A stretch of 64,000 nt of DNA. Source: Undaria pinnatifida (Eukaryota; Sar; Phaeophyceae; Laminariales; Alariaceae). Where the stretch lies: the NCBI GenBank assembly GCA_012845835.1, contig JABAKD010000025.1, positions 1,515,001-1,579,000 of the forward strand. The letters are read 5' to 3'. The translations under genes were made by a program, and so were the position numbers. Under the pieces are notes generated by a model, which was not told the DNA's origin, searched no databases, and saw only the letters and a list, made by a program, of their open reading frames with translations. This document shows positions 1 through 64,000 of the stretch, piece by piece (within the stretch, counting starts at the first letter, position 1; each line of letters begins with the position of its first letter).

Positions 1-4
1 TCGA

Positions 5-118
5 TGAAAATCGACGAGCAGTGGGATTGCTGAACCCTATACGCGATAAAAATTGGAGGCAAGAATCGGGGGGAAGACGGGACGACACCTGTGACCACGG
101 ATTGTCCAGAAGCTGGGA
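5..118 (-). repeat. Dispersed repeat R1, copy 1
   Basis: This stretch is the reverse complement of sequence at 13303-13420 and 32812-32935. The shared features are a GCAATCCCACT-type segment, a TTTTATCGCGCATAG segment and a CCAGCTTCTGGACA segment. Three diverged copies in two orientations mark it as a dispersed repeat. No coding potential is evident and the family is not recognised. Confidence 0.75.
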
Positions 119-244
119 AATTCGATTGAAAGGGGAGAAAAAAAAAAAAAAATGGTAGTGCAGAGTGTGGTACGTGGTATGGGTGTGTAGGCGTGTGGGT
201 GTGTTTGATGGTGGGATGAGCGATGCGACGGGTTAAAAAAACAC

Positions 245-400
245 GTGTTGAACTTTTTCGACTGAGTTTTCGACTGTAGGATCAAGTCGAAAAAGTCGTG
301 TTTTTCGACTGGTGGATCCGCCAGTCGGAATTATTATTCTTAGTCGAAAAAAGTTGAGTCGAAAAAGCCTTTTTTTGACTGACAAATCCGACTATATAAA
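245..400. repeat. Inverted TTTTTCGACT short-repeat cluster
   Basis: The decamer TTTTTCGACT and its complement AGTCGAAAAA occur about seven times in both orientations within 150 bases, so the segment can fold into several alternative hairpins. No protein is encoded. It may be the end of a foldback element whose rest lies outside the window, but that is a guess. Confidence 0.6.
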
Positions 401-423
401 AAATGCCAGAAGTAAGTGGCCTT

Positions 424-650
424 AGACCAACTATTCTGGGAAATATTTTCATCAATTATTTCTCTCTTTAACAGGGGATCTCTGACGCCAAATATGAAAA
501 CCATCCACTACAATGGGACCGGAAGTCATCGTTATAATAGACCAACTCTTATGGGAAATATTTACGGATTTATTTCTCTCTTTATCAACAGCGATCTCCG
601 ACGCAAAAAATAAAAACCATCTACAATGGGACCATAAATCATCGTTATTT
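424..650. repeat. Two-unit tandem repeat, about 115 bp
   Basis: Two imperfect direct copies start at 424 and 539 with AGACCAACT, share a GGGAAATATTT segment and a TTTATTTCTCTCTTTA-type segment, and end near CATCGTTAT. The copies differ by substitutions and small indels, so the duplication is not recent. The following 650-1470 contains a CAG/CAC-rich stretch (about 930-1040) and no gene I can support. Confidence 0.7.
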
Positions 651-1472
651 TGTTATTTCTGGGTTCAGAAATAATCGAGGCCAGAAATCAGCAGACCTGG
701 TGCTTTCTGAGCCCAAAAATAACAGCTCTTCCAACCTCTCAGAACTGGGATGTTTTTGCTTTTTGATCCTACCTCGTACCAAATATCACATGTCACCACT
801 GCCTACTCTGTACTATTAATATGATACCTGTCTGCTGTGCACGTCGTCCATCACCCACAAAAAACCACAAATACACATACGACAGCACACCGCGCTTGTT
901 GAGTGTGAGACAGAGCTTCGTCCTCACACAAACGTGACAGCAGCTGCAGCACCACCACCATGAAAACCACCACACTGCAGCAGCCCAGCAGCACCACAGC
1001 AGCAGCACCGCAGCGCCACAGCAGCACTACAGCGGCATAGACAGCAGCAGAGGCGGTGGTGACCTAACGTCGCGGGCAACAGTGTACGTGCCAGCTTTTC
1101 AACAATAAAGAAAGGCAAACGGCAAAACAAGACCTACCAATTCAACATAAAACCACTTTCCAAAGATGAGAAGCCATAGACTAGTCCAATGGACACCCCT
1201 TATTTCTTTTTTCTGATGCAGTTATTTCTGCAGCCTCAAAACTACAAAAATAATGGCCAGAAAAATCGCTCAGAGAATCACATACAGAGGATGATAGAGC
1301 ACCAATTTGTTTTTGTCCGCCATACCGGCACGCAACTGGCATCCTTCGGTTAAGTACCACTATTAATGGTACGAGTATCCTTATTATATACACTAGACTA
1401 ATACGCTATCCTTATTATATATTCTAGTGGGTAAAAATGTTATTTGCGACACCGGTGTCGCAAAGAAGCCCC

Positions 1473-2285
1473 TTATTTGCGACACCACGCTGCGTTGGCG
1501 GCAGATACCCCAGACTGTCTCCAAACTACCTGGGGTGTGTCGGCATGGCGTAAGGCTACCATTGAAGCTATCGCTCAGTCAGCCAAAACGGGCCAGTACT
1601 CGAGGAGATATGTGGTATCTTGGGGCAACCGACCAATGTTCAGACCGTGTCGCAAATAAGCTATGTGCAACACGGTGTCGCAAATAAGGGGCTTATTTGC
1701 GACACCACGCTGTGTTCTCGGCAGACAACTCAGATTGACTCCTAACTACCTGGGGCGTGTCGGCATGACATGAGGCTACCATTGAAGCTATCACTCGGCC
1801 AAAACGGGCCAGTACTCGAGCAGATATGTGATATCTTGGGGCAACCGACCAAAGTTCAGACCGTGTCGCAAATAAGCAGTTTTACGACACGGTGTCGCAA
1901 ATAAGCCCCTTGTTTGCGATACCCCGCTGTGTTCTCGGCAGACATCTCAGATTGATTCCTAACTACCAAGGGTGTGTTGGCATGGCGTAAGGCTGCCATT
2001 GAAGCTATCGCGCAGCCAAGACGGGCCAGTACTCGAGGAGGTATGTGGTATCTTAGGGCAACCGAAAAATGTTCACACCGTGTCGCAAATAAGGTATTTG
2101 CGACACCGCGCTTCGTTCGCGGCAGACAACTCAGATTGACTCCTAACTACCGAGGATATGTCGGCATGGCGTAAGGCTACCACTGAAGCTATCACTCAGT
2201 CAAAACTGGCCAGTACTCGAGGAGATATGTAGTATCTTGGTGCAACCGCAAAAAGTCCAGAATGGTTGCGAACATAAGCAAGCCT
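1473..2285. repeat. Four-unit satellite, about 185-220 bp per unit
   Basis: Units begin near 1473, 1693, 1909 and 2094, each with a TTATTTGCGACACC-like start, a CTACCATTGAAGCTATC-like centre, a CCAGTACTCGAGGAG segment and a CCGTGTCGCAAATAAG end. GTGTCGCAAATAAG also appears inverted at the junctions, so unit borders are small palindromes. The units drift progressively and the fourth is the most degraded. Short open frames here are by-products of the repeat. Confidence 0.85.
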
Positions 2286-2659
2286 GTTTTACGACATCGC
2301 ACGACGCTCGTGGCGCGCGCCCCGCTTAGACCAGGACTACGACGGAAGTGTCAGCGTGAGGTGCGGCTACCAAATCGCCCGAATTCCACGAGTAGACAGT
2401 AGGCAGGTGAGCACGTGAGCACAGCCTACACATGCACAAGAGCATTGTAGCTAAGCTTACCTATTAGTCCAATAGTTATGCGTCATGTACGCTGTAGTAC
2501 GGCTTTTTTCCCGACAAAATCGCACCTGTTGTAGCACCAGCAGCAGTACGACTACTCAGTATCCCTAATCTATTTTTGTCCTACACCAACCTGGTACTAA
2601 TATTAATAGGGCCTTATTAATAGTTATTGGTAGGGCCATATTACCCTTATATAATACGC

Positions 2660-2765
2660 TAACGCCGTGGTAGTGGCGTTAAAACGCGCGATCAGAGTAC
2701 TATATCGCCCGCAGCTTGCAAAGATGAGTTTCGACGAAATCTCCGATCTCACCAAGCTGGAGCAT
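2660..2765 (+). repeat. Dispersed repeat R2, partial copy
   Basis: The 3' half of the R2 family is present: a GCGCGATC segment, GCAGCTTGCAAAGATGAG and an ATG-started motif reading MSFDEISDLT. Intact relatives are at 9079, 14752, 30757 and 41895. The copy lacks the 5' half of the family and is degraded after the motif. Confidence 0.7.
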
Positions 2766-2789
2766 GACATTAGTATCTGAAATAAGTAC

Positions 2790-2911
2790 TAGCTGTATTA
2801 AGAGTAACATTTACATGATAACTAATAATATTCTGTATACGTACTCCTCCTGATATTAATGCGCGGGGGAGAAAAAACAAAAAACAAAGTAAACCGCCTA
2901 CTATACATATG
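2790..2911 (+). repeat. Dispersed repeat R8, left part (split by the DIRS/PAT-like element)
   Basis: This sequence, from the ATTAAGAGTAACAT segment to CATACATATG at 2911, matches 26845-26968 nearly throughout. In the 26.9 kb copy CATACATATG runs directly into ATAGAGCAG, whereas here the continuation is found only at 8843. It is therefore the left flank of an insertion, and it defines the left end of the mobile element to within a few bases. Confidence 0.85.
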
Positions 2912-3084
2912 TTTGCACTTTGCTTTCGAAGTTGTATTATATTAATGCGCAACCCCCCGCCCGGAGAGGGGGGTTGGAGATGGGAATACCCCGGGGCTGC
3001 CCCGCCGGCAACCCCACGCTAACATCCGTATGCACGTGTCAACTCCCAACCCAACTGGCGACATCGAACTCTCGACGCCAGCCA
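2912..3084 (-). repeat. Split direct repeat B, terminal copy
   Basis: About 173 bp nearly identical to 3835-4006, from TTTGCACTTTGCTTTCG to CTCGACGCCAGCC. It forms the 3' end of the element in minus-strand sense and abuts the host repeat at 2911. The 3085-3621 interval between this repeat and internal repeat A is unique to the element end and shows no recognisable protein. Confidence 0.88.
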
Positions 3085-3621
3085 ACAACCAACGACGAAC
3101 AATCGTTGGCAACTCGAAGAAGACATACGAGGCAACCGCCTATAACGTGCAGCATTTAAAAAAACGTACACACGCGTGTAATAAATATGCTATAAAATAT
3201 GCACGCCTGCACACACCATGCACATTAAACAAATGCACTTACTTGCCAATATACGGATTATTCCCCTCTCCCACACTTTCAGATTGCGCACTAAATCCGA
3301 GCCGATGCACTGCCACAACGTTCGCTGTTAACTATCAACATAATATCTGCGTAAAACAGTCATACGTAACCCCACCGCACGGAGGGATACTCAGATATTA
3401 CACATGCTGAAAAAAAAAACACAACAACGAACACCCCTTGCACCACGCTATAACACTGATGCGGCTAGCACCCACCGCAAACCTGCGCAATCTACGAACC
3501 CACGTCGCATCTTCAGCGAAAACGGGTACGTTTACCAAAACAGTAACAAACACGCGCAACGTTACTGCGACCGATTAACTCCCCCTCCACTGACTCCCTC
3601 AAAAGCACGGGCGGGTGGGTG

Positions 3622-3833
3622 GGAACTTAAAGTAGTCTGTATCACACCTTGGACCTGTAAGCTCTGACTCTGCTCCCCTACGCGCTCCGCGTGCAGGTCG
3701 TCGCCTACACAGCTGGGCCAGGTGTGCCCAATGCTATTGCTCATACGACTATGAATTACCGCATTGATATGATTGGTAAAACTTCTTACGTACGTAAAAA
3801 ACCCATATTTTCTCATACTTCGATGATATTCTT
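3622..3833 (-). repeat. Split direct repeat A, internal copy
   Basis: About 210 bp matching 8630-8840, with shared landmarks GTATCACACCTTGGACC, CGCTCCGCGTGCAGG and CCCATATTTTCTCATAC. It directly abuts internal repeat B at 3834/3835, giving the joined-ends junction characteristic of PAT/Ngaro-type elements. Confidence 0.88.
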
Positions 3834-3834
3834 C

Positions 3835-4006
3835 TTTGCACTTTGCTTTCGAAGTTGCATTATATTTATGCGCATCCCCCCGCCTGGAGAGGGGGGTTGG
3901 AGATGGGAATACCCCGGGGCTGCTCCGCCGGCAACCCCACGCTAACATCCGTATACTCAAGTCAACTCCCAACCCAACTGGCGACATCGAACTCTCGACG
4001 CCAGCC
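3835..4006 (-). repeat. Split direct repeat B, internal copy
   Basis: About 172 bp matching 2912-3084, with differences including a few substitutions and a diverged ACTCAAG segment in place of GCACGTG. It lies immediately downstream (in element sense) of the recombinase gene and immediately upstream of the internal A repeat. Confidence 0.88.
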
Positions 4007-4127
4007 TCCAGCACAAACTGGTAGTTGACCCGTATTACGAATGTAGTCCCAACCCCCCCGCCCCCCCCTACCCTCGAGCCGTAGAGTGCACACGGGATAA
4101 CACACTTCTTTGTAATTCCGCGTTTGC

Positions 4128-4797
4128 CTAACTAGTCAACGCCCATAGGCCCTCAAGCTGCAACAACGCCGGTGTTGCACCCCCTGCCGACAAGTGCGTT
4201 GCGCCTCCAATCCTCAGGGAGTGCAAGGCGTACTCCTCCGCACGCACACTCGCCAACGCAACCACTTTCCGCAAAGCTACCGTCGCTTGATGTTGTGTCC
4301 ACATGGACCATCTGCCATTACCAACGCCACACGCAACCAAGGGGGCCGAAGAGGGAAGAAACAAGTAACAAGATATCAATTCGATCATTAGATCGACGGC
4401 GCCGCCACCTTCCCCCACGCACATCGACGGACCCTTTCGCACATGCGTGACAACCGCCCCTTTCCGCAGTTGGTCACCCTTCGACCCGCGAAACCGAACC
4501 TCAACATGATCCGCGGTTGACCACTGCGCAACAGTAAGCTGAATATTTCCGCGAAAGAAGGCAACATCAGCACGCCGCAAACAATAAGTCTCGTGAACTC
4601 GTAACCGGGTTTCCGCGAACATTTCTGACGCGCGAGTCAAGAGACAGAACGAAGCTCACAGGGCCGGCCACAAAACACGACCCCCGGCACGCCACGTGGG
4701 GATCAGCTTCTCGCCCGCGAGCAGCATATCCCACGGAAAGCACGCATATTAACGAGGGCGGAAGCGCGATCCCAGCGTGAGATACCGTCCGCGGCAA
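4128..4797 (-). pseudogene. Tyrosine recombinase of the DIRS/PAT-like element (broken)
   Basis: The main frame, 4640-4128, gives about 170 aa with the motif LHSLRIGGATHLSAGG near its C-terminus, which supplies the H-x-x-R pair of tyrosine recombinases as seen in DIRS-type YRs. Upstream YCLRRADVAF and HVEVRFRGSKG fit the core fold. A second frame at 4797-4567 carries the preceding residues, so a frameshift separates the two. The product stops at GLWALTS, where family members continue with a GRW-type segment towards the catalytic tyrosine, so that residue appears lost. The role would be integration of the circular cDNA. Calling the recombinase is secure; activity is unlikely. Confidence 0.8.
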
Positions 4798-7534
4798 CGT
4801 TAAAAATACCCCCTACGTGTTTCGCGTCAAAGTGCCAACCAGAGGACAATTTAAGCACATCAAGGAGGCCCATCAACGCGCCCGATCTCGGCTCCTTCCC
4901 GCCTCGACAACGCCGCACCCACTCTACGGCTGCTTCGTTGTCGCCACGCCACAACACGCAGTCCCCCAACGCGACCGGGCGCTCGGCGCACGGAGATACG
5001 ACGACCCACGGGGAGACGACCATACCTAGCAGTTCGAGGACGTTAATCGATACATCGTTCTCGCCTGCAACTGACTTGCTCCACCCGCAAAATCGAGATC
5101 GTTTCCCGGCGTCAATATCGAACCTCCAGTACATCCCAGTTTCAAGGCAGAAACCCCCGACAGCGGTTTTGGATGCATCCGAAAACAGAGTACGTTGAGA
5201 GGGGTGCTCAATCAAGTGATACATTGGAGCCGGCAAGGTTCCTCCGCGCGCGTCCAATCCCTCCTCAATAAACCACCGCCCAAACTCGAAATTCCCTTGA
5301 AACTCGGGTCCCAAGACGAGGCGCCGCCCGAGGTTGGCCGTACGAAAACCAAGATCAGCCCCGGCAAATATGCGCGGCATACCCACCGAAGCCAACAAAC
5401 GGTTCACGAAAAACCGCCCCGGGCACACAGCAAACGAGACATGTATAAGGAAGCCAACGAGCTGCGACACCTGCCTCGCTGAAGCAGATGTACGAGACGA
5501 GGGCCACTCCGCAAGGAGATTTAGCAGCTTGAGGCGCTTGTGGGACGGCAACGTAACCGTAAGCGCCTCCGTGCCAATGATCCAACCCAGCACCTCCAGT
5601 TGCGTGTCGCAGTCAGTGATTTTTCTGGCGGACAGGAGGGGCGGATCAGAGACACCACGTTCGCCCAACAAGCGAAAATGGTCCGATGCCAGCGACTGGA
5701 CAGCGCGCAAACAACGGCGACCGTCCGGCCACCATTGCAACTCGACGACAATGCCATCGTCTACGTAATACCTCACAAAGAAGTAGTTCCCGGCGTTGCC
5801 ACCAGAGCCAGAAACAGGCCCACAATCACCCGGGATAAAGACAACTGGAGCCCCCCGCGGCAGAGAAATTCCGACGTGCGCGACGGCAGCAGCCCCTTTT
5901 TTGGGAAACATCTGCGCCTTGAAAACCGAAATCAGATCCGGCAGATATGCGCGGCATACCCACCGAAGCCAACAAACGGTTCACGAAAAACCGCCCCGGG
6001 CACACAGCAAACGAGACATGTATAAGGAAGCCAACGAGCTGCGACACCTGCCTCGCTGAAGCAGATGTACGAGACGAGGGCCATTCCGCAAGGAGATGTT
6101 GCAGCTTGAGGCGTTTATGGGACGGCAACATAACCGTAAGCGCCTCCGTGTCAATGATCCAACCCAACACCTCCAGTTTCGTGTCCCAGTCAGTGATTTT
6201 TCTGGCGGACAGGAGGGGCGGATCAGAGACACCACGTTCGCCCAACAAGCGAAAATGGTCCGATGTCAGCGACTGGACAGCGCGCAAACAACGGCGACCG
6301 TTCGGCCACCATTGCAACTCGACGACAATGCCATCGTCTACGTAATACCTCACAAAGAAGTAGTTCCCGGCGTTTCCACCAGAGCCAGAAACAGGCCCAC
6401 AATCACCGGGGATAGAGACAACTGGAGCCCCCCGCGGCGGGGAAATTCCGACGTGCGCGACGGCAGCAGCCCCTTTTTTGGGAAACATCTGCGCCTTGAA
6501 ACATAGAATGCGTGTGAGCATGCTCGAGCGCGCATGCCATCAACCCCCAAAACCCCGGGCTATTACGCCACCAAAATTGCAGGCGTAAATCCACGACGAC
6601 GCCATCTTCGAACACGTAACCAAAAGCCGGCGCACCTGCCGGGTAAACCAAAACCCGTCGAAACACATATTTGACGTCCACACGGCACAAGAGGATTCGA
6701 GCACTACTACCGTGGGTCTGCCTCAAAAGCATCACCCGTGGTAAAACCTCACGAAGCACATAGCCGAGCTCGGACGGCGGCGCGGAATCGAAATCCGTGT
6801 CACCGTTAACACTGGTCCGACCCCCCGCGCGCGCAAACGTGAGATCGTAAATAATCCGAAATTTGGGTTCGAGAACGACGCTAAGCGGTAAAATACGAAG
6901 CCTCAAATTTCGCCAGCGAAAACAGTGAGGGGCCGATTGTGGACGTGAGTAGGGCAACGCCGCCCTGACACTGTCCCAATAGGGGGGACTTTACCGAGGC
7001 GAGATGACCGAGGCTCGCGGAGCCTTGCTCGGCCATCGACTGCACCACAACCGCCCGAGCATCCAACCAAGCGTCGACCGCAACAAATCGCAAGGCACCC
7101 GAACGTACGCCATCAAACGCCCCTTGTTCACGCAGCAAGTCAGCCGGAAACTCACGCACACGCACACAAGAAATCGCACTTTTCTCGCCAAAGGGGACCG
7201 AGCCCGGAACCACCGCCACGCGAGCACAGCCCACACCCCCATCGCCAGCCAAAGCTACCAACGCACGCCCACGCAGCCCCCCTCCTACACCTTGGGTGGC
7301 CGGCCAGGCACCCGCTCTCCCGCTGGCCCCCGGCGCCGTCACCGCTCTACTAACGGCAAGCTCAGCAGCCGCCGCCCCCAGGTGTTGGCCCAACCGACAG
7401 GAAGGGACCGTGTTCTCATCCAGAACCAGCGCCGCCACTACCACCCCCGGACCCACCGCGGGGCTCTGAGCGCGGCACCAACGCCCGCGACCCACCAGCC
7501 GGCGCCGCCGAACTGCCACTGTCGCGAAGAGCAT
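4703..7534 (-). pseudogene. Reverse transcriptase - RNase H (pol) of the DIRS/PAT-like element
   Basis: The reading frame starts at an ATG that overlaps the gag stop (TGATG at about 7534). It passes through three frames before ending at 4703. First frame, 7534-6881: an Ala/Val-rich leader ending just before the RT. Second, 6957-6403: RT motifs FRIIYDLTF, CRVDVKYVF and WRNSPGFWG, the last typical of DIRS-type RTs. Third, 6521-5826 and again 5911-4703: the catalytic YVDD motif. The last segment continues into RNase H with LFSDASKTAVGG, INVLELLGM, GDNEAAVEWV and HVGGIFNVAADGISR, which give the D-E-D-D catalytic set. Frameshifts lie near 6905 and near 6500, and a 577-bp tandem duplication doubles the YVDD region. 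Confidence 0.85.
5344..6497 (-). repeat. 577-bp tandem duplication inside pol
   Basis: Sequence 5344-5920 is repeated as 5921-6497 with a constant offset of 577 bases and a modest number of substitutions. The unit contains the RT palm with YVDD and the adjoining thumb/connection. Because 577 is not a multiple of three, the two copies are read in different frames, which by itself breaks the pol frame. The divergence between copies shows the duplication is not brand new. Confidence 0.92.
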
Positions 7535-8604
7535 CAGGTGAAGTGGCGTCGGCCGGGGGAGCCGAATGCAAGAATTTGCAGTTGGAGACGAAGATCGTCG
7601 TTCACCATCTTGCTCATGACAGCCCGCGCCGCGGAGCCAGAGAGCAGGATAATATTGCTAAGGGTGTGCCGGCGTAGGTCGGCAGACGCTGTCGTGAAGG
7701 CGGCATCGATCGTTGCCACCCTCTCCCGGCAATGGCGGTCGCCGTCGCTGTTGAGATAAAACCCAACAGACAGGACCGCCACAAGAGCCTGGCGCAAGAA
7801 ATCGAGGTGGTCAGCGACCATCAGCAGGTGGTCGACCATCCCTTCCGCGCGCGGCCCGTACGCACGAACGTCAAAGTCACTGATCGCGCGGAGCTGGGTA
7901 GCCACTGCCGTCGTGACGTTGACGGCCTCGCCTACGAAGGACTGGATATCCGCTGCCGAGTCGCCAATGTTGGGAGGTATGCGCCCGCGGAGCACCGAAT
8001 GTTTTCTGGACGCCATCTTTTTCCATAGCGCAGTGTCGTCAGTTAACTGCGACCTTTGGACGTGGCGCTCCCTCGCGTCCCCACTGTCCCGCGGGGCCGG
8101 CTGCCGATCGGCAAAGTTGTCTATGAACTGCTGGAGCATGGCCTCGACGTGCTCGGTTTTAGACGCGCCACCAGCCACCGCATCCTGCAGGGTTTCAAAG
8201 GAGGCAAGCAGTTGATCCATCGTCGACTTGAGGCGGAACACGTCTCCGTCTATCCGAGCAAACTCGCCAGACACCTGCCCTTGCCAGTGCAGCACTTCAG
8301 CCGATGTTACCCCCGCAGCCTCGGACACAGCGGGACTGGGGCTGAGCAAAGATGGTGCCGCGGTGGCAGACGCAGCAGTAGCAGCGGCCGAAGCGGCTGC
8401 GACACGGCGACCTTCAAACTCAGCTTGCACAGCAGCCAGAGCTTCGGCACGGCGTTTGTCGACCCCAGCTTGCACAGCGGCGACAGCAGCATGAGCCTCG
8501 ACTCGCGCAGCAGCCGAGGCGGCCTGATTAGGACCGCGTACAGCAGCAGCCACGAGAGCTTCAGCCTCCGGTGACTTGCACTCCTCCATCGTCGGGGAGT
8601 GCAC
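7534..8604 (-). CDS. Gag-like protein of the DIRS/PAT-like element
   Basis: An intact 356-residue frame. Residues 1-95 are Ala-rich with many Glu/Arg/Gln and predicted helical or coiled-coil character. Residues 100-190 contain further heptad-like stretches (HWQGQVSGEFARIDGDVFRL) and a charged segment. The C-terminal half is a helical, mixed domain with MVDHLLMVADHLDFLRQAL. No zinc knuckle is seen. Position, strand and the stop-start overlap with pol identify it as the gag-equivalent first ORF, which would package the element RNA. The assignment is by context, since Gag proteins of this group are poorly conserved. The first ATG at 8604 is used; a second at about 8589 is also possible. Confidence 0.7.
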   Translation of the reverse strand: MHSPTMEECKSPEAEALVAAAVRGPNQAASAAARVEAHAAVAAVQAGVDKRRAEALAAVQAEFEGRRVAAASAAATAASATAAPSLLSPSPAVSEAAGVTSAEVLHWQGQVSGEFARIDGDVFRLKSTMDQLLASFETLQDAVAGGASKTEHVEAMLQQFIDNFADRQPAPRDSGDARERHVQRSQLTDDTALWKKMASRKHSVLRGRIPPNIGDSAADIQSFVGEAVNVTTAVATQLRAISDFDVRAYGPRAEGMVDHLLMVADHLDFLRQALVAVLSVGFYLNSDGDRHCRERVATIDAAFTTASADLRRHTLSNIILLSGSAARAVMSKMVNDDLRLQLQILAFGSPGRRHFT

Positions 8605-8629
8605 GAACTTAAACTAGCCTTAAACTAGT

Positions 8630-8840
8630 CTAACTTAAACTAGTATGTATCACACCTTGGACCTGTAAGCTCTGACTCTAATCCCCTACGCGCTCCGCGT
8701 GCAGGTCGTCGCCTACACAGCTGGGCCAGGTGTGCCCAATGCTATCGCTGATACGACTATGAATTACCGCATTGATCTGATTGGTCAAACTTCTTACGTG
8801 CGTACAAAACCCATATTTTCTCATACTTCGATAATATTCT
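8630..8840 (-). repeat. Split direct repeat A, terminal copy
   Basis: Matches 3622-3833. It forms the 5' end of the element in minus-strand sense, immediately upstream of gag, and abuts the right part of host repeat R8. It probably holds the element promoter, but no specific box can be assigned with confidence. Confidence 0.88.
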
Positions 8841-8842
8841 GC

Positions 8843-9005
8843 ATAGAGCAGTAAATAGTGGAAACTTCAGTAACAAATTTATAAAAAATATATTCTATGG
8901 TGTTATAACTAGCTCAAAATTCCCCACATAATAAAGTAAAAATACCAACACTTATCATTATAGTGGACAAAAAACAGGACCCCTCCCAACAAGAACTCAA
9001 CCATA
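8843..9005 (+). repeat. Dispersed repeat R8, right part
   Basis: From ATAGAGCAGTA to AACTCAACCATATAGAG, this matches 26969-27135 with small indels, including CTCAAAATTCCCCAC and GACCCCTCCCAA. It is the continuation of 2790-2911 after removal of the retroelement. In the unsplit copy R8 is followed by R3; here it is followed by a short R2-like tail and then a full R2 copy. Confidence 0.85.
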
Positions 9006-9078
9006 TAGAGTAGTCTAGACTACGTAGTAGTATTGACTATTCGATGTCACAGCTAGAGTGTATTTTCATTTTTTATCA

Positions 9079-9240
9079 TGATAGCTACACTACTGTTGTG
9101 GTTGCAAGGGGAGTCGCCGACCTATATCCTTAATGAGGACACGCAACCAGTAATACGTGCGATCGGAGTATCACGCACAGCTTGCAAAGATGAGTGTCGA
9201 CAAAATATTCGATCTCACAGCTGGAGTGTATTTCAATTTT
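9079..9240 (+). repeat. Dispersed repeat R2 copy
   Basis: R2 family member. Landmarks are GATAGCTACACT, GCAAGGGGAGTCGCCGACC, TATATCCTTAATGAGGACAC, CGATCGGAGTATCAC and GCTTGCAAAGATGAG, followed by an ATG-started motif MSVDKIFDLTAGVYFNFY. At least seven other copies occur in this window in both orientations. The motif is conserved as protein in most copies, but the frame closes soon after, so a gene is not claimed. Confidence 0.8.
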
Positions 9241-9345
9241 TATGGAGTAATATATTACAAGTACCAACAACGCAGCCTTGCAAACATGAGTCATGACCTG
9301 AAATTCGTCGAACTCACGGCTGACGTCCTTGAAATATTTTGATAA
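9241..9345 (+). repeat. Dispersed repeat R3 copy
   Basis: R3 family member with AATATATTACAAGTACCAAC, GCAAACATGAG and the motif MSHDLKFVELTADVLEIF followed by a stop. R3 and R2 are related in layout: both have GCTTGCAAA, then ATG, then MSxD and an ELTA/DLTA core. Other R3 copies are near 20885, 26640 and 27135 (+), and near 42085, 25920 and 13900 in reverse. Confidence 0.78.
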
Positions 9346-9355
9346 TAAATACATT

Positions 9356-10679
9356 TGGGCAATAATAACCAAAGACGGGTATACCCGGTCACTTTTTTCT
9401 CAAAAACGGTTGTACTTCAAAATCAAGTGAAAAATGCACCCCACGAGCCACGCGACTGCCAGTCGATGAACCTCTCGTTTTTTGGCCTGCTGACGCTTGA
9501 CATGAATGAGGTGTACTCGTACAAGGTATACATCTGTTGTGTAGTTGGTAATTGAATGCATGCATTTGTTGTCATGATCACCCTCATTCTTCGTACTCGT
9601 ACTACGATAGAGAGCATTCTCGTCAAACATGTACTGTATTCATCAATCACTTCAAAACAGAGTGTCATCCCTATCTATGACCATGGGACATAGTAGTAAC
9701 AAGAGCAACGGCGGGCGAGCGAACAAGCGAGCGATAATGAAATACGTGTATTTGTTGTTGTGATCACACTCATTCGTACTCGTACTACGATATGTACCAC
9801 ATAGTACCACATAGTACTCGTCAAACATGGACTGTATGTATGATATTATCATTTAGCAGTAATTGTAGGCTCGTATTTGTATCATACGAGCCGGTAAACA
9901 AGTATGATCGGCCCCTCAGCAATGTTGTTGTTGTTGTTCTCACATTAGCTCGCATAATCAAGTCCGTGTAGACATATAGTCTACCAGGTATTACGTAGAT
10001 GACGAAACCTTTCAGTTTTTCTTTTACGTATGGGCCTTTTTACGTATACCTGGTACCTGGCATATGATGGGACCTATCGATATTATACCAGGCACCAGGT
10101 ATTCGATGAAAAACACTCCCTGTACGACGCGTCGGAGAGAGAGCCTGAAAATACGCCTGGGCTGTGGGGTGAAAATCATGGTACGAGAGTTGGCAACCTC
10201 AGTGGCATCAGTAAGGAGGATGTTGCTGCGGGCACGCGTGGCGGTGCTGACGGATACAGGGACGCCAGTTTCCTGCTGGGGTGTCTTCTTTAGCTACGTG
10301 TGTGACAGGGGTGAAGTGGTGTTTAATGTGGAAGGGGGTCGAAGCTGCTGTGAATATCTTGGCAATTCTTTCAGGCACCACGATGGCGTTCCATCCCAGC
10401 GAAAGCGACGTTCGTATATAGGGGAGCATTGTGCATTACCTCTGATTGGGTGTAACGTATTTGAAGGCGTCTGATTGGCTTAGACACAATCGAAAACGGG
10501 TGAAAGCCAAACACAATGGCCATTTACGGGTGTACCCGGGATATTATCTTTCGAAACCAGGTACAAATGTTTTCTGACCCATCGCGTGGCTCGTGGGGTT
10601 CGTTTTTCACTTGATTTTAGAGTGTACCTGTTTTTGGTAAGAAAGTGACCGGGGTATACCCGTTTTTGGTTATTGCCCA
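9356..10679. mobile_element. 1.3 kb element with about 100-bp terminal inverted repeats
   Basis: The left end (9356-9456) and right end (10581-10679) are inverted copies. Both start TGGGCAATAA, continue with an ACCAAA-ACGGGTATACC-type segment, and carry AAATCAAGTGAAAAA and CCCACGAGCCACGCGA. The inside holds a small internal duplication (about 9556-9645 and 9738-9845), an R7 (GTT)n segment at 9922-9975 and an open frame of 136 codons at 10064-10474 with no recognised domain. No clear target-site duplication is seen, so the superfamily is undetermined. It is best called a non-autonomous DNA transposon or foldback element. Confidence 0.68.
9922..9975 (+). repeat. Dispersed repeat R7 (GTT-microsatellite with conserved flank)
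   Basis: A (TGT)n run is followed by TCTCACATTAGCTCGCATAATCAAG-like sequence. Related copies are at 22030-22115, 34390-34460 and, inverted, 55390-55500, where the flank continues into GGTCA(C)AGGACAGGCTCCAG. Four copies with the same flank show a dispersed repeat rather than independent microsatellites. Confidence 0.6.
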
Positions 10680-10682
10680 GTA

Positions 10683-11225
10683 TGTTTTATTACTTTTTAC
10701 TACCTAGACCAGGGACACTTCTGTATGACAGGCAGTAACGAGTGCGCGATTGGTCCAAAACGGTGCAATCATTGCCATCATCATCATCAGCATCATCTTT
10801 TATTGCCTGTGTGCGCTTGTACTGCTGTGCGGGAGCATCCATAGAAAACGAAACTGATTCCACCTGAGTGAGGAAAACCATCCATGTTTCCCATCCGTCT
10901 TTATCACCACCGGCACGAAGTCACATAATCAACGAAAGGCTTGTACGAGTGCCCCCCGTTGATGATGTAGACGATTTATACAGCTCTCTAGTCTACAGCA
11001 GCAGTATGTAGTACGCAAAAGGACAGCTGGGTTTCTTGGAATGTGTTCGTACAGACTGCTGTCATGCATGTCATGCGTGGATGCGTTCCACCACTATTTT
11101 TTATTTTCATGTAGATCTTCCATCTGGCTTTCATTTTTTGAATCCTGCCTCGGCACGAGCACAACAGCAGCAGCAGTGGTTCAGCAGCAGCAGCACAAAC
11201 GGGCAGCCTGCTGTGCGGTCTGCAC
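10683..11225. other. No supported gene
   Basis: This interval holds short low-complexity stretches (CATCATCAT near 10780, CAGCAG near 11165) and no frame with recognisable protein features on either strand. Confidence 0.5.
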
Positions 11226-11227
11226 AT

Positions 11228-11400
11228 ATAGTCATGAAGATTAAAATACCCTCCAGCTGTGAGATCGAATATTTTGTCGGAACTCATCTTGCAAGCTGTG
11301 TGTGATACTCCGATCGCGCGTATTACGGGTTGTGTGTCCTCATTAAGGATATAGGTCGGCGACTCCCCTTGCAGCTACAGTGTAGCTATCAGGGTCAGGG
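11228..11400 (-). repeat. Dispersed repeat R2 copy, inverted
   Basis: Reverse-complement member of R2 with all family landmarks. On the minus strand the motif reads MSSDKIFDLTAGGYFNLHD, so the third motif residue and the tail differ from other copies. It ends at GATAGCTACACTG-equivalent sequence near 11395. Confidence 0.8.
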
Positions 11401-11811
11401 TGATGTTGGGAAGTCTGTGCGCGGGTATATAGACTATGTATCCAGATGCTGCTCTCTGTATTATCCATGCGTATGCAAATCCCGGGCCGCCTTTATGCCG
11501 CGTCTATCTAGACTATTGTCAAGGGTGTCGGTCTGTCGCCTGATCTCAGACCACCTGTCAGTGCAGATAGACAGCAATTTGACAGATAAGTTGCACACGG
11601 GCAGAATCGAGCAATTAATCACATGCACACTCAAGTGACGATCCGCAGTGCGGGCATCAACAACGCGGAAGAATTATTGGTTTGTTGGTGGCCCATTCGT
11701 CATTATTCCTGGCTCAGTTCCGCGTCAATCTTGTTTGGGGTGATTAGTTGTCAGGTTTCATCCATGTTATTTTCTGTCAATGTTTTACCACGCACAGGCA
11801 CGCGAGGTTTT

Positions 11812-12033
11812 TTATGAAAAAACTCCGGCGCGAAAAAAAATCGAGCGTACGAGTGCACCGGTGTGCACCGGTAACTCCTTAGCTTTGCGCTTCGTTTTTC
11901 CGCCGCTCCCGTGCTCCTGTCCAGCAGGAAGAAGGTGTTCGGGGTCATCTGAGATCGAAACCCGATAGAACAAGGCAGCGTGGTCACGCGAATCTGGCAC
12001 AAGCTTAAGCAAGGCAAGGGCAGTGTTGATACA
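11812..12033 (-). other. Exon-like open segment, unknown
   Basis: The minus strand is open from about 12033 with CINTALALLKLVPDSRDH and continues with SDDPEHLLPAGQEHGSGG. The composition (mixed charged and hydrophobic residues, no low complexity) looks more protein-like than other open frames nearby. No start, splice signal or family could be fixed. It may be a decayed transposase or host exon fragment. The surrounding 11401-13115 otherwise shows no supported gene. Confidence 0.2.
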
Positions 12034-13116
12034 GTGGTGTAGTAGAAGGGGGGCAGGGTGAGAGAGGGGAGGATGCAGAAAGGTCAGTTTTCTTACAACA
12101 ACACGAGATGTCTCGTACCGGCCGAGTTTTCGGAGCAGATGAAGTCTACACCCACTTTATTGAACCTTGCGATACCGAAGATGCTGGAAAATGCTGATTA
12201 TGCTAGCGAGCCAGTTCGGTCGACAGGACTTTCTCCATATCGGGATCGAGCATCGTCACACAGCAGTGAGAGCGTGCACCAATAGTATCATAGTACCACA
12301 GTCGAGTCGTAGCAGCAGCAAAAAATGGTACACTGTGATTGACAGAAACGGAAATGAACGAAGCGCACATTCTTTGCACCGCTATTACCTACAACTGCAG
12401 CCTATGTACTTGTAAGTAGTACAAATACGTACTACAACCTACAGCAGTAGTCCTGTTACTCCACCACGCGATGGGTGCACTGCTTGGTATTATTAATCGT
12501 TTCATGTTTGCGCACCGGTGGCCGTGCATCGTACGCGAACGACGCGGGCGGCTGGATTCGTGAAGAGGGACCGACACTGAGTTCGCGCTTGTACTATTAA
12601 GTCGTAGCTTTTAGCAGCACGTGCCCGGCGTCTTGGTACTACCATGTATGTACTCGTACTCCCGTAGGGCGTGTGTATTTTGCTTCACACATCATTGTAC
12701 AGTACACCCTCTGGTACACCGTGTAGGCGAAACCAGGTAAAAAGCAGGACAGCAGTAGCAACCAGTTCATACCAGGTACACAGCAGAAGTGATATAAAAT
12801 AGCTTCAAACTCTAATATTGATTGCGCGCGTGTCTGATGATGCTTAGACTATAGACTGTGCGTGTGCGTATATACCAAGATAACACATCCACGTCGGATG
12901 AATTTCCATCTGGTTTTGCCGCCAACCAGGAAAGTGCAAATATTAATATTCATCAATGCGCCAATCTCGACTTCTCGACGAGTCACTTTGTGGACGTAGC
13001 AATCGTGTGAGATGCCCCCCCTGTATTCGAGATAACCGGTTCGGGAATTTCTCTCAGTGGTTTTGTCCTTGGCTCAAGCTGCGAAGCTACCGCTGTGCAC
13101 GTCGTCGCACCCTGTG

Positions 13117-13320
13117 TCACTTTGCATCTGCCCCAGCGCTTCTACTATTCGCCCTGTCTCCGAGCCTTATCATCTCCTTCATCAGTTTGTCCAACTGCGC
13201 CGTGATAGTGTTCAACAGTTGAAACACTCCCGTGTCCCGGAGAGACGACGGATCACGACCCTCTGGCGGTGCATGGGTAGCATCTTCACAATACACATAT
13301 ACTTTCCAGCTTCTGGACAA
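13117..13320 (-). CDS. Hypothetical 67-residue protein fragment with coiled-coil tail
   Basis: The frame starts MSRSWKVYVYCEDATHAPPE and ends with a helix-prone segment, LLNTITAQLDKLMKEMIRLG, of coiled-coil type. It lies against the R1 repeat at 13303, so the start may belong to the repeat. It could be the remnant of a gag-like or transposon protein. I do not recognise it, and it may be non-coding. Confidence 0.2.
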   Translation of the reverse strand: MSRSWKVYVYCEDATHAPPEGRDPSSLRDTGVFQLLNTITAQLDKLMKEMIRLGDRANSRSAGADAK

Positions 13321-13420
13321 CCCGTGGTCACAGGTAGGTGTCGTCTCTTCTTCCCCCCGGTTCTTGCCTTTGATTTTTATCGCGCATAGGGTTCAGCAAT
13401 CCCACTGCTCGTCGATTTGT
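13303..13420 (+). repeat. Dispersed repeat R1, copy 2
   Basis: Matches the reverse complement of 5-118 and the direct copy at 32812-32935. In both plus-strand copies the sequence downstream contains a GAGTGT-GCTGACTCACG-like segment and later a tRNA-like segment, so R1 and the tRNA-like part may belong to one composite repeat. In this copy they are separated by about 550 bases. Confidence 0.72.
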
Positions 13421-13849
13421 TATCGAGTGTTGCTGACTCACGCTCTCGCGCTTTCCATGTTTCCGCAAGTCAATTTTATAAAAACTAGTGGTACTCCCGA
13501 AGTTTGCCAGTTGCCGGCCGGTATGTATGGCGGAAAAGAACAAATTGGTGCTGTATCCTCTGTATGTAATACTAAAAAACAATATAATAATAGGGCAGCA
13601 GTACGGCCGTGCAGCAATACGTACGGTAGTACGGGACAGAGATGTGCAGCAGTGGGGACGGTGGTACTCCCAAGCACCAGTGGGAGGCTGATATTTTATA
13701 AAAAAAAAAAAAAAGTTCATGTCCCACAGGACCAAAAAGACTCCAACGTACGGAACGGCCCACCCACCCACCACGGACGACGCAGTGCACCCTCCACCAA
13801 AAAACGTCACGACCACATTGGCGTATTATTATAGAAAATGAAAATGTAT

Positions 13850-13945
13850 TATATGACAAAATATTCGATCTCAGCTGGAGTGTATTTTAATTTTCATCAA
13901 AATGAGGATATTTCAAGGACGTCATCCGTGAGTTCGACGAATTTC
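13850..13945. repeat. R2 tail joined to inverted R3 fragment
   Basis: 13855-13895 reads ACAAAATATTCGATCTCAGCTGGAG-like R2 sequence. It is followed at 13905-13945 by ATTTCAAGGACGTCATCCGTG, an inverted R3 segment. The two related families thus meet head to head with nothing between them. Confidence 0.55.
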
Positions 13946-13984
13946 ATTTTGTGCACAAGGAAAAGTCCCACGAATTTATACGGA

Positions 13985-14065
13985 TATGCATTTGGGGAGA
14001 TTCGAACTCACGAAACTGACCTATACCGGGCTCGAGTATAAAACCTGATGCGCCACCAGGGCATA
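13985..14065 (-). repeat. tRNA-like segment (SINE head)
   Basis: On the minus strand TGGCGCATCAGG matches the RNA polymerase III A box at nearly all positions, and GAGTTCGAATCTC matches the B box, at normal tRNA spacing. Acceptor pairing and an anticodon arm cannot be made convincingly, so this is a tRNA-derived repeat, not a tRNA gene. A second copy is at 32990-33056 plus 33646-33672. Confidence 0.6.
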
Positions 14066-14134
14066 TATATCAAAATCCGCCACATTAATAAACACTTCAC
14101 GCACAGGATATCACCTCATTATCTTTCGAGAGCC

Positions 14135-14930
14135 ATCCATGCCGCTGTGTTCCCCCCCCCCCCCCCCGCCTCGAACGCCCCCTTCTTCCCCATCACCCGC
14201 ACCTTCGCCTAGACCTAGCACCACACGTATAACAAACCCCTCACCTAAAGCCCTTCCCCCCCCCCACCCCCCACCCCCCGCCCCCACCCCCCACCCTCCC
14301 CCCCCAACCCATCCCAACCCCACCCCCTCGAACACTCCACCCTCTCTTTACTCACTGATCGTACGACTTACCCCAGGATATACACGATAAACTGATGTAT
14401 TATTTCCAAAAATGTCACATTTATCCCCTCGAAATAATGTATAGTTTCCAGGCACATATCGAGCTGCCCCCCCCCCCCCCCCCCGCCCCAACCCCCCCCC
14501 CCCCCCCACCCCCCCCGCCCCCAATAATATACTGGTGCCAAAACCGTCAGATTTATCCCCTCGAAAGGATTTATAGCTTACATGCACAAATTGCCCCTTC
14601 CCCCCCCCCCCCCCTCCCCCCCCCGCCCCCCTCCAAACCCGCTCGCTTTTGATCAAAACCAGGCCCCCCCTTTCCCTTCACAGCTGTCAGATTTTGTCCC
14701 CCTCAGAAACGGGTTTTATAGTTTCCGCGCACAGACTGACTAAAATCATCCTGTTGACCCTGATAGCTACACTGTAGCTGTAAGGGGAGTCGCCGACCTA
14801 TATCCTTAATGAGGACACACAACCCGTAATGCGCGCGATCGGAGTATCACACACAGCTTGCAAAGATGAGTTTCGACGAAATCTTCGATCTCACAGCTGG
14901 AGTGTATTTTAATTTTTATAATATTAACAT
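14135..14930 (+). repeat. Long R2 repeat with poly-C subrepeats (R2L)
   Basis: Tandem subrepeats of about 100-120 bp share AAACTG(A/G)TG, then GTCA(C/G)ATTTATCCCCTC, then TATAG-TT and GCACA, each followed by a run of 10-20 C (14150, 14250-14340, 14467-14521, 14596-14637). The last subrepeat reads GTCAGATTTTGTCCCCCTC and leads into a full R2 copy at 14752. Copies with the same order are at 41205-42078 and, inverted, 55660-56255. No protein is encoded; the Pro/Gly-rich open frames are products of the C runs. Confidence 0.85.
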
Positions 14931-14933
14931 CAC

Positions 14934-15112
14934 CCTGTTGACCCTAATAGCTACACTGTAGTTGCAAGGGGAGTCGCCGACCTATATCCTTAATGAGGAC
15001 ACACAACCCCTGATACGCGCGATCGGAGTATCACACACAGCTTGCAAATAAATATGAGTTGCGGCAAAATCTTCGATCTCACAGCTAGCTGGAGTGTGTT
15101 TCAATTTGTATA
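14934..15112 (+). repeat. R2 copy in tandem with the preceding one
   Basis: A second R2 copy follows directly, with the same CTGTTGACCCTAATAGCTACACTG start. Its motif region carries an insertion (AAATAAATATGAG) and a duplicated CTAG, so the MSxD frame is altered. Confidence 0.8.
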
Positions 15113-15192
15113 GATTAGTCTGATATATTAAAAAAAAAAATACCCTGGTATATAAGTTGCATAGTCTAAACTACTTGATTGACTGGACTAGC

Positions 15193-15895
15193 GTCCGCTA
15201 CGTTCGCGCAGGGAAGATTTTAAATAAATGTAAAGGAGGCAGAAAGGTGTCCATGATTTAGTGCAACTGGCGAGTTGATGATGTCAAGAGCTACTTGTGC
15301 GGAGCTGATTGCCGTTTCTGAGCTGTGCTGTTTGTTGGCGATGTCACGTTCTGATATGCAGTTGTACGGGTGTAATTTGCGAAGCAAAAATCGCGAAGGG
15401 GGCCGAGATGGAGAACAAAATCAACGACGAAAGCGAAAGACGAGTACACACACGTACTACCGGTACCTGGTACCTCGTACTTCGCCTAATAATTCCTGGT
15501 GGTACTCTGTGTGATTCTATAAAGAATGCACAGGACTCCGCTCCGCGGGCGGCTGACACCGCCCGCTACGCACGGGCAAGGAAGAATGCAACCGAGACAT
15601 ATCGCCGCCCGCTACGCTCGCGCAAGCACGAATGCAACTGAAACATATGTAAAAGGGGCAGGAAGAAGTGGCCCGTGATTATCTGATGCGAATAACGAAT
15701 TGATAATAATGCCAACAGGTGCTCGTGCAGAGCTAATTGCCCTGCGCTGTGCTGTGTGCTTGTTGATGTCTCGTTCTGAACGGTATATGGGTGCTATTTG
15801 CGGGTGGGGGGGGGGCGACATGGGCACCGAGAGAGGACCATCAATATCTGAAGAAATCAAAAAGACGAGTACACCACGCGTACATAAACCTGGTG
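15193..15895 (+). repeat. Repeat R6, two tandem units
   Basis: Two diverged units start near 15193 and 15607 with CCGCTACG(T/C)TCGCGC. They share a GGCAG-AAG segment, GAGCT(G/A)ATTGCC, TGTGCTGTTTGTTG-like and TC(T/A)CGTTCTGA segments and an AAGACGAGTACAC end. The same two-unit arrangement occurs inverted at 18945-19490. No coding region is recognised. Confidence 0.75.
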
Positions 15896-15911
15896 CCTGC
15901 ATCATAAATTG

Positions 15912-17625
15912 CAGGGCTTTTCACGGGTTATGACCCGACCCGCGGGTCGGGTCAAGGGGGTTTCAAAATCTCGCGGGTCGGGTCGGGTCGGGTCATCACG
16001 TTTTAAAATCTCACGGGTCGGTTCGGGTCGGGTCAAGAGGTTTTCAAAATATCGCGGGTCGGGTCGGGTCGGGTCGGGTCGGGTCAAAAGGCTTCAAAAT
16101 CTCGCGGGTCGGGTCGGGTCGGGTCAAGAGGTTTTCAAAATCTCGCGGGTCGGGTCGGGTCATGACCCGCGAGATACGGGTCACTTCGCGGGTCAAGCCA
16201 TAATGACCCGTGAGTTGTTTTGGGCTGACCCGCGGGTCCAACCCGCGGATGTAGCCGGCGGATCCGCCTTCTTCAAACTTACAGGTGAGAGCCACGTTGA
16301 TGCCGTATAGGCGCCCCGCGGGTCGGGCCCGCGGGTCCGCCAAAAAAATACAAACATTTCGGCTTCCTGCCTCCCTCGTGCCGATGCTCCGATCATATGT
16401 CATCACAGCGTGCAGAACAATCACCAGGCAGTACCCCTAGCTACTCGTACCAAGGCATACAGCAGTGTGACGCGAATCCCGTACCTACTGAAGCCGTAAC
16501 AACAGCAGTAATATTACGGTCATACCAGTATGAAAGTTGACCAAACGTAAAAAGGCAAGGAAGGGCAGTCGTCGTCGAAGCAGCAGCAGCAGCAGCAGCA
16601 CTGGCAGCAGCAAGTACCAGCAGCAGACCCCGGATTCTCGCGGATCGCAGCCCCTGCTGACAGACCCACCGCCCCAGTTGTGGGCTTGCTGCCGGAGGCG
16701 GCTCAGCTAGGCTGCTTGCCGGGGCTGGAGACTGCACAGATAGAAGATAGATACAGCAGTGTAGTGGTAGTAGCTAGCTCGAGAATTATCATACCACCAG
16801 TACGAAATGTGACCAAACGTAAAAAAGCAAGAAGAAGAGCAGCCGTTGTCGAAGCAGCAGCGGCAGCAAGCAACAGCAGCAGCAGCAGCACAGCAGCAGC
16901 AGCACCCTAGCAGCAGCAAGCACCAGCAGCAGCAGACAACGCATCCTCGCGGATCGCACCCCCTGCTGACAGATCCACCGCCCCAGTTGTGGGCTTGCTG
17001 CCGGAGGCAGCTCAGCTAGGTAGGCTGCTTGCCGGGGCCGGAGATTGCACTTGTAAATTATAACTAGCTCGCTCGTCGGGTCGCTCTTCGGGTCGACCCG
17101 GTGGTCTAACGGTACGGGCATGTCCATGCATGTGGGTTGCGGTTTCTTTTCTATTTCTCGCGCGCACACCACATGACATAATCATCAGCTGCAAACAATG
17201 CCGGTAAAAAACGCAGAGAACACGACATACTGGGAAAAGTACGAGGGACCAAGGACCAACCAACCGACCGAGGTATACATGCTTTGACCCATGGCTTTCT
17301 GACTTTGACCCGTGAGAAATGTCACGGGTCAAGTTCACGTGACCCGCCAGACGACCCGAATCTCGCGGGTCACCCGGATTGTCGCGGGTCGGATCGGGTC
17401 GGGTCAGGACGATTTCAAAATCTCGCGGGTCGGGTCGGGTCGGGTCAAGACATCTCGAAAATCTCGCGGGTCGGGTCGGGTCGGGTCAAGACGTCCCAAA
17501 AATCTCGCGGGTCGGGTCGGGTCGGGTCAAGACGTCTCGAAAATCTCGCGGGTCGGGTCGGGTCAGCTGACCCGACCCGACCCGACCCGACCCGCGAGAT
17601 TTGACCCGACCCGTGAAAAGCCCTG
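15912..17625. mobile_element. Non-autonomous hAT-type DNA transposon
   Basis: The ends are perfect 17-bp inverted repeats CAGGGCTTTTCACGGGT, and the CAGGG terminus is typical of the hAT superfamily. The element is flanked by an exact 8-bp target-site duplication ATAAATTG (15904-15911 and 17626-17633), the length hAT transposases make. Both subterminal regions are arrays of GGGTC units punctuated by CAAAATCTCGC-type spacers (about 15940-16200 and 17390-17600). The middle holds a duplicated CAG-rich segment. No transposase is present. On the minus strand near 16805 a VWSHF string recalls the start of a BED finger, but no full finger follows. Confidence 0.9.
16516..17051. repeat. Internal two-copy repeat of the hAT-type element
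   Basis: Copies at 16516-16737 and 16788-17051 share a CATACCA(CCA)GTA segment, a GACCAAACGTAAAAA segment, long CAG/CAGCAG runs, a CTGCTGACAGA segment and GCTTGCTGCCGGAGGC. They differ mainly in CAG-run length. Polyserine and polyalanine frames here follow from the triplet runs. Confidence 0.75.
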
Positions 17626-17814
17626 ATAAATTGTACTACTACTGCTGTATGTTCAATAGAACGCACAGCGCCGCAAGACACAGCACCGCAAAACAAAGGG
17701 CAAGGCACGGCACCGCATTGCGCTGCGCTGTGCTGCTGAGCACTATAGCGCCGGGCTAACCTGAGCTGGGGGTGCATTGATTCTGAACCAACAACGCAAT
17801 ACATACAAACCTGG

Positions 17815-18315
17815 TGTATGTAGTATAAACATACTTGAATATATATTTCTGCTGAAAGTGCTCGGTTGGTGCACCCCTGGCATTTCGGGGGGTCCCACTT
17901 CGACACCACCTCCGTGCATTACTTGCGGAACGGTCCAGTTTTCCTTTGACTTCTTGCTCCGTCTTGTTTTTTTGTTTCTGCTCGTTTTGCCAGTTGTTTC
18001 TTGATGTTTCAGCTGCTTCCTGAAAATTTGGTTTTTCGGCCAACACGATTTTGAAATTTTTCGCAATTTTTTTTTTTCACACTTCTTGTGTAGTGAGTTG
18101 AACTTCTTACCATTTGCCGCTATTTTGCCGTCTGTGCATTACTTGCGGAACGGTCCAGCTTCAGCTTTTCTTTGGTTTCCACTACTTGTTTTTGTACTTG
18201 CACGAAGTTTCATCACAGCTGAGATCTCGGCTTGGCTCATCATCAGCTCACAGCGCTGCCCAGCACCCCACCGCAGCGCTATAGCTCAGCAGCGCAGCGC
18301 CGTGCAGTGCTGTGC
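17815..18315 (+). repeat. Repeat R9, left member of an inverted pair
   Basis: Matches 19650-20135 in reverse complement: GCTCGGTTGGTGCACCCC, CATTTCGGGGGGTCCCAC, GTGCATTACTTGCGGAACG (twice), TTTTCGGCCAACACGATTTTG-like. On the minus strand all three frames stay open through the most conserved 100 bases, for example ASNARRWCRSGTPRNARGAP, which favours conserved RNA or DNA over a specific protein. The flanks (17641-17760 and 18230-18440) are degenerate GCAGC-rich sequence. Confidence 0.72.
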
Positions 18316-18944
18316 CCTCGATACCCTGCAGCTCAGCTCAGCAGCGCACCGCAGGGCTAGCTCAGCAGAGCACAGCGCTATGGTTTGGTTGCCGTGCTTT
18401 ACCGAGCTTTGCCACGCTGCGTGCTTTGCTGTACGTTTACTAGTTCGTACATGCCAGTAACATTCGAAGTATCATACCACGTACCGGTACTATTAATACT
18501 CTATACACCAGGTTTGTACATATTACGTTGTTTGTTCGATCACAAACACTACACCCCCAGCTCAGGTCAGCCCGGTTATATATATATAGCTCAGCAGCGC
18601 AGTGCGGGGCTGTGTCGTGCGGCGCCGTGGGTTCTTTTTTATAAATTTGAAAAACTTCAGCTGTGAGTACGACCGATTGAATGATTCTTTTTATTAAATT
18701 GAAAAATGTCAGCTGTGAGTACGACCGATTGAATGTTTGAAACTCAACTTTGCAAGCTGCATGGTACATCTATATTTCATTGATACACAGTAGTAGTTGC
18801 ACAAAATTCACGGAAGGTCGTTCGCACGTGTTATATATTTGATCCTCATTAACGATAAAACTTTGAAAACATTCAGCAGTAGTAGTACCAGGTATTATAC
18901 AGATACCAGGTTTATGTACGTATTTTTAACTCGTCTTTTGCTTT

Positions 18945-19490
18945 CTTCAGTTGGTTATCCTTTCTCGGTCCCCATGTTTCCCCTTCCCCCGCGAATATCA
19001 CAGGTACTGCCGTTCAGAACGTGACACCAACAAGCACACAGCACAGCGCAGGGCAATTAGCTTTGCACAAGCACCTCTTGGCATTATTATCAATTCGCTA
19101 TTCGCATCAAACAATCACGGGCCACTTCTTCCTGCCCCATTTACACGACGTACGTTTCAGTTGCCTTCTTCTATGCGCGAGCGTAGCGGGCGGCGTCAGC
19201 TGCCCGCGGAGCGAATCCCTATGCTTTCTTTAGAACCACACTGAGTACCACCAGGTATTAGTAGAAGTACAAGGTACCGGTAGTACGTGTGTGTACTCGC
19301 CTTTTTGCTTTCGTCGTTGATTTTGTTCTCCATCTCGGTCCTCTTGTTAAAAGCGTTTTTTCCTTCGCAGATTACACCAGTACTACTGCCGACCAGAACG
19401 TGACATCGCCTACATACAGCACAGCACAGACAGGGCAATCAGCTCCGAACATAGAGCTCTTGGCATTATCGAATCGGTAATTGCACTAAA
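18945..19490 (-). repeat. Repeat R6, two tandem units, inverted
   Basis: Reverse-complement relative of 15193-15895. It has the same landmarks (GAGCGTAGCGGGCGGC, CAGAACGTGACA, TACTCGCCTTTTTG-like) and again two units. The region between the R6 pair contains the hAT-type element and R9. Confidence 0.72.
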
Positions 19491-19649
19491 TCAAGGGTCT
19501 CTTAATTCCGCCCCCTTCATATTCAGTTGAAATATTCCTTGCGCAGCGGAGCCCTGGTAAATAGTACCCGTACGTGGTATGATACTTCAAATGTTGCTGG
19601 CATGTACGAAGTACAGTAATATATAGTAGAAGTACCGCAAAGCACGCAC

Positions 19650-20135
19650 CATGGCAAAGCACGACAAAGCGCGGCAAAGCACGGCACTGCAGGGCGCTTC
19701 GCTGCTGAGCTATACCGCTGCGGTGGGGTGCTGGGCGAGATCTCAGCTGATGAAACTTTGTGCAGGTACAAAACAAATGGTCGAAAAGAAAATCCAAAGC
19801 TGGACCGTTCCGCAAGTAATGCAGAGGCGGCCAAATGGCGGCAAATGGTATGAAGTTCAACTTACTAAATTGAAAAGGAAGCAACCGCGAAAATGTTCAA
19901 AATCGTGTTGGCAGAAAAACCAATTTTGCAGGAAGCAGCTGAAAGTCAAGAATCACCTGGCAAAACGAGCAGAAGCAAAAATAATAAAGAACGCGGAGCA
20001 AGAAATCAAAGAAAAGTTTGACCGTTTCGCAAGTAATGCAGGGAGGGGGTGTCGAAGTGGGACCCCCGGAAATGCCAGGGGTGCACCAACCGAGCACTTT
20101 GAGCAGAAAGATATCTATAAGTATGTTCATATTGT
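19650..20135 (-). repeat. Repeat R9, right member of the inverted pair
   Basis: Inverted and diverged copy of 17815-18315. Plus-strand frame 19651-20142 is open for 163 codons and includes EIKEKFDRFASNAGRGCRSG, which corresponds to KGKLDRSASNARRWCRSG on the minus strand of the left copy. The lysine-rich half could be real coding remnant, but other frames are also open there. 18316-18940 otherwise holds no supported gene. Confidence 0.65.
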
Positions 20136-20370
20136 TGTATAGCATGATCCGTATAGAAGGCGGGGGTTATAATAAGCATGATATTATCACTTGATATTAC
20201 CAATAGGCGGGTTGCAATTATCATTGTAGGTGTATTATTGTACAGCCATTCTGCGTACCTCTCCTACTGTGCTATAATCCAATTGCACACTGTTTGTTTC
20301 TGTGTTAACATGAATAAAAATCAAATAAATTATGGCCTGACCCAAGTAGAGCTTTTTTGTCCCGTTAATT

Positions 20371-20525
20371 CTAGGACGTGAGGAGGGAAAAACAATCATT
20401 ATTATTGAGCTATATTTTGTGCAAACAAACACATGGCGTTGGTGCGATGCTGGGACGTGAGGAGGGAAAAATATTTTCTATGTAACTAGTCTATTTCTTG
20501 AGGACAAACAAATACATGGCGAACG
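20371..20525. repeat. Two-unit tandem repeat, about 81 bp
   Basis: Two copies of GGACGTGAGGAGGGAAAAA start at 20371 and 20452, and both end with ACAAA(C/T)ACATGGCG. The centre has diverged. Nothing else is recognised between 20140 and 20880 apart from this. Confidence 0.65.
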
Positions 20526-20879
20526 TACCCTAAAATACCTGGTATGATACATGTACACAAGTATGTTACGGTTCTTTTTTTTGAGGGGACAGGGATTTGG
20601 TCAGGAGTTTTTTTCGTCACGGCCTCAGTATGGGATTCTCGGAACTGGAATTTCTCGGTCAAATCGCTTCATTCGAGCGCCGTCTTCGGGGGGCGGCTCC
20701 AACGACCCTCGCCCTGCCTTAACCGTTCTGCACCTCGAGACGTGAACACTGATGCACGCTGAACGGGACAAGCGAGACGGGCGTTTTTTTGTATTTTGGG
20801 CGGTATACGCCCGAGCTATATTCTTGGATCTTGGCATATATCGAGGTTGAACCAACAAATCAACAAATCTCCCATTTTG

Positions 20880-20990
20880 AAAAAACTCACCCACATAGTA
20901 TATTACAAGTACCAACAACGCAGCTTGCAAATATGAGTATTGACCCGGAATTCGTCGAACTCACGGCTGACGTCCTTGAAATATTTTTAT
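20880..20990 (+). repeat. Dispersed repeat R3 copy
   Basis: R3 member preceded by the AACTCACCCACATAG end of R8, as in the copy at 27135. The motif reads MSIDPEFVELTADVLEIFL and is followed by a stop. Confidence 0.8.
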
Positions 20991-21329
20991 AAAACCAAGG
21001 GACAACATTTCCCAATTGGCATCATTCCCGATTTGGCATCTAAATTTCTTCCCGACGACGCTTTTTTCATGGCCGCCTCGAAGCGCTTGCCCTATCGTAG
21101 CTACTACTGCTGTGTGTCGTTGCCTTTCGGCTCAGTGGGTATTGTGCTATGTAACCAACGAAGAATGTGTCGTTAGTTCGATTATTACCGAGATCATGCT
21201 TGGTATTCAGCAGCGTGCGCGCTGGAGACGTTATGAATGACAATTATGATAGTCGTTGGTGTTCTCCTGAGTACTACTACACTGTAGTACGTGGAGAGGG
21301 GATATCCAACGGGAGATCCCTCTTGCGAA

Positions 21330-21465
21330 GTCGGTGAGAATTCATTAGCGAACTCCAAAACATATTTGGTTGGTCTTGTAGCATATGACCCACTGAATGT
21401 TACTGAGGCACGTTACAGTGGGTAATGCTATGTATCGTGAGTTCGATTCTCACCGACTTCTTTAT
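21330..21465. repeat. Palindromic pair of tRNA-like segments
   Basis: GAAGTCGGTGAGAAT at 21333 is the inverse of ATTCTCACCGACTTC at 21447. The plus strand has a B-box-like GAGTTCGATTCTC at 21444, and the minus strand of the left arm has GAGTTCGC...ATTCTC. An inner inverted pair (AGCAT-TGACCCACTG and CAGTGGGTAATGCT) makes a two-level hairpin. It looks like two tRNA-derived halves head to head. Not a functional tRNA. Confidence 0.55.
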
Positions 21466-21589
21466 ATTTGTATTTTTCAAGCGTGCGCGATGACGACATC
21501 ATGAATGGTTATTTTGGTGGTTTGCTCCTGAGTACTACTACTACTACTGCTGTAGTCAGTAGCGACGAGAGAGCCCCGGAGATCCCTGT

Positions 21590-21690
21590 TAAAAAATCGG
21601 TGAGAATCAGTTTACGAACTCGACAACATATGTAAGACTACCCACTGAGCTACTGAGAAAAGCGATTGAGTAGGTCAGTGGGCAGTGGTA
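21590..21690 (-). repeat. tRNA-like repeat with perfect A box
   Basis: On the minus strand TAGCTCAGTGGG matches the pol III A box consensus fully. Downstream GAGTTCG-TAAACTG-ATTCTC is a B box interrupted by about seven bases, ending CACCGATT. It is related to the pair at 21330-21465 and is followed by TTTCTCGGTCAAATC, which also occurs at 20660. Confidence 0.55.
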
Positions 21691-22029
21691 TAGGATTTCT
21701 CGGTCAAATCACTTTGTTCGAGGGGCGCCGTCCAACGCCTTATTCGTCTCCTACCTGGTCGTGAACGCGCTTCACGGGAGGTAGGAAACACGTCCGAGAA
21801 TCCGCGACGATTTTGGATTTTGGATTCCTGGACAGTTGCTTTTCCGATAACTGGTCAACGCGTGGCGTACTAATCGATAACACAGCAGCAATCTCAAATA
21901 GTAATGGGTATCATCTTGACAACATGTCGTGTGCGCGAGCAATCAATCGATGATACAGCAGTAAATAATCTGTAATAAGAATAGTCGGCGATAGTACCTG
22001 GTACGCTGTTTGCGAAATCCAAGCTTCAA

Positions 22030-22115
22030 GAGCAGCAGTTGTTGTTGTTGCTATTGTTGCTGTTCTCACATAACTTGCAAAATCAAGTCCGTGGTCACAG
22101 GACAGGCTCCAGCAG
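22030..22115 (+). repeat. Dispersed repeat R7 copy
   Basis: A (GTT)n-rich segment followed by TCTCACATAACTTGCAAAATCAAG-like sequence and GGTCACAGGACAGGCTCCAG. It matches 34390-34460 and the inverse of 55390-55500. Confidence 0.6.
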
Positions 22116-22157
22116 TGAATCTATGCAAAGATCCTGTTTTGTTTTATTCGAAAGTCT

Positions 22158-22422
22158 GCCGGTCGCCCCGGCAGTCTAGTGGTTACCCTCGAGTACTATT
22201 CCCGTACTATTAACGCTTGTCCTCGAGTTCGATTCCCACCATGATGGGATTTGACTGTGTTTGCAAAAATGCCAAAAAAAATAAGGGATCAACTGCTGAG
22301 AGCGCCTAGCAGCGTGGGTAGATACAATTCGTCGCGAGTCGACGAGGGAAGAAAATATGCCGACTTCTTCTAGCGATAAAAGGAGAGGAACGTGACGAGA
22401 TCGGGAGGGGAGAGGAGGGCCC
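22158..22422 (+). repeat. tRNA-derived SINE S-A, left part
   Basis: The head carries an A-box-like TCTAGTGGTTACC and a B box GAGTTCGATTCCCACC at tRNA spacing, with CTATTAACG inserted in the anticodon/variable region. The body contains AGGGATCAACTGCTGAGAGCG, GCGAGTCGACG and CGATAAAA. The same order is seen at 26300-26640. The copy is interrupted at 22422 by an LTR element and resumes at 25762. Confidence 0.75.
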
Positions 22423-22749
22423 TGTGGACAGTGGAGCACCAGAGAGTGTGTAGTGCTGGTGGTAAGATACGACAGCTGATCTTCGTGGTGGTGACTGATT
22501 GCTGAGGGTCTGATGTGGAGTGTGAACGTTAGTTAGATCTGAAGACAGTAAGGGAAACTACTTGTCCTCTTCTGGATACTGGTATGTGGATTCGGGGATG
22601 AAGTTAAGATCGCTTATTTTCTTGCGTTCGGAGGTAATATAACGACTTCTCTCTCTTGTTAGCACCTGAATAGTGCCGACCAGCCCCCCTCAGGCCAAGG
22701 GGGGATACGTTCTGGTCAGCAGACCTTGCCTAGCTTAGGCGTGTCTACA
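22423..22749 (+). repeat. Left LTR of the non-autonomous element
   Basis: It shares with 25436-25761 the segments CACCAGAGAGTGTGTAGTG, GTAAGATACGACAGCTG, GACAGTAAGGGAAACT and CCCCCCTCAGGC. A GTTAGTTAGATCT versus GTTTAGATCT difference distinguishes the two. Confidence 0.88.
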
Positions 22750-23309
22750 ATTATCGATAATTCAGGTTGAGCACACCGACGTTAGTCAGGCATTTGTTTC
22801 TGGTACAATTGCGACAGAAGCAAGCAGGTGTGGATTGGGCCGTGTTTTTGCAGGAAGACATCTGACCTGATGAGGGTGGTGTCCTTATGCTGCCTAAGGA
22901 CTCCGAACGAGGTTTGCTGTGGTTGTTCGAGGGGACCCTTGAGGCGATCGCACCCAGCGTGGAGGGGCTGCAGCGGCGGGCTCCACATCTGATGATGGCG
23001 AGGTTCGAATCGGGTTGATTGACTTGGTTCTGTGAAATCTCGCAATATTATATTAATAGTAGGCACGAGTTGATCCGCTGAAGGTTCAACTCGAGAAGAC
23101 GCACTCGCCGATCACAAGGGCTCAAGGACTTCGGGGGGGCATGCTGGCGAGATGAACGCACAATGCGGTTGTTCAGCGGTGCCAACTGAGGGTTGCCGCG
23201 TCGCGCGTCCCGAAGGGGAACGTGCAGCATCACGTGCGAAGCGTGTAATTGTGATAAACGCGGCGGAAGGCCTCAATCCTCCCTGTTGGGCTTCTAGATC
23301 GTCGCGAGG

Positions 23310-24291
23310 ATGTCCACTTCTGGCAGCGGAGCGAGGAACAAGGAGAGCACGTGTTACGTGTATAAAGCCGTTCGAGACGGCGGTTGCGATCTGCACTTCA
23401 GGAAAAGGAGGATCTGGGGTGACGCTAACAGGGAGTGGCTGAGAAATCGAGAATGCTTCCAGGCGCTGAGCTTGGCTCTTGTGTTCCGAAGGCTGTGGGC
23501 TGACTTGACTTCCACCTTGAAGCCCGCGCACGTCTTGCTTTCAATGTGTAAGTTCGATTTGTTATTTGAAGATACTGCTGCTGTATTTGTCGCGTGCTTT
23601 GTCTTATCGCATATTTGAGCTATTAATAGGGGTGAGTGTGCTTCGTGCGGTGCTTGTCAACATTGTAACCCGTCTTGGTTTGTGTCGTGTTGATGGCCCA
23701 TACTGCAGTATGCGGCATAGTACAACGCGTGCTTTGCGACTGGTGTCAATCTGATTTGAGTGCTTGTGTAGTCGAATCATCTTGTCGCGAAAATTAATGC
23801 ATTATGCTGCGAGTACATGCTGCATGCCTCTTGATTTGTTATTTGAAGATACTGCTGCTGTATTTGTCGCGTGCTTTGTCTTATCGCATATTTGAGCTAT
23901 TAATAGGGGTAAGTGTGCTTTGTGCGGTGCTTGTCAACATTGTAACCTGTCTTGGTTTGTGTCGTGTTGATGGCCCATACTGCAGTATGCGGCATAGTAC
24001 AACGCGTGCTTTGCGACTGGTGTCAATCTGATTTGAGTGCTTGTGTAGCCGAATCATCTTGTCGCGAAAGTTAATGCATTATGCTGCGAGTACATGCTGC
24101 ATGCCTCTGTACAGAGAGAGGACCTCGTCGTAGCTGCTGAAGGTTCACTGAAAGGGTTTCTTTTTAACGCGTGGTGGATGCCGATGGCCTTTGCACGAGA
24201 ACAACTACGTCCACGTATTTCCGCAAATAACCTGGTCCTTGCTTTCTCGCCTGCATATGGTCGAGTCAGCCTGAAGGAGCTCGTGTTCTAA
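23310..24291 (+). other. Possible two-exon gene or cargo inside the LTR element
   Basis: A frame from ATG 23310 reads MSTSGSGARNKESTCYVYK and continues with protein-like composition (RIWGDANREWLRNRECFQAL) to a GTGTAAGT-like donor near 23549. A second open segment at about 24142-24291 begins GSLKGFLFNAWWMPMAFARE and ends with KELVF and a stop, preceded by GCTGCTGAAG as a possible acceptor. Linking the two across the tandem duplication would give a small two-exon gene. No domain is recognised. It could be captured host sequence or chance. Confidence 0.22.
23555..24108. repeat. 277-bp tandem duplication
   Basis: 23555-23831 and 23832-24108 are near-identical direct copies at an offset of 277 bases. 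The few differences include CGT/TGT and CCG/CTG-type transitions. Each copy holds a hydrophobic 60-codon frame (ILLLYLSRALSYRIFELLIG), which is probably not translated. The high identity shows a recent event within the LTR element. Confidence 0.92.
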
Positions 24292-25435
24292 ATCGTATCA
24301 AAACCGTAATTTCGTTCGAAGATTATTTTCACATACATGTCATGTGCATAATTAGCATGGCATTTTCACCGACAGATTGAAGCGAGCACGTATGGTATCG
24401 TCGCGTGTCCTTTGCGATGCAAAATCTACACTGCCGTACGCGCGTAGTAGTGCGTGTATTTCAACCCACGTTGAATGCAGATGTACGTATGCCTAGAGGG
24501 TATACTCCGCGTCGTGTGATAAACAAAAAGGTACGTTGATTGCATTTGACGGAATGGCGTGTTTTGTAGGTAGGCTTGTGTTGTTTCTGATGAACAGAGA
24601 GAAGCAGTATGAGAGTTTATCGCCATGTGCATTGCGATTCATTCTCAGTGAAAAATCAAGAAATTTTTCCAGTTAGTTGAAGGAAACTGCTTAGGAGCCA
24701 ACCGATTAGCAACATAATCCTATGCTTGAGTTTGCTATACAGCGGTACATATGTATGTGTGCTTGTGAGTACGACTAGTAGATATTTGTGTCTTCCGTAA
24801 ATTTTTGTATTGATCATTTTTGTAGGTCATTTGGGCTATCTGTTTTTGGCGCATGAGATGATTGTCTTGTTTTGTCGTAGTACAATGAGTATGCTCATGT
24901 ATCGCTGATAGCTTTTGTCTCCAAACAAGCGAAGTCTTGCTGGATGCGTGATGCATGTTCGTGTGATGTCGGTGAATTGTATATAAGGATAAAGCTGAAG
25001 CGGCAATGTGGTATGACGCTGTGAGTTCTCTGCGGTTTTCGCGTGAATCGTGCGAAGGTCGTCTTGGCATGTTTTGACGGTATTTTTTCGTGGGTTTTTC
25101 GTGAGTTTTGTTGATAATGTTTTTTTAGCGTGTGGTATGCGCGTCTACATAACACGAATATACTTGTATTAACCTTGAGGTATTTCCTGTGAAAATGGTG
25201 GTTGCCCATGTTGTTGATGTTATGTTTCAATGCACTTGATTTGTGCATGTTTTTGTGAAGTATCGTAATGTTTCATGACTCGTAATCATTGGGCCTGGTA
25301 TCTAGATGCATGTGGTCGTTTATCACTCAAAAATGATATGAATGTTTTCTTTATTGTTTTTTGAGTAAATGGTGCTCACTTTTGATCAAAGCTTGTTCAT
25401 GAACGACTTCGAGTAGGAACGCGCTTTGGGGGCAT

Positions 25436-25761
25436 TGTGGACAGTGGATCACCAGAGAGTGTGTAGTGTTGGTGGTAAGATACGACAGCTGATCTTCGTG
25501 GTGGTGACTGATTGCTGAGGATCTGATGTGGAGTGTGAACGTTTAGATCTGAGGACAGTAAGGGAAACTTCTTATCCTCTTCTGGATTCTGGTACGGGGG
25601 TTCGGGGATGAAGTTAAGATCGCTTGTTTTCTTGTGTTCGGAGCTACTGCAACAACTTGTATCTTTTTAGCACCTACCTGTATGGTGCCGGCAAGCCCCC
25701 CTCAGGCTAAGGGGAGATACTTTCTCGTCAATAGACCTTTCCTAGCTTAGGCGTGTCTACA
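25436..25761 (+). repeat. Right LTR of the non-autonomous element
   Basis: Copy of 22423-22749, preceded by a G-rich GCTTTGGGGGCAT that could serve as a polypurine tract for plus-sense replication. The internal 24300-25430 stretch before it has no supported gene. Confidence 0.88.
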
Positions 25762-25835
25762 GCCCGCTATGTGACCCGGGACCTGAGTTTCTGGTGGGAG
25801 AGAGCGCGAGAGTAGTGTGAGGATAATTAATGGGA
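25762..25835 (+). repeat. tRNA-derived SINE S-A, right part
   Basis: It resumes the SINE after the LTR element: CTATGTGACCCGGGACCTGAG, GGGAGAGAGCGCGAG and GAGGATAAT correspond to 26567-26635 of the unsplit copy. That copy has TTACTACTACTGGGCGAG where this one has TTTCTGGTGGGAG, which records a trinucleotide expansion or insertion. Confidence 0.78.
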
Positions 25836-25904
25836 TGAAGTGAAAACAAAACGTTGCAAAGGTACATGGCTACAACACACGGCACCCCTATCCTTTTCCG
25901 GGAG

Positions 25905-25965
25905 TGTTTCATTTTTATTTTGAAGAAATATTTTGAGGACGTCAGCCGTGAGTTTATTTGTCCAT
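25905..25965 (-). repeat. R3 fragment, inverted
   Basis: AAATATTTTGAGGACGTCAGC and CGTGAGTTTATTTG are the inverse of the R3 motif region. The remainder of 25836-26299 shows nothing recognised. Confidence 0.5.
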
Positions 25966-26299
25966 TCTTCGCAAAAAATATTTTTCACATTACTTTTTTT
26001 GTTGCAGTGGTACATCCTGAAAGAAGATGCTACATAGAGTGTCTGCGCCTACTTTTTTTCTAAAGTTGGAGTTTTAGATTCCCCCACACCTCGTTATAAT
26101 GAGGCTTAAATGCCTCATCGCAATATATATACAACCCTATCATGGAGCTCGTGAACACTCCATTACACTACCAGTTAATAATATTAGTCTCACGCGGTAC
26201 ATAATGAAAAGCATATGTACCAGGTACCAGGTACCTGCTAAGAAACACGAAGCAAACCCCGGATATGACATATGTTCGTAAAAATAAAAGGACAGCAGT

Positions 26300-26640
26300 G
26301 CCGGTCGCCCCTGCGATCTATTAAATAGCGGTACCCTCGAATGCTGCTATTAATAGCGTTGGTCCTTGCGTTCGATTCACCGTGGTGAGATTTTGAATTT
26401 GTTTGCGAAGAAAAAACATAAAAATAGGATCAACTGCTGTTGAGAGCGCCTCTTCTAGCAGCGCAGGTATGGGCACAATTCGACGCGAGTCGACGTGGGA
26501 CGAACATGCTGAATTGTTCTCGCGATAAAAATGAATGCACGTGCCGTGGTGGGAGGGGAGAGAAGGGGACGCTTTGTGACCCCGATTCTGAGTTACTACT
26601 ACTGGGCGAGAGCGCGAGATTTATGCGAGGATAATAAAGT
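26300..26640 (+). repeat. tRNA-derived SINE S-B (unsplit copy)
   Basis: Full-length relative of S-A, with GCCGGTCGCCCCTGCGATCT, a CTATTAATAG palindrome inserted at the anticodon position, a B-box-like GCGTTCGATTCACC, then the body AGGATCAACTGCTG...GAGCGCC and GCGAGTCGACG. It runs uninterrupted through the point where S-A carries the LTR element and ends at GAGGATAATAAAG, next to an R3 copy. Confidence 0.78.
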
Positions 26641-26725
26641 ACCAGCAAGCAGCTTCAAAATATGAGTACTGACTGGAAATTCGTCGAACTCACACCTACC
26701 TGACGTCCTGAAAAAAAAAAAATTA
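26640..26725 (+). repeat. Dispersed repeat R3 copy
   Basis: R3 member with motif MSTDWKFVELT, truncated by a CACCTACCTGACG insertion that introduces a stop. Confidence 0.7.
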
Positions 26726-26844
26726 TAAAATGTTAGAGTGACAGGTTACCAACTTGGAACCGTGGGTTCGTGTCCCACAGATTTTTTTTTTATTATTATT
26801 TTTGGGGGCGGGGGGGTAGCTGACTTTAATTCTCGAATGCTGTA

Positions 26845-27240
26845 TGCTGTGTTAAGAGTAACATATATATGGGATAACTAATAATACTTAGTATTCTCTA
26901 TTCGTGCTTCTTCCCGATATTAGAGCCGGGGGAAGAAAAAACAAAATAAACCGCCTGCCATACATATGATAGAGCAGTAGAACTATGGAGGAAACTACAG
27001 TAATGAATTTAAAAAATTGATGTGATGTTTGATCTGGCTCAAAATTCCCCACCTAAAGTAAAAAATACCAACACTTACCGTTACTAAAGTGGACAAAAAA
27101 TAGGACCCCTCCCAATAAAAACTCACCCATATATATAGTGTATTACAAGCACCAACAACGTAGCTTGCAAAGATGGGTATTGACCTATTGACCTAAACAT
27201 CGTCGAACTCACGGCTGACGTCCTTGAAATATTTTTTTAT
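26845..27240 (+). repeat. Repeat R8 followed by R3: uninterrupted target of the DIRS/PAT-like element
   Basis: 26845-26968 matches 2790-2911 and 26969-27135 matches 8843-9005, with CATACATATG and ATAGAGCAG directly joined at about 26968. R3 follows with GTATTACAAGCACCAAC and a damaged motif (MGIDLLT, stop). This copy shows what the 2.9 kb locus looked like before the retroelement arrived. Confidence 0.88.
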
Positions 27241-27946
27241 ATACTGTAATGGGATGAATGGAAGTGATCGCTGACACTGCTGACGCGAGATAAATGAGGA
27301 AACCCAATCTGAGTAATTTCCTGATCATTTGATGCGGGCTTGCAAGAAAAACTTTGAGTCGAGGCCAAATTGACGTTTCTGAAACACCGGGCCCCCACAT
27401 GGAGGCTTGTGGTAAGGACCGCGATATACGGCATCGCCGTCCCTATCTATTCCCTATAATATGAAATCCTGTTCTCTTGTTGGACTTGAATGTATCCACG
27501 GGTGTCGCCGGCCCATGATCGTCACGAGAAAAGTTGAACGCGGTGAATGCGCGTGCAGTCACCCGCTTCGGCTTCATTTGAGCTATTAATATTAGTATTA
27601 TTATTATGAGTATCAGCTTGCAAACTACACGTATGAAGCTACTCGTCGAAGCGCATACGATTAATGGTATACGACAAGCATCTTACAGCTCACACCAACC
27701 CACCTTCAGAACCGCAACCACACGTTTGGGGACAATATTTGCCTCCTTGTTAAGCTTAACCTACTTGTTGGAAGTAATGCGGGCTGATTTTTTCAGGCGT
27801 AAAAGAGTTCACCCCCCTCGGAACTGCACTCGCAACCCGAGGACAACCTACTGTTGTTGTTGTAGTGCTTGGAGCTATTTAATATCAGGTAGAGTGCTCA
27901 TAGCATATAGAGTGGATCGTTCAAGTCGTGAGCCCTTTGAGAGGCC

Positions 27947-28207
27947 ATGGATAGCGAAAAATTTCAACAGATTGCGATGCAATTGAATCAAGCGTCGAGA
28001 GTGAGCGTGCAGCAAGCAGTGCAAGGATCGCCAAGCTGCGCAACTCTCGTACGGCAGGTGCTCCTTACGCATGTGTCGGTTCGAGAACACCCCCTTCTCC
28101 GCCAGCATGGTCTGACTTGCGCGGATGATACTATTATAGTAGTACTAATCGAAAAAATCGGTTGGGAACCCTCCTTTATTTCCGCTGTAAAGGGTCAAAG
28201 GGCTTAA
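27947..28207 (+). CDS. Hypothetical 86-residue protein
   Basis: ATG-started frame MDSEKFQQIAMQLNQASRVS with balanced composition, ending near IGWEPSFISAVKGQRA. No signal peptide, membrane segment or known motif. Part of the middle (GCTGACTTGCGCGGATGATAC...GTAGTACTAAT) lies over the recurring short TAGTACTA-type sequence, which argues for caution. The overlapping frame at 27606-27986 is less protein-like. It ends about 60 bases before an LTR-family element. Confidence 0.25.
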   Translation: MDSEKFQQIAMQLNQASRVSVQQAVQGSPSCATLVRQVLLTHVSVREHPLLRQHGLTCADDTIIVVLIEKIGWEPSFISAVKGQRA

Positions 28208-28270
28208 TAGACGAGAGGAGGGGCAACGACTAAAGTATATGGTGGTGTACCTACTATTAATATTACAGTG

Positions 28271-28537
28271 TGAAGTGATTAGGTGTGAAAAACAGAGTAT
28301 CCCTGCAGGTCGACGAAGTGGGCATGTCCCCGGTGTTACTCGCTTTCGTAGCTCATGGCGGGAAAGAATCAGCTTTCATTGTGGCCACCAGAACCAAAGA
28401 TGACAACTGGGACTGTAGACACGAGTCTTTCCACCTAGTGAATAACCCGAATATAAAACGCCATCTTATCGTACGAAAACGGTCAAATACTCATGTAAAT
28501 CGGGCAATTACCGGCGTTTGAAGGCCAAAATTTTGCA
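28271..28537 (-). repeat. LTR of E3 (3' LTR in minus sense)
   Basis: Matches 30177-30440: TGAAGTGA(T/C)TAGG, CCCCGGTGTTACTC, ACCAGAACC(A/G)AAGATGACAA and ATATAAAACGCCATC. It belongs to the LTR family also found at 34967, 36190, 38046, 42438 and 54945. Confidence 0.8.
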
Positions 28538-28766
28538 CTAGCGCACCCTGATGAGTCGCATGTGCAGAATTATGGCAGATTTGGAGAAACTCCGGTTCTA
28601 CGAACTAGACCATGAGTCGAAGATGCTGCTCCTCAAAACCCACTCCCACACTTCTAAGCGAGGCCTGGCTATGAAGCCAGGAAAACGCGAAGAAAAGCAA
28701 CTGAAGGAAACGCAGACACTAGAATAAGGCAAGCCACCGATCAAAACCCTACCGCGTACCGCCGGT

Positions 28767-29381
28767 GTGGCGGGGGGGGGGGGGCGAAACGGAAAAAGCA
28801 CCACGGCAAAACAAACCGCCGAAGAAGTCGCTATGGCGAGGAAAATCATTTACGCCAACCACCTCCAACGCCACATCCGTCCCCGGAGACAAAACACGAC
28901 CACTCTCCTTTGGAGCTGTCTCCTTTCACCCTCCACTCGCGCTGGTGCCTACCAAGAAAACCGGGGGCTCTGCCTCAACTGCCACGAAGACAACCACTCC
29001 TTCAAGCATTGTAGGCATCCTTTCATTAATGCAAGCGGCTGTTTGAACCCTGGACTTGGCGAACTCGGCAACGATAACGCATACCGACGTTGGCAAGCAC
29101 ACATGATCGGCTACCGCCGACACGGGAAATCTCCTCGCCCGAACAACCACAAGAAAAACCGTTGCCATCATGCAGGTCAACTGCGAAGGTGCTACCAGGA
29201 TCAGGACCGGGTAAACTGTCACAACGATAACGCATACACGTCGCATAACCATGGTGGTATGTCGCCCTCGCCCGCCTCTTCTGCCCCCGCTCCTGCTCCT
29301 GAAGCGCGCTTGGGAGCCGCCCATAGCCGGGGTGGAAATCCGAACGCGCGCCAGCCTGGCACATTCCCTACCAGAAATTGA
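28767..29381 (+). CDS. Gag nucleocapsid-type protein with CCHC zinc knuckle
   Basis: A frame of about 204 codons. Near residue 67 it has CLNCHEDNHSFKHC, a perfect C-x2-C-x4-H-x4-C retroviral-type zinc knuckle, followed by INASGCLNPGLGELGNDNAY and a Ser/Pro/Ala-rich tail ending GTFPTRN and TGA. The large element has the corresponding region at 49740-49390 on the minus strand, with the same order and the same terminal TGA. It would bind element RNA in the particle. The N-terminal 40 residues overlap the element's terminal non-coding segment, so the true start is unknown. The orientation is opposite to the element's LTR sense, which implies an internal inversion. Confidence 0.6.
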   Translation: MAGGGGRNGKSTTAKQTAEEVAMARKIIYANHLQRHIRPRRQNTTTLLWSCLLSPSTRAGAYQENRGLCLNCHEDNHSFKHCRHPFINASGCLNPGLGELGNDNAYRRWQAHMIGYRRHGKSPRPNNHKKNRCHHAGQLRRCYQDQDRVNCHNDNAYTSHNHGGMSPSPASSAPAPAPEARLGAAHSRGGNPNARQPGTFPTRN

Positions 29382-29839
29382 CAGCTCGACGGCGGTACGG
29401 CACACCCGACTTGTCCGTCGACGGCACTGTCGGCGACACCTCTTTTCGTTGCACAGTATGCAAACAATCATCTCATCGAATTTGCTCTGCTCGTTTGGAG
29501 GAAAGGCAAAACGGAGAGGCGCAAAGCCCTCGGCACCCGGGCACGGCCGCGGAGAGCCGAGGCTACCACTGCCATCTTGATCAAACGCTGGTAGGCCAAG
29601 GTGGTGCCCTCGAAATTCGTCCTGGCTCCGAATGCAAGTTTGCAGGAGGTTCAATAATGCCCGTCGATGTCTTTCGTCAGCGCAGCAGTGTATCCAGCCC
29701 AGATCCAATACACATGCCAAAACAGAGCTCCGGACAAACGCAGCTCCGGACAAACCGAGAGCAGCTGAAAGAAGAGGCGGGTGCAGGTCAGGCAGAGCTC
29801 GGGGCAACCCGGAGGTGCAAGGGACCGCGGCAGTCTTGA
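29378..29839 (+). pseudogene. Downstream gag/pol-junction fragment of E3
   Basis: The frame continues past the TGA with GTPDLSVDGTVGDTSF, matching GTSDPSADGTVGDTSF at 49370 (minus) of the large element. It then has CTVCKQSSHRICSARLEE, a Cys/His cluster, and a charged Gln/Glu-rich tail. No catalytic protease motif is seen. It is a remnant of the region between nucleocapsid and protease. Confidence 0.4.
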
Positions 29840-30176
29840 GGCTTGGTCAGAGCAAGCAAGTCGCTTTTTCTGGGTGCGAGCAACCTATCTTGTTTCTCAA
29901 GGAGCATAGCTCTGAGCAAAAGCTGCGCGGAATCCGAGGGTTTCGTTCATGTATGTGTCGTGTGCATGGTTGCTGGCAGGAGGCCCTTGCTGTCTCACTG
30001 TTGTTGTGGTCACCGCCGGGAGAGAAGAGTACTTCGCCCCGATTGAGTGTCGTCCGAAACGAGCAAGAGCCGATCCACGGAAAAAATCAAAAGCTTACCA
30101 AAAACAAGAGTCCAAGGCGATCGTATGACAGGAAGGAGAATGCCAATGGTCCTTGTCCTGCCGACGACGCCATTTC

Positions 30177-30440
30177 TGAAGTGACTAGGGCTGAGAAAGA
30201 GTGTCCCTACAAATTGACCAAGTGGGCAGGACCCCGGTGTTACTCACCTTCGTAGCTCAAAGCGGGAGGGAAGCAACTTTCATTATTCCACCAGAACCGA
30301 AGATGACAACTGGGACGGGAGGCACGAGTCTCTCCGTCTCCTGACCACCCCGGATATAAAACGCCATCCTATCATATGAAAACGGATAAATACTCATCTA
30401 AATCAGGTACAAACTGACATTTCAAGGTCGTACCTTAACA
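30177..30440 (-). repeat. LTR of E3 (5' LTR in minus sense)
   Basis: Ends CCTTAACA on the plus strand, the inverse of the TGTTAAGG start seen in other family LTRs. Just inside (30164-30176) is the inverse of AATGGCGTCGTCG, the conserved putative primer-binding site. Confidence 0.8.
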
Positions 30441-30649
30441 ATAGTCTACCTCCCACAAGAAACCTGAAATACGGCCCCACAGTTGGCCAGCATCCTTATC
30501 CTTTTGGAGAGCAGGCGGTAGATTGCTCATAAGTTCCTGTAAACGGTAAGCGCCTATTAATTTGCTACAGTTCTGGGCCTACTTTTCTTCAAGCCTATAC
30601 CTGGTATAATATATATATATATATATACCCTCCCCTCACCAGTTATTCG

Positions 30650-30932
30650 ACTTGCATTATTCACTTGATAAACGGATGCATTTCCTTCCACAGCTGTCAG
30701 ATTTTGTCTTCCTCAGAAACGGGTTTTATAGTTTCCGCGCACAGACTGACTAACATCACCCTGTTGACCCTAATAGCTACACTCTAGTTGCAAGGCGAGT
30801 CGCCGACCTATATCCTTAATAAGGACGCACAACGCGTAATACGCGCGATCGGAGTATCACACACAGCTTGCAAAGATGAGTTTCGACAAAATATTCGATC
30901 TCACAGCTGGAGTGTATTTTCATTTTTTATAA
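30650..30932 (+). repeat. R2 copy with one subrepeat
   Basis: Begins with TTATTCGACTTGCA and the GTCAGATTTTGT subrepeat but lacks poly-C runs, then a full R2 with motif MSFDKIFDLTAGVYFHFL. It ends in TA-rich sequence with a duplicated TATATATATATTCGGG. Confidence 0.8.
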
Positions 30933-30939
30933 TATATAT

Positions 30940-32810
30940 ATATTCGGGTTATATATATATATTCGGGTAGGCTGATAGTACTGCTGTATATCTGATACAC
31001 TACAGTACAGAGTACGGCACCTGGTGGTACCGAAAATTTCGAAGTATCTGACTTATTTGTTCCCATTGCTAGTTTGGTCGACCTGATCCAATCCTAACTT
31101 CTCACATATTGCCAACCATATAAAGCGGCCCCCCCTCCCAAACACCTCACGGCGCTTCGCGCTTGGTGCAAGCAAATGCCCGCTTGGTATGTGAAAACCC
31201 GACGTGTTCCGTCCCGGCATAGTAGGGATGCGAGGGTCTATGGTCATACGACTACGGCCACGCACACACTGAGTACACCCCCCCCCATCCCCCCCCTCCT
31301 CCTCGACCGCTCCCCGTCTGGTGCAGATCATCCGCGGCTGTCCGAGCCGACATCATCAGCGTGTTTGGCGCCTCTATCGCTCTATATTTTCTCGTTCTTC
31401 GTGGTTTCTGCCGTTCGCGCTGTCGAGACGAGGTAGGACTTTATTTTATTGGTCATCGGTTGTTGGAAGATTCCTGGGATCAAGCGACGCGCCGAACAAA
31501 AACGTTTTCATTAACGGCTTCTCGAAACCGCACGTGAACAGACATTCCATTGTTATCGATACAGCTTTTTACTGTATGTAGCATTAATTGTCCGTACGAT
31601 ATTAATAGTGTAACCACAGCATACAGTAGACCCGTAAATCCTACCGGCACGAGGACAGAACCTAAACTTTGTAAACGCTGGAATTGACAGACACTTATTT
31701 TAGTGCCGATTCAGGCATGACTACATACTTCTTATAATAGACTAGTCTTGTAGTCTAGTCGTATAGCAATAGTTAGTGGGTGATATTTAACGGTAACTGT
31801 TTTGGTTGGTGGGCGTATACGAAGCGAATAGTTACCGACCCACAGACGATCTAAAAGCAGACAGTCCAGCAGTAGACTTTCGCCACAGTTCGGACATATC
31901 CCCAATCTCGACAGCCCCCGCTACTTGGTGTCGCCGATGGTGTAGTTGTTTCATCGTTATTCATCGCCGTTTTTATTGGCCTTGTTTCGTTTTGGCCTAT
32001 ACATGTGATAGCTATACAAGGTTTCTGCGCTGACGCGAAACGCTGAGTCAACGCGATTCATAGACCGTCGGACAATGGAAGGGTCGGTCGAAGTGAACTT
32101 GTGGTTTGGTCGCGACATTAGCCCTGAATCAATACTTGTACCTGATAACACTTGCTACCTATATACGCACGTACGCACGTACTTCACAGGGCTGCTGGCT
32201 GACGCCGGAATGCAAACTAAAGAGGGTGTCATACCTTACGGCTTTGGCGAAAAAATGGTTGACATACTCTTTAAATTATATAGTCTATACCCTCTAACCC
32301 TCATAACCCAACGAAACGCAACCAACCAATGTAGCCTTCGTCTTGTACACAGTGTGCGTCAACCATTGTCTCGAGAGAGTGGTAAGCTCTACACTCAACC
32401 AAACGGAGTCCGACGTCAACACTCATCCCCTTCTTTTACAGCAGGGGTTGTAAATAATGTACTTTCCATCCGACCTACGTCATCAACCCGCCCATAAAAA
32501 GTATAGAGACCTTATGAAAGTTAGTCTTGAAGTTGAAAAAATATGAAGTTCAGTAGCCTAAGCAAAGTGATGGCATGTGCCAGCCGGAAAAACCGGTCCT
32601 ATCGCGATATATATCACTACTTTTGATACTATAATACCACTTCATGTAATGCCACTACTACTGGTCGTTCCCAGCTGGCCAGGAGATTGTCCAGGCACTT
32701 AATCAGGCAACCAGCACGTAGTACAACTACTAATAATACTACTCCACGGGCACTATTATAGAGGGAACACTGTTGTGATACTTTTTTCTTTGATTTTTCA
32801 CACTTCTCTA
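30940..32810. other. No secure gene; one 140-codon frame
   Basis: The best frame is plus 32075-32497 (MEGSVEVNLWFGRDISPESI ... ), without a known domain, splice support or codon-use argument, so it is not called. 31265-31310 is C-rich. Short palindromic runs such as TAGACTAGTC and GTAGTCTAGTC occur near 31737-31765. Confidence 0.35.
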
Positions 32811-32811
32811 C

Positions 32812-32935
32812 CTTCCAGCTTCTTCTGGACAGGCGGTGGTCACAGGTGTCGTCCCTTTTCCCCCCCGATTCTTGCCTTCAATTTTTATCGCGCATAGACG
32901 GGGTTCAGCAATCCCACTTCTCATCGATCGTCGAG
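32812..32935 (+). repeat. Dispersed repeat R1, copy 3
   Basis: Direct relative of 13303-13420 with CCAGCTTCTTCTGGACA, GGTCACAGGTGTCGTCCC and GTTCAGCAATCCCAC. It is followed by GTGCACAAGAAAAAGTCCC, as near 13955, and then the tRNA-like segment. Confidence 0.72.
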
Positions 32936-32989
32936 TGTGTTACTGACTCACGAAGGCAATTTGTGCACAAGAAAAAGTCCCTACGATCT

Positions 32990-33672
32990 CATACGAGTAT
33001 GCACTCGGCGGGATTCAAACTCACGAAACTAGCTTATACCAGCCAGAGGCTCGAGGATAACGTTAAGGTGTTAGTTGGTTATTTGCCCGTTTGACCACTT
33101 GCAAAATGTTTACCAATATCTTACCCAAACTAAGCCTTATAACACTCTTCCCCCCTGAAACGGCGGGATACCAGGTCGGCCGATTTGTCCTGCCGACGAC
33201 GCCATATTGTAAGATGTTACGAGGTTTGGGTAAGCTATTGGTTGACCTTTTGCAAGTAGTGGTCACACTGACTAATACCCCACAAAGACCTCCTTTAACA
33301 AATGGCGTCGTCGACGGGACCATGGTTTTTTGGGGGGTCGTGGGTTCGATTCCCACCATCCAAAATAATAAAGCTTTCAGGTTTCCCCATGTCGGACATT
33401 GAAAATACTCCGGGGTATCCCCAGAAAATGAAACCGCTTGGATATTGACAGGTCCGCCCGTATATCCGGCGGACCTGCTTATACCGTGTGGATGGTGGGA
33501 TTTGAACCCACGACTCGAAAAAACATGGTCCTGCCGACGACGCCATTTGTCAACGTATTAGTCGGGTATTATTAATAGTGTATGTTTGACCACTTGCAAA
33601 GGTTAACCAATAGCTTAGTCTACACCCAAACGAAGCCGTATAACAATAACCTGATACGCCACCGAGGCGACC
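32990..33672 (-). repeat. tRNA-like SINE head split by an insertion
   Basis: 32990-33061 (ATTCAAACTCACGAAACTAG ... GAGGATAAC) and 33646-33672 (ATAACCTGATACGCCACCGAGG) together reproduce the tRNA-like segment at 13985-14065. ATAAC is duplicated at the two break points (33057-33061 and 33646-33650). Confidence 0.7.
33062..33645. mobile_element. 584-bp insertion with hairpin arms and 5-bp target duplication
   Basis: Flanked by ATAAC direct repeats. Its outer arms are inverted relatives: TTTGACCACTTGCAAAATG at 33090 and the inverse near 33600. Inside, AAATGGCGTCGTCG...TCGTGGGTTCGATTCCCACC at 33299-33362 is mirrored by 33488-33549. The mirrored arms contain a B-box-like GGTTCGATTCC. The same sequence blocks occur at 35236-35525 next to a family LTR. 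It is likely a rearranged, inverted product of that element. Confidence 0.65.
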
Positions 33673-34389
33673 GGCTGCTACTACTACTACACTACGACAA
33701 TACTACAATAGCATTACAAAACTACTCACATTCGAGATGAAGTAACGTCGGAGTACTGCTGTATCACGAACAATGAACGAATGCTGGATGTTGCGTTCAG
33801 ACCGTTACACAAACGAGTTGGAAAAATGGATATCGGCGTATCACGAATAAATGCATGGACTAATTTTGTTGCAAATCCTTCGAATTGCCATGCTGTTAGA
33901 TTGTTCTCTGTGGCGATGAGAGTTCCCCCCCCCTACGTAGCAAAGTTTATACTATGTTAGCATTATTATAGCATGATATCATAGCATCTCGGACGTCCGA
34001 GACCCCCGATGGTAGCAACCCATCGGCGTTTAAACCCCGAATCGCTACCTGTCAACCGCAAACACAGCCATTGCAAATACCTGCTAAAAAAAATTGTACG
34101 GTGTGGCCAACACCAAGTATGTATGTGTGGCCGCTCCGTTCCGCTTCACCTTTGAAAGAAGAAACGGGCAGGTGGGCGAAAGAACGTACAGCGCGGCAGA
34201 CTAGCATCTGCTTTAGGCCTGTGAATCGGCAAAGCAAGTAGCGTTCCGCCCATCATGTGCTCTGCTGTCCTGGCAGGTATTTTCACGTGAGACGCCTGAA
34301 TCCTACTACTACTGGTAGATTAGTGTGATCACCGCGTCCCCGTGCATCCGATCCTACACGTCCATCCGTCAGCAGGACCCCCCAGATGT
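33673..34389. other. No supported gene
   Basis: CTACTACTACTAC near 33680 and short AT-rich stretches. The minus-strand frame 34237-34052 has no recognisable features. Confidence 0.4.
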
Positions 34390-34460
34390 TGTTGTCGCAA
34401 TAACTCGCATTAACAAGAGCCTGGTCATAGGACAGGCTCCAGTCACACTGGAGTGGAAGA
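34390..34460 (+). repeat. Dispersed repeat R7 copy
   Basis: TTGTTGTCGCAATAACTCGCA followed by GGTCATAGGACAGGCTCCAG and a CACTGGAGTGGAAG end, matching the inverse of 55390-55500. Confidence 0.6.
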
Positions 34461-34689
34461 ATACCCCCGCCCCGGGAAAAAAACGCATGCAAACCAAGAG
34501 TGGCACACGCATATATCATAGATGACGCAATTCATGAATCCGCCAGAAAAATATTACAAAACGAGGGGAGTGGGGAGTCAGCATTCGACATGCAAGGTCC
34601 ATACTGGTACGTGCATGCGTCTTAATGCTCGCGTCTGAAAAACTGACTACACCGCATGCCATCCAGAAAAGACTTTACACGTCGTAGTA

Positions 34690-34785
34690 CCTTCGAGTTA
34701 TTAGAGTTGCACCCCTTTCAGAAAGAAACGGGTATCTACCTTCGAGTTATTAGAGTTGCACCCCTTTCAGAAAGAAACGGGTATG
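34690..34785. repeat. Exact 48-bp direct repeat
   Basis: ACCTTCGAGTTATTAGAG through AGAAACGGGTAT occurs twice back to back without visible differences, so the duplication is recent. The following GGGTACTCG-rich sequence (34785-34910) resembles 39480-39610. Confidence 0.8.
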
Positions 34786-34966
34786 ATACTCGGGAGTACA
34801 AACTCTCTTCAGTCAATACTCGTCACGGGTACGAGTAGTACTTCCAAACTCGCGGGTATTGGGGGCTCGAGTACCCGAGAACCTGCGAGTAATTAGTACC
34901 CGGGTACTCGCTTTTCACCCCTGGAAACCCCGGAGATGGCGTTTTTTTGTGCCCTAAACCACGTCC

Positions 34967-35525
34967 TGTTAAGATACGGCCTTGAAAGGCCTATAATTAT
35001 CCGAATTTGAGATCGGATGGATAGGTTTCGTATGATAAGGTTGGCGTTTTATATTCGGGAAAGTTAGGAAGTAGATCGGAGGCACGTGCCTCCGATCTCA
35101 GAAGCTATCTCGGACTCTGGTGGAAACGAATAAAGCTACATCTCTACGAAAGAAACCAAAGTGAGTTCTTTCCGTGGACCTGTTCAATTGGCAGACCTGC
35201 AGGGGGCACTCTGTGTCCCCCAACTTTAATTTGACAAATGGCGTCGTCGACAGACCATGGGTTTTTTGGGTCGTGGGTTCGATCCCCACCATCCACAATA
35301 ATAAACTTTTCAGATTTTCCCCATGTCGAGCTTGGAAAATACTCTCCCTGGTACCCCAGGGAATGGAACGGCTTGGATAAATGACAGGTCCGCCCGTATA
35401 TCCGGCCGACCTGCCATCCCGCCGTTTCAGGGGGGGGGGGTGTTATAAGGCTTAGTTTGGGTAAGCTATTGGTTAACCTTTTGCAAGTGGTCAAAACAGA
35501 CTAGTACCCCACTAATACCTTAACA
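34967..35525 (+). mobile_element. 559-bp LTR-family derivative with 4-bp target duplication
   Basis: 34967-35236 is a family LTR (TGTTAAGATACGGCC ... TTTGACA) with an AATAAAGC poly(A)-type signal near 35130. AATGGCGTCGTCGAC, the putative primer-binding site, follows at 35237. Beyond it are a tRNA-like segment with GGGTTCGATCCCCACC and a body ending CCTTAACA. GTCC flanks both sides (34963-34966 and 35526-35529). The whole is thus one inserted unit with TGTTAAG/CTTAACA ends, probably a heavily deleted LTR element. Confidence 0.62.
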
Positions 35526-35660
35526 GTCCCCTGTGCAGTACATCGTACAAGCTCTGCAGGAAACCTGTATAGAATTACTAAAAAGCAGTTCAAAGCACCT
35601 ATCACAACACATACATCGATATACCCAACACGCCGTGCCGGACCGCCGACCGGTATAGCC

Positions 35661-36044
35661 ATGGGCACACAGCAGCAGTCCAGCAGCAGTAGCAACCATG
35701 CCCATGGGCCCAACCCGACGGAGGGCGAAGGCCAGACTTCGCCCAAATCTGTCGGCGGGGCCTCAACTTCTAACGTGCGGCTAGGAGTAGTTAGCAGGCG
35801 CTCAGCAGGACACCGGCAGCAGCAGCTGCAACAACAACAACAGCAGCTTGATTATTCCCGATTTATGCAGATCGTTTTCCGACGTTCCTCCCGACAGGTG
35901 ATTCAATCCACCCTTCCTTGTTGCTATCCTCTGTATGTGTCATACGCGTACATATATTGCGAGTACGCCGGGTCTTCATTTTATGTATGTGGTATGGTAA
36001 GTGCAGCATACAACATACCAGGATGTAGTCTACAGCAGCAGTAG
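35661..36044 (+). other. Gln/Ser-rich open frame, doubtful
   Basis: MGTQQQSSSSSNHAHGPNPT followed by a segment EGEGQTSPKSVGGASTSNVR and a Gln run. The first 70 codons look plausible as an exon, then the frame passes into atypical Cys/Tyr-rich sequence. A GTTGCTATCC...TATGTG tail resembles repeats elsewhere. No domain is recognised. Confidence 0.2.
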
Positions 36045-36189
36045 ATTGTTTTAACTTGTCGTGGGGTAACAACACAGACAGCCAGAAGTGGTGCAAGCAG
36101 CCTCTTTTAATTTATCTTGCTGTTTTCCTGGGTTGTTCCCAAAGGGCTCACCAACACTTTCTGTTTTTTGCGTAAAACCTGCATAGTAT

Positions 36190-38311
36190 TGCTCAAATCT
36201 CAAGGGACGGCCTTGAAAGGCCTGCAATTACCTTATTCGATAGGTAATTGGCCGTTTTCGTATGACAGGTGGACGTTATCTATTCGGAGTAGTCAGGAAA
36301 AGAAACCGAGAATTCGCCTCGGCTCTCAGATGCTATCCGGGGCTCTGTGGAAATATTAAAGCCGCTTCTCTGCTACGACTAAAAAGTGAGTTCTCGCCGA
36401 GGATCTGCTCAGTAGGCTGACCTGCCTGCAGGGGACACTATGTGTCCCCACCTAATAACTTGATATATGGCGCCGTCGACATGACTTAGGTGGAAGTAGC
36501 GGAGCATATTAGGACTCCTATATTACGACCTCCATCTATTCCTGGCAACACGCCAACTGCAGCTACAAAGTTAGACGTCCTTGACGACGTTGATGAGCTG
36601 AAGTTCGCTAATTCTGTTAGGCGATTTTCGCATGCCGACGGGGAGCGAGGACGCCAGTTTGCGCCGACGTACCATGCCGAGATGCCACATCACTATCGGC
36701 CGGCCGCCGGCCCAGTCACCCAATCTATTGTCGTGTTACCCTTCGTACAAGCGTTCCTTCCTTTCGGACACCCAGGAGCTGACAAATAAAGGCCGCCTAC
36801 ATACAAGCAACGACCACTCGTCCGTGACGCGAGGTGGCGTCATCGCGGTGCTATGCAAGACACATTGGGTGGGACTCTCTGAACCTTTCTGGGACCGGAA
36901 AATGGACCTCCACCTCTCCCGCCCCCACATCTTGCGTTATTGGGCCAGAACCCCGGATCAGCACCGCCAAACCAACCGCCTCTTCCGCCGAATGCGGATC
37001 GGGGCGGCACAACGCGAGCTCTATCGCAACAATGGGAAGCGTTTCCTAGCGCCGGGTTCGCTTGTGTTGCCCGCGCCGATCGGCTTCGCCGCTACCACGA
37101 CACGGTGCTTCTTAAGGGAGCCCACTTTTGGTACAAGGGAAACGATGGGTTATGGTGGCTTGGAAAAATCAGCGCGAGCACGACCGAGGACAAGGTATAC
37201 CTGGTCCGCTTTCTGGACGAGCCGGAGCCGATTAAACTTCATTTTCCCCCGGCGCGCAACACGACTTTGACGGGAGCCGTACGAGGCTCTTGGCGCCTGC
37301 AAATTCACATCGTCAGCGCGTTTCCTCGGGAGATCTGACGTAATGTAGATTAATCTCGAGGCACGACTGTGGCCAGTTGACTTTCAGGCCATTCCTCGAT
37401 ATTTTTCCATTTGTTTTTCTGGGTTACGGGGTTTGGAGTTTTTGCCTTCGTGTTGTTTGCTGTGTTTCGAGCGTTTCCTTACTGGGTCCGGGGCGGTTCT
37501 AGCCATTTCTTCTTAGTCCTGCCGCCCGCCGCCCCCCCGCCCTGTGCCGGGCCAGGGTTCGGGTGTTCACGCCGCTATCTGAGGTGCAGCACTGCAGTTT
37601 TTTCGTGTTTGTTCAATTTCGCCCTGCCGACGCCGTTCTCAGCCCAGAGCCGGGGGGCGACCAGGGTACCATGTTCGCGCATAACATGGTACAGGGCTAT
37701 AATATGTGACTGTGTGGTATATTTTCTTTTTTTTGTATGTGTTCCACTTGTTTCGGCTAAACACTCCTCCCCCTCGCGGGGCTGTAGGTGGTGTTATCTT
37801 CCATTCCGGGTATCTGTCGTTTCCTGATCTAACCTCCGCCATGCCATCGGTCCGCGGGATGTTTTTGGCATGACTTCTCCCGTGTATTAGTGCCTGTGTT
37901 CCCCTTCCTTTCGACAAAAATTTGCCTTGCCCTGGTGTCTTTTTATGTGGTTTGTTTGCCGTAGAGCCTTTTTTTCTGTTCCCCCCCCGGCACATCGGCG
38001 GTACGCGGCAAGGTTTTGATGGGCGGTTTGCCTTGTTCTAGGGTCTGCGTTTACTTGAAAGGCCTGCAGTTATTACCTGATTTTATAGGTAGTTTGCCGT
38101 TTTCGTAAGATAGGTGGGCATTATATGTTCGGAGTAGTCAGGAAAAGAAACCGAGGCATGCGCCTCGGCTCTCAGATGCTATCCGGGGCTCTGCGGAAAT
38201 GATAAAGCTGCTTCTCTACTACGGCTAAGAAAGTGAATAATCACGGAGGACCTGCTCAATAGGCAGACCTGCGGGGGGACACTCTGTGTCCCAACTCAAT
38301 AACTTAAGACA
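36190..38311 (+). mobile_element. Deleted gypsy-type element with chromodomain (E2')
   Basis: Two family LTRs in plus sense (36190-36465 and 38046-38311) bracket about 1.6 kb. The putative primer-binding site TGGCGCCGTCGAC follows the left LTR at 36468. Only the 3' end of pol (chromodomain and a second small domain) and the 3' non-coding segment remain. The segment 37340-38040 matches 43860-43100 of the large element in reverse. Gag, protease, RT and integrase are missing. The LTRs are diverged, and no target duplication is visible. Confidence 0.78.
36780..37338 (+). pseudogene. C-terminal pol remnant: chromodomain plus WWLGKI domain
   Basis: The frame around 36790-37100 contains GGVIAVLCKTHWVGLSEP, FWDRKMDLHLSRPHILRYW, which has the chromodomain layout (aromatic cage Trp, WExE-like WDRK, C-terminal helix). 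After a frame change near 37050 the next frame reads VLLKGAHFWYKGNDGLWWLG, then KVYLVRFLDEPEPIKLHFPP, a compact beta-rich domain resembling Tudor/SH3-like folds, and stops at 37338. Chromodomains direct gypsy integrases to marked chromatin. The second domain is present in both copies and is not assigned to a family with confidence. Confidence 0.65.
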
Positions 38312-38668
38312 AAGCCGTCAATGGATTGACAACGTGTCAATGAGCACGATGGCTGATTATTGCACTCGAATCACGTCTGACTTGAGAGGCCTGGGTAGTA
38401 ATAGGTGACACGGCATCGTGCGCGACGCGCATCGCGCCCAGAAAGTTCGTTCTGTCTTATTATGTATCTGTTAATTGTTGATGGCTGATCCATCTGCTCT
38501 GGAAACACGAACACAAGTAGTATATGCAGGACAATTTGTCCACTTTGTCCTCGGCAATTAACTCTTGAAATGGGTCGAATTAAAAAATATAACGACCTTG
38601 GTCGTGATCACGAAGCCTAAGCGAGACGAATACCGTCGACCAAGAAAAACGTATTAACCCTGTGCTAA

Positions 38669-38766
38669 TACCAAGTCATATATGCGCCGTCACCAAAAAG
38701 ACATCCTAATATCTGGCTACCAAGTCATATATGCGCCGTCACCAAAAAGACATCCTAATATCTGGC
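38669..38766. repeat. Exact 49-bp tandem duplication
   Basis: TACCAAGTCATATATGCGCC through ACATCCTAATATCTGGC is present twice at an offset of 49 without visible differences. The surrounding 38312-40160 has no supported gene; 39640-39840 is an A/G-rich strand-asymmetric tract. Confidence 0.9.
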
Positions 38767-40164
38767 TAAGACAGGCTAAAAAATACCAAAATGGACAACA
38801 CAAAAAAACATGAAAATAGACCCGAGTTTAGTTTTGCAACAACCCAGAAAATGGCTGACCCGGAGCAAGACCAGAGGAATCGTTTCCCGCTCTTTTTTAT
38901 TATTACGTGATTTTTGTTCTTGTGTTTCCATTTTTTTGCCAATAAACCAGAAAAAATTCACGCCTTTGTTATGGCTGGCATACTTTTCGCAACTCCATTA
39001 CGACGGCGGATTCGGGGAACCTTGTTTGGGGGGTTCCACCGTCAAGATTTCTTCTCGCCATAGATAGTCTATACATGATACATAATTTGACGGAGATATC
39101 GGCATAAAACAGAGTTTGTGAAGTCATCGTGATACCTTTCTTTGCGGAAGTTATACTTCGCGATTACTTCACTACTGACCGCTTGGAGATTAGTCTAGCT
39201 CTTTAGGTACGTACTTTGGGATATCAGATCAAACACCCCTATCCTGATCAAAGTGCATATTTTGGTGATGGGGACAATTTGGGAGATATATCCTGCATGG
39301 ACCATATGATAGGGTGCAGTAAGTATCACTGTATGTGTACCTTGTGGTCTTTCTTTCAGTATTGAAACCATTGTGACAAGTAAGTGTCCTGTCGAATGCC
39401 GTACCCGCTGCGTTACCAACCCTCTGTTCATTGCAACATTAGGAAACAAACAAGCTCGAACAACGGCACGAGAATACCCGTAAAGTCGTCTCACAACGAG
39501 TACCTGGGTCCTCGCCTTAACTAGCCCCAAAAACTCGCGAGTATCCGGGGGTTTTTCCCCCCCCAGATTTCTCGAGTACTCCTTGGCCGCGAGTACTCGC
39601 AGGGGTAAACCTCTGCTACGCATACATACGCACAACACACTCAACAAGTAAAGTGGAAAAACGAAAAAGAGAAAACAAAGAAGAGAAAACAAACAAAGAA
39701 AACAAAACAAAACAAAGACTAGAAAAGACAAGAGAAACTAAAGAGAAGAGAACACAAAACAAAACAAAGCAAAACAAAACAATATAAAAGGAAAGAAAAA
39801 AGAAAAGAAGAGGAAGCAAGGAAAGGAGAGGAAATAACACCATCCATACTAGCAAGGCCTAGGAGGAACTGACCTCTCGTAGAAAAGACGGCATTGGTTG
39901 GACACATAGAGGGTATCAAGCCCATCAATGGCCCTGGGGGAGAACGCAACAAGTCGATGAAGTCCGTGCGGCCTTACTCTAGCTGATGACGGCCATTGAA
40001 AGACCCACAAACGTCAAGACGATGATGGCCAGACCTAGATAGACTTCAGTCTCTTGCGCAGAACGCCCCCCCCTTCCCCCCTCCCCTCCCCCCCCCTCCC
40101 ACCTCCCCGGTATAGTGCACCTGGTAGGTATTAACAATAATAGGTATTTTAAGTCGTCGGTATA

Positions 40165-40906
40165 CAGTCGACCCCGCTTTAAAGACAACCCGCGTTTTTT
40201 TTTGGGGGGTGTCTTTAACGCGGGGAAGAGTCTTTAGGATTCCGGGGCCACTAACGCACCGTCCCCGGGGCCAATGGAGGTGTAACATATGTCAAAATAA
40301 GCGCATTTGAAGCAGGAGTGCGACCACGAAACTGTGTTGCTTAAAAACTACAACACGTGATTTGAAAGGCCGCAACACTACTGCTGTAGTACACTTCAAT
40401 ACTTTACACATTTTGGATTTCCCTCCACCACCGAAACGCGGGAAGGAGTGCAGCACGACCTATTGTAATGTGTACGGCAGTGCGCTGTTGTTGATGCAGG
40501 CTCTGGCTGTAATGTGTACGGCAGTGCGCTGGTGTTGTTGCAGGCTGTTCTTATTGTCAAGGCGTCATCCTCGCGGTGAACATCATGCCCGAGATATCGC
40601 GAACACACCTGAGACACATCAGTTCGTTGGAACTAGCTCTGATATGATACACGCAAGTTACCTAGGTTAGGGTTAGGGTTAATCTCTCCATACCCACACG
40701 CGGTAGTGCGGGCCGCAGCAGACCACTGTCGATGTTATACAGCAGTGTGCTGCCCCAGCAAAAAAAAATTGGGGGGGGGCGCAAAGTAGAGAAGGTACCC
40801 CCCCCTTATTATTGTACATCTGCGGGGCACCATGTTCTGGGAAAAAAATGTGTCTTTATAGCGGGGAGTTTCCTTAAGAAGAGTGTCTTTGAAGCGGGGA
40901 CGACTG
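40165..40906. mobile_element. Tc1/mariner-type MITE (742 bp)
   Basis: Terminal inverted repeats of at least 23 bp with two mismatches start CAGTCG(A/T)CCCCGCTT, and TA dinucleotides flank both ends (40163-40164 and 40907-40908), as for Tc1/mariner-superfamily insertions. Subterminal TGTCTTTAACGCGGGG and TGTCTTTATAGCGGGG repeat the end motif. The inside has no transposase; it contains a 45-bp tandem duplication (40465 and 40510, TAATGTGTACGGCAGTGCGC) and a short TTAGGG run at 40670. Confidence 0.82.
40666..40682 (+). repeat. Interstitial telomere-type repeat
   Basis: About two and a half units of TTAGGG lie inside the MITE. Being internal to a transposon, it does not mark a chromosome end. 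Confidence 0.7.
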
Positions 40907-41204
40907 TAGAACAAAACTGACATTCCTAAGCAATATATCGCTGTGTAGTGTATGCCATATTCTATTGCATATGATTAAATTTTGCGGACCATAGCGTTAC
41001 AAGCTGTAACCTCAGCATCGCTGTAGCGTATCACGAAGTAATGCATTGTTTAGTAATGCGGACCGTAGCGCTGAATGCTGCAATCTCATGATCCACACAA
41101 ACAAATAAATGCTGGTCGACACAAACCCATGCTCAAATGTTAGATTTCAACGGCCCGTCGCGTAGTGCAAACGTAATTTTTAGACGAAACTACACGTACG
41201 TGCG

Positions 41205-42078
41205 TTACTCCCCCCCCCCCCCCCCCTGCCCCGAACGCCCCCTTCTTCCACACCACCCGCACCATCGCCTAGACCTAGCACCACACGTATAACGAACCCC
41301 TCATCTAAAACCCTTCCATTCCCCCCCCACCCCCACCCCCCCCTCCCCTCCCCCCCCCCCCCCCCCGCCCCCACCCCCCACCTCCCCAACCCCCCCACCC
41401 CATCCCACCCCCACCCCCTCGAACACTCCGCCCTCCCTCTACTCACTGATTGTACGACTTGCCCCAGGATATACATGATAAACTGATGCATTATTTCCAA
41501 AACCGTCACATTTATCCCCTCAAAATAATGTATAGTTTCCACGCACAGATTGAGCTTCCCCACCCGCCCCACCCCCGCCCCAAGCCCCCCCTCTATGATA
41601 AACTGGTGCATTTTTTTTCTTGTACTAAAACCGTCAGATTTATCCCCTTAAAGGATTTATAGCCTCCACGGACAAATTGCCCGCTCGTCCGCCCCCCCGC
41701 CCCCCCCTTCCCCCCCCTCTAACCCCGCTCGCTTTTGATAAAACCAGGCCCCAACGTCCTTAAAAACTCCGCCCCCCCCTCACCCGTTATTCGACTTACA
41801 AGATTCACTTGATAAACGGATACATTTCCTTCCACAGCTGTCAGATTTTGTCCCCCTCAGAAACGGGTTTATAGTTTCCGCGCACAGACTGACTAACATC
41901 ACCCTTTTGACCCTGATAGCTACACTGTAGTTGCAAGGGGAGTCGCCGACCTATATCCTTAATGAGGACACGCAACCCGTAATACGCGCGATCGGAGTAT
42001 CACACACAGCTTGCAAAGATGAGTTCCGACAAAATCTTCGATCTCACAGCTGGAGTGTATTTTCATTTTTTATAATAT
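41205..42078 (+). repeat. Long R2 repeat with poly-C subrepeats (R2L), copy 2
   Basis: Same order as 14135-14930: C runs at 41211-41226 and 41325-41370, GATAAACTGATGCATTATTTCC, GTCACATTTATCCCCTC, a second and third subrepeat, then R2 from 41895 with motif MSSDKIFDLTAGVYFHFL. The two copies agree at the subrepeat level but differ in C-run lengths. Confidence 0.85.
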
Positions 42079-42084
42079 CATAAA

Positions 42085-42180
42085 ATTATCGTAACGACGT
42101 CAGCTGTGAATTTGGCGAATTTAGAGTCGATACTCATATTTGCAAGCTGCGCACTATTATTCCGATCGCCCGTCTTGAGT
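42085..42180 (-). repeat. R3-like fragment, inverted
   Basis: On the minus strand it reads GCAGCTTGCAAATATGAG and the motif MSIDSKFAKFTADVVTIIL, a diverged R3 motif. It lies head to head with the R2 copy just before it, as at 13850-13945. Confidence 0.65.
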
Positions 42181-42437
42181 AAGTTCATAAATCAACACCT
42201 AGTATAAGATAGCATTGCATTATGGTATCTATCATGTACAACAAATTAACATACGAATAATTATCTCAACACTTTGATGTACTAGCAACCTCTCATGAAT
42301 TGATGTTTAATTAGGTAGTGTTCGTTTGTTTTGTTTAAACTGTCTCTGTGTCTCTAGATCTAATGAGAAAAAATGCTGCTAACAATACCAACAAAGCATT
42401 TTTATCGGTGTCCCCCATTTTATTCGAACTGGAACCG

Positions 42438-42709
42438 TGTTGTAAGGAACTGGGCGGGAACACAGAGTGTCCCCTGCAGGTCTGCCAATTAAGCAGGTCC
42501 TCGCGGAGTACTCACTTTCCTAGTCTTCGCAGTAGCACGTAGCTTTATTCGATTCCACCAGAGCCCCGGATGGCTTTTGAGATCGGGGGCACGTGACTCC
42601 GATCTATTTCCTGATTGTCCCGAATATAAAACGCCAGCCTTATCATACGAAACCCATCCAAATTCTCAATACCAAAAAAATACAGGCCTTTCGAGGCCGT
42701 ATCTTATCA
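42438..42709 (-). repeat. 3' LTR of E2
   Basis: Family LTR: inverse of TGATAAGATACGGCC ... AACACAGAGTGTCCCC. It shares TATAAAACGCCA(G/A)CCTTAT, CACCAGAGCCCCGGATGGC and ATGTAGCTTTATT-like (poly(A) signal in minus sense) segments with 54945-55211. Confidence 0.8.
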
Positions 42710-43086
42710 CTGGCCCACCAAGATGAGCCGCATATGCAAAAATAGGGGAGATTCGGGGAAACTCCGGTTCTACGAACTAGAACATGAATTGAAGATGCGG
42801 CTCCTCAAAACCCACTCCCACACCTCTAACTTTTGAGATCGGGGGCACGTGACTCCGATCTATTTCCTGATCGTCCCGAATATAAAACGCCAACCTTATC
42901 ATACAAAACCCATCCAAATTCTCAATACCCAAAAATTGCAGGCCTTTCGAGGCCGTATCTTATCACTGGCCCACCCTGATGAGCCGCACATGCAAAAATA
43001 GGGGAGATTCGGGGAAACTCCGGTTCTACAAACTAGAACATGAATTGAAGATGCGGCTCCTCAAAACCCACTCCCACACCTCTAAC
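42575..43086 (-). repeat. 256-bp tandem duplication across LTR and flanking segment
   Basis: 42575-42830 and 42831-43086 are near-identical at an offset of 256 bases. The unit runs from inside the LTR (TTTTGAGATCGGGGGCACG) into the internal segment (CCACTCCCACACCTCTAAC), so the element now has an extra partial LTR. It post-dates the insertion. Confidence 0.9.
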
Positions 43087-43355
43087 GGTCCTGCTATAGA
43101 ACCAGGAACACGCGAAGAAAAACGGTTGAAGGAAACGCGGACCCTCTAAAAAGTCAAAAGCCACCAATCAAAAACCTGCCGCGTGTCGCCGTTGTGGCGG
43201 AGGGGGGCAAAAGACTCTAGAAACTGCCGCATACCGCCGGTGTGACGGGGAGGGACAAGAAAGGCTCCACGAAAACCTACCACAGAAACGGTACTATGGC
43301 GAGGCGAGCCATCGTCGGTATGGAGGGGAAGACAGGCGCTAACACAAGCGAGAAG

Positions 43356-43860
43356 TCATGCCAAAACCCCCGCGGGCCATCGATATGGCGGGGGGTTAAT
43401 TGAAGAAAAGACAAATACCCGGGATGAAAGATGGCAACACCTACAGCCTCGCGAGGGGGGGGAATCGTTTAGCCGAAAAAGAAAGTAGAACAAATACAAC
43501 GCACAAAAAAATATAAGATGACAGACGGGCCCGTACATAGCTTTGTACCACGTCACGCGCGAACAGGGTACCCTGGTCGCCCCCCGGCTCTGGGCTGAGG
43601 AGGGCATCGGCAGGGCTAAATAGAACAACGACGAAAAAGCGACAGCCCTGCGCCTCAGATAGCGGCGTTTTACCCGCACCTTGGCCCGGGACTGAGCACG
43701 GGGTTCGGCAGGACAAAAACCAAAAATAGAAAGAACCGCCCCCATACCAGACCAAGACGCTCAGAACACCACAAACAACACAAAGACAAAGACTCAAACC
43801 TTATAAACTCAAAAAATGGAAAATATCGAGGAGCGGTGGCGGCTTGAAAGTCAACTGGTC
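43356..43860 (-). other. 3' non-coding segment of E2, shared with E2'
   Basis: Matches the inverse of 37380-37990: GGTACC near a GTTCGCGC-type segment, CCCCCCGGCTCTGGGCTGA, GGTTCGGCAGGAC-like. Frames here are open in both copies for up to 129 codons but disagree with each other, so it is treated as untranslated 3' sequence. Confidence 0.55.
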
Positions 43861-43877
43861 ACGGCCGCGACTCGAGA

Positions 43878-44530
43878 TTAATCTACGTTACTTTGCATCC
43901 CCCGAGGAAAAGCAATGGTGATGTGAACTTGCAGGCACCAAGAGCATCGTACGGCTCCCGTCGAAGGTGTGTAGCGCGCCGGGGGAAAAGGAAGTTTAAT
44001 CGGTCCCGGGTCGTCCAGCAAGCGGACCAGGTATACCTTGTCCTCGGTAGTGCTCGAGCTGATTTTCCAAGCCACCACAACCCATCGTTTCGCTTGTACC
44101 AAACGTGGGCTCCCTTAAGAAGCACCGTGTCGTGTTAGCGACGGAGTCAATCAGCGCGGAGAACACAAGCGTAGCCTGGCGCTAGGAAACGCCCAACGTT
44201 GTTGCGGGAGAGCTCGCGCTGTGCCGCCCCGATCCTCATTCGGCGGTGGAGGCGGTTGATTTGGCGGTGCTGGTGCGGGGTTCTGGCCCAATAACGCAAA
44301 CTGTGGGGGCGATAGAGGTGGAGGTCCATTTCCCGGTCCCGGGAAGATTCGGAAAGTCCCGCTCAATGCGTCTTGTATAGTACCGCCGTGACGCTACCTC
44401 GCCCCCGTACAGAGTGATGACCGGTGAGCTGCTCCACCTCCAGCCGTTGGAGGGGAGTCGAAACGTCGTCTTGAGTGACGTAGTATGGCGGGGAATTCTT
44501 GGATAAATTGTTGAGCACGTACTGCGTCAG
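43878..44530 (-). pseudogene. Chromodomain plus WWLGKI domain of E2 pol C-terminus
   Basis: In minus sense the order is LEVEQLTGHHSVRGRG, VLYKTHWAGL and MDLHLYRPHSLRYW (chromodomain, about 44450-44290), then RRMRIGAAQRELSRNN, and then GAHVWYKRNDGLWWLGK and YLVRLLDDPGPIKLPFPP (43880-44110). The parts fall in different frames, so at least two frameshifts have occurred. The second domain starts about 40 residues after the chromodomain in both E2 and E2', so the pair is an ancestral feature of the family. Known role for chromodomains: steering integration; the integrase itself is missing here. Confidence 0.68.
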
Positions 44531-46448
44531 CCCCACCGGTAGGTATTTGGGCATGTCCCCGCTGTCGTGGGGGTTGGCGCGCGGTTTGCAGCGCTCGATG
44601 GCCACACGCCGACGAGCGTCCGAACCGGGCAGGTCGGAAGGGAGATCCAAATGGAGGAAGTTGCTCCCGAGCGGCGAACCGTCCAGGGTCTCGGCGGCCT
44701 GAGTCCTCGCTGGCCGCGGTGGGTACAGCAAAAACCGAAGCGAAATCGTAGTCGGCTGCACGTGAGGTACCCCTGCGGCCGGGAGAGCTATCGATGGTGG
44801 CGGCGGATGCAGAAACACGAGCGGCGAATCTCCTGGAAGGAGTAGGAAAGTCGTCAAGCCTCATACGTCGCCCGTGTGTGCGAAAATCGCAAAAGTCGGC
44901 AAGGGTAAGGGGGATCCCACCCAAGGCCTTATTTTTGGTGCGGGGCATTAGCCCACCCAAGCCGACACCCGGAATCGGAGAGGAAGGAGTGTGCAGCCCG
45001 CAAGCCCTGATGAGATATATGCCAGCATCCTCAGCAGGGGTGAGACTCGTCTCACCATTGCGATCGTGTTCCGTGGCAGGCTCCGGCAAGCGACACGGGA
45101 AGTCGGCGTTGCCGTTCGCGCTTCCTTTGCGGCATTCAAGAGTGTAGTCGAATGCGGTGAGGAACTTGAGCCATCTCTGGACTCGGGCGTTGTGGTCCCC
45201 CACTTTGCCTATGCTTTCCACAGCCTTGTCGTCTGAGAATATACGGAACTTAGTGCCCCAAAGGTAGCCGCGGAGGCGTTTGAGAGCCCAGACGATGCCG
45301 CCAGCCTCCAAGTCAAGAGGAGACCAATGCCTTTCCGAGTCGATCGTAGCTCGGCTGATGTACGCGATGGGTTTTATGGAGCCGTTCGTCTGCTCCTGTT
45401 TGAGAGCGGCGCAGAACTCGTCGATGCAGGCGTCGCAATACGCGTGAAACGGGTGTGTGCCGTCGGCGACGGTGTCCCAATCAGGGAAAACGAGGACCGG
45501 CGGGTAGGGGAGCTCCGCAAAGATTTCTCGCACCACCTTCTCCGTAGCAGGCATGAAGGCACACTTAACCCCCTGGTGACGGAGCGCGTTAATCGGACGA
45601 AGCCTCTTCGATAAGTTGGGCAACCGTTTGCGGTAATAGTTGACACCATCCATGAGTGCGCGCACCTGCTTAACGTCTGTGGGCCTCGGCATATTGTTCA
45701 ATGCCAGCACTTTTTCCGCGTTTGGGCGTAGGCCTGCTGGAGAAATAGAGTAGCCCAGACCGTTCGCATCGGTGGCACCCAATCGCGCCTTCGAGGGAGA
45801 AAGCTTGATATTGTGCTTCCGAAGGCGTTCGAAGAGGGAGCGAATCGTCCGAACATGTGCTACCGGGTCGGAATCGAACACGATGACATCGTCGAGGTAA
45901 GCTGCCACCTGTTTCACGTCCTTGATCACATCATTGATAGCCTTGACGAAGCACCCAGGCGAGGCGGTGCTGCCCTGAGGCATAACAAGCCACTCGTAGA
46001 GGCCTGTGGGTGTGTAGAATGCTATAAGGGGAACTGTGTCCCTGTGTGCCGTCATCTGTTGGAACAAAGAAACCAAGTCGAACAAAGAAAACACCCGACC
46101 TGAGCCTAAGGAGCCGAGGACCTGCTCCACACGGGCGACCGGCAGTTGGCTGAGTTTGCTGACTTGGTTGAGCTTTCTGTTGTTCAACGTGATCCTCACA
46201 CCGCCGGATATCTTCGGGATAACCACCAGCGGGCTCGGGTACGGTGAAGTCGAGTGCTGAATCAGCCCAGCCACGAGGTACTGGTGAAGGGGCGCGTCCA
46301 CTTCTTCGGCCAGTATAGGGTTCATGCGATGGGGCCGTGAAGTGACCCGAGCGCCGCCCTCCGGAACCGAGATTTCGAAGGACATCAGGGAGCAGGACCT
46401 AAAATCCGTCTTCGAGGCGGAGAACACGCCAGAAAGGTCGCAAAGCAC
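44394..46448 (-). pseudogene. Ty3/gypsy-type reverse transcriptase - RNase H of E2
   Basis: A 684-codon frame. About residues 60-110 hold the RT N-terminal region (SPYPSPLVVIPKISGGVRI). FSLFDLVSLFQQM and LVMPQGSTASPG follow. The catalytic AAYLDDVIVFDSDP (YLDD) lies near residue 190 and GLGYSISPAGLRPNAEKV in the thumb. RNase H follows with HAYCDACIDEF, DLEAGGIVWALKRLRG, FSDDKAVESIG and GNADFPCRLP. The frame then runs on, without an integrase HHCC or DDE motif, into unrelated sequence to 44394. Upstream an in-frame TAG near 46482 separates it from the preceding linker. Function: synthesis of element cDNA and removal of RNA. Confidence 0.88.
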
Positions 46449-46623
46449 ATTCCCCAGTTGCTCGATGGCCGGGGGGTCCTAACCAGGATCGCGTAAGCCC
46501 AATGCGATCTCCCACAGATGCGGTGGGAGTCGGGCCCAGACGTACAGAAACGCAGAACGATGGGCTAGGTTCAAACGTTCCATTGCACCGGCGAGGGCGG
46601 CGGCAAGGCGGGAGCTATTCAGT

Positions 46624-47112
46624 CTAGCGCGCGACCGCAGATACCTGACTGTCTAAAGTCTGGCCAACGTGGTGCCCCGCAGCGTGGGTGGAGTGTTGCA
46701 AGGTACCCAGCGGGGCGCGCAAAAGTGGGGCGTCGGCGACCCCGAAAAGGTCGCCTGGCTCGAGGTCCGCGACATGTGTTAAGGGAAGCACCTGTCGTCC
46801 TGAAGCAACAAAGTGTTTCTGCCCCGAAGGAAAGTCTGGCTGCGGCAGTATGTCGTCAAAGTAGTGTACTGTGAGCGCAGGGAAGCCGTCACTGCGCACC
46901 AAGTTGACCGCGAGCAGTAGGGGCTCGTCCACCAAGATGACACCTGTAGTGCCATCATAGCGAAGGTGGAAAGCACCGTTCAAAGTTGCGGGGTCGACGC
47001 CATAAACCGCTACGCCTGATGTGGCGTGATGGGACAACGTCGGCTTGCCCAAAATCCGATTATCGAGGGGACGAGGGGGCAGGGCGCGGTACGAACGGGT
47101 GTTGAAGCGCAT
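46624..47112 (-). pseudogene. Protease-RT linker region of E2
   Basis: Minus frame with GKPTLSHHATSGVAVYGVD and FHLRYDGTTGVILVDEPLLL, protein-like composition, ending SQVSAVAR and a stop. It continues the protease segment and leads toward RT through LAHRSAFLYVWARLPPHLWE in the 46620-46490 gap. No enzymatic motif is recognised. Such linkers are common in algal and oomycete gypsy elements; that statement is from general knowledge, not a search. Confidence 0.5.
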
Positions 47113-47321
47113 TCAGCTGTCGCGGCCTAGCAAGACAGCGTGTTGCATGATAGGTAGAGGGACCACGCACGCCCACACCGCGAGAGAGCACGTCGGTTCT
47201 TTTTTGTGGAAGGATAGAACGCTCAGACGGATATGGGTCGCGGTCCGTAAAGGGGCGGATTCGCCAAACCCACCCCAGGAGCGTGGGCTGCTGGGCCGCT
47301 CGCACGCCGATGAAGCGGCGC

Positions 47322-47648
47322 CTACCGATAGCATACGCTCCAAAACGTCACGTCAGATGAAGGTTTGGGAAGGGCCAGCGCCGTACATCTGTAGGGCGTA
47401 ATGGCGTCCCCTCCGCTATGTATTGCAATCTCGGTCGTGAACGAAACGTCGTCCTGCGCCACGGTACCCCCGACGAGGCAAGGACCATGTTCTGGCAGTG
47501 CATGGTCTGAGGCGCTTCGAGAATCTATCGCTAAAACCTCCGGGCTTTGATCGGCGGGTGCGCCCGAATAATAGGCCAAAGGTAGGCCTTGGCCAGCGCC
47601 GGCCGCGATCCCCAGGCGCGACTTCTGAGCGGACGAGATTTCGTGCAT
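47322..47648 (-). pseudogene. Aspartic protease-like segment of E2
   Basis: The frame contains LAIDSRSASDHALPE, where the retropepsin motif would be D-S/T-G with a following ASDH-type stretch as in many LTR elements. The glycine after DS appears replaced by arginine, so the active site is damaged. VGGTVAQDDVSFTTEIAIHS follows, fitting a beta-rich protease. It starts directly after the NADAR domain and in another frame. Confidence 0.5.
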
Positions 47649-47699
47649 TCCAGCATTCTCGGTGGGGCCGCGGAACCGACGAGAGGGGCGGTGTGTGGT

Positions 47700-48190
47700 T
47701 ACCCGGCCTCGCTGTCGCGAATTGCTTCGCGATCGGCAGAAAGTGCTTCACCAAGAAATTTTGTCCCTCTCCACTTGTGTGGATCCTCTGCGCGGGGGTT
47801 GTCCACCCGGAGACCAATATCCCACACTGGGTCCGGAGGACTGGCCTCTGCCAGAAGCTTGTTGCCAGTGTCTCAAAAGGTGGAGTTTCATGGCTGGGTT
47901 CTGCGTAAAGTTGGCATAATTGCCAGATAACACGACATTTTACTTCTCCCTGTCCCAAACAGTGGTGTCAAAAATGTGCAGGCCTCGACCGACCCGTTTT
48001 TGTGTGCTGGGATCATATGACGACATGAGGAGCTCCACTGCGGGATGGTCTTTAAAAAGCCGAGCCTTTTCGGCCATCATAAACTGCTCCGCGCGCGAAT
48101 ATGATACGTCGTCGACGACAAACGCCGAAGGAGACCACTGCGAGAAAAAGGATGGCGGGTGCCAGAACAACACCACTTTGTCTGTGGAGT
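47700..48190 (-). pseudogene. NADAR (YbiA/DUF1768) domain within E2
   Basis: In minus sense the frame 48359-47940 gives VVLFWHPPSFFSQWSPSAF, YSRAEQFMMAEKARLF, YDPSTQKRVGRG and FDTTVWDREK, then a TAA at 47942-47940. The same frame continues with NVVLSGNYANFTQNPAM, and after a frameshift near 47880 another frame gives TGNKLLAEASPPDPVWDIGL, NPRAEDPHKWRG and LGEALSADREAI. These are, in order, the signature blocks of the NADAR family (Y-S-x-E-Q-x-M-x-x-K-A, G-N-Y-x-x-F-x-Q-N, E-A-S-P-x-D-x-x-W-x-I-G). The length, about 160 residues, is normal. NADAR proteins hydrolyse N-glycosidic bonds in riboflavin intermediates or ADP-ribosylated guanine. It is flanked by the Pro-rich gag spacer and the protease, on the same strand. 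Confidence 0.85.
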
Positions 48191-48399
48191 ATTCGAGGGA
48201 AAGGTTGAACGTCGACGGTGCCAACCCGTCGGCGGCTGTGTTAGGCATATGAGCCTGTAGTGTCCCTGTCTGGGAACACCAGTCTTCGGCACTTTGGGCC
48301 TGCAGCGTCCCCGCCTGGGAACGCACGGCCTCGAGAGCACGGCGCGAGTCCAAACCCACGGGTGGTCGCGTCGTGGCCTTGTCGCTCTTTAACGTAAAA

Positions 48400-49300
48400 C
48401 CGCAAGGAACTGCTCTAACTACGCCCGAAGGGGTAGAGGGCTCGGAGTTGTTACTGCTTGACGAGAGGCGCGATTCTCCCGTATCTTCAATGTCGTCCAG
48501 CTGATCGAGCTGGAAGCCGTGGCGTCACCACTGGCCCGTTGCGCAGTGTCTGATCTCGATCCTGTGCCACTGGGCAAGACGCAGCCTGGTGCACGTGAGT
48601 TAGCGTGCTTAAAGATGGAGCAGGGCCCGTAGACTCTGTGGGCGTCATCGAGAGCGGGGCTCGGGCGAGTGGCTAAATATTTCTCGCCCGAGGGGGCTCG
48701 TTCCCGTTAGCCCTCTTTGGAGGAGGGAGACGACGTAGCTAAGCTCGTCGGCTCCTCCTTGGTGGGAACAAGGATAGAGCGCCCGCTGCTATCGCGAGGA
48801 AACACCGGATCGAATCTCGCAAAACCTCTTGTTGTACTTGGGTTGGCTTTTCCACCTTTCAAAACCAACCACCGCTTTATGGTCAGGAAGACGTGGAGAT
48901 GAACCCGCTCGCATATGAGAGCGAAGCATCGTCGCCGCAGCATTCTTGCTGCGCGACACGTGCCTGGGGGGAGCGTGCGAGGTGCAGACCCCTGTGTCAT
49001 GGTTAAGGGGGGGGCGCGTGCCCCCATTGCCAAGTTTGAGCCACGGCAGGGGGGACGGCGCTGGGAGCGCGGGTTCCCGTTGCCGAACTCGGACCGTGAT
49101 CGAAGGGGGCGGCGCTGTGAGCGCGCACTCCCTTCGTAGAAAATGTAACCTGGCTGGGGGGGGGGACGCTGGGAGCGCTAGTCCCCACCGCCGGTACTAC
49201 GCCGTGAAGATCGTCAGCAGACAGCGCAGGAGCCCGTGGACTCTTAACAAAAGGAATCTGTGCCGCGCCACGTGAAAAGGTGAGCAACAGGCACTCGAAT
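48400..49300 (-). other. Pro/Ala-rich spacer of E2 gag-pol
   Basis: Minus frames 49287-49003 (APALSADDLHGVVPAVGTSA, with repeated RAPSAVPP-like units) and 49033-48707 (FLTIKRWLVLKGGKANPS) form the stretch between nucleocapsid and NADAR. DNA-level GGGAGCGC repeats about every 60 bases underlie the Pro/Ala/Ser repeats. No domain is recognised and frames are broken, so it is given as an annotated region only. Confidence 0.4.
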
Positions 49301-49311
49301 ATCTCGCGAAA

Positions 49312-49745
49312 TCAAAGGAGGTGTCCCCGACAGTGCCGTCGGCGGACGGGTCGGATGTGCCGCACCGCCGTCGGCCTGTCAGTTGCCGGTGCAAAAGGTA
49401 CCCGGTTGGCGCGCGTTGGGATTTCCGCTTTGACTGTGGCTTGCCCCGAGGCGCTTCCCCGGAGCAGACGCGGAAGCCGAGGAGGCTGGCGAGGGTGGGA
49501 CAGCACCATATTGCCCGGGCGTGTATGTGCTGTTCCGGTTATCGCTGTGGCTGTGGTTGCCAATGTGAATGCTTACCTGGCTCTGGTCCTGGTGCTACCC
49601 TCGTGATTGGCTTGAACGATTTCGGCGATTTTTGTTGTAATTTTGCGAGCGAGAAAACCTCCCGTCGCGGTGGTAGCTAACCATGCGTGCTTACCGTCGG
49701 AAAACGTCGTCATCGCCGAGTTGGCCGAGTTCAGGGTTTAGACAG
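49312..49745 (-). pseudogene. Nucleocapsid-type region of E2 gag
   Basis: In minus sense it contains LNPELGQLGDDDVFRR, a His/Asn/Ser-rich stretch, PPSPASSASASAPGKRLGAS, and GNPNARQPGTFCTGN followed by TGA. All of these correspond in order to the E3 protein at 28767-29381. The CCHC knuckle of E3 would lie just upstream, and I could not find it intact here. The TGA after GTF-T-N is at the same place in both copies, which suggests the normal gag terminus. Confidence 0.6.
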
Positions 49746-50409
49746 CCGCTGGCGTTGGTAAAGGGATGCCTACAGTTGCGCAAGGAGTGAGTGTCTTATT
49801 GACAGTTAAGTCAATGACCCCGGTTTTCTCAGAGAGCAGCGGCGCGGGCGGAGGGCGTGAGGAGGCCGCTCCAGAGAGGAGGGTCGTCGGTATTAGACGA
49901 GGCACTAGCAGCGAACCTTCTGCATAGTTTTGTTCTTCCAAGGGCCAGCAGTTGAACATTTTGACGAGCCAGGGGTCGGTGGGATCAGTAATGGACATGA
50001 CAGTCGGATTATGGCTGGATCACGTCTGCCAAGAAGGCGACTGGGACGACACTCGGCTCTGGCCGCGCCCATGAACGGCGGGCCGGAGCCCCGACGGGGT
50101 GGGCACTCTGGTCGAAGAAATAGGTAGAGAAAAATGTTTTTCGCCTTTGACGGCAGGTGTCTTATTGTGCGCCAAGTCACTAAAAGCTCCCCACATGGTA
50201 TCTAACGAGGCATGTGGTCGGGGGTCCGTTGCCTTCGAGCCAGGGTACAACGTAGGCATGAGCGTCGGAAACTGTTCGTTGACCGCCATCCTAACCACTT
50301 CCAATACCACAGCCATCCCGGGAGCCACAGCGCGCTCACTCCCCGTAACTGCCAGTACCAGCACACGGAACTCCCGACTGAAATCAGAAAAAAGCGTGCC
50401 GTTACACAC
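49738..50409 (-). pseudogene. Gag middle region of E2 (broken)
   Basis: Minus frames 50409-50020 (VPTLMPTLYPGSKATDPRPH-like, with TMWGAFSDLAHNKTPAVKGE) and 49998-49738 (MSITDPTDPWLVKMFNCWPL) look like successive pieces of one protein, broken by frameshifts between the gag N-terminal ORF and the nucleocapsid. No capsid motif is assigned with confidence. Confidence 0.4.
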
Positions 50410-50465
50410 TCTGAAAGTTTGCTATTTAGTGTAGCCTTCCCCCGTGTCGACCCGGTCGAAGTGTG

Positions 50466-51902
50466 TCACGAGCAGGCGTAGCAAGAGGGTGAAGGCCTTG
50501 GGCCCAGAAGGTCTTCAGTCCATCGCTCTTGACATCTCTTGCCGGCTACCACGGTCACCTCGCCGTGGTCCATGTTCGAGCCCGAAGACGAGCGGGAGGA
50601 GGTGGATGAGCCGTCCCACGCTGAAGGCCCTCGTGCGCTGTTCCGCCGTCCTCCGGTGCCTCCTCCCGAGCTGCGGCCGCCGCCACGATTGGTTCCGGCC
50701 TGGTTGCTCCCTTGGCGGCGCCCTGAGCCGCCACCAGTACCCGACGCTCCTCCTCCGCTTCCACCACCGATGCTGCCCCCGCGGCGGTTGTGGTGGCCAC
50801 CACCCCCACCATTTTCCCCGTCTCCCTCAGTCTGGCCGCCACCACCCCCGGAGCCACCACCTCCACGGTTGCGGTCCCCGCGGTCGCGGCTGTCACCGCG
50901 CCGCTGTTTGGTTGCCCGCCTTCCCTCCAGCGCTTCCTTTGGGGTCGTCCATAGAACGGGGTCAGGGGCGTCGTCGTGGGTCAATCTTAAGGCTATGATT
51001 AAGGCGAGGGTAGGTGCCCGACGCATCTGTTCGAAGGCGGAGTTTTTTTCGCGGCGGGCCCTGACCGCTCCGACCGAAAGGTCTTCCGCCTTGAACGATG
51101 ACTGTCGCTCTGACGTTAGGAGGGCCGTGGCCGTTGCTACCACCGCCTCCGTCAGATCCGCTGAAAACTCTACCCTCGGCGTAGTCGCCATGTACTGGAC
51201 GCTGCCTATCGTGAAAGGTTCGTCCCCGGGTCGTGACTCCTGAAATGCAACGCCCAGCGATCGCGCTGGAGGCGGCGTAGCTCTCGCCGCAGTCGACATG
51301 GCTAAGAGGGCAATGGCTTGGCGTGCCCTCTCTACCGCGCAGGACGCCCATCGAGCAGCGTCCCTCGCCTGGTCGAGGGTTTCGTTCTCGCGGCGTCGGC
51401 GTTCATCATCGTGGCGTCTGCGTTCCTCACGCCGGTGCAGGGTCGCGTTTGCATCGTCGAGTGCTCGCTGGTCTCGGGTAATTTCAGACTCGGAGTCCGA
51501 GGGGCCGGCATGGGTGTCCCGGTCTCTGGAGCTCTTAGAGAGGCGCTCTGTCGAGCGCGGAGAGTCCAGGTGGCGGCGGTGGTACTCTGTCGAGTGCGAG
51601 GAGGTCAGCTGGTGGCGCTTCCTCGAGGTTGGCGAGACCTGGCGTCTAGATGCCTCCGCGCCCGGTATTGTTTTTTTCGCCTCCTCCTCGTTGACCGGCG
51701 AGTCAACCCGGTCGGTCGGTGTGCCTTTGGTGTGACCGCTCGTGTTGGTGTCGCTGTCGTCGTCGGGGTTCTCGCCCGGATGTCTTCCCCGTCTCGAGTC
51801 GCGGTATCTCGAGCGTTCCCTTCCTTCTCCCTGGGCCTCCTGTTTGGTGCGCGTGGAGGACCGCAGTCTGACGGGGTAACCTGAATCGTCACTGGTAGAC
51901 AT
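50466..51902 (-). CDS. Gag N-terminal protein of E2
   Basis: An intact 478-residue frame. Residues 1-165 are highly charged and RS/RD-rich (GRERSRYRDSRRGRHPGENP). Residues 165-210 are helical with HRREERRRHDDERRRRENET, a coiled-coil candidate. Residues 210-330 form the only globular-looking part (EPFTIGSVQYMATTPRVEF ... PTLALIIALRLTHDDAPDPV). Residues 345-460 are Gly/Ser-rich with GGGGSGGGGGQTEGDGENGG and many Arg, an RGG-like nucleic-acid-binding tail. Position at the 5' end of the element and basic, low-complexity composition support a gag role. No capsid family match can be stated. Confidence 0.65.
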   Translation of the reverse strand: MSTSDDSGYPVRLRSSTRTKQEAQGEGRERSRYRDSRRGRHPGENPDDDSDTNTSGHTKGTPTDRVDSPVNEEEAKKTIPGAEASRRQVSPTSRKRHQLTSSHSTEYHRRHLDSPRSTERLSKSSRDRDTHAGPSDSESEITRDQRALDDANATLHRREERRRHDDERRRRENETLDQARDAARWASCAVERARQAIALLAMSTAARATPPPARSLGVAFQESRPGDEPFTIGSVQYMATTPRVEFSADLTEAVVATATALLTSERQSSFKAEDLSVGAVRARREKNSAFEQMRRAPTLALIIALRLTHDDAPDPVLWTTPKEALEGRRATKQRRGDSRDRGDRNRGGGGSGGGGGQTEGDGENGGGGGHHNRRGGSIGGGSGGGASGTGGGSGRRQGSNQAGTNRGGGRSSGGGTGGRRNSARGPSAWDGSSTSSRSSSGSNMDHGEVTVVAGKRCQERWTEDLLGPRPSPSCYACS

Positions 51903-52039
51903 GTTGCTTGGAGGGCGCGGGGGGTGGCGAGGGAGGGGTGGGGACGAGGGCGACGCGTGAAGGAGCGACGGAGGTCGATGTAGTGTTGTGGAGTCCCCAC
52001 TGCAAGTAGTGATAGAATATGCGTGCTAGCAAGGAGTGA

Positions 52040-52720
52040 GGCCAAGATGGGCAAAATTGACTCTTGCTGTAGGAGGGGGCAGTACGGTATAGGGTTGCAC
52101 AAAAACGTCCACATCCATCACACCAAAACAGGCAGCATTTAACCTAGGTGCAGAGTAGGGGGGTAGCACAGTAAAGGGTCGCCCAACACGCCGACACTCA
52201 TCGCACCAAAACAAGCTGAAATTAACCTAAGTGCAGTATAGGGGGGCAGCACAAGGGTCGCCCAACACACCGACAGTCATCGCATCAAACCAGGCAGCAT
52301 TACACCTAGGTGCAGTGTAGAGGGGTAGCACAGTAAAGGGTCGCACAGCTAACCGTAAAAAAAACGGGCAGCATTGGCCCTAACACTAGTGTATGGGGGG
52401 GTAGCACAGTAGAGGATCGCAAAGCTAGCCGCATAAAATCGGGCAGCATCTGCCCCAACACTAGTGTAGGGGGAGGTAGCACAGTAGAGGGTTGTGCAGC
52501 CAACCGTATAAAAAATGAGCAGCATCTGCCCCAACAGTAGTGTAGGGGGGGGTAGCACAGTAGAGGATCGCGCATCCAACCGTGTAAAAAACGAGCGGCA
52601 TCTGCCCTAGCACGGTAGAGGATCGCGTAGCCAACCGTATAAAGAACGGACAGCATCTGCCCCAACAGTAGTATAGGGGGAGGGTAGCACAGTAGAGGGT
52701 TGCACATATACCAACCAGAG
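52040..52720. repeat. Tandem array, about 73 bp per unit, in the E2 leader
   Basis: Nine to ten diverged units with GGGGGG(T)AGCACAGTA(A/G)AGG, TCGC-CA, AACCGTA(T)AAAAA and GGGCAGCAT(C)TGCCC. Some units lack part of the sequence. Frames are open only because the unit lacks stops in one phase. It lies upstream of gag in the element's own sense. Confidence 0.85.
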
Positions 52721-53100
52721 GACAAGGTCAGTACAACGCCCGAACAAAGTAATTTCTCCACCGACCGCACTATAGGGGGACGGTCGCGCCTACGGTAGTG
52801 CTGCTCGCTGCATTATCGCTGCTTTGCCCATAGGTACCGACAATACCAACCGAACGAAGATGGGCAGTATAACCCTGGAACAAGGCAGTTTCCCCATCGT
52901 CCGCGCTACAGGCGGCGATCACGCCTACAGTAGTGCCGACTTCTGTCATATCGCTGCTGTGTTAAGAGGTAAAGGCAATTCCAACCGCACCAAAATGGGT
53001 ACTATATATAGCGTCCGAACAAGGCAGTTCCCCCACTCACCGCACTATAGAGGGACGGTCGAGCCTACAGTAGTACTACAGTAGTGCAAATTGGTGCAAG
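52720..53100. repeat. Tandem array, about 130 bp per unit, in the E2 leader
   Basis: Three units, starting near 52712, 52842 and 52980, share ACCAACCG-ACGAA-ATGGG, GAACAA(G/A)GCAGTT-CCCCA-CG, ATAGRGGGACGGTCG and CCTACAGTAGTGC. They follow the 73-bp array directly. 53100-54200 is the rest of the leader; nothing coding is recognised in it. Confidence 0.7.
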
Positions 53101-54485
53101 ATTTCTCCTGTGTTCACGGGTGACAACGGGTGACAACAACACCAACCGCCCTAAAAAGGGTGGTATAATACCAAGACCAGCTGTAGAAAAGTTTTGTACG
53201 CCCGCAGCCGAAGAACGGCTGTTTGCCACCAAGTACCGCATCAAACGGGCTGATCCCCACTTGCACTATTAAAAGCTGTAAAGCGTAGTATCTACGCGAA
53301 CTGTAGTAAACGCTCTGTAACGGGCAGTAGCTCTCCGAACATGTGCAGAGAAAAAATTAAATGCCAGCATAGATCCTAGCAGCATCGTGAAGGGCAGCAC
53401 ATATACCGGCAGCAGTAGGAAGACGGCCTAACGCCTGGGCAGCTGAAAAAACGTCGGTAGCCACATCGACCGCACTCACTACAATGGGACAGTTGCGTTG
53501 ACAGCAGCAGCGCAGTGTGTCCCATTATCGCAACTGTGCCCATACAGAAAGTGGCATTAGCCCCCGCGTAATCATGAATGGTGGAACATAGGGCATCGCA
53601 CACGCCGACAGCCTTGCCCAAAAGAAAGCCAGTACAGAGTCTCAGCGCTCACTAAATTCAAGTTCTTGTCAGGGGAGGGCCAAGACGAAAAATCTCTAGA
53701 ATCGAACTTGCAAGGAGCACTCGCACACCAGCGGAGGGTGTCAGAGCTGCAGCGCTGTAACTGTGGACGCCGGGGCAGCGAAGGGTCGAGCTATGTGGTG
53801 AATGTGCAGGAGCAAGTAGGCGGCTAGGGCGCTGTACAGTAACTTCTACAGCAAAGAATCCGGCGGTATATGGCATGTATTGACAGCAAGCCCATTATGC
53901 TGAACTATAGTTGGTAGCGATGCGAATATGATGGTGGTTGAAGCTACGTGACGCAGCTGCACGCTGTTGTCGCGAAAGGCCAGGGAGGGATCCGGGTTGC
54001 ATAAAATTAGTAGCTGTGCTATTTTTAGTAGAAAGGGAGCACAGTTTGTCCGACGCAAGACAGATCGGCTTATGTACTGAAACCCATATGATAACGCGTT
54101 TACTGGATAAAATCGCCAAACGAGAAAGCCCAAACATTCCGCGAGCTCGGCCTGTTCCCCTCCAAGGAGGACCACGAGGAAAAAGCCCCGACATGAGCTC
54201 CTAGACTGCGGTGCCCATAGTCCATGGAGGTCCCGCAAAAGTCGGTCTGGCTCCATCAGCAAAGGTGTATGCAGGCCGATGGGCTCTCTCAGCAAGCGAA
54301 GTCAACGTCGCTGGTCCCCCGAAGGGTTGATTCCAGTATGCTTGTCCGTGGCACGTCGTGCATATGCCTCGGCCCCGAAGCGATCTTGATAAAGTACAGG
54401 TCGACGGGCGATCTTGAGGCTTGTGCTGGCAGCTCGCGGAGATGTGCAGTTGATCATGCTGGCTGAGCGCGGAACGAACAAATCT

Positions 54486-54681
54486 GATGGGTGGGGCTTG
54501 GGCAGTTCCGCTGCGGAGTGGTCCATGTAACCAGCAGGCGGGGAACTGATGCGACCACAAGCCGAGACGAGGAGTGTGCTCCTGATGGATCGGGCTTGGG
54601 CAGTTCCGCTGCGGAGTTGTCCATGTGACACAGCTGGCGGGGAACTGATGCGACCAAAAGCCGAGACGAGGAGTGTGCTTC
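54486..54681. repeat. 98-bp tandem duplication in the E2 leader
   Basis: GATGG(G/A)T(G/C)GGGCTTGGGCAG through GAGACGAGGAGTGTGCT occurs twice at an offset of 98 bases with few differences. 54735-54815 next to it matches E3 at 29955-30060 (CTCACTG(C/T)TGTTGTGGTC). Confidence 0.88.
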
Positions 54682-54944
54682 AAAGAGCAGTGTCGTCCGA
54701 ACGTAGTCGGAAGATGTCGCCCATGTGGTACGTGCCCGGCAACCAACAGGAAGGGGCCCTGCCATCTCACTGCTGTTGTGGTCGCCGTTGGAGGAGGACG
54801 GGCGCTCCCTACATTGAGAAGCCACCCGTGAAGGAACCGGGGTTGTGGACTCGATGAAAAGCAAAAGCAAAATCGCTACGAAAAAACTATCGGAGAGATT
54901 GGATGAACGCTGCCACAATAGAAAGTCAAGCCAAAACGACTCAA

Positions 54945-55211
54945 TGTAGTAAGAATTTTGGGCGGGGACACGGAGTGTCCCATGCAGGTCTGCCAATTGA
55001 GCAGGTCCTCGGAGAGCACTCACTCTCTTCGCAGAGATGTAGCTATATTAAACTCCACCAGAGCCCCGGATGGCTTCTGAGATCCGGGGCACGTGCCTCC
55101 GATTCATTTTCTGACTATCCTAAATATAAAACGCCAACCTTATTATACGAAACCCATCCAAATTATCTCAATACCGATAATTTAAAGGCCTTCCGAGACC
55201 GTACCTTAACA
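54945..55211 (-). repeat. 5' LTR of E2
   Basis: TGTTAAGGTACGG start in minus sense, inverse of CCTTAACA at 55204-55211, and TACTACA end. It shares with 42438-42709 the segments GACAC(G/A)GAGTGTCCC, TCTGCCAATT(G/A)AGCAGGTCC and CACCAGAGCCCCGGATGGC. The primer-binding site TGGCGTCGTCG seen in relatives is not intact next to it. Confidence 0.78.
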
Positions 55212-55389
55212 GTGTCACACATTCTGCTCATCTTGTTTTCTTTTGTTGTTTTCGTGAAAAGCGGTATCGAAGCCACTATTATTCCGCCCCTCTCGTTCCC
55301 TTCGTCACTACTCTATTACTAGGCATTCTGTTGCGTGACGTAACCAGCTCGTCTCTGCCATACGTGCCGATCTAACGCCCCCCCAGTAC

Positions 55390-55500
55390 TACTTACTACA
55401 CTTCCACTCCAGAGTGACTGGAGCCTGTCCTGCGACCACGGACTCGATTATGCGAGTTAATGTGGGAAACGACAACAACAACAACAACAACAACAACGAC
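55390..55500 (-). repeat. Dispersed repeat R7 copy, inverted
   Basis: CTGGAGCCTGTCCTGCGACC, GATTATGCGAGTTAATGTG and a (CAA)n run, the inverse of 34390-34460 and 22030-22115. Confidence 0.65.
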
Positions 55501-55659
55501 AAACAACAAATCATATCTACTCCCAAAGAACAAAGAAAGGCGAGTTTCTGCGGGGGTCTCCGGTGGCTCGAAACATTTTTTTTCCCATAGTTGTGGACGG
55601 TAGCGGTAGCGGTGGAAACAGGAGAGCTAGCTGTGGATCCCAATGTTCGTATATTATAA

Positions 55660-56255
55660 AAAATGAAAATATACTCCAGCTGTGAGATCGAAGATTTCGT
55701 CGAAACTCATCTTTGCAAGCTGTGTGTGATACTCCGATCGCGCGCATTACGAGTTGTGTGTCCTCATTAAGGATATAGGTCGGCGACTCCCCTTACAACT
55801 ACAGTGTAGCTATCAGGGTCAACAGGATGATTTTAGTCAGTCTGTGCGCGGAAACTATAAAACCCGTTTCTGAGGGGGATAAAATCTGACAGCTGTGAAG
55901 GGAAATATATCCTTTTATCAAGTGAATCTTGTAAGTCGAATAACCGGTGAGGGGGGTGGGGCGGAGTTTTGAAGGACGTGGGGGCCTGGTTTTGATCAAA
56001 AGCGAGCGGGTTTGGAGGGGGGGGGGGGGGGGGCGAAAGGGGGCAATTTGTGCGTGTAAGCTATAAATCCTTTCGAGGGGATAAATCTGACGGTTTTGGC
56101 ACCAGTATATTATTGGGGGCGGGGGGGGGGGGGGGGGGAAGGGGGGGGCAGCTCAACATGTGCCTGGAAACTATGCATTATTTTGAGGGGATAAATGTGA
56201 CGGTTTTGGAAATAATACATCAGTTTATCATGTATATCCTGGGGTAAGTCGTACA
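55660..56255 (-). repeat. Long R2 repeat with poly-C subrepeats (R2L), copy 3, inverted
   Basis: Starts with an inverted R2 (minus-strand motif MSFDEIFDLTAGVYFHFL at about 55710). It is followed by the inverted GTCAGATTTTATCCCCCTC subrepeat and two further subrepeats separated by G runs (56018-56034, 56116-56148), the complement of the C runs in copies 1 and 2. The C runs sit at the same subrepeat junctions in all three copies. Confidence 0.85.
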
Positions 56256-56267
56256 ATCGTTCGTATA

Positions 56268-56455
56268 TATATCACACATAGCAGTGCGCAATTTCGAAGA
56301 ACAACCGCTTGGTGTACTCGCGGTATATTGTTGATATGTACTATTAATACTACTTGCTATGCTAGTATTATTGTTTTCTTATATGCTTTTCTTCTGCATG
56401 TCGTATTCGTATCACATATAGCAGTGCGTGATTTCGAAGAACTACTGCTTGCTTG
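56268..56455. repeat. Direct repeat pair
   Basis: ATCACACATAGCAGTGCGCAATTTCGAAGAAC at about 56269 recurs as the closely similar sequence at 56410. The unit shares TTTCGAAGAAC and a GCTTG end. The rest of 56256-57780 has C-rich tracts (56855, 56958) and no supported gene. Confidence 0.6.
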
Positions 56456-57787
56456 TTTTTGGTGGAGTTTTTTATTATCATTATATTCATTCCTGTGCAT
56501 TTCGTTATTCTCTACAGTCTGTACTGCTGCATGCAGTCTGCTGCTGTTCGGGTAGCTCCGACGTAAAGTCTGTGCAGATCATTTTTTCCCACATTTTCCC
56601 CAGCACCAAGGTACGGTCTTCTCCTGGTAGTGATAAAAATCGATCAGAATTTGAAAAACGCGTTTACAAAAAGAAGGCGCTCCCGCTCTTACGCAGAAGG
56701 TATTATTTGCTTCCGTGTTCTTAGGGAGTGTTGTTTGCTCTGTTTGCTTCGCGAAAATGAAAATTATATCGTTAGTAGAATGGTTGGAGTGGAAGGTGAA
56801 TGTTCCGGACGACCACCCCCTACTCTGACAGCAGACTACCTTAAAAGTCCAGAAACCAACCCCCCCCCCCCATCCCCCCAATTCCATCTCTAGCTGTTAA
56901 CCCCTGACTCCCTCTCCCTGCAGACTCCTACATCCTCCCTTCCCTTCACCTCTGTCGCCCCCCCCCCACTCCTCCCGCTTAAATCTTTCAGATTTAGCAT
57001 ATGTGGCACTTTGGAAACCGATAACTCGTTTTCTACGCGCATGTATGGGGCGTTTTGCAAGCGGAAGACAGTCCGCTGGCCCATTTGATGGGACCTGGGG
57101 GGGGCGACCTGGGGTCCCTAATTGACTGACGGGCCTGCAGTTTATGGGACCTGGGCCTGATCCCTTAACGTGGTACAAAACGGAGTGCAGGAATTGCCCG
57201 TCTCTTGTATAATCTGTTTTCCCTTGTGGCCCCTTAAAAGGAGCTACCCCCTCTATACCGACATCAACGCTAGGTATGTTTTAACTACGCTGCGTCGTTG
57301 GACGTGTCATATTATGTGCTGTGATTTATTGTCGACCTCTTTAAAGTTTTGTAGTTGTTGGAGTTGCCGGTGTATGATGTGAGTATCGGCCGACATCATG
57401 TATTACCCGCCATTTTACCACGGTGAAACAGGACTAATGTCAAGGGTTAAGAGCCCGTGTTCTATGTACTACCGTAAGGTTTGTCGCCAGCTGCCGGTAC
57501 AGCGGGACACTCACTGCGTACGGCTGCGCTCAGCCGAGACAAGGTAATCTCATTGGCGATTTTTCCATGTTCGCTGTAGTACTGCACCGGAAAGTGGCGA
57601 ATAAGACCAACAGTATACTGTTTAACGGCTAGTATTAACGTTGTGTATGTCATATATAGTGATACTGTCGGCCATTTGATTAGCAGTAGACGCTTGAGAA
57701 TACCTTCATGTTCCTAACCTGTTCCTGTTCAACCCAATTCTGATCCATCCCGGCTCGGTCTTTGTTTTTGGTCTATGCGTGCAGGGC

Positions 57788-58846
57788 ATGAAAAGTCTCC
57801 GCGGCACGGTTCGAGCGTGTCCGTTCGGTCGAGTATGGACCACGCTGTCTGTGATACTCCTGAGCTCGGCTGGTAATCCGCACAACCTGGCATGGGCGCA
57901 AACTTGCGTCGGTACGCAAACCACGCCAATTCAGGTGGACAGTACAACTACGCTAGGCACGCTTCGAGCGGCTGTAAATTGCAGCGACGGCGGTACCGTG
58001 GAGGTCACCTGGTCCGGCGCTGTCACGCTAGACAGTCCAATTTCAATTGCGGACGGTACAGTCCTTTCCGTCACGGGAGAGGATGATCTGGCCGAGGTGC
58101 TTGCCGACACTTCCGTGATCAACGGGACCCGTCTGTTCGAAGTTTCTCCGGGCGCCGGTCTGACCTTGTCACAGCTCAAAGTGTCGGGAGGTACTGCGGC
58201 CGAAGGGGGCGCAATATTTTCGTCTTCAGGCTTTGTGACACTGGATAGTTGTGTATTGGAAGGCAACGTCGCCAATGAGGGGAACGGGGGTGCGTTGATA
58301 GCGAGGGGCGGAAATGTTACCATCGCCGGTGCAGAGTTCCTGGGCAATAGCGCGACTAGTTACGGAGGCGCCGTACATATCACCGATGGCTGGTTGGAAG
58401 TTCAAGTAGGATCCAGGTTCGAAGAAAACGAGGCGTCAATAGGCGGGGCACTGTTCTGTGGCTCGAGCACTATAAGAGCATCGGCGCCCTCGGAGATCTT
58501 GTGCTCCATCACCGAAGCCGAATTTTCGTCAAACAGGGCTACGTTTGCGAACGCAGATGATGATGGTGATGATGATGATGATGATACTTCAGGTCTCGAA
58601 GGAGGCGGAGCCGTCACGTTCCTGTACACCGAGGCCACTGTGACGGATTCTGTCTTCAGCGGGAACTACGCGCGCATTTCGGGCGGAGCTTTGTTCGGAG
58701 GCACGTCCACGGACGTCTCGGTCGATGGCTGCACGTTTCTCAACAACACCGTGAGGGAGGACGGCGGGGCGATAGCTGCTTCTTCCATGACGTTGGGGGG
58801 GGGCACACAGCTGACAAACAACTCTGCCTCTAACAAGGCCGGTGCG
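57788..58846 (+). CDS. Pmp-like beta-helix protein, exon 1 (N-terminal 353 codons)
   Basis: The start is ATG at 57788 (MKSLRGTVRACPFGRVWTTL). It gives a basic N-terminus, a hydrophobic core TTLSVILLSSAG and an AWAQ site, that is a secretory signal peptide. After it come about eight imperfect beta-helix repeats with the F-x-x-N ... GGA signature known from chlamydial polymorphic membrane proteins: FLGNSATSYGGAV, FEENEASIGGALF, FSGNYARISGGALFGG, FLNNTVREDGGAI. An acidic insert, ADDDGDDDDDD, comes from a GAT microsatellite. The exon ends after GGTGCG at 58846, followed by GTGAGT, phase 0. Stramenopile genomes, including Ectocarpus, are known to hold families of such genes. Function is unknown; a cell-surface or secreted adhesive role is plausible. 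Confidence 0.8.
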
Positions 58847-59214
58847 GTGAGTTCGGCAATAAAAAGACAGCATGTGTAACACGTCACGAGAATGTTGGTT
58901 TATACTATCCTCCAGTGACCAGATGTGACTGGCGCGAATGTGATGCTCGGGAGCGAGCGCCTTCGACGATGCTTGTCATTGGTTCGACCACCCTTCGGAA
59001 CAATGGCGACGACGTGAGTACGGCACAAAAAGGTCGCTAAAAACGTGACGAATGACGCGCGAGTCTTTCTTATGAGGAAACGGTATTGCCGAGGGCAGTG
59101 GTCTTGGCCTTGTATTTATATGGCGCGCCGAATGTCATTGTCACGTAGCAGTCACGGATGCACATTGACGTTTAGGCGGAGGTCCGCGACAATGACCACG
59201 TAACTTCCCTGGAC

Positions 59215-59600
59215 TTCCGTGGGTATTGCCGCGGGTTACCGTGGAGATTCGCGGGTTACCGTGGAGATTCGCGGGTTTCCACGGCAAGTGCCACGGCTCA
59301 TGGCACTTCCACGGCAAATGTCACTATTGTGACCACGGCACATGCCGCGGTTCTGTCCATAGCAAACTCCGTCGTACCAACCATGGCAACCTACGGAAGT
59401 CCGCGGTAACTTCCACGGCAGGTTCCGTGTAAACAGCCGTGGCAATTTCCACGGCCATCCGCGACAATTGCCACGGCAACGCAACAATCGCCACGGAAAT
59501 CCACGGAAGTCCGCGGCAATTGCCACGGCGGTTTTCGCGGATGTTCAACCGCAGCCATTTCCACGGTCATCCGCGGCCGTCCGCGGCCATTGCCATGACA
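59215..59600. repeat. Degenerate CCACGG array
   Basis: More than twenty occurrences of CCACGG or CCGCGG at roughly 9-18 base spacing, often as GCCACGGCAA or TTCCACGG, on the plus strand. It probably lies in the intron after exon 1 of the Pmp-like gene. Open frames rich in Arg/Trp/Cys are by-products. Confidence 0.8.
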
Positions 59601-59705
59601 GTTCTACGATAGTGATGCACATTGTTTGACATTTTGAACCATTTTACCCCAGTTATTTCATTAGGGGGCACTCCGACCGATACCATACTATACTCTACTA
59701 TTTCG

Positions 59706-59730
59706 TATGGGTTAGGGTTAGGGTTAGCGT
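59706..59730 (+). repeat. Interstitial telomere-type repeat
   Basis: About three units of TTAGGG, followed by GTCAGGG. It lies between two oppositely oriented CCACGG/CCGTGG arrays. A further CCCTAACCCTA occurs at 60569, in opposite orientation. Confidence 0.75.
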
Positions 59731-59779
59731 CAGGGTATGTTACATGGTTTTGAAAACACATACCAGGTATCACGTAAGA

Positions 59780-60170
59780 CACTCGATGTCCGCGGGGTTT
59801 CCGTGGACCTATTCGTGGATGTCCCCGTTTCCATGGACGTGTCCGTGGGTGTGTCTGTGGGCATGGCCGTGGGTGCTTCCGTGAACGTTCCCGTGGGTGA
59901 CCGCGGCGTTGCCGTCGGTGCTGCCGTGGAGATTGCCGTGGAGATTGCGGTGGACCTTGCCGTAGAAGTTGCCGTGGAAATAGCCATGGCTAGTGCCATG
60001 GGCTTCCACGGCATTCCGCTACTTGCCGCGGCATTCCGTGGAAGCCCGTGGAATGTCCGTGGAAGCCCGTGGAAGGTCCATGATAACCCGTGGAGTGTTC
60101 GCGGCTGTCCGTGGAACGCCGTAGACATAGCCATGGAATGCCGTGGAGGTCCGTGGACACTGCCGCGGTG
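59780..60170. repeat. Degenerate CCGTGG array
   Basis: The complementary motif CCGTGG, often as CCGTGGAG or CCGTGGAC, dominates the plus strand here, so this array is inverted relative to 59215-59600. A 180-codon frame across it (Val/Asp/Ala-rich, then Trp/Arg-rich) is explained by the array and is not called as a gene. Confidence 0.8.
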
Positions 60171-60679
60171 CTCCGCCAAAAGACAAATAATGTACATCTC
60201 TCGTAGCAGCCGAAATATCGAGAGTGGATGCGGCAAACTCAGAAGTATGGCACAAGCGCTAAATATATTTTGTCTCTGAGGACGTAGTCCGTCGGTGTGC
60301 TTTGAAAAGGCCCCGAGTTAGCCATCCTGGTGTCCGCCAAGTGAATTTGCGACACGTTAACGATGATGTTGTTTTTGCGACGTACCAGGGTACAACCCGC
60401 TGTAAAGGGCGACGTTGTTTTTTATATACAATACTCTGCATATCCGCAGTCGCCGGGGAATGTGGTCCGGGGTTGTGACTGTCGGCAGCGTCATCACAGC
60501 CAACGACGGTGCTAGAGGCATATATTTTACAGTGATGTACGAAAGGAGATCGAGGAGACGACAGATAATAGCCCTAACCCTACCCCATTTTGAGGGACCA
60601 GAAACATGACGAGAACTATTTTGCCAATCGACTACTCGTAGAAACACACCGTGTAGCAGTACAAGCATCGCCTTGTCGT

Positions 60680-60850
60680 ATGATTCGTCGTATGACTCGT
60701 CTTATGATTCGTCGTGTGATTCATCGTATGATTCGTCGTATGATTGTTGGTATGAGTGTTTGGATGGTATGATACAGATCCTACAAGAGTGGTTCCGACG
60801 CACACCTTACCGTTGCCGTTGCCGTTGCCGTTGCCGTTACCGTTACCGTT
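60680..60850. repeat. Microsatellites: TATGATTCGTCG and CCGTTG/CCGTTA
   Basis: A 12-bp unit (TCGTCGTATGAT) repeats about six times at 60678-60750, and a 6-bp unit GCCGTT then ACCGTT repeats at 60811-60853. No gene is implied. 60180-61290 has otherwise no supported feature beyond being intronic in the proposed Pmp-like gene. Confidence 0.85.
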
Positions 60851-61296
60851 ACCACTACCTCTTCCACGGCAGGTCGGGATCTTCCGTGCGACCCAAGCGT
60901 TAAGCGTAAAGTCTAATGGATGTATCTTGCTTGCCCCAAAACGCCCCTAAACGGGTAGTAGCACGCTTGACGGGGAGGTATTGCTGTAGAGGCATCAACC
61001 GATGACTTTATGCCGTGATACACAGCAAATATCATTTCCATGGCGGCGGAGGATCGAGCTATACACTGCCGTGTCTCTAAAGCTAGTCGGCATTGTTTTT
61101 ATTTCGGCGGACCGTGTTGGATACATATATGCAGCGGCTTGATCAATCGAATAGGATATTTGTTGTTTTCTCCCGTGCAGCACGTTGGTGCTCGGTTAAT
61201 ACACCCCGCCGCATTATTTTGATGCCGTAATGTCAACCGAGTACTTCACCGTTAGCCGAACTACTCCCCGTTAACGAAATAAGCACTGCTGCGCAG

Positions 61297-61459
61297 GTGT
61301 TCGGATGGGACGATAGTGGCACCATTGTATTCAACGATGTATTCTGCACGAACAACTCGGCGGTTGAGAATGGCGGTTGCATCCACAGTCGAGGCAACCT
61401 TGTCGTCAACGATCGAGCGGCCATGCTACAAAATTCGGCGGAACATGGAGGCTGCATAT
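61297..61459 (+). CDS. Pmp-like protein, internal exon B
   Basis: Starts after GCTGCGCAG in phase 0 with VFGWDDSGTIVF and continues with the repeat signatures FCTNNSAVENGGCI and LQNSAEHGGCI. It ends at 61459 before GTGAGC in phase 1. Joined to exon 1 the junction would read GA-VFG, exactly the GGAVF order of the repeat. Coding in this family outside this exon is on the same strand. Exons between 58847 and 61296 may exist; one weak candidate is 58954-59013 (VIGSTTLRNN, then GTGAGT). Confidence 0.68.
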
Positions 61460-61696
61460 GTGAGCGCAAGGAATGTAGGAATGTACTGTTCTGTTCCAAA
61501 ATAGGGGGGCGGCTGATACACGCTGCTACCGCCAGTAAAGGTTTCGCGGATCGTTTCGGGTGATGAGCTTTGCCCGGAAGAGTATGTGGCCATAGAATCA
61601 ACGCCCCAGCAGACAATTTAGAAGATTCGAGCCAAACTTAATACCCACTCGCCAATGCTCAATTTTAAGTGCACACTCCCGCGGGTCTTGTGTCGT

Positions 61697-61722
61697 CCAT
61701 ATATATATATATATATATATAT
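61697..61722. repeat. (AT)n microsatellite
   Basis: About twelve AT dinucleotides between CC and GG, forming a perfect palindrome, inside the intron between exons B and C. Confidence 0.9.
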
Positions 61723-61984
61723 GGCGTTGAGCAGCAGTCGTAGCGTCCACTAGATGTAGGGTTTTGTCAGAACAGCGAAGCACGATGCAAGATCGAGAAC
61801 TTCAACTAGGTCGGGTGGTGCGTTGAATGCTGAGTGTTAAATGTTTGTGGATGGCGTCTTTAACCCCCAGACTACCTCGGTATGGCTAGAGAGAGTGTTG
61901 GGTGAGCATAATGGTTGGTCGTTTCCATGTGCTTTACGCTACACTGAAACCGACGCGTTTCGTTTCGTAACGCATCACGGCCAG

Positions 61985-62139
61985 ACGCGGATGGAGGCAG
62001 CGACGTCATCGTCAACGGCGGAGAGTTCACGTGCCGATTCAGCATCAGAGGCGGCTTCCTTTTCGCCGGAGATAATTCCACTGTGAAGATTACTGGGGGT
62101 CTATTCGCAGACAACGTTTCGACTCGGAGAGGTGGTGCG
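61985..62139 (+). CDS. Pmp-like protein, internal exon C
   Basis: Begins after CACGGCCAG. With the single base left over from exon B the phase fits, and the frame reads ADGGSDVIVNGGEF, FSIRGGFLFAGDNSTVKI and GLFADNVSTRRGGA. It ends at 62139 before GTAAGT in phase 0, right after GGA, the same repeat position at which exon 1 ends. Downstream exons must exist but could not be located up to 64000. A weakly similar stretch at about 63455-63620 is not convincing. Confidence 0.68.
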
Positions 62140-62344
62140 GTAAGTGGCCCGGCGGCCTCACGACTTCAGCCAGAATTTCACTGCGACAACGTAGCGGTGA
62201 CACAATCTACGTTTTAATATGATCATCTACTTACTAAGTACCTGGTATACATCTAGAACTCGTTGCCCTCCTCTCCCGAGCGGTGTGTTTCTCTTGGCTC
62301 GTCTTCCAACTGGAGGGGTGCATTGGATGATCTGATGTCCCAAG

Positions 62345-62440
62345 CCATGTCAAACCATATCAAAACCATATCAAAACCATATCAAAACCATATCAAACCA
62401 TATCAAAGCCATATTAAACCATATCAAACGATAATAAACG
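62345..62440. repeat. CATATCAAAAC short tandem repeat
   Basis: About seven units of 11-13 bp (ACCATATCAAA). Nothing coding. Confidence 0.85.
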
Positions 62441-62449
62441 ATACACTCA

Positions 62450-64000
62450 CTCACTGTAGCTTCGGTCCCTTCGGCGGCCGCCCGCAGCATTTTTCTTGCC
62501 TCTCAGTCTACTTTAATGCTGACGGGAAAATAGTGTTTCCCGACCAACCCGTTGCTTTTTTTGCTATTTCCCTTTATTACCTTATTTATCTGTATTCGAG
62601 CCTGCTTCATCTGCGCCCACCGCGAAATGAATGCACAAATCAAGTTCCGATAGCCACAGTATCTACGTACCACAAGGACAGCAGAAGAGCCGGCAACCCA
62701 CTCTGCACAGAGCAGCAGAGTACATACTGCAGCAGTACGTTTCTGTCCGGTAGACAGCAGCGTGCGACAACGCAAGCCGGCAAAAAAGTACAACAAGTGT
62801 TTGGCCGAGAGCCACCATGTATAGTCTAGTCTATGCACTTACATACGAGTAATTATGGTGCCTTTTTTGTCCCCTTTGCTGTTGCTGTTGTTTTAAATAT
62901 AATATACTACGTAAATATATCGCCACCAACAACTAACTAACGTGGTTTTTACCGCTGACACTCATCTGTGACGGGCCGCCGTCTACAGCAGTAGTAGGCT
63001 TAATACACTTTTTTCAGTATGGAATCTCTTTTAAAGTGTTACTGAAGTGACCTATAGCAGCGGCCTCTTTGCTGCCACTTGCGCCATATCTTCCACGCTG
63101 TTGTGCTGTGCTGTGCTGTGCTGTACTATGGAAGTGTTGTGTTTCACTCATAAGCTATTTTTTCCCTTCCATCGACATCCAGCACACCCAGTGTCCGTGC
63201 CGATTCGTCATTCTGGAGAGACGGAAACTGAAGCTCTGTTGCCGTCAAAAAAAAATTTGAGACAGGCATATGCATCGGGACTACTCAAAGCAAGATATCA
63301 GGCGCATACGGTATACTCACGCATGTAGCGTCCGGGTTGTTTTCCCGGTGCATGGCGGCGAAACTCTTGGCGTTGTCAAAGTCGCCAGTGTGCACAGCCA
63401 ATCGTGTGGACCTCTGTCCTATTCACATAAGTTTTTGCGGATTCCCTTTCTGGTCGAGCGTAGCGGGCGGCGCATGCTGCTCGCGGGGCGAAGCGCGTTG
63501 TACTTCAATGCCAAGGGGTACGGCAATCGAATGCGGATACCCCAAAATTGTGACTTCACAGAATGCAATATTCTCAGGCTTTACTCTACGGGGTATGGTG
63601 TCGAGCTTGCCCCGGCATGATTCACGGTTCCCGCTCAGCTATGCACCTGTATGTATGCATGCAAGCCCATGTGCAGTATCACAGTATCACAGTATCACAG
63701 TATGACAGTATCACAAACGTGTTTCGGAGTGTGACGGCGCGTTTCGTTAAATATGAGGAGTCTGAGCTTCTCGCGGTTTTGACGTTTGAGTTCTGACTAT
63801 TGATATGAAGATGAGATGTGAAAGAGACATCCTACGGTAGGGTAGGGGTGCAGCAGAAAGAAACCCTTCAGGTCCTGACATGAGGAGCTCAAATATCCCA
63901 CCCACAAAAATGACTTCGAAGGCATTCGTTCGCGCAACCCGACCAAGCTGTTACGCATTTTGCATAGTCCAAGCAAGTAGTACATCTAGTCTACTCGTGA
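62450..64000. other. No supported gene
   Basis: Holds a (GTGCT)n run at 63100, a (CACAGTAT)n run at 63670-63712 and an R6-like GAGCGTAGCGGGCGGC at 63456. It should contain further exons of the Pmp-like gene or its intron; none can be supported. Confidence 0.4.

Follow-up and report, generated by a model that had tools for sequence, protein, structure and literature searches.

A YbiA-type NADAR domain is carried, on the minus strand of a 64,000-nucleotide stretch of Undaria pinnatifida DNA (the window), inside what looks like a Ty3/gypsy element of a brown-algal lineage, a copy that is old and no longer active. Fusions of this kind have already been published (Genome Biology, September 2025; PMC12477816), and the window copy is a further member that has been inactivated. 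Added here are the position of the NADAR between gag/CCHC and protease, taken from open reading frames, together with a test of co-inheritance, a comparison of constraint, counts of the catalytic residues and a tree in which the element NADARs form one clade with a bacterial neighbor. Our main reading, to which we assign a probability of roughly one half, is that the lineage encodes a polyprotein running from gag to a C-terminal domain, that it acquired its NADAR in a single capture, probably from a source of bacterial type, and kept it as a core enzyme, and that this enzyme strips guanine-linked ADP-ribose from the RNA or cDNA of the element.

The NADAR domain extends over positions 48167-47711 of the window (minus strand). 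Its N-terminal half (47943..48167, minus strand) contains YSRAEQFMMAEKA, a block that includes the Glu and the Lys in contact with ADP-ribose, and corresponds to residues 120-194 of the ORF window:47943-48524:-. A Pfam profile search, suggested in an earlier note made from the letters of the window, matched this first half alone to positions 2-89 of the 163-position profile PF08719 with 55.9 bits (E 8e-15; curated cut-off 35.1), which places it in the NADAR superfamily; the NCBIfam profile TIGR02464 has a cut-off of 73.7, which the same half by itself did not reach (52 bits). The frame is then interrupted by a TAA stop codon (47940..47942, minus strand; sequence and translation), and the C-terminal half follows at 47711..47939 (minus strand) with the blocks AEASPPDPVW, WRG and LGEAL, recognized by tblastn with the NADAR part of P0006, one of the related proteins, and by three-frame translation. 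The tblastn alignment to the window (E 2e-34) consists of two stretches in successive frames, 48122-47874 with 50.6% identity and 47869-47711 with 50.9%; the C-terminal half is thus in the unshifted frame until ~47874 and in the shifted frame from 47869, with one frameshift near 47870. No Pfam match was obtained for the short C-terminal pieces window:47751-47939:- and 47419-47967:- searched alone, and the second half of the domain therefore rests on the tblastn alignments. All four signature blocks quoted in the earlier note were recovered on the minus strand, and the breaks that it had counted, one TAA and one frameshift, are the two described above. Equivalents of E43, K50 and E125 (numbering of the ADP-ribose-bound P. 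nicotianae NADAR) can all still be read in this decayed copy, and the Glu at the E125 position, in the AEASPPDPVW block past the frameshift, assigns it to the YbiA subfamily.

The sequence around the NADAR is that of a degraded Ty3/gypsy element. A broken gag remnant lies upstream (49394..50505, minus strand; tblastn with residues 259-448 and 465-629 of P0277 and 75-160 of P0031), and a retropepsin-like segment that keeps WGGFG and LLGRDSW lies downstream (46699..47406, minus strand; tblastn with P0240, P0236 and P0006), so that the NADAR sits between gag and protease segments as had been claimed. Gypsy-type reverse transcriptase (RT) and RNase H are encoded by an ORF at 44397..46478 (minus strand; PF00078, PF17917, PF17919), and a post-integrase C-terminal segment was found at 44270..44704 (minus strand; tblastn with the tail of P0021, 52% identity). 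The latter has no Pfam match and may be called chromodomain-like by analogy, the label being borrowed from the published family. Direct LTR-like repeats of ~270 bp, 83% identical to each other and 12.5 kb apart, were located by blastn self-comparison on the 3′ side of the element (42451..42718, 270 bp, also seen in a repeat search) and on its 5′ side (54959..55220), neither being assigned a strand, and are probably old LTR pieces. The CCHC pattern was not found on the minus strand of the window, and the D-T/S-G active-site motif was not recognizable in the protease-like segment when its translation was read by eye. Integrase queries likewise found no integrase core in the window, where a gap lies between ~44860 and 44704, and the integrase expected 3′ of RNase H in a Ty3/gypsy element is thus missing from this copy. 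Since integrase is present in the relatives P0236 and P0242, the window copy looks like a deletion derivative.

Other repeats surround this copy. Related element fragments lie on the plus strand at 28908-29366 (part of gag) and 36829-38010 (3′ region), the second being 79% identical to 43225-44402 and having a matching C-terminal segment. More copies of the 270-bp LTR-like repeat, 70-81% identical, occur at 34967-36455 and 38101-38292. A diverged tandem array with units of ~75-170 bp occupies 52075-53077, toward the 5′ side of the element region. An inverted 0.6-kb repeat, 87% identical, is found on both flanks of the region (41448-42078 and 55651-56258) and recurs in part at 30.6 kb and within the 9-15 kb interval. 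A Pfam scan of ten other ORFs of the window returned one match, Chlam_PMP, at a summed 42.2 bits (cut-off 20.6) with no single stretch passing.

The order of domains could be followed in relatives with open frames. Searching with the NADAR portion of P0006 yielded 53 proteins, including P0236, P0238 and P0240, and the last two represent 126 and 415 member sequences, respectively. NADAR lies 5′ of RT in 32 of the 33 proteins that have both (the exception, P0253, is discussed below) and 5′ of the protease motif in 45 of 46; in the exception, P0124, the motif comes after the NADAR core, within the flank spanned by the NADAR profile. In P0277, a single ORF contains gag homology, a CCHC motif at residue 486 and a NADAR at 896-1037, and in P0236 one ORF of 1998 aa runs from NADAR through a protease motif (LLDTGS), RT and RNase H to integrase. 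Pfam domains and the protease motif give the order protease motif - RT - RNase H - integrase in the relatives. Overlaps between these natural ORFs give gag - CCHC - NADAR - protease - RT - RNase H - integrase as the order in the lineage, which has the NADAR at the N-terminus of Pol, as in the Ectocarpus NADAR-Gypsy lineage. P0277 and P0236 together back the gag-NADAR-protease-RT architecture that the earlier note had proposed as ancestral. Among the 120 RT relatives listed (of 132 found), 16 have PF08719 in the same protein, most of the models being truncated upstream.

NADAR and RT have been inherited together in this lineage. Distances between NADARs correlate with those between RTs among 13 relatives and the window, 12 Ectocarpus sp. 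CCAP 1310/34 proteins being included (Mantel r 0.877 over 91 pairs, a value that none of 9999 permutations reached). The window NADAR is 83% identical over 83 columns to its nearest relative, P0124, and the window RT is 83% identical over 433 columns to its own, P0002; among the matches listed, the named close relatives, all from Ectocarpus sp. CCAP 1310/34, share 44-63% identity with the window RT ORF, in keeping with a brown-algal host. In an RT tree that kept 96 of 121 rows according to RT coverage, a 69-row clade (SH-aLRT 95) unites the window with NADAR-bearing Ectocarpus models. NADAR presence maps onto this tree with 14 changes, no better than shuffled, and the mapping is uninformative because most gene models begin downstream of the NADAR. 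Long models that have no NADAR make up nine of the 96 rows, and five of the nine fall in Gypsy groups other than this one. Of the rest, P0028, P0087 and P0033 start shortly before or after the protease motif, and P0039 starts with a different, LINE-like RT stretch. A single accidental insertion of a host NADAR gene into one element, the outcome that the earlier note had named as contrary to its reading, did not occur as judged by relatives in other records. The shared position of the NADAR in these relatives, the equal distances of 83%, the correlated NADAR and RT distances and the single clade described below all argue against such an insertion, which we reject as extremely improbable.

In an 84-row NADAR tree, the 26 members of the lineage fall into a single clade, supported at 96 by ultrafast bootstrap and at 88 by SH-aLRT, and the lineage NADARs with 16 further rows form another at 96/95. 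The sister group, 16 rows at 92/88, consists of 6 Myxococcota, 4 Planctomycetota and 6 rows with no name. Four Nannocystis NADARs are 45-57% identical to the element NADAR P0126 over the best segment. Trees built without the long ORFs were weaker for the element clade, with SH-aLRT 84-92 in a 115-row tree (rows with at least 70 profile positions) and 83/89 in a 93-row tree, in which the rather broken P0188 falls outside the clade; the rows of the 93-row and 84-row trees were chosen by hand and include part of at least 80 genome loci. Because the lineage NADARs form one clade beside bacterial ones, one capture is likely, and the simplest reading of the trees is a single capture from a bacterial-type donor, which agrees with the horizontal transfer suggested in PMC12477816. 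The trees contain few eukaryotic NADARs, and their bacterial loci were picked as best matches to the element, so that a bacterial donor is a candidate. A scan of IMG/VR with the RT relative P0002 found no relative, a second scan with P0001 found 7 NADAR-encoding loci, each with a NADAR ORF of 160-199 aa between stops, and a structure search of BFVD found NADARs in many phages and giant viruses.

The relatives of the window copy show that the element has had its NADAR for a long time and has preserved it well. Between P0006 and the distant P0240, P0236 or P0238, identity is 54-55% in the NADAR versus 56-57% in RT/RNase H, with 46-47% in the protease and 28-36% in the spacer between NADAR and protease; the NADAR thus appears to be held about as tightly as RT. 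The roles of the E43, K50 and E125 equivalents are taken from PMC11543638. Counting only letter-bearing rows, these residues are kept in 38/39, 45/45 and 44/45 of 46 ORFs, and in 12/13, 14/14 and 12/13 of 17 polyprotein models. The residues are less strictly conserved in 59 shorter family ORFs from ENA, a set with many fragments (51/59 for E43, 52/59 for K50 and 11/14 with a letter for E125), and there the pyrophosphate-contacting Trp is replaced by Gly in 11 of 48 letter-bearing rows. An AlphaFold2 model of P0126 has a mean pLDDT of 91-98 per ten residues over residues 31-190, and its best PDB matches are 8BAU (E 5e-13) and YbiA (6e-8), no other match being below E 3.

In the mechanism that we propose, the element would encode the polyprotein gag - NADAR - protease - RT - RNase H - integrase - C-terminal domain, in which a NADAR captured once, probably of bacterial type, would have been retained since as a core enzyme of the element. 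Inside the gag-pol particle, or after release from the particle polyprotein, this enzyme would act on element RNA or cDNA, where it would hydrolyze the N-glycosidic bond that links ADP-ribose to guanine. The hydrolysis would repair modification by host ADP-ribosyltransferases around the time of reverse transcription, which is the counter-defense role that we infer for an enzymatically active NADAR. By analogy with characterized enzymes, we give about even odds to the view that the NADAR clears guanine-linked ADP-ribose from the RNA or cDNA of the element within the particle: the NADARs tested in the cited papers all took ADP-ribose off guanosine in DNA (PMC11125620) and in RNA (PMC11833690) and were inactive on phosphate ends (PMC11833690), and those tested on uracil had no or negligible activity (PMC13036486). 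A putative function against ADP-ribosylation fits the kept catalytic residues; the effect on NAD metabolism that had also been suggested found no support in the analysis. No report on the activity of any retroelement NADAR was found in the literature looked at.

The main rival to a nucleic-acid substrate is a small molecule, with the NADAR acting on soluble compounds, either ADP-ribose-derived host signals or riboflavin intermediates, in place of element nucleic acids. YbiA-type NADARs also cleave riboflavin-pathway intermediates, and intact relatives exceed the cut-off (73.7) of TIGR02464, the profile for riboflavin biosynthesis intermediates N-glycosidase (130.2 for P0126 and 128.6 for P0006), so that the substrate may indeed be small. 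Phage NADARs are argued mostly to target soluble ADP-ribose derivatives, whereas those in polyproteins of eukaryotic RNA viruses are argued to target macromolecular ADP-ribose made by host enzymes (PMC9503650). A location in the gag-pol polyprotein would put the NADAR in the particle with RNA, and another Gypsy polyprotein (P0253) bears both Macro and NADAR domains; in light of both, we consider soluble substrates rather unlikely.

A role with no catalysis at all, structural or RNA-binding, in the particle or in polyprotein processing, would agree with the position of the NADAR next to nucleocapsid and protease, and a part in the processing of RNA intermediates has been suggested for retroelement NADARs, with no chemistry defined (PMC12477816). 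However, the catalytic Glu, the Lys and the YbiA-type Glu are near-invariant in the long ORFs and would not be required for a structural function, which argues against such a role and leaves it less probable than soluble substrates. De-ADP-ribosylation of element RNA or cDNA is the reading that we prefer.

The Macro-bearing polyprotein comes from outside the window. P0253 is one ORF of 1919 aa (ENA, contig of 8569 bases) with the Pfam order RT - RNase H - integrase - Macro - NADAR, in which Macro scores 68.3 bits (cut-off 22) and NADAR 176.9 bits. Its RT has other Gypsy elements as best matches (34-42% identity), and its Macro domain is similar to the ones found in PARP14, MACROD1, PARP9 and the nsp3 or replicase polyproteins of viruses. 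In the 84-row tree, the P0253 NADAR groups with P0280, an abalone protein and 8BAU on a branch at 98/94, apart from the window lineage. Plain BLASTP finds lineage members (48-51%) and others (46-48%) equally close, and the independence of this NADAR therefore rests on the tree; on this basis, the one record probably represents a separate capture. A Gypsy polyprotein with tandem Macro and NADAR after integrase is new here, no report of a Macro-bearing LTR element having been found in titles and abstract openings of the mostly open-access literature. Macro and NADAR are unrelated folds whose common ground is mainly ADP-ribose processing, and for this reason their union in P0253 favors an ADP-ribose-removing role and would be the strongest hint of it.

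Two further arrangements were seen in other records. In P0280 (JGI), the NADAR lies directly 5′ of integrase (H2C2, rve and a p58 C-terminal domain), a third arrangement, and a 1608-aa abalone protein with an RBBP6-like name (P0233, Haliotis cracherodii) has three NADAR domains. As a tentative generalization that we hold to be less likely than not, hosts may restrict reverse transcription through ADP-ribosylation of element RNA or cDNA, and Gypsy elements may for that reason have acquired enzymes that remove ADP-ribose on more than one occasion; bearing on this are the positions of the NADAR before the protease in the window lineage, after Macro in P0253 and before integrase in P0280.

If the NADAR does de-ADP-ribosylate retroelement nucleic acid, reversible ADP-ribosylation of nucleic acids would be a battlefield between hosts and retrotransposons in eukaryotes. 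The role of eukaryotic NADARs, which was termed unclear in PMC11125620, would then become testable in a culturable alga.

Comparison with known systems separates the element NADAR from the DarT1-NADAR toxin-antitoxin systems (BC4488 family), with which it has the NADAR fold and, if active as proposed, de-ADP-ribosylation chemistry in common (PMC11543638). Those NADARs have a catalytic Asp and an operon with DarT1, whereas the window NADAR has Glu at that position, and no Pfam ADP-ribosyltransferase was found among the 17 window ORFs or pieces scanned. The P. nicotianae NADAR (8BAU) and E. coli YbiA (2B3W) share with the element NADAR the fold, the YbiA-type Glu and most of the ADP-ribose-contacting residues, although they are 26% and 23% identical to the P0126 model, element NADARs do not conserve the position aligned with D86 of 8BAU, and neither protein is polyprotein-borne in the cited papers. 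Animal positive-strand RNA viruses are similar in having a NADAR within the polymerase polyprotein (PMC9503650), but their polymerase is an RNA-dependent RNA polymerase; Macro and NADAR are described as largely mutually exclusive in them (PMC9503650), unlike in P0253, which has both.

The closest parallels are other retrotransposons, and the caution in the earlier note that such fusions might already be known was well placed: PMC12477816 describes them both for Ectocarpus Gypsy elements and for ORF1 proteins of Tx1 LINEs in oyster. The Tx1 LINEs of Crassostrea gigas have likewise captured a NADAR, but by description they are non-LTR elements with a divergent NADAR in ORF1 (PMC12477816). In Ectocarpus, every family of one of the four Gypsy lineages is reported to have a Pol that begins with a conserved NADAR of the YbiA family, with NADAR matches outside Ectocarpus almost exclusively bacterial and horizontal transfer suggested (PMC12477816). 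Compared with that lineage, as it is described, the window holds a decayed copy of another family (closest RT 83%) in which no integrase core was found. A C-terminal chromodomain is reported for Gypsy-12_Ec32, and the window lineage has a C-terminal segment that we liken to one. Gypsy-12_Ec32 and its relatives (PMC12477816) share with the window lineage a Gypsy Pol with an N-terminal NADAR of the YbiA family, and in both the NADAR is bacterial-like.
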